A DNA stretch of 23,997 nucleotides, from assembly GCA_027577595.1 (NCBI GenBank), contig JANBRJ010000148.1, positions 1 through 23,997 of the forward strand, given 5' to 3'. A program made the position numbers and the translations under genes. The DNA comes from Coemansia sp. RSA 487 (taxonomy: Eukaryota > Kickxellomycota > Kickxellomycetes > Kickxellales > Kickxellaceae). Shown here in pieces: positions 1 through 23,997 of this stretch. Within the stretch, counting starts at the first letter, position 1. Every line of letters starts with the position of its first letter. A model generated the notes under the pieces. That model made no database searches. It was not told the origin of the DNA and saw nothing but the letters and a program-made list of their open reading frames with translations.

Positions 1-179
1 CCCCCTACTCTCCCTTCCTCAATCCGATTGAGGAGTTCTGGGCCAAGGTGAAGGGCGGTGTGCGAAGAACAGCACTGGCGGCAGACGACAGATTAAGTGA
101 CAGGATAAGCGAGGCAGTCAACAAAGTGACACAGTCCGACTGCCAAGGGCACATCAGACATGCCGTGTCATGCTTGTAG
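1..179 (+). mobile_element. 3' end of an IS630/Tc1-like (DDE) transposase, cut by the window edge
   Basis: Reading from base 3, 58 codons end at a TAG at 177-179. The translation contains YSPFLNPIEEFWAKVK, the block carrying the third catalytic acid (the first E of IEE) in Tc1/mariner-IS630 DDE transposases. It is followed by a VRRTAL...DRLSDRISEA helix typical of the C terminus. The same C-terminal stretch recurs at 21838-22032, which shows that both are one family. That copy runs on to FFSRCKDEETNI after the HS motif, whereas this one stops at HAVSCL, so it probably ends early. The N-terminal part lies outside the window. This is a plain DNA transposon remnant. Confidence 0.85.
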
Positions 180-630
180 GTTTTACGGCTATGGCTGCAA
201 GATTTTGTATCTATTAACTGGCGGTTATCGATGAACTGGGACGCATGCCTTGTTTCCTGTGAATAAGGGTGCGTTCCGGCGAGGCATCACGATGCTGGGG
301 TTTATACTCCCTAGGCAAGTAGTAAAGGCCGCATGTTTATAAGAGTGTAAAAAAGGGTGTTGGTTTTCTGCGATACTGAACACTAATATGCTCTGCTGTT
401 CTGTTCTGTTCTGTTCTGTTTTTTTTTTCTTTATCGTTTCCCTCTCCCTGTCTGCGACGCAAAACCAACGCCAACCAACGCCGCCAACGCTTTGCTGCCC
501 ACGCGCAAACATCGTCCTCCGACACGGCGCAAATTACCTTGTCACCTGACGCGAAGCTGTTATATTTTTACGTTAAATTCTTTTCGCTTAAGCGCAAAAT
601 CTTTTACACAAAGTAGTATAATGCTCTTGT
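180..630. other. Gene-free stretch downstream of the HD-domain gene
   Basis: About 450 bp with no convincing coding region. It holds the 3' flank of the transposase fragment, a (GTTCT)n microsatellite next to a T run, and presumably the 3' UTR of the minus-strand HD-domain gene that ends at 631. Two short minus-strand open frames here (about 60-95 codons) are low-complexity across the microsatellite and look accidental. I could not place the right-hand terminal inverted repeat of the left transposon in this stretch. Confidence 0.5.
396..428. repeat. (GTTCT)n pentanucleotide microsatellite with adjoining T tract
   Basis: Four or more tandem copies of the unit GTTCT run directly into a run of ten or more T residues. 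It lies outside any gene, between the transposase remnant and the 3' end of the HD-domain gene. Such tracts are likely length-variable between strains. Confidence 0.85.
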
Positions 631-1410
631 TCAAGGTTGGACATTGCACTTCAAGTGGTTTATAGCCATAACCCGATAGGTCTCTAAATCTGGCGTCTGA
701 AGATCCACTACCTTGGATGCGTCATCCCACTTCCTGAGTTGCACTTTCTCCTTAAATAGTGGATCCTTTTCGAACGCAGCAGCATCCTCCGGTGAAAAGG
801 ATCCACCTTGGAATTTGAGTGAAAGCTTGCTTGCATTGCTAAGATCTTCATAGTATTGTTGGTCCACTGCTGTTAAATAGCGCTTTGCGACAACATGAGA
901 CTCTACCAACTCGCAGACCTTCTGTGAGAACCCCAGCTTGCGCAGATACTCGGCACCAAGCCTTTCGTGGCCAACGATACCAACGCTTTGTTCTGCCCCT
1001 TTATCATCTGCGTCCTTGGACAGCCCAATAGAGCCAGTGTCGTCTAGCTCTTCCACAATCATTCGCTTCATCTCCTTTGCCGAGCAAAATTGGCCAATGT
1101 CGTGGAGAAGGGCCGCTAGCACGGTTTCGTCATCTGCATTTGCTTGTGTTGCATACAATGCTGCCTGAAGAGCGTGCTCAAGCTGGGAAATGCTTTCTCC
1201 AATATACCCTTGCTTACTTCCGTTATCAAGGAGATGAAAAACAGCATCAACTTTGGATTCGGCTGGTAGAGAAGATGTTATCTGTACCATCGTTTTACTA
1301 GCAATATTATCTTTTCGTTGGTTGTTAAGATATGGAGAATAATTCACAACACTCGTAAAGCTGGACATAACTTTAAAGGTTCTGAAGACGAAATAAGGAA
1401 AGCGTAGCAT
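631..1410 (-). CDS. PhnZ/TmpB-like HD-domain mixed-valence diiron oxygenase
   Basis: A 259-residue single-exon product when read from the ATG at 1410; later in-frame ATGs at 1368 and 1290 are alternatives. The bacterial family (PhnZ, TmpB) cleaves the C-P bond of 2-amino-1-hydroxyethylphosphonate or its trimethyl analogue with O2, releasing phosphate. Residues matching the PhnZ iron ligands are all present at PhnZ-like spacing: H79, H103-D104, H148, H172 and D229. The lid pair Tyr-x-x-Glu (Y69, E72) and the phosphonate-contacting K176, S194 and R226 also align. Family blocks SQLEHALQAA, HVVAKRYLTAVD and RKWDD are clear. Differences are Gln107 where PhnZ has His62, and about 23 extra residues between D104 and H148. 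The first 33 residues (MLRFPYFVFRTFK...) are basic and aromatic and could be a mitochondrial presequence. The substrate is unknown, and no PhnY-like hydroxylase lies nearby. Confidence 0.85.
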   Translation of the reverse strand: MLRFPYFVFRTFKVMSSFTSVVNYSPYLNNQRKDNIASKTMVQITSSLPAESKVDAVFHLLDNGSKQGYIGESISQLEHALQAALYATQANADDETVLAALLHDIGQFCSAKEMKRMIVEELDDTGSIGLSKDADDKGAEQSVGIVGHERLGAEYLRKLGFSQKVCELVESHVVAKRYLTAVDQQYYEDLSNASKLSLKFQGGSFSPEDAAAFEKDPLFKEKVQLRKWDDASKVVDLQTPDLETYRVMAINHLKCNVQP

Positions 1411-1589
1411 CCCTCTCTTCTGTAATAAATACCCATGCCTCAAGTATCATTTTGATGCCAACTCCGCTTAAACAACAATCTTTAATGCGGCGAATGACAA
1501 CACATGGCGTTCCCACATGCAAATTGGGTGGTTCATTCCCTACATTCTCATCCATTGTTCTAAGGGCATCAATTGCATACTGTGCTATA

Positions 1590-1700
1590 TTTTGCAAAAT
1601 GAATTGCGTCGAGTAAGAGTGAGATATATATGCATCGAGTGGTGGAAGGTTTGTGGTGGCGATAATGCATTTTGCGTTCCAAGAAAATTGGTTTGCGCAG
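1590..1700 (+). repeat. Left terminal inverted repeat of the Tc1-like element
   Basis: Begins near TTTTGCAAAA and ends near GTTTGCGCAG. It pairs in inverted orientation with 2233-2339 and is in direct orientation with the third copy at 21175-21280. Confidence 0.8.
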
Positions 1701-2232
1701 GCGTGGCATATGTGTCAATGCAAAACAGGAAAACAAAAACGCACAAATGATTAGTACTGCTGTCAAGCATACTTCTATGACCAAGCCAAATAGTTTTTCA
1801 GTTTGCTGGGGCGTGTATTTTCAGTAATGGCCTCTGATTTTAGGTTTATCTTGTTTTTTTGGTTCTTTTCTTACCCGAGGTGTTTCTTTTACTATTTATT
1901 TTCTGCGACTACTCTTTGGTAGATCAACATCCATCAGTTCACGCATATGCATGCAAACATATTCTCCAACGCATTATTTGAATGACGGTCTTGTTCCAGC
2001 ATGTCTGCATTTGGCAAAGAGTGCATGGCTTAGTTGTTCTTCAGATTGTTAGGTTTTATTAAGGTCAACGTTAACTAGCCACATTGAAAGCACAGACAGT
2101 GACCGAGAAGCCAATCCATTCTAGTGTGAAATGATAGACGTGTAGCGAGCAGCTTTTCCCACAAAGCTCAGTTTGTACCTCTTGCTTCCAAGCGCAAATA
2201 TAACATCAGCCGACACAAACAACCTGCTGCGT

Positions 2233-2339
2233 CTGCGCAAACGGCTTTTTCTTGGAACGCAAAATGTGGTATCGCCACCGCAAATCTTCCACCATTTTAC
2301 GCGTATACATCCTTATTCGACACAATTAGTTTTGCAAAA
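2233..2339 (-). repeat. Right terminal inverted repeat of the Tc1-like element
   Basis: The reverse complement reads TTTTGCAAAACTAATTG...CCGTTTGCGCAG and matches both 1590-1700 and 21175-21280. It is closer to the 21175 copy than the left repeat is. Confidence 0.8.
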
Positions 2340-2340
2340 A

Positions 2341-2687
2341 GCTAATATACTTGCTGATATCGAAAATCAGATCGGATCACGACGCACGTGATTGTGGTGG
2401 CATGGGCATTTTTAAAATAAACAAAAATGATGGAGGGTTGTGAGAAAAAAAGTAAACAAACAGCTGGGCATGAAGGTTCGTTTCTTTCGCCTTTTTTCCT
2501 TTGCGTTCTTTATCCACTTGCTAACAAATTAATTTTTCTTACTATTACAGCCATTTTTTGTTTTTTTTTATCTTAATATTTTAAGGTGTTCAAGAAACAA
2601 TTATAAGCTTTGCTTTTTTATCTTCACTAACATCATTTACTAGCTAGCCAAGAAAACCGTTTCTAATTATCGATACAGAAAACTAGT
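2341..2687. other. AT-rich upstream region of the TPX2-like gene
   Basis: About 350 bp, strongly AT-rich with several T runs, between the deleted transposon and the ATG at 2688. It presumably contains the promoter and 5' UTR. I see no specific factor site I would defend and no RNA gene. Confidence 0.4.
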
Positions 2688-4737
2688 ATGACCAAGACAT
2701 CTCAGTCATCGCGCAAAAGCCAAAGCGCCGAAAAGCGCCGCTTGTCCGTAGCACAACTCAAGACGCTACGGAGAAGCACCAAGAGACGACGTGAAGATGA
2801 TTCGGATGACAATGACAGCAGCAATACGTGGGACTTTGATGCGCCAAAGTTTTGCGATTTTGGTGTCGCAAAGACGCCAGGAATGGCTACTGATAAGTGG
2901 TTTGGTAAGTAGCATCACACATTTAGAACCTTGTTTGCAAGGAAACATGCGTAATATAGAAATATACGATTCAGCTAAACTTTACCACTTCTTTTCATTT
3001 TGCTTTTTTGCATCCGTAGATCGTACACACCCAACTCCGGCGCCAAGAATATCAAAGGGATCGCGTACAAGTTCGCTCAACTTCATGTCTGATGGCAGAA
3101 GAGGTGGCCTGGTTCCCACTCTTCGATCTCTATCTCCCTCGCGCGATGTTGCCAAGACAGACGGGAAATTGGAGCTTGACATCGATCTGAACGTCGGCTC
3201 ACAGAGTGTAAAGATCGAGGAGATTGAGTTTTCCAACAGCGACGAGGAAGTCGAGTTTAACAAGTGGAAGCAAGCACACGCGCCTCCTGAAAGTAGCAGT
3301 AGTGCCCGGCCGACTACGCCTAGCAAAGCACAGGGCAACGACGACAACAGTGCTGCTAGTGAGACTTATAAAGCAGATACAAACGATCAAAGCTCTTCCA
3401 TTTCTGCCATTTCCAGTGCAAGCGAGGCCGATCTGGGCAAGCCGTCAAGGGCATCAGCCAAAGCTAAACCTGCTGCTGCTGTGCGTGTCGGTACAGAGAA
3501 ACACCTAACTGTGCCTGTGGAGCTTGGATTTATGCGACCGACAAGAGCAGTCTCACATCGACTTTCGGCGAAGAAGCGGGAAAAGGCGAGCCAGCAATCC
3601 ATAGCCACAGCCATAGCAAAGTCGATCAACCGCACTCTTGCTGACGAGGGCTCCTCGTCGCTAACTATCCCAAAGCCGTTCAGATTCCACGAGTCAGCAA
3701 AGAACGGCGGCCACAACACCCAAAAACAGGCTGCTCAGCCAAAGCCATCAACCAAAAACGAAACAAGGCTAGGCAGGCAGGCGCAGGGTACTTCGATTTC
3801 CAAGCTCGCTTCCGGATGCGAGCCAGAGGAAGAAACCGCCACAGAGCAGGCTGACAATATGGAGATCGATTCGCATACTCCCCCCAAACGCACAGCAAAG
3901 AGGTTCAAGCCGACAGTACCCAAAACTCCTCAGTTTGCCAAAAGCAAGCGTGTTCGACTAGAGGAATCGAACGCAGACGCGGAACAAGCAGAAAAGACAA
4001 AGGCGCTGCGCTTAAGGAAGCCGGCCGTCATTCAAGCACTCAATGCAATGAAGATGTCTCCGCCAAAGCCAACCGTCATCCAGCCGTTCACATTCCGAAG
4101 CGACGCTGTTGCCGAACGGCACCTGCTCAAGCTGCGCGAAGAGATAGCAAAGCTCAAGGCTGAGGAGAAGATGCTGCGGCAGTTCCATGCCAACCCATTG
4201 CCTGCATTCCCAACCCCTAAGAAGCCGAAGCGCAAACCGTCCAACTTACACGCATCGCCATTCAATCTGCTCACCGATTTGCGTGGGGAGGCGTACCAGC
4301 GCCAGCTTCTTGAGCGGTTGGAGGAGCTCGAGAGCCGCCAGCGTGAGCGAACGCTGTTCAAGGCCCAGCCCATTCCACCCTCGCTCGACCACCCATTTGT
4401 TCCAAAGCAGTCCGCCATCCCGTTGACTGCAATCGAGGAGATCCTCCTGCACACGGAGCTGCGTGGTGAGGAGCGGCGCGAGTATGATGACGACCGTAGA
4501 GAACGTGAGCGTATCCGCGAGGAGGTGCTCGCCAGAAAGCGCTTGGAGGAGGAGCGGCGCGAAGACGAGGAAATCAAGTTGCTTCGCAAGATGCTTGTTC
4601 ACAAGGCGCAGCCCGTTCGGCGCTACAAGCCTCTGGCCATAAAGCCATCAGACCGTCAGCCGACCATACCGAAGACGCCGCAGTGGTGTGTGCGGACCCG
4701 GAAGCGGCTAGAGACACCCACAACACCCACTCACTAA
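2688..4737 (+). CDS. TPX2-family spindle assembly factor with Aurora-kinase-binding N terminus
   Basis: Two exons, 2688-2904 and 3020-4737, joined across a 115-bp GTAAGT...CGTAG intron, give 644 residues. TPX2 activates Aurora A and nucleates spindle microtubules near chromatin. Residues 48-72 begin WDFDAPKFCDF and end DKWF. This matches the N-terminal Aurora-A-activating segment of vertebrate TPX2 (YSYDAPSDFINF...DSWF). The middle is Ser/Thr- and Lys-rich and disordered. It carries a TIPKPFRFHES motif and a PKTPQF motif, with PKTPQW near the C terminus. Three TPX2-type helical repeats follow, at about 427-470 (PFTFRSD...FHANPLPAF), 485-530 (SPFNLLTD...FKAQPIPPS) and 539-625 (long charged coiled coil ending HKAQPVRRYKP). 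Basic clusters such as KRRR suggest nuclear import. Splicing is inferred from frame continuity and consensus sites. Confidence 0.85.
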
Positions 4738-5431
4738 ATGGGACACATGTATGTGGGAGTGTGCGCAACAGACGATTTGATCTCTGTATATTTTCGATTC
4801 CGTATGTGGAAATAGCTGTTTGCGTGCGTGGTCTGCTGCTGGCCAGCAAGTGGGCGGGGGTGCGTCATTACTAAACCGTTCGTTTTTTTTCATCATCTAT
4901 TACAATTTCTATCAATATATGCTTTTGGGGTTTTCTTAAAGGAAGTTTGTATAAATACAACCTCCTGTACTGTATTTGGTTAATGAATTTTGGATCAGGA
5001 GATAGTATGTATAAAATTCCATACAGTAAAATGGTGGAAAATAGCTTTCTAAATCGACTACCAAGCGCCAGCGTGTCTGATACCTATATAAACAGATGCA
5101 AATTCTGGCTTAGCTATTGATTTATCGATACATATGATAGGGAACGTTCCTTCCGACTGTATGTGTCTTATCCATCTAAGAAATTTGGTCTTTATGTTGC
5201 AAGTATTCTGTTGTTGTTTGTTGTATTTACTGTGCTCGTGGCTAAACGATGCTTTCTCTCGCAAACAATGGAAAAAACACGACCTTCACGCATTGCCGAA
5301 AACCTACCTCCTCAACGCCTGTGTTTTAGAAACTTCCCTTCCTCTCAAATAGTGTAGAACTATCCATACTTTTTGGATTCAAAGTTAATACATTATTTAT
5401 GTCAAAAGTCAAGCTGTTGAAATGAAACGGG
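4738..5431. other. 694-bp intergenic region between TPX2-like and RRM-GX3 genes
   Basis: AT-rich spacer between the stop of the plus-strand TPX2-like gene and the stop of the minus-strand gene at 5432, so two 3' UTRs are expected. It also holds a TATATAAA box at 5085-5092, followed by a small hydrophobic open frame (see the separate entry). No RNA gene or repeat is recognised. Confidence 0.4.
5134..5352 (+). CDS. Possible small hydrophobic protein (doubtful)
   Basis: A 72-codon frame begins with ATG about 42 bp after a TATATAAA box at 5085-5092. Its centre (LVFMLQVFCCCLLYLLCSWL) could span a membrane once. A second frame over the same DNA, open from 5121 to 5357, encodes a better-looking membrane anchor (FGLYVASILLLFVVFTVLVAKR) flanked by basic residues, but it has no in-frame ATG. 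Only one of the two can be real, and neither resembles a family I know. Both could be chance frames in a spacer. Confidence 0.2.
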   Translation: MIGNVPSDCMCLIHLRNLVFMLQVFCCCLLYLLCSWLNDAFSRKQWKKHDLHALPKTYLLNACVLETSLPLK

Positions 5432-6049
5432 TCAGCTCACATCTTTATATCCGTCCTTCATCCCAAGCCTGAATCCTTCTCGAAACCCCTTTTGGTAGTC
5501 GTCTGTTGGTTCACTCTGCTTATAGAATGGGTTTATTGGGAATATATCTGTGTTTTGTGCAACTGTACTGTTATTCTGTTCTGCACTCGCCATCCACACA
5601 TCCTCATACCATCTGTGGAGCTGTGTCGGACTATGGTCGTAAGACTGACATACATAAATCTCCACCCCATTTAATATCGACTTGTTAAACTGTTTGACTG
5701 CCGCACGCACGTATTCTGTAACTGCTTCTACTTCTTTGCTGGTTGGTGGTGGTAAAGATTGCGGTGGATCGCCAGGAGATGCGCCTAGCTTGTAGTCGCC
5801 ATCGTAGAACCGGACCAAGGCTTGTGCGAGTATCTGCCCTGATGTATTGGCCTCAACTGGAATGACGTCCCACACCTTGCCGACCTTTTCAAAAGCTCTC
5901 TTTAACTTTTCCATTGACATCGACTGGTTGCCGTAGTTGACGTGGACGGACAAGCAAGCAAACCGTCTGGCAGCTGAGCGCTGAAATGAGTGAACACAAA
6001 GCCCTGGCAGTGCACGCCGCTTGGCCTGTAAAGCCCAAAAAGCAGACAT
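5432..6049 (-). CDS. Mitochondrial RRM-like protein with C-terminal (GX3)4 tail, paralogue A
   Basis: A 205-residue single-exon product that I do not recognise as a named protein. The N terminus (MSAFWALQAKRRALPGL...SAARRFACL) is rich in Arg, Ala and Ser without acids, like a mitochondrial presequence. An RRM-like fold follows: an RNP2-like strand CLSVHVNYG, helix MEKLKRAFEKVGKVWDV, and an RNP1-like strand QALVRFYDG. A Pro-rich insertion (PPPTSKEVEAVTEYV) comes before the last strand. The C terminus is DDYQKGFREGFRLGMKDGYKD, four glycines spaced GxxxGxxxGxxxG, as in Yae1/Lto1-type deca-GX3 helices. It aligns end to end with the divergently transcribed gene at 6381. TTTACAG at codons 6-8 resembles a 3' splice site, so an upstream exon and a different start cannot be excluded. 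Confidence 0.7.
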   Translation of the reverse strand: MSAFWALQAKRRALPGLCVHSFQRSAARRFACLSVHVNYGNQSMSMEKLKRAFEKVGKVWDVIPVEANTSGQILAQALVRFYDGDYKLGASPGDPPQSLPPPTSKEVEAVTEYVRAAVKQFNKSILNGVEIYVCQSYDHSPTQLHRWYEDVWMASAEQNNSTVAQNTDIFPINPFYKQSEPTDDYQKGFREGFRLGMKDGYKDVS

Positions 6050-6380
6050 TATCTAGAATACACAAATAGATGCACAAGCAGTATCTAACTAATAAATAGA
6101 CAAAAAAGAGAGAAGCATTGGCATGTTTGAGCACCAAAGGACTTGACTTTCTTTTCTTGATCTCCGTTTTCGCCTGCTGATTAAATTGCGACTGATTATT
6201 TTCTTGTTGTGCAAAAATATTACTGTCACAATCAACAACACAAAAGTTTTGCATGATCAGCAATGGCGCACATTCTTTTCCTCTCTTTATCTTTCTCTCT
6301 CGTCTATTCTGTCTTGGTTACCGGCTTTTTTAAACATTCTGAAAATTTGCTAATCGAAAACAGATTCATATTGCTTATAA
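6050..6380. promoter_or_regulatory. Shared divergent promoter of the two RRM-GX3 paralogues
   Basis: 331 bp separate the two start codons, so this region must carry both promoters and both 5' UTRs. It is AT-rich with pyrimidine tracts (CTCTCTTTATCTTTCTCTCTC) just upstream of the plus-strand gene. TTATAA lies immediately before the ATG at 6381, which is too close to be a TATA box. The arrangement suggests co-regulation, which is an inference. Confidence 0.55.
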
Positions 6381-6962
6381 ATGTTCCGCAACGTCCTTTC
6401 TCGCACCTCAGCCACTTCTCGTTTTGCCTTGGGGCAGCAGGCTCGCAATCTCGCATGCTCCACCGTGTATATAAAGAAGCTTCCGCGGGATATAACCAAG
6501 GAGACTCTTACTCCCTATGTCGAGAAGTTTGGGCCGATTTATGATGTCACTGTCAGGGATGTAACACCTTCTGACTACCATGGTGTTGCGTTTGTCAAGT
6601 ATTACGTCGGCAAGCTCCCAAGCTCCGTTGAGGAGCTTGTCCAGATGCCTTTCCCAACGCCAGCTGAAATTGACGAAGTTACCCAAATCTCTGCTAGTGC
6701 AATCGAGGAGCTCAACAAGACGGAAATCGGCGGGGAATATCTTATTGCCGACCATGCGCGGAGGAACAAGGCCGATTCGATTCAGTTTTATGCGAGATAC
6801 ACCATGCAAAAGGCCAACAACGCCACTAGTTCTTCAAGAAGTGGGCCGCCACTCCCCCGCAGCAGGACTACGTCTGAACGTCAGAACTACACGAGAGGGT
6901 ACCAGGAGGGCTTCAAGGACGGTATTGCGGAGGGGAAACGTCTTTCGCAAAACTCCACCTAA
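6381..6962 (+). CDS. Mitochondrial RRM-like protein with C-terminal (GX3)4 tail, paralogue B
   Basis: 193 residues in one exon. The N terminus (MFRNVLSRTSATSRFALGQQ) is a good mitochondrial presequence candidate: Arg/Ser-rich and free of acids. The RRM-like domain has an RNP2-like strand STVYIKKL, a helix ending EKFGPIYDV, and an RNP1-like strand HGVAFVKYY. An inserted acidic/Pro loop (PFPTPAEIDEVT) and an IGGEYLIAD strand follow. A Ser/Arg/Pro linker leads to the C-terminal YTRGYQEGFKDGIAEGKRL, again GxxxGxxxGxxxG. It shares order, insertion and tail with the gene at 5432-6049 but is diverged in sequence, which implies an old duplication. A role in mitochondrial RNA metabolism is plausible; no specific function is known to me. 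AATAAA at 7019-7024 is a likely poly(A) signal. Confidence 0.75.
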   Translation: MFRNVLSRTSATSRFALGQQARNLACSTVYIKKLPRDITKETLTPYVEKFGPIYDVTVRDVTPSDYHGVAFVKYYVGKLPSSVEELVQMPFPTPAEIDEVTQISASAIEELNKTEIGGEYLIADHARRNKADSIQFYARYTMQKANNATSSSRSGPPLPRSRTTSERQNYTRGYQEGFKDGIAEGKRLSQNST

Positions 6963-7006
6963 TGTCGAGAAGATATGCTGTGGAAACATTGTTGTTGATT
7001 AGATAG

Positions 7007-7024
7007 TTTATTTTGCTCAATAAA
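7007..7024. terminator. Overlapping bidirectional poly(A) signals
   Basis: AATAAA at 7019-7024 serves the plus-strand gene ending at 6962. TTTATT at 7007-7012 is AATAAA on the minus strand and lies 94 bp beyond the stop of the J-protein gene. The two signals point towards each other across 18 bp, so the two transcripts should overlap at their 3' ends. Confidence 0.5.
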
Positions 7025-7105
7025 ACAAAGGCTAGTAGCCATTCCTTGAATGTTATTAAAATGTCTAAACTCTTGGGGAAATATATTGCTTGTTAACTAA
7101 AGCCA

Positions 7106-8368
7106 CTATTGGGCCTGGCATTCAGGCACTGCGTTTCCATGCATGCCAGTGTAGTTTGATTCATATTCGTCGTCGTCGTCATAGTACTGACGGCGAGATG
7201 ATTCCTTTTGTTTTGTACGCGATTCAAAGACTTGTTCTGGCAGAGAGTGCGCGACCGATACTTCAATATCAGCGTCGTCTGATGTTACCGGTGTGTCGTT
7301 TGGCCGGCAGGTAGAAGGCAGTAGCCTCCTGAGCTCAGGATCTGGGTTCCAGCCCTTTTCGGGGAACTTGATGCTAACTTTGATAAACAGATCGCCCCGA
7401 ACACGAGGGGACTGCTCGCGCGGCATGCCTTCATTGTTGATGCATAGGAATTCGCCGGGATGCAAAATGCTGTCCTTGTGAGAGACCATTACCAAGCGGC
7501 CGTCTAGATGTGTAAAAAGCACTCTGGAGAACCCACACAGGGCTTCAGCTAGATCAATCTCGGCACTCGCAATTAAGTGATCTCCGGATCGTGTAAATGT
7601 GCTATGTGGTTTTTGTTGCAGAACAAATACAAGATCAAGAGGTTCTTTCGTGCCCGGGCTTTGGTCTCCTTTGCCCTTAAGCACGATCTTCTGGCCGTCG
7701 GCCATGCCGGGATCGATCTTTATCTCAACGGACTCATTCTGCTTTTCCGTGCACGATCCTTTGCATTTGCGACAGAGATACTTTTCTGGAACGACCTTTC
7801 CTGTTCCCTTGCACCGCTGGCATATCATCATTTGATGCGTGAAATGGACTGGCCCCACTTTCCTAGCCGCCATCCGGCTACCCTTGCCACCACACTCCAC
7901 ACAATCCTTAAATGCCTTCTTCTTGCCACCCAATCCCTTGCAGCGTCCGCATGGAACAGAGCGTTCGAGCTTCATTCGCATCTTTTTTCCGCGAAACAGT
8001 TCTTCAAGCGAGACACTCAACGGATGCTGCTCTACTCTTGGTTCCCGCTGTGGCCCACTACCACTGCCACTAGCACCGAACATACCTCCGCCAAACATCT
8101 CCGCATATATGTCGTTCATGTCAAACTCGCTTCCGTACATTTCTGGATCTGGCTGGCCGGTAGCTCCGTATTGATCGTAGAGCGCTCGCTTCTCTGGATC
8201 GTTAAGCGTCTCGTATGCATGGCTGATCTCTTTGAATAGTTCTGCACCCTCAGAGTTTTTGTCTGGATGGTATTTCATTGCAAGGCGACGGTATGCGCGC
8301 TTGATCTCGGCATCGGTGGCAGTCTCGTCGAGCTCCAAAACTTCATAGTACGATCGCATAGTAGACAT
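7106..8368 (-). CDS. Class A (type I) J-domain co-chaperone of Hsp70, Ydj1/DNAJA type
   Basis: 420 residues, close to yeast Ydj1 (409). It stimulates Hsp70 ATPase and delivers unfolded clients. The J domain (about 6-68) has the HPD triad at 34-36. A short Gly/Phe segment (about 78-111) follows. Four zinc-finger cysteine pairs start at C140, C156, C183 and C199; the last (CRKCKGSC) lacks the final Gly, as eukaryotic class A members often do. The C-terminal substrate-binding domains include GDLFIKVSIKFPEKGW. The protein ends in CQAQ, a CaaX box whose final Gln favours farnesylation, which suggests a cytosolic, membrane-tethered form like Ydj1 rather than a mitochondrial Mdj1. A TTTGCACAG just before the ATG may be a 3' splice site of a 5'-UTR intron. 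Confidence 0.93.
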   Translation of the reverse strand: MSTMRSYYEVLELDETATDAEIKRAYRRLAMKYHPDKNSEGAELFKEISHAYETLNDPEKRALYDQYGATGQPDPEMYGSEFDMNDIYAEMFGGGMFGASGSGSGPQREPRVEQHPLSVSLEELFRGKKMRMKLERSVPCGRCKGLGGKKKAFKDCVECGGKGSRMAARKVGPVHFTHQMMICQRCKGTGKVVPEKYLCRKCKGSCTEKQNESVEIKIDPGMADGQKIVLKGKGDQSPGTKEPLDLVFVLQQKPHSTFTRSGDHLIASAEIDLAEALCGFSRVLFTHLDGRLVMVSHKDSILHPGEFLCINNEGMPREQSPRVRGDLFIKVSIKFPEKGWNPDPELRRLLPSTCRPNDTPVTSDDADIEVSVAHSLPEQVFESRTKQKESSRRQYYDDDDEYESNYTGMHGNAVPECQAQ

Positions 8369-8905
8369 TGCCTGTGCAAAAAGAGAAGTATATAATAAAT
8401 AAAATTAAGTGGAGGATCCAAGAGAAGAGGCAAAGGAAAAATGAAGGCCTTCGAACCGTGTGTGTTTTTGAACCAAAAACAAAAAAAAAAAACTTTTTGC
8501 CATTTAAACAGCTTAAACAGTAATGCGATTGGTTGTTGTGGGTAGGCTGCGGCTAATATATCTTTTAACCTCTGTCCGATCAAATACGCTTGATCGTTAG
8601 GATCTAGTGGAGGACGGCGACAGCTGCTTACTTGGCCTGCGGTCAGATAATCTCATTAGGATAGCATTTGAGATCCAGAAGCACCCTTCAAAGTACTCCA
8701 GCGAGCAGGGTCGTATATGGATTGGGTTCGAAGTTCACAAACACCACAACGTCAGCAGCATTAAACTTTGAAGAATCGGGGGAACTGCCAAACTCGCAAC
8801 CTTTGTAGATTCTTGAGGTTTCTTTTATTAACGCAAAGAGAAACCCAGAATAAAAAAAATGTGAATATAGACTAAGAAAAAGAACAAAAATGTTGAATGT
8901 GTGTT
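8369..8905. other. Intergenic region between J-protein start and COX5 end
   Basis: 537 bp that must hold the promoter of the minus-strand J-protein gene and the 3' UTR of the minus-strand COX5 gene. TTTATT at 8824-8829 is AATAAA on the minus strand, about 80 nt past the COX5 stop, and is a likely poly(A) signal. An A-rich run lies near 8470-8490. I found no well-formed heat-shock element. An unexplained open frame lies at 8601-8771 (separate entry). Confidence 0.45.
8601..8771 (+). other. Unrecognised 56-codon open frame, possible exon or gene relic
   Basis: The plus-strand frame from 8601 to the TGA at 8769-8771 has a protein-like composition (GLRSDNLIRIAFEIQKHPS, GRIWIGFEVHKHH). It has no start codon of its own. 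A further 25 codons from an ATG at 8523 are in the same frame but are separated by the TAG at 8598-8600. That TAG could instead be the end of an intron (GTTAG|GAT). I do not recognise the family. It may be a decayed gene end or chance. Confidence 0.2.
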
Positions 8906-9644
8906 TTAGAAGAAGGTCTTGACAAAGCCCTTGCCCTTGTAGTCCTCTGACGAAATACCGCTGATAGGGTTCATGTTGCGCTGCTTTGCGTATTCGTTGG
9001 AGGCCTCCTGCCATTCCTTGTTCATCGTGCGGGGCTTCGGGACTACAGATTGAGCAAGCATTAAAAAACACACATGTACGGGCCATTAGCAAAACAAGCA
9101 GCCTGCTTATCGGCATTGCACAGCATAACACGCAACTACGTAAACACATGTTGTATAACATACCTGTGCTGCGCACAATCGACGAAATGGTAAGGCTAAG
9201 ACCAATGGTCGCAACAACGCCGATAAAGACCTTGGTGTTATCTCCAGGCTTGATGCGGGGACGGCGGTGGTTGTGGGGGCCATAGGTGGCATAGTAGACT
9301 ACATGAGAAAAAAGGGCAAAGCGCCATCATAAAGATAAGAAAATTGAACAGACAGGATACGATTTAGAGCATACAGAGATACGCGTCAAAAGGCACGGAA
9401 AACACATTGGAGAAAGCAAATGGCGAAATCATAAATAAAACTTACGGGCCTTCTTGTCTTCGAGGGACACTTGCTTCCAGTCGGCCTTCATGACGTCGTT
9501 GAGCCGCTTGACAACATCGTGCTGCTCCTCTTGGGACAGCTTGATAAAGTTCTGTTCAGCCTGGGGAAACACTGGTGCTGAGGCAGTCGATTGGAAACGG
9601 CGGCCGGAAAGTCTGGCAGAGCGGACAACAGCGTTGCGGAACAT
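8906..9644 (-). CDS. COX5: Cytochrome c oxidase subunit Cox5 (COX4 family), mitochondrial
   Basis: Three exons on the minus strand, 9446-9644, 9164-9298 and 8906-9042, with introns of 147 and 121 bp, give 156 residues. This nuclear-encoded subunit of complex IV sits in the inner mitochondrial membrane. The presequence MFRNAVVRSARLSGRRFQST is basic and amphipathic. The splice after KKA restores KKALYYATYGPHNHRRP, which matches the conserved Cox5a/COX4 block (KKAAWYVAFGPHGPR in yeast). One membrane span follows (VFIGVVATIGLSLTISSIV). The C terminus contains PRTMNKEWQEASNEYAKQRN and GISS, as in the family. All junctions are GT...AG and in frame. It is divergent from the deubiquitinase gene. Confidence 0.93.
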
Positions 9645-10391
9645 TTTCTTTTAAAACTTTCAGCCAAGTAGAGAAGAATCTAAATCACAAAATGTGAAGA
9701 GAAAGAAAGAAGGACAAAACGCAAAAAATTCTTTCAACAAATTCAAATCAGCAGAATTTTGCGACCACAAACAACTGAAACCAAGCTGGGAAAAGATATC
9801 GGACTGTTTGAAAAGAGGGGAAGAAAAGATGAGATCAACACATTCTCCCCTCACAAAAACACGCCATTAATTAGCAGAGCTTCAAATGCTTAAAGCCTAG
9901 AGCATAAAAATCTCAGCTATCGCTTGATCAGAAATGCTTTTTTTTTGCCTGATTTCATGCAGAATCCGATCTGATCTCCACAAGCCAGCTCGACTCAGCA
10001 AGCCGCAAAACGCCTCCACGATTTTTTCAGGCTTGCAAAAGTTCCCGAGACTTGCGCAACCAAGCTGAGGAGAGTCTACGGAAAAGAGCTGACACTCGCT
10101 TTCTCTTTTGCATTTGAATTTGTTTATATTTCTCTGCAGCTATTTATTTGCAATCTTTTGGACCAGTACTAGATTATCGGTTGGATTTCGACTAGCATTC
10201 GAATTATTTGCACAAAAAGCAAGTGGTGTTTACCCAGATACACTGCCAAAGGGGAGCAGGCTCAGCAGTAACCAATACGGGCTATACACAAAAGAAAGAT
10301 CCATATCATATACCTTTGTTCCACCCGCATAGGGATTTTCGCATAGGCCCTCGTTAAATTATAACAGACAGGACTACTCTAGCAACCGAAA
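9645..10391. promoter_or_regulatory. Divergent promoter region between COX5 and the deubiquitinase gene
   Basis: 747 bp between two start codons. The COX5-proximal half is A-rich on the plus strand. A CCAAT sequence lies near 10271, but it is over 600 bp from COX5 and about 120 bp from the other ATG, so a HAP-complex role is only a guess. A plus-strand frame open to 10332 (ending SYTFVPPA) has no ATG and no recognised similarity. It may be 5' UTR. Confidence 0.4.
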
Positions 10392-12688
10392 ATGACTCCG
10401 CCGCCTAGCTGGTCAGCGGTAGCAAAGGTACTTTCTTTTTTACTTTAAATGCAAACATTGCTGTGGAAAATGTTTTCTCTCCTATTCCGAATGGACCTTA
10501 CACTAATGCCTTTAAAGCGCTTTTTCTTCTTAATTCACTTTTGATGTTAATGTGTAGACTAACCTCCCACGGACAAAGGCTCCAGAAACACAGCAAAAAA
10601 CGGAAACACAGCCAAAACAAGCGTCACAGCATCATAGTCAGAATCAGCACCGGATACCACAAGCAAATAAGAAAACGAATACGAATGGGTCACAGGTGTC
10701 AAAAACAGAATACGCGGAGGGCATTCCCGTCCGTGAACTTGGATCGCAAATCTCTCGGAAGTCTATGAAGTTTGGAATGCTGGATATTACAATAGATGGC
10801 CCCACCGATGAAACATATCAGGTATATTCCCTTCCCCCTCCCTTTGCAACCATTCGATTCGGGGCGAGGAATGCTGCGGTACTTGCATTCTTTTCGTTCT
10901 TGCTTGATGAGGAGACATTGTTCTATTGTGCGTACACATGAGTGAGAAATACCAAGTATGTTTGTATTAACTCGTATTTATGAAACTTCCGCATTTCTTT
11001 ATATCGTTTTCCGATGTTTTGTAGGTTCCCTTTTCCATTCCACCAGATCCAGGTAATTATTGAAGTTTTTCTCTCTTTGCCGTTTCTGCTAGCCAAATGT
11101 GATGTTTTGGTGCTTGCTGGCCGTTCGTTTGGATATTATCTAATTTCATAATATTCTGTGTATTTATGTATAAATGTCGCTCTTTTACATTTCATTTGGC
11201 CCGTGTATAGAGTTCTGGGCAAGCTACTACATTGAGCGTCGTCGCCGGAAAGCAGAAAAGCGCAGCAAACGGACACAAACATCGGTATCACAGTATTTAG
11301 GGTCACAATCCCAAGCCAAACTTGAATCGGGACCAGCTGCTGCGCCCAAGCCAAAGGCATCGAGCTGGGCTGCACTGTTAAAGTCCGGCAGAAACAGCTC
11401 TGCGGCGAGCAGCAGTGCCACCAACGGCAATATAAACAACGATAGTACGCCTGGCCAAAACAAGTTCAAGTCGCTCCACGAGGCCCTCGAGAATTGGAGC
11501 GTAGCTTTCAGCTCGACTCCACTGCAGCCTAGGGGACTGGTGAATAACGGAAACATGTGCTTTATGAACGTCGTTCTGCAGGCGCTCCTGTACTGCGCAC
11601 CATTCTACAATATGCTGTGGAGCGTGAAGGAGAGTGTTGCATTTAGCTTCAACACCACAACACCGCTCCTTGAAGCGCTTATACAGTTTGTACACGAGTT
11701 TAGACACGACAAGACGCCGCTGGCGCAGCTAGAAACCGAGCTTGACGAGCCGTTTGTGCCTGAAAACGTATACGAGGCGTTGCGGAAGAAGAACGTGTTT
11801 CAGACGCTTCGCGGACAGCAGGAGGATGCGCACGAGTTTATGAGCTATCTTGTTGATGGCATTCACGAGGAAATGGCCAGTGTTATTCTGTCGCAGCACC
11901 ACACGCAAGCTACAAAGCCAAATACGGGGCCTTGCAGCAATCAGCCGCCTGCAACACAACCACTGGCCTCTGATAAGGATGCCGGCGGATCAGACTGGCT
12001 GGAGGTTGGACCAAAGAACAAGGGCATCCTTGTGCGCGACACCGGCCAGTCAGCAGCCAAAACGCCCATCACGCGCATCTTCGGGGGCGCTCTACGGTCG
12101 ACACTATCTGTGCCACAGGCTGTGGGCAGCGAGCACATCTACGCGCAAGGCGGCAAGCCGCCGCAAAGCTCGAATCGCGAGCCGTTTCGAGAGCTGTCGC
12201 TGGACATCTCGTCCAGCACCGTCGACACTATCGAGGAGGCGCTGGACGAGCTGGTTGCCCCCGAAACCATCGAGGGATACATGAATCTTCTTGGGCAGCC
12301 GGTGAACGTAACAAAGCAGTCGCTGTTTGAGAAGGCGCCGCCCGTGCTGGTTTTTTACCTGAAGCGGTTTGTGTTCTGCCACAACGACGGCGTGCAGAAG
12401 GTGCACAAGTTTATTGAGTATCCGCAGGTTCTGACACTGTCGCCAAAATGGTTTGCCCGAAGCGCTGAAGCGGCCAAGCACAAAAACGCAAGGTACAGGC
12501 TATGCAGCGTCATCTACCACCACGGATCGCACGCATCGGGCGGACACTACACGTGCGATCTGCTGCGCTCTGCAAACGAATGGCTCCGGTTCGACGATGT
12601 GGACATCGGGTGCTTAAGCTCTGTCGACGACGTGCTTGTTGAAAAGAATGACCGCACGGCATACATCCTTTTCTACACGATTTGCTAA
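10392..12688 (+). CDS. Ubiquitin-specific protease of the Ubp3/USP10 type
   Basis: Four exons, 10392-10427, 10558-10821, 11025-11052 and 11211-12688, give 601 residues. Each junction is GT...AG and keeps frame. The enzyme removes ubiquitin from proteins; Ubp3/USP10 members act in trafficking, ribophagy and stress granules, with Bre5/G3BP as a partner. The N-terminal about 200 residues are polar and low-complexity. The catalytic core begins at about 215 with the Cys box GLVNNGNMCFMN (C226). The QQEDAHEFMSYL helix follows, then a Ser/Gln-rich insertion. The His box is GSHASGGHYTCDLL (H555), with FDDVDI (Asp near 571-572). The GNMCFMNVVLQALLYC spacing and the VFYLKRF strand favour USP10/Ubp3 over other USPs. 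The first three exons are inferred from splice signals and open frame; exon 3 is only 28 nt. Confidence 0.88.
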
Positions 12689-12826
12689 CGGCGTTTTACT
12701 ATAAAGACTTTATTTCGGATAGACTTTTAATTGCAACGAGTTAGGCTGGCATCGCCAGACGCAGAGAAAAAGAAGGAAAAATAAAGAATCAGAAAGCAGG
12801 CAGGTAGACAAGATGGCCCTCACCGC
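12689..12826. terminator. Convergent 3' ends of the deubiquitinase and SPT16 genes
   Basis: Only 138 bp separate the two stop codons. AATAAA at 12780-12785 suits the plus-strand transcript. TTTATT at 12709-12714 (AATAAA on the minus strand) suits SPT16. The signals sit past each other, so the two mRNAs probably overlap here. Confidence 0.5.
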
Positions 12827-12872
12827 TCACCTTTTGCGTGCACGCTTGGCTGGGGCACGGCTGGCAGCAGCA

Positions 12873-12907
<35 letters not shown>

Positions 12908-15900
12908 GCGCCCGCGCTTCTCGTCATAGGCCTTTGCCTTTGCCTCAAGGTCGTCCCAGTCCTCGCCAGAGTCGTCGTCCTCGTCGTCCTCCATCGACTC
13001 GTCGCTCTCTTCGCCAAAGTCGGACGCTTGCGACGACTCGGACTCGTCTTCCTCAAAGTCGTCCTCGGAAACAGCAAACTCGCTCTCCTCCTCCTCGGAC
13101 TCGTCGTCTTCGGCGTCGCTGTCCTGCGCAAGGAAGGACCAGCCGCCGTCCTCGTAGAAGCCCGCAGGGTCCTTGTTGACGGTCTTCATGATCTGCGTCC
13201 AGTTGAGGTTGATCGGGCCCTCGGTGTACGCGAGGTTGACCGAGTCCAGCCACTCCTTGACGTTGTCCAGCTGCTTCATCGGCACGGTGTTGACGTGCAC
13301 CGGCGCGCGCTTGAAGTCCTTGAAGACAAACACCATGTCGAAGTTCTTCAGCCCAAACTGCACGCGCTCCAGATGCACAATCTCGACATCCGCCACGGTG
13401 ATGATGAAGAAGGGCGTGTCGCTGAGGTGCACAAGGCAGTCGACCGTGGGCTGGAGCAGCACGTTTGCGCGCGACGGCACGCCGCTGAATGCAACCTCGC
13501 GGAACGGCGTGTCCACCTCGACCTCGTGGTTGCTGGACTCCGCAATCCTGGCCGCAAACTCCTTGAACTCCTTGTTTAGCTTGCGGCGGCGGCGGCGCTC
13601 CTCCTGCTCGGCCTCGATCTCGTCCTCGTCGCCGTAGCGGATGCGGCGGCGGCGGTTGCCCGTCTCGTCGAATGACGCATCCGACGCCTCGCGGTAGAAC
13701 TGGATGTCCTGGATCTTCTTCTTGCCCAGCATGATCGGGTTCTTCAGGTGGACGTGGATGAGCACCAGAAGCTCAAAGTCGCACGGCTGGTAGAACAGGT
13801 GCCTGATGTTGTTGAACAGGATGTTGACGGCGGTGCCTCCGGCGCGGCCGGCAGACATGTACCGCAGCCCGTTGGCGTGGATCTCCAGCGCCGCAGGGAA
13901 CCGCTTGCCGTCGGCCACAGGGCGCATGAACACGTCGGGCAGGCGGTCGGGGCGCTGGCCGTGCACCGGAAGCAGCCTGTCCTGCTGCACAATGTCCGCC
14001 ATCTGCTGCTTCTCGGTCTCGCGCTTCACCTGGTCGCGCTTGAGCGTCGTGATGCTGTGGTAGATCTCGTTCATGCGCGCAACGTCCGTCGAGCGGAAGG
14101 AAAGCGACCGCACAAACGTGCTGCTCAGATCGCCGACAGGAAGGTTATCCTTCTTCCCGACGCCCTGGCCCGGCGACACCATGTTCAGCCGCAGATACAC
14201 GTACTCGCCTTCGTCGTTCTTGCTGATGTTCTTCAGCGTCGAAATGTGGAAGGGCACCGACATGCCGTAGATCGGAAGGATGATGGAGTCGGCGCGCTCG
14301 TCGACCAGGATCTTTCCGCTGCGCGCCTCGCGCGGAAGCGCCGTTTCGCGCTTGTAGCTTTCAAACTTCTTCACCTCGCGGGTCTCCTCGCCGTTGTCGC
14401 CGTCGTCGCCCGCAAAGCGTCTGCGGCCCTCGACAAGCAGCCTGTTCATGAGCTCCTTCTGGTGCTCGCGGCGCTTGCGCGTGCTCGACTCCTCCTCCTT
14501 CTCCTCGCTGCGGAACTTGGACGGGAGAATCGCCGATTTGCGGGTGGTCGGGCGCTGGTCGCTGGCCCCGTTCTCGCGCTTTGGCGCACGCTTTGCCTCC
14601 GCCGCCGGCTCCTCGTCGTTAAAAAAGAACGAGACGTCGTTGGGCTCCTTGCTGCACAACGTAATGACCTCGGCATCGCGCCCTTCTCTGATCACCACCG
14701 TGTCCAAAAGCTGGTAAGCATAGCTCTTCGACTGGCTGTCGGCCGCCTTTTCGTTGGTCATGTTCTCGAGCCCAAGGCGGAGGATCGCGACCATGTTGGG
14801 CTTCAGCGTCTCTTCGCTGCCAGGCTTGAGCTCGTTGACGCCATCGTTCATCTCAATGCCTGTAACCCAGCCGCAGTCCTTGCAAAAGTGGCTCTCCAGG
14901 TCGGGCCGGCGCTCTTTTACAAACTCGATTGCCTTGCCGTACACAGAGCCCATGGTTGCGCCAGCCTGCATCCAGCCAGGCATTTTCTTGTGGAGCTCCA
15001 GCAAGAAGCCATAGTTTCCTTCCTGCTCTGGCGTCGGGTCAATCATAAAGGTGCGCGAGATGGTGGCGTTATACATAAAGTAGCGTATGCTCAGGGTGCA
15101 CACGACTGTGCCGGCATGAAGCGGCGCTGAGCTCGACTCTGCGCTTGGTGAGAGGTTATACTTGCCGCCGCTCTGGACGCTAGGCTGGGCGGCCCATTCC
15201 GCCATTTCAAGCATGGGGATCTTGTTAAACAGGCGCTTGGCCAGCTTGTCGTTTGTCAGAACATTGGCGACCCTTTCCGCGATCTTCTCATTCGAGATGC
15301 TCTTCCCCTCGTCAAATGTCTTTGCCATCTCGTCAATAAAATAGTCCTGCATCGCGGCATTGCACATCGTCGCAGCTGCTGTTTCGCTCTTGATTTCGCT
15401 GTCCTCCTTCACTGCAAGGACGCTCGAGATAAACCGGCTTACGTTGTGCTCGGTAATGGCCGTCTTTTCCGCTGCATACATCGCGGCCCATTCGTCAACA
15501 AGCTTTCCATCGGTAGCGTCGCCTGCGATGACGCCCACAGAAGAGCCAGAGTCCTTAATCACCGATATAAGCCGGCTGAAGGTCCCCTTGTTTGTGTCAC
15601 TATCCTTCGCATGCACAAGGATCTCTATCGGCACGCCGTCAGCCCCCGACTGGAGTGGCTGGAGGATCTTTGCCTTCTTCTGACTAGCCAGGATGTAGAT
15701 CTTCTCTTTTGTGAAAAACATTAGCGTGTTTGGGAACTCGTAGCCAAGCAGCCACATCTGCGTAGCAATCGTCTTGGTATACGGTCTCTTTTCGTCGGCG
15801 CGGCCTTGCAAAACCAAAATGGATCCGACTTTCTGGCATTCAGCATAATCAGAAGCCTATACACCAATTAAAGAACAGAGTGCTTTTGTTAGATCAAAAT

Positions 15901-16040
15901 AGTGACTTGCGCTAAACCAAACGCGTAAACACTTGTGCACTATTCCTAGTCAGCCAAACAGAAATACGTACTTCCCATGATTCTAAGAGCCGTCTAGCTC
16001 TGCGATGGAACGCGGCTGTATCTAGCTGGACTTCAGACAT
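12827..16040 (-). CDS. SPT16: FACT complex histone chaperone subunit Spt16
   Basis: Two exons on the minus strand, 15972-16040 and 12827-15856, joined across a 115-bp GTACGT...TATAG intron, give 1032 residues (yeast Spt16 has 1035). With Pob3, FACT handles H2A-H2B and H3-H4 during transcription and replication. Exon 1 gives MSEVQLDTAAFHRRARRLLESWE, the family start. The N-terminal part has the inactive aminopeptidase-like fold (TKTIATQMWLLGYEFPNTLMFF, then DCGWVTGIEMND). The middle holds the Spt16/dimerisation and Rtt106-like PH domains (GQRPDRLPDVFMRP, NLNWTQIMK). The C terminus is a long Asp/Glu/Ser tract. A run of eight or so glycines and an Ala-Lys-Arg tail end it. The 3' half is very G/C-rich at third positions. 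The start at 16040 is favoured by the conserved MSEVQLD sequence. Confidence 0.96.
12880..12915. repeat. GCC/GGC trinucleotide tract encoding polyglycine in Spt16
   Basis: A (GCC)n run on the plus strand reads as GGC codons on the minus strand. It gives a glycine stretch between the acidic tract and the basic tail of Spt16. Slippage-prone, so its length is likely variable. Confidence 0.8.
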
Positions 16041-16731
16041 TATTTTTTTCCCCTTTGAACTCTAGTACGCAATGCAGCAGAGAAGAGCCGGTCTTGGATA
16101 CTCGACACAGATTCCTTAACGAAATAAAAAGTTATTGAAAGCAAAAGATAGGAGGAAGAAGGAATAAGGAAGAAAGTGCCTTGCAATTCAACAATGTCAC
16201 GAAGGAGACGAAAGAGTCGATAGAGAAAAGAAAGCCTTTCTTTTTTTTTTTCACTGGCGCTTTTTCGTCTCCTCTGAACTTTTGTTTACGCGTGCCATCC
16301 TAGGATGAGGGACAATTTAACCACGTTTTTTTTCTTAATCACAAGGCACAGATTATTGTGGCCAATTAAGATCCCAAAAAGTGCACTGCCATTTGTTGTT
16401 TTTTTTTTCTTTAAAAGCCAACCAATGGAACTGGCCAAATACTGCTTGAAGCGAATTTTTTTCTGCCTCTGAGCTTTCTCAGAGCTCTTCGACTCATCAA
16501 GAACGCGTATTGTGTTGTTGTCTGTGTCGCTTCTGACTTTGCAAGAAAGAAACTTTTTCTTTTTTTTTTCTATCCTATTTTTGCATTTCGCTCGCCTCCT
16601 TTTCTCTTCCGTGCTTCTCCCTATCAGACTTTTGTTCGTACTCTACTAGCTAGTCACCTGTTTCTCTGAAGCCAGCAGAAGGCCCGACCACTAAATCCTG
16701 CTGTCACTTAATCAACCTTCGAGCAAATACA
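16041..16731. promoter_or_regulatory. Divergent promoter region between SPT16 and the nucleoporin gene
   Basis: 691 bp between two start codons. It contains several T runs of nine or more (near 16240, 16330, 16405 and 16560), typical nucleosome-poor promoter tracts. CCAAT occurs at about 16362 and 16419. Pyrimidine-rich sequence (CTCCTTTTCTCTTCC) precedes the nucleoporin start. No RNA gene is seen. Confidence 0.5.
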
Positions 16732-19700
16732 ATGGCACAAACACTTGCCAACTCAATGCAAAGCCCTGCAACGCCTGTGCGCCAACTGGGGGCTGCTCGT
16801 GGCCAGAGAAGGACGCCAGCCAGTCGTTCCAAAAAGCCGTACACTCGCCCTTCTGCTGCTAAGAGCGAGGGTTTGAAGACAGGGTACGATAGCGACTCCA
16901 ACAGTGGATTCCTCAAGGGAATGCGGAGCCTCATTCAGCGCTTCTGGGGCACATCGCTTAAATCTTCTGCGAAAGATTCGGATTCTGCATTTGCTCAAAA
17001 TGCACTGCCCAAGAATGGCACCACTGCAGATTCCAATGTCAAAGATGCGCCGGAAATGCAATCTGGAATTTCTGCATTTGCCACTATTAGTGCAGCCTCG
17101 TCCAGTGGTGGTAATGATGATACGCAGGACGTGTCGAGACGTGCCGCAACTGTCACTGGGCGCACCCGATCACGTCGCCCTACTGCAGAGTCGTTGTTTG
17201 CTCCATCGCCGTTTGCCTACAACAAGCGTCTGGCGACTGCCACGCCATCGGTGGCTAACTTGCGTGACGTTGATCGCGTCAAGGAACAATCGCCTGCACT
17301 TTCCCGCCGCCATAGTGTTGGTCGCCTGGATTCGCGCCACCCAAGGCTTTCTGCCGGCACCCATTCGTCGGCCTCATACATGGGGATTCCTGGTTCTGGA
17401 GGAAACACCATGCCCACGCGCTATATGTCATCCTCTGATGCACGCAGGCTTCTAAACACAATAAACCTTATTAGCACACCGATTAACGAGGCCAGGAGTC
17501 GTCCAGCAGGCACACATATTACGGCCTCGGGAGAGCCGGTGCACGAGAGCCCGTCCGACGCTCCTGCTACCATATCGCATGGCTCATCGCTGCTGCCATT
17601 CCGCAGACTGCCCTTGTCGCTGCTTGCGCTTAGCGACACTCCCGAAAAAGCACCCCGCGTCGCCATGGTTGATACTAGCAACGTACTTGACAAGGAAACG
17701 CTGCGGCGAAGCAACAGCTTGAAGAATACCCCACGGCTGAAGAATAAGGCACCGAGCCTAGCACGCACAATCCAGCTGCAGCAGGCGCGTAAGGCTGTCG
17801 CCGAACGGCTTATGCGCGATAGGTTGGTCAGCAGCGGCTCTGAGATTGACACAGAGCCTGAGTACTACGCTGCAGCCGAAGCCGAGCCGTCCCGGGAAGA
17901 TGGTATGGCGAGTGAGTCCTTGAACGCTGGCACTGTGCACGGTCGCGATGAGAGCGATGAAAACAAGCCTCGCAAGCGCCGCCACATGGAGAATGGCGAG
18001 GCTATGGATGTTTCTGCTGATGCAGAAATGAGCGAAGACGACGAACACAAGGTGAAAGGCAGGACAACGCATAAGCGGTCCTCGCGAAGGCGCCGTGTTG
18101 TGAGCTTTGGGCGCTCGACATCTGCTGCCAACGAGAGCGTGAGATGGCGCTTCTCAGCTCGTTTCGAGCCCTTTTCCGATGATGGCAAAGACTCGAGCTC
18201 AGAGAGCGACGACGATCGCGAAGCCATTGCCTCAAAGGTCCCAGTTTCAAAGATCCGCGGCGGAGAGCTTATCGGGCTTTCTCTGCGCCCAACATCCTCT
18301 GCATCGTCGAGCAGTATTCCTGTGGCACCTACAGTCCGTTCCACGGGTTTTGGCGGAACTCGCACTCCAATTCAGATCGGCGGAGAGGCAAAGAAGACAG
18401 CAATGCCAGCGTCCAAGCCGACAGCATCTATCTTATCCGTCTCTGAGCCCAAGCCTACAGCGGGATTCACACTACCCGATTCTACTACAACCACAACTGC
18501 AGCCACAGCTACAGCTACAACAGCTGCTACTACCACCACTCCTGGACCCACTAGCTCGAGTCTGTTTGGGAATCTAGCGGCAAAGTCACAGGAGGACGTT
18601 GGTGACAGTAAACCGGGATCCGAAGCCAAGGAGACAAAAGCGACGGCAGGCTTTGTGCCAGCTTCCGCTGCTACCTCTTCTGCACCTACCAAGCCTGTGT
18701 TTACCTTTGGGAAGACTGCAGAGAGCACTGGCGAATCCAATGCTACTCTGACGAGCGTATCTGAATCCAAGGACGCGACTTCCAAAGCATTCAACTTCGG
18801 AAAGAAACCCGATGCATCTACGCCCGAAGAGACGTCCAAAGGCGTAGAAACCCCAAGCAAGCCTGCAGTGGCATTTAGCTTTGGGAGCAAGGCTGACAGC
18901 TTGCCAGCTAAACAGTCAGAAGAATTAGACAAGCCTGTTGGTTCTGGCGAGAAGGAAGCTGCTGTGTCTTCTGCGGACAAGCCAAAGGCCGGAGCATTGC
19001 CCAAGTTCTCGTTTACAGTCGGAACAGATTCGACAAAGAATAGCAGCGCGCCTTCTGCCACGGAGCCAGCTCCAGCATTCAGCTTTAAGAGCGCAACTAC
19101 AACTGGTGCTAATGGCGGCTTTTCATTTGGCCTGAAGACTACCTCGAAACCAGAGTCTGCGTCGACACCGGCTCCGACAACCTCGGCGCCTGAGGACACG
19201 TCCAAGCCTGCTTTTAGCTTTGGATTTAACCCCAGCGGCACTGCTTCTACTGTAAATGCAGATAAAAAGGAGGGACCAAAGGACAAACCCGCTTTTAGCA
19301 TATTCGGTGGTGGCACTAGCACAGACGCGTTGGTGGCAAAGGACGCTAGCAAGGTCAGCGATGACACAGGTAACGCTAATAAAAGTGGATTTGGCACTGG
19401 CACGACATCGATATTTGGATCGCTTACAAAGCCCGAACCAGCTAAGCGGCCTGCAGATGACAAACTTGCAACTGCGAGTAGTAATGAGTCGGAGACCAAA
19501 AGCACAGCATTTGGATTCAAGCCTTCTGGCAACTTTTCGTTTGAAAAGCCTGCTGGGTCTGGAGCTGGGGCTGGGGCTGCTTCGACCGGACCCGGATTCA
19601 ATTTTGGCACGAGCAATACTAGCAGTGCTGCCACGAGCACTGCTAGTCTGCCGAGCTTCTCAGTAGCTGCTCCCGCAAAGACGATCGACCTTACAACCAG

Positions 19701-21093
19701 TGTGGCCAATACAAGTACTGCTACTGCAGCTGCGCCTACAGCCACAGGCTCTTCTGCGTCCACGCCTAATATGTTTTCAGGATTCGGAAAGCCCACGCCT
19801 AATATGTTTTCAGGATTCGGAAAGCCCACGCCTACACCAGCGACATCGGCGGTCGAAACAAGCGGATCAGCTATGGATTCCAATATGGCTGAGGACAAGA
19901 AGGAGACACCACCCTCTGGATTTGGTGGATTTACCGCAAAACAATCGTTTGGTGGGTTTGGCACTTCTGGCTCGACTTCCACAACGCCGTTTAGCAAACC
20001 TCCGGCACTTGGTTCGCTGGCTCAGCAAAATCCCCCGTCAGGCGGAGATCAAAACACCAAGAAGTTTGCCTTTTCTTTCGGCACAGCCAACACACCCAGC
20101 GCTGCTTCGTTCGAGACGACTACTGTGCCCACGCCCGCTGTAACGTCGTTCGGCTCAGCTGCTACATCGACTACTGCAGCAGCGCAGTCCTTTGGTGCTC
20201 CAGCAGCAACGCCATCAGCATTCAACTTCGGCGTTGCATCTTCACCGGCAGCCACACCTTCTGCAACGCCTGCAACATCATCGTTTGCATTCGGCAGCCG
20301 TAATACTTCGCAGCCGCCGTCGATATCGAAACCGCCACAAAGTAGTATGTTTGGAGGTGCCCAGTCAAGCACAGCAGCCAACGCCTTTGGCTCCGCATCA
20401 TCACAGGCTATGACAAACAACACATCTGCAAGCAGTTTTGGTGGTGGTTTTGGCAGTGCATCCGCTTCCGCAACAAACAACGGCTTTGGCTCGACTATGA
20501 ACGCCAGTGGTGCACCTGTACAATCCAACACTGGATTTGGCGGTACATCCTCAGGCGGCTTTAATTTTTCGAGCAATGTGTCAACCACATCTGCTTTCGG
20601 CGGAGGCGGCCAGCCTTCAGGTGGGTTTGGGCAGCAGTCAAATGTGTCCACATCGTCGGCGTTTAACAGCCAGCCAAGTGGCGGGTTTGGGGCATCTGCA
20701 GGTAACACCGGGTTTGGCGTGGGAAGCAACGCATCTACGTTTGGTACAGGTGCCCCGTCTACAGCAGGCAGCGGTGCGCCGCAGTTTATGTTTGGGCAAA
20801 ACACAGGCGCATCTACAGGAAGCTTCCAGTTCAACGCAGGCGGGTCTAGCGCGTTTGGTGGGAACAGCTCGGTGGCGAACTCTACTCCAACCACGCCTTT
20901 CGCCTTTGGTAGCAACACGTCACTGCAAGGAGGCGCACAGACTGGGTCTTTCCAATTCACATCTGGCGCAAACCAGCAGTCAAATACTGGCGTGGGCGGC
21001 ATGACGCTTGGTCGTGTCGCTGGCGGATCTAATGCGTCAACATCCAGCCATGGACGCCTGATAGCACGGCCGCGCACTCGTCGTCCTCGCTAA
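16732..21093 (+). CDS. Nuclear-basket FG nucleoporin, Nup1/Nup124/Nup153 family
   Basis: 1453 residues in one exon. These nucleoporins line the nuclear face of the pore, anchor at the inner membrane and bind importins through FG repeats. Residues 59-76 (GFLKGMRSLIQRFWG) form a likely amphipathic helix like those at the N termini of Nup1 and Nup153. Residues about 232-257 (ARRLLNTINLISTPINEARSRP) match the conserved Nup153/Nup124 block (ARRILQSLEKMSSPLADAKRIP). Other charged blocks are at about 331-365 (NTPRLKNKAPSLARTIQLQQ) and a SSRRRR basic cluster near 450. From about 530 the protein is Ser/Thr-rich, with dozens of FSFG, FNFG, FAFG, GFG and FG motifs. The basic end (GRLIARPRTRRPR) resembles the importin-binding tails of Nup1/Nup153. 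The Zn fingers of metazoan Nup153 are not seen. Confidence 0.88.
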   Translation: MAQTLANSMQSPATPVRQLGAARGQRRTPASRSKKPYTRPSAAKSEGLKTGYDSDSNSGFLKGMRSLIQRFWGTSLKSSAKDSDSAFAQNALPKNGTTADSNVKDAPEMQSGISAFATISAASSSGGNDDTQDVSRRAATVTGRTRSRRPTAESLFAPSPFAYNKRLATATPSVANLRDVDRVKEQSPALSRRHSVGRLDSRHPRLSAGTHSSASYMGIPGSGGNTMPTRYMSSSDARRLLNTINLISTPINEARSRPAGTHITASGEPVHESPSDAPATISHGSSLLPFRRLPLSLLALSDTPEKAPRVAMVDTSNVLDKETLRRSNSLKNTPRLKNKAPSLARTIQLQQARKAVAERLMRDRLVSSGSEIDTEPEYYAAAEAEPSREDGMASESLNAGTVHGRDESDENKPRKRRHMENGEAMDVSADAEMSEDDEHKVKGRTTHKRSSRRRRVVSFGRSTSAANESVRWRFSARFEPFSDDGKDSSSESDDDREAIASKVPVSKIRGGELIGLSLRPTSSASSSSIPVAPTVRSTGFGGTRTPIQIGGEAKKTAMPASKPTASILSVSEPKPTAGFTLPDSTTTTTAATATATTAATTTTPGPTSSSLFGNLAAKSQEDVGDSKPGSEAKETKATAGFVPASAATSSAPTKPVFTFGKTAESTGESNATLTSVSESKDATSKAFNFGKKPDASTPEETSKGVETPSKPAVAFSFGSKADSLPAKQSEELDKPVGSGEKEAAVSSADKPKAGALPKFSFTVGTDSTKNSSAPSATEPAPAFSFKSATTTGANGGFSFGLKTTSKPESASTPAPTTSAPEDTSKPAFSFGFNPSGTASTVNADKKEGPKDKPAFSIFGGGTSTDALVAKDASKVSDDTGNANKSGFGTGTTSIFGSLTKPEPAKRPADDKLATASSNESETKSTAFGFKPSGNFSFEKPAGSGAGAGAASTGPGFNFGTSNTSSAATSTASLPSFSVAAPAKTIDLTTSVANTSTATAAAPTATGSSASTPNMFSGFGKPTPNMFSGFGKPTPTPATSAVETSGSAMDSNMAEDKKETPPSGFGGFTAKQSFGGFGTSGSTSTTPFSKPPALGSLAQQNPPSGGDQNTKKFAFSFGTANTPSAASFETTTVPTPAVTSFGSAATSTTAAAQSFGAPAATPSAFNFGVASSPAATPSATPATSSFAFGSRNTSQPPSISKPPQSSMFGGAQSSTAANAFGSASSQAMTNNTSASSFGGGFGSASASATNNGFGSTMNASGAPVQSNTGFGGTSSGGFNFSSNVSTTSAFGGGGQPSGGFGQQSNVSTSSAFNSQPSGGFGASAGNTGFGVGSNASTFGTGAPSTAGSGAPQFMFGQNTGASTGSFQFNAGGSSAFGGNSSVANSTPTTPFAFGSNTSLQGGAQTGSFQFTSGANQQSNTGVGGMTLGRVAGGSNASTSSHGRLIARPRTRRPR
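19762..19827 (+). repeat. Exact 33-bp tandem duplication inside the nucleoporin FG region
   Basis: Two identical in-frame 33-bp units, 19762-19794 and 19795-19827, each encode TPNMFSGFGKP. Identity at every base, synonymous sites included, indicates a very recent duplication or conversion that added one FG motif. Confidence 0.95.
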
Positions 21094-21174
21094 TATGTAT
21101 AGATTGACTTGCTGTTCTTTTTCTCCATTGCAAAATTTTGCTCTTCTTTGTATCGCTAGGTCGCACAGTTTAAT

Positions 21175-22032
21175 TATTGCAAAACTAACTGCGTCAAACA
21201 AGGATATATGCGCGTCAAGTGATCAAAGGCTTGCAGTGGCAATAGCACATTTTGCATTCCAAGAAAAAGTCGTTTGCGCCAGTTGACGTTATGTTTGCGC
21301 TTGGAAGCAAGGGGCGCAAACTGGACTTTGTGGAGAAAGCTGCTCGGTACACGTCTATTATTTCACACCAAAATGGATTGGCTTCCTGGTCTCTGTCTGT
21401 GCTTTCAATGTGATTAGTTAACATTGATCCTAACAAAACCTAGCAATCTGGAGAAATACCACTACTACCTTGAACAAGAACAACAACTAAGCCATGCACT
21501 CTTTGCTAGATGTAGACCTATTGGAAGAATATTGTCACTCGAATAAGGAGCCAGAGAACATGGTTGTACACATGCGCATGTTGATGGATGCTTCATTGAG
21601 AGAGCCTCAAGCCGTTTCTGTTGCCAAAAAGAGAAAAGCCAATGGCAAGGAGATCAGGATTAGTGGGTAGGTTGGCACACAGACAGAGCACTTTCTGGCC
21701 TACATCTTATGTATTCGATGTGCTAGATGCAAAGAGCATGAAGGGCTGCTATCTTGTGATGGACAATGCTCCAATCCACACGCCATTAGCTATTCGAGAC
21801 CTAATAGAAAACAGAAGATACAAGTATCTATATCTCCCCTTCTAAATCCTATTGAGGAGCTTGGGTCCAAAATAAAATCGGATGTTCGCAGAACAGCGCT
21901 TACAGCAAAAGACAGACTCAGTGATAGAATATGCGAGGCAGCCAACAAAGTGATAGCATCAGACAGCCAAGGCTACATTGGACATTCAATGACATTCTTC
22001 TCTCGCTGCAAAGACGAAGAAACGAATATTTA
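21175..22032 (+). mobile_element. Decayed IS630/Tc1-like transposon, same family as the two left-hand copies
   Basis: The 5' inverted-repeat sequence at 21175-21280 matches the ends of the 1590-2340 element. The leader and ATG (21494) match the minus strand of that element. The frame from 21494 gives MHSLLDVDLLEEYCHSNK...KKRKANGKEIRISG and then a stop. The next part (about 21668 on) encodes the catalytic end: KGCYLVMDNAPIHTP with the second Asp, then NPIEE, then VRRTAL...RICEAANK and FFSRCKDEETNI to a TAA at 22030-22032. The region with the first catalytic Asp is missing, and small deletions sit around the usual LPPYSPFLNP block. No right inverted repeat is found after 22032, so the 3' end is lost. 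Confidence 0.85.
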
Positions 22033-22186
22033 ACTCTTTTATTTTGACAAACAAAGCTTGTACTCAATCCTCTGATTGCTGTGGGTAGTTTGAAAGCCCC
22101 TTCCTTCAGTTACGATAACCAACGTTTCTGATTTTCTTTTGTAACTGGGATAACGATTAGGCTTGCTAGTTGCCGAGCCACTATCG

Positions 22187-22249
22187 CAATATGATAGTCT
22201 CATGTCGGAACAATCATATTGTTGGGAAGCATATATAGTATGCTTCCCA
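22187..22249. repeat. Two tandem inverted repeats (potential hairpins)
   Basis: The first has 9-bp arms CAATATGAT (22187-22195) and ATCATATTG (22213-22221) with a 17-nt loop. The second has 11-bp arms TGGGAAGCATA (22223-22233) and TATGCTTCCCA (22239-22249) with a 5-nt loop. They are separated by one base. Their position just outside the Fanzor unit fits a transposon end, a regulatory structure or part of an LTR. I cannot decide between these. Confidence 0.75.
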
Positions 22250-22380
22250 GTTATCTAGTTCAATTGTTGTAGTGTGTGTACGGCTATAAAAGCCAGGTTG
22301 TTTATGAAAATAGAGACGAGGAAATTTAGCTCCGTCTGCTCTCTTGATATTCTTGTGAAAAGTGATATATCAGTATCACA
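22220..22380 (+). repeat. Possible solo LTR-like relic (copia-type layout), weak
   Basis: The segment starts TGTTGGGAAGC, has a TATAAAA box about 65 bp in, then a CTCTTGATATTCTTG stretch, and ends near TATCACA. That is the general layout of a short Ty1/copia LTR. I could not find a target-site duplication or an internal region, so this may simply be a promoter-bearing spacer. If real, it is an old, lone terminal repeat. Confidence 0.2.
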
Positions 22381-22472
22381 AGCGCTCCCATGCAAGCTAA
22401 AGAACGAAAATAGAATGTGTGCCTGATTAGAAAAGGCAATGGTGACATTGATGACTCAACGTTAGTCAATGC

Positions 22473-22479
22473 TATATAA
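22473..22479 (+). promoter_or_regulatory. TATATAA box upstream of the Fanzor frame
   Basis: TATATAA lies about 145 bp before the ATG at 22623, in an otherwise unremarkable AT-rich stretch, and is the closest TATA-like element. Assignment rests on position only. Confidence 0.35.
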
Positions 22480-22622
22480 CGACCAAAGGGCATTTGTTTT
22501 TCCTTTTTGCTTTTGTTTCTCCTTGGCTTTCCTTTGACATTTTATTTCTACGAGTAACACCAAATACACCTTTCAACGCATGTTATATTAGTTATCTGCC
22601 CTTGTTTGCTCACCTATCACCA

Positions 22623-23997
22623 ATGGACAATGAGGATATATCAGACACAGGGACGCATGTTATAAAGTGTCCCCTAAAATCCCTGGTAAATGACAGAAAT
22701 GACATTGCCAAGGTAGACGACTATGTCATAGTGGCCAACACAGCCTCTACACACATGTATGGGCTGGCTCGTTGGATATTTGTCCACGAGCTGGCTACTC
22801 ACAAGCAGTTTGATCCTTCTATGTACCTGGAAAAGAGGTTTTTTGGTGAGGTATTCCTGCACCTCACCAAGCGGAAAGCCAGGCCGAATGTCAAGACTGA
22901 AGTCCAGGAGTACAGGAGGTCATACGCAAGCACCTGGATGCGTACAAGGAGGCTGCTGGCATCACAGAGTTTGATATAGCCAACTCGAACCAGACAGCAC
23001 AGTTCTAGGCAGCAAGAATTTACACTGCATACGTGAATAATATACAGACCAAGTTTGGTCAGCATCTTCGGTGTGCAGTAAATGTTTTGTTGAAAACTCG
23101 GGAGCGCAAGAGGGATCTTGAGGAGGCAATGAAGGGCAGAGCAGCAGATGAGATAAAGGAAGCATATGAAGACCAGATTTGGAAACCCGGACAAGAGTTG
23201 AAAGAGGCGATAAAGCACCGCAGCACTGTTCTTCCAGTTATCACTGTGGGCGATAAGAACATCGGGGACATGCTTGAACCTGTGTTGACAGCATACGACA
23301 GCAACTATAAGTTTGAGGAGGAAGGTATTTATTACGATATCAAGGCGCATCCAAAAAAGCACTTCAAAGCATTCTGCTACTTGGCAGTGCTCCTTGAGAC
23401 GAACGACTGCAGAGCTTTCCAGTGTTTCCCGTTGCGGAAGTCGTTTGTGCCGATGCACATCGAAATTGACACCACTGTATTATGTAATAGCATAATGGGC
23501 TGGAGCTATAACGCGAAGTCCCCCATTGAAATCTATTGGTATAGGCTGTTCAACGAACAGTCGAGGGTGCTACGGACAAGAAACGGCTTCAGATTCTACG
23601 GCACGATACAAACCGATGGTGTGTCAGTGTCTGTGATCAAAATGACTGCAGCAGCCAAAGAAAAAAGCAGCTGGAAAGCGAAGAAAAGGGGCACTGAAGC
23701 AAATTCTGCCATTAAGACCAGTGGAAGTAGACTAACGGCTCCAGTTGAGAGCATAGATACTGGCTCACTGCCAGAGGACCAGCCCAAAAAGCCCAAGAAG
23801 CCCAGGAAGCGAGAAAAGCCAGGAGAAAAGAAGTTGGGTGAGTCCTCATATATCCATGAGCTTTCGCCAGAGCAGTTGGCCAACATGAAAACCCCAATTT
23901 TCATGGACCCGGGTCGCCAAGACATTGTCTTTGGCATGACAGATGAAAGCACCTCTGAGGAGAAAGCTCTTTTCCGATACACACGGAGCCAGAAGGC
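22623..23997 (+). pseudogene. Fanzor (eukaryotic TnpB-like RNA-guided nuclease), 5' part, interrupted and running off the window
   Basis: The ATG at 22623 opens MDNEDISDTGTHVIKCPLKSL... The first frame carries the N-terminal helical region (ARWIFVHELATHKQ...YLEKRFFGEVFLH). At 22902-22917 an 8-bp imperfect tandem repeat (GTCCAGGA, GTACAGGA) moves the frame. The coding sense resumes in the next frame as VIRKHLDAYKEAAG. A TAG follows at 23006-23008, and the frame is then open to the window end. That part contains YTAYVNNIQTKFGQHLR, AFQCFPLRKSFVPMHIEID, GTIQTDGVSVSVIKM and a Lys-rich tract (KKPKKPRKREK). The MDPGRQDIVFGM block fits the RuvC-I Asp motif of TnpB/Fanzor. RuvC-II, RuvC-III and the zinc ribbon would lie outside. 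Family Fanzors use an omega-RNA made near the 3' end. This copy looks inactive unless an intron removes the interruptions. The Fanzor call is from motif memory, not a search. Confidence 0.7.

Follow-up and report, generated by a model that had tools for sequence, protein, structure and literature searches.

The window, as we call the whole analysed stretch of 23,997 nucleotides, carries four ordinary host genes and, at its right edge, a damaged Fanzor1 gene that appears to share one transposon with the transposase remnant upstream of it (Table 1). A preliminary description of this DNA, made from its letters, had proposed a nuclease gene of the Fanzor/TnpB type at this edge, with a RuvC-I-like DPGRQDIVFGM at the end of the frame. 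Both proposals held. When the open part of the frame (23033-23995, 321 aa) was compared with the PDB, it matched the Parasitella Fanzor1 (PpFz1, 6.9e-35) and SpuFz1 (1.2e-13), and its RuvC-I motif is MDPGRQDIVFGM, soon after which the frame stops at the contig end. Pfam searches with two fragments from the window and three from the sister copy L009 gave nothing significant (best 0.025).

Table 1. Features of the window (positions of the whole stretch).
Feature	Position	Strand	Basis
HD-domain protein, ordinary host gene	631-1443		
Short non-autonomous member of the TIR family of the Fanzor element, lacking both Fanzor and scaffold segment	1580-2341	-	TIR matches 1728-1580 and 2236-2336
DnaJ, ordinary host gene	7106-8368		
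Ubiquitin hydrolase, ordinary host gene	11174-12688		
FACT subunit Spt16, ordinary host gene	12827-15817		
Left TIR of the Fanzor-carrying element	21167-21289	+	77% over 115 bp to the inverted right TIR of L014 (21289-21178); outer end placed by pattern
Remnant of a Tc1/IS630-type (DDE_3) transposase, decayed and split among several frames; MDNAPIH and NPIEEL recognisable	21300-22032	+	Translation; DDE_3/IS630 matches of L034 and L032
Fanzor1 N-terminal coding part, ATG to frameshift (approximate position)	22623-22918	+	91% DNA identity to intact L012, its bases 1-1367 from ATG
Fanzor1 continuation in frame two, with a single in-frame TAG (23006-23008)	22919-23995	+	One TAG counted in C148:22910-23995; PpFz1 match
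RuvC-I motif MDPGRQDIVFG	23903-23935	+	D codon 23906-23908 = D426 of L012, aligning with SpuFz1 catalytic D383

Compared with intact sister copies, the window copy is interrupted twice near its beginning, by the frameshift near 22918 and by the in-frame TAG. Past the TAG it is open up to 23995, with 321 codons counted from 23033, and the continuation after the frameshift aligns with residues 97-455 of the protein from an intact sister at 87% identity. The two early interruptions in an otherwise open frame had been noticed before. A hidden intron, offered as an explanation for them, is ruled out: sister frames are open from ATG to stop.

These sisters come from the organism's own genome (17.8 Mb in 184 contigs), which was searched with the 1375 bases at the right edge of the window, 40 of 49 candidates being scored. 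At least 43 places match this stretch, the window included. In 22 of them, counting the window copy itself, the match spans 1250 or more of the 1375 bases, and identity to the 21 sisters is 86-92%. Several of the matches run into a contig end, a sign that the assembly tends to break in the Fanzor repeat. Twenty sister stretches were fetched. Unbroken stop-to-stop frames of 748-794 codons are present in five of them (L011, L012, L015, L019 and L024), and two more, L017 and L020, are likewise open and run into the contig end. Intact sister copies, which the preliminary description had suggested looking for, are thus present: from a common start, three uninterrupted frames encode full proteins of 733 (L011), 731 (L012) and 728 residues (L015). 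L019 deviates in the first ~20 codons, L024 is short of nine residues, and L011 has two frame-changing gaps in the alignment, yet its frame is open. We refer to the window copy and these sisters as family A.

Beyond RuvC-I, the sister copies carry the RuvC-II and RuvC-III motifs and a C4 zinc finger, which had been anticipated further along the gene and which the window misses as its contig ends with it. The 731-residue protein of L012 matched PpFz1 at 1.8e-99, SpuFz1 at 1.4e-42 and GtFz1 at 2.7e-5 in the PDB. Its residues D426, E606 and D674 align identically with the catalytic D383, E541 and D606 of SpuFz1, and only the D426 equivalent falls in the window; residue numbers follow the passages on SpuFz1 in PMC10432273, and the chain offset of 394 for this numbering was derived from the alignment. 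Bao and Jurka (2013), in the part of PMC3627910 that describes it, give the Fanzor1 pattern as D-X(125,275)-[TS][TS]XX-C4 zinc finger-X(5,50)-RD. A regular expression that allowed 5-60 residues inside the zinc finger and began at a D ahead of RuvC-I found this pattern in all five long sister ORFs. All five also contain, in this order, DPGRQD, TSK.CPNC...CTNELC and YNRD, the C4 zinc finger preceding YNRD; the window copy shows only the first D of the pattern, since the contig ends there. With the window frame and with the sister protein, significant PDB matches were exclusively to Fanzor1 chains, the comparison with Fanzor2 and TnpB being by PDB search. On the L012 protein, Pfam gave Cas12f1-like_TNB at 0.0025, below cut-off, with two weaker ones, and the NCBIfam search of the same protein gave no match. 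Since both the window frame and the intact sister match solved Fanzor1 proteins and the catalytic residues agree, the frame at 22623-23997 is confirmed as a genuine but damaged Fanzor1 gene.

The Fanzor gene begins about 590 bp after the end of the decayed Tc1-like sequence, near 22032. This distance, given in the preliminary description, is right; the view of the Tc1-like sequence as a separate copy is not. In the sister L014 the element is ~4.0 kb long (L014:1102-5121) and its homology to the window spans 21177-23997. Inverted, its right TIR matches its own left end; the left ends of eight copies, that in the window included, match it at 75-88% over 90-135 bp. TIRs of ~115 bp bound the transposase remnant and Fanzor jointly. 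Because the L014 right TIR matches 21289-21178 of the window and the homology continues over 21177-23997, the Tc1-like remnant lies inside the Fanzor element, and a separate Tc1 neighbour is ruled out: in sisters the right TIR belongs to the same element as the left TIR, the remnant and the Fanzor. The left end of the window element is approximate, as its outermost bases are degenerate in this copy.

The transposase, decayed in the window copy, could be assigned from longer sister ORFs. L032 and L034 matched DDE_3 at 1.3e-22 and 3.5e-19, and L032 matched the IS630 model at 3e-22, under NCBIfam's own cut-off. The spacing from the second D to the E is 34 (DD34E). TA flanks are found at 11 of 14 left ends, the left end of the element in the window being too degenerate for counting. 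At the 18 right ends, counted by eye, TA is found at 7-8 and CA at 8-9; element ends without TA are mostly one transition off it. The TA duplications are thus imperfect. TIRs and transposase support, at the level of sequence, a single Tc1/mariner (IS630-type) element comprising Fanzor and the transposase remnant. It fits the remark in the preliminary description that Fanzors are carried by Tc1/mariner elements; Fanzor1 with a mariner transposase is described in the relevant part of PMC3627910. A shorter member of the TIR family lies elsewhere in the window (Table 1, minus strand): bases 109-509 of the L014 element align on 2339-1946. In several copies (L009, L032, L034) antisense fragments of a Gypsy-type retroelement were observed between transposase and Fanzor. 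Their flanks are shared among copies, which suggests one old insertion spread with the element. A gene with a Zn2Cys6 domain adjoins L009 and, with the gene content in general, points to a fungal host.

Copies that have lost the nuclease gene are frequent as well. A search with the final 501 bases of the element gave at least 40 matching places (40 scored of 190 candidates; several at contig ends). At least nine of these have an inverted match to the left TIR within ~1.1 kb, leaving no room for a Fanzor gene. Six such 'ghosts' were read fully: they are ~1.0 kb long, bounded by TIRs, and keep the last 100-120 codons and the 3' end, with at least two distinct internal breakpoints among them. Their remnant codons have a dN/dS of 0.43, with 2 stops in 591 codons. 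As this dN/dS below 1 is a mark of earlier selection, the ghosts are not a clean neutral control.

The preliminary description had expected a conserved, structured omega-RNA region 3' of the gene. We compared Fanzor-bearing copies and ghosts in this region. In the former, the 92 nt running from stop codon to CTTTTGCAG have a diversity of 0.083 and the 180 nt beyond one of 0.139, a ratio of 0.59 (column bootstrap 0.41-0.82), versus a ratio of 1.31 (0.93-1.83) in the six ghosts. Permutation of labels between 15 Fanzor-bearing copies and the ghosts gave p=0.015, for a contrast that was chosen after the data were seen and that has just six ghosts on one side; L009, L010 and L025 were left out, their right ends being different. 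A scaffold conserved in ghosts is accordingly rejected, the six showing no extra constraint there. Folding gave a mixed picture. The alignment fold of the family A scaffold is weak (RNAalifold z -1.06). Single copies gave z -4.26 (L012), -1.93 (L019), -0.87 (L015, 1 base short of the final G) and -0.84 (L011), and two ghost stretches, with some bases beyond GCAG included, -2.41 (L046) and -0.45 (L050). The L012 stretch past GCAG folds no better than shuffles (z -0.97). That the guide RNA might extend back into the last part of the ORF was considered and rejected, synonymous change showing no dip there (pS 0.295, codons 721-731). Constraint and boundary thus favour the omega-RNA that had been proposed, the structure of the family A scaffold has no firm support, and the stretch may be regarded as a candidate scaffold.

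At the right ends of family A, 15 of 18 copies continue into common DNA past CTTTTGCAG. L010 and L025 break exactly there, L009 earlier. Beyond the right TIR, flanking DNA differs from copy to copy. A standard guide derived from the flank is therefore not evident for family A, the DNA after GCAG being shared element sequence in 15 of 18. Exact ATGCTGTCCCTTTTGCAG sites number 32 in the genome, and 94 sites are found with up to two mismatches. Twenty-six of the 32 are followed by the shared right arm with no more than three mismatches, those on C82 and C119 do so with small insertions, as in L015 and L026, and two are L010 and L025; the other two (C4:183676 and C39:145941) were unreadable. In L010 (reverse complement of 4841-7838) the missing right arm was seen inverted ~2.8 kb off, with a breakpoint at most 3 bases from CTTTTGCAG.

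Searching the genome with the L012 protein revealed a second Fanzor family, here family B, ~38-39% identical. Stop-free frames of 763-816 codons are found on C113, C23, C81, C101, C66 and C54, and one of 787 codons with a stop on C41; C65 is a further place. The loci on C113 and C81 are designated L044 and L045. One family B protein matches PpFz1 at 9.6e-101; Pfam Cas12f1-like_TNB gave no match from a family B protein. More diverged frames were found in the same search on C57, C29 and C18. These, with C7:154499, are Fanzor-like, ~34-43% identical to family A, and possibly represent other subfamilies.

Homology at the 3' end of family B stops at query positions 234-245 in 15 of 20 non-self matches, and TTGGCA ends at 241. 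In the 15 junctions read, L044 and L045 included, the conserved block reaches TTGGCA or a variant of it; 10 end in GGCA, while L057, L059, L060, L064 and L065 differ. The 50 nt past this end in the 15 copies resemble each other no more than shuffled sequence does (mean local scores of 6.5 and 6.3, respectively). Two copies fold at z -2.45 and -4.26. The right boundary of family B looks as it would if a scaffold ended there and a guide specific to each locus came next; truncation at a transposon end would look alike. On the other side, the left part of L044 (L044:494-888) is common to seven other places (C23, C101, C45, C10, C54, C9 and C66) and is part of a short mariner-like family, for which 104 candidates came up and 40 were scored. 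Two 'empty' relatives, on C116 and C4, lack the Fanzor stretch at L044:888; the relatives L052 and L053 are joined without it. In L045 the stretch that has relatives begins ~180 nt ahead of the ATG. Family B was also examined as a possible clean insertion into another mariner family, one whose inverted ends are short and read TGCCA. A search with the right arm of L044 found parts of it in six other places, none of them adjoining the 13 further family B junctions. The two family B copies read are flanked by host genes.

Taken together, the window very probably holds a damaged Fanzor1 copy carried by a fungal Tc1/mariner (IS630-type) DNA transposon, with scaffold and guide presumably arranged as follows. 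For working copies we infer RNA production, a guide position, cleavage and a benefit to the element. The Fanzor protein would bind an RNA whose template is the end of the gene encoding that protein. The ~92 nt that run from stop codon to CTTTTGCAG would serve as scaffold, with TTGGCA as its end in family B, and the guide would be the stretch right after it. In characterised Fanzors the guide is 11-21 nt long. The ribonucleoprotein would then cut matching DNA beside a short motif. The likely beneficiary is the transposon: once a site that does not carry it is cut, repair could copy the transposon back.

The end of the scaffold can be read otherwise. In family A it might reach the end of the right TIR, with the DNA that borders the transposon in the genome serving as guide. 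SpuFz1 offers a precedent: its guide RNA takes in the right inverted repeat, according to the section of PMC10432273 that deals with it. The common right arm past GCAG and the right TIR followed by different DNA in each copy agree with such an extended RNA. We consider it unlikely: constraint ends at GCAG, the post-GCAG stretch of L012, the sole one folded, is no better folded than shuffles, L010 and L025 break at GCAG, and in family B GGCA or a close variant directly meets unrelated DNA. A scaffold that ends at GCAG also admits a further, rather improbable variant, in which the guide of family A is fixed and is the element's own right arm (GTAGGTGCTC... after CTTTTGCAG), so that the protein would cut Fanzor-less sisters and convert them, family B having a private guide per locus. 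If true, one genome would use two guide strategies, each copy being selected because its guide benefits that copy.

Whether the nuclease does anything at all was judged from the substitutions. The window copy and most sisters have frameshifts or stops, and ghosts without the gene are common, as would be the case if Fanzor were a functionless, dead passenger of mariner amplification. In 17 copies, gaps that change the frame number 31, and L025 and L026 account for 12, so most copies are broken today, mostly via one to three events. Against a dead passenger, dN/dS is 0.28 across 21 Fanzor-bearing rows (0.26 for four near-intact ones), and the tree of 17 copies is star-like, with terminal branches summing to 0.865 versus 0.075 for internal ones. 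In-frame stops in these 17 copies number 9, of which 7 are in L025 and L026, versus ~59 expected without selection, a plain count without codon model in which 3.1% of changes yield a stop. The star-like tree and the stops far below expectation place purifying selection along individual copies, where it acted through much of their history. With three full-length open frames in addition, a dead passenger is very unlikely. This long-term constraint on individual copies, like the host genes beside the two family B copies, would also suit a domesticated Fanzor that serves the host and not the transposon. The many copies, the TIR context, the ghosts and the decay speak against domestication, which we hold to be the least probable of all these readings.

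Why many unrelated eukaryotic transposons carry Fanzors is an open question that this genome addresses. It brings together two Fanzor1 families with intact frames, nuclease-less ghosts that allow a comparison within the genome, and natural junctions at right ends. Joint selection of scaffold, guide and nuclease in each copy becomes testable here through substitution counts and small-RNA sequencing, and the intact proteins (~730-745 aa) are candidates for biochemistry. Tc1/mariner elements that code for both a transposase and Fanzor1 are already in print (in the part of PMC3627910 on these elements), as are ghosts and an RNA between stop and right end (in the corresponding parts of PMC10432273); what is likely added here is detail on the probable guide boundary. 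Among the titles listed from the open-licence Fanzor literature none indicates family A, a nameless family being hard to find by words, and among the matches listed for open-licence papers on early fungal groups none mentions Fanzor.

The closest published counterparts differ from family A in several respects. SPu-1 of Spizellomyces punctatus, the source of SpuFz1, resembles it in having many Fanzor1 copies, intact and broken, ghosts without ORF, Gypsy insertions in some copies and a guide RNA between stop and right end, as described in portions of PMC10432273. According to the same portions, SPu-1 has inverted repeats of 30-33 bp and no transposase was found inside, whereas in family A TIRs of ~115 bp are present together with what is left of a transposase. 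The RNA regions of S. punctatus ghosts are described there as strongly conserved, in contrast to the six ghosts here, which show no extra constraint. The Mariner-Fanzor1 elements PGv-1 and PUl-1, in the account of PMC3627910 that covers them, likewise join a mariner-like transposase and Fanzor1 in one Tc1/mariner element; they have TA duplications, which are imperfect in family A. The four related examples detailed there are single-copy and partly viral; family A, unlike them, is multi-copy and fungal, and its transposase, of DDE_3 type, IS630-like and DD34E, is disrupted in the window. Family B recalls CRe-1/2/3, whose copies are intact at the 3' end but truncated at the 5' end, and also CMe-1A, whose 5' part is shared with a short element (same account). 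CRe elements are Helitrons and CMe-1A is unclassified; for Helitron ends, just the last bases of family B were looked at.

PpFz1 of Parasitella parasitica (PDB 9cf0) is the best PDB match for the window frame, the intact sister and family B. L012 aligns with it in three stretches over residues 32-698 of 731, and the two agree in all three catalytic residues and in the layout of the zinc finger. At one point ~107 chain residues of PpFz1 (988 to 1096) stand opposite 10 in L012, an insertion that appears to be absent or much shorter in the latter. According to the pertinent part of PMC11423790, PpFz1 binds cyclophilin through a RuvC insertion (FRI) domain, and the alignment gap may correspond to this domain.
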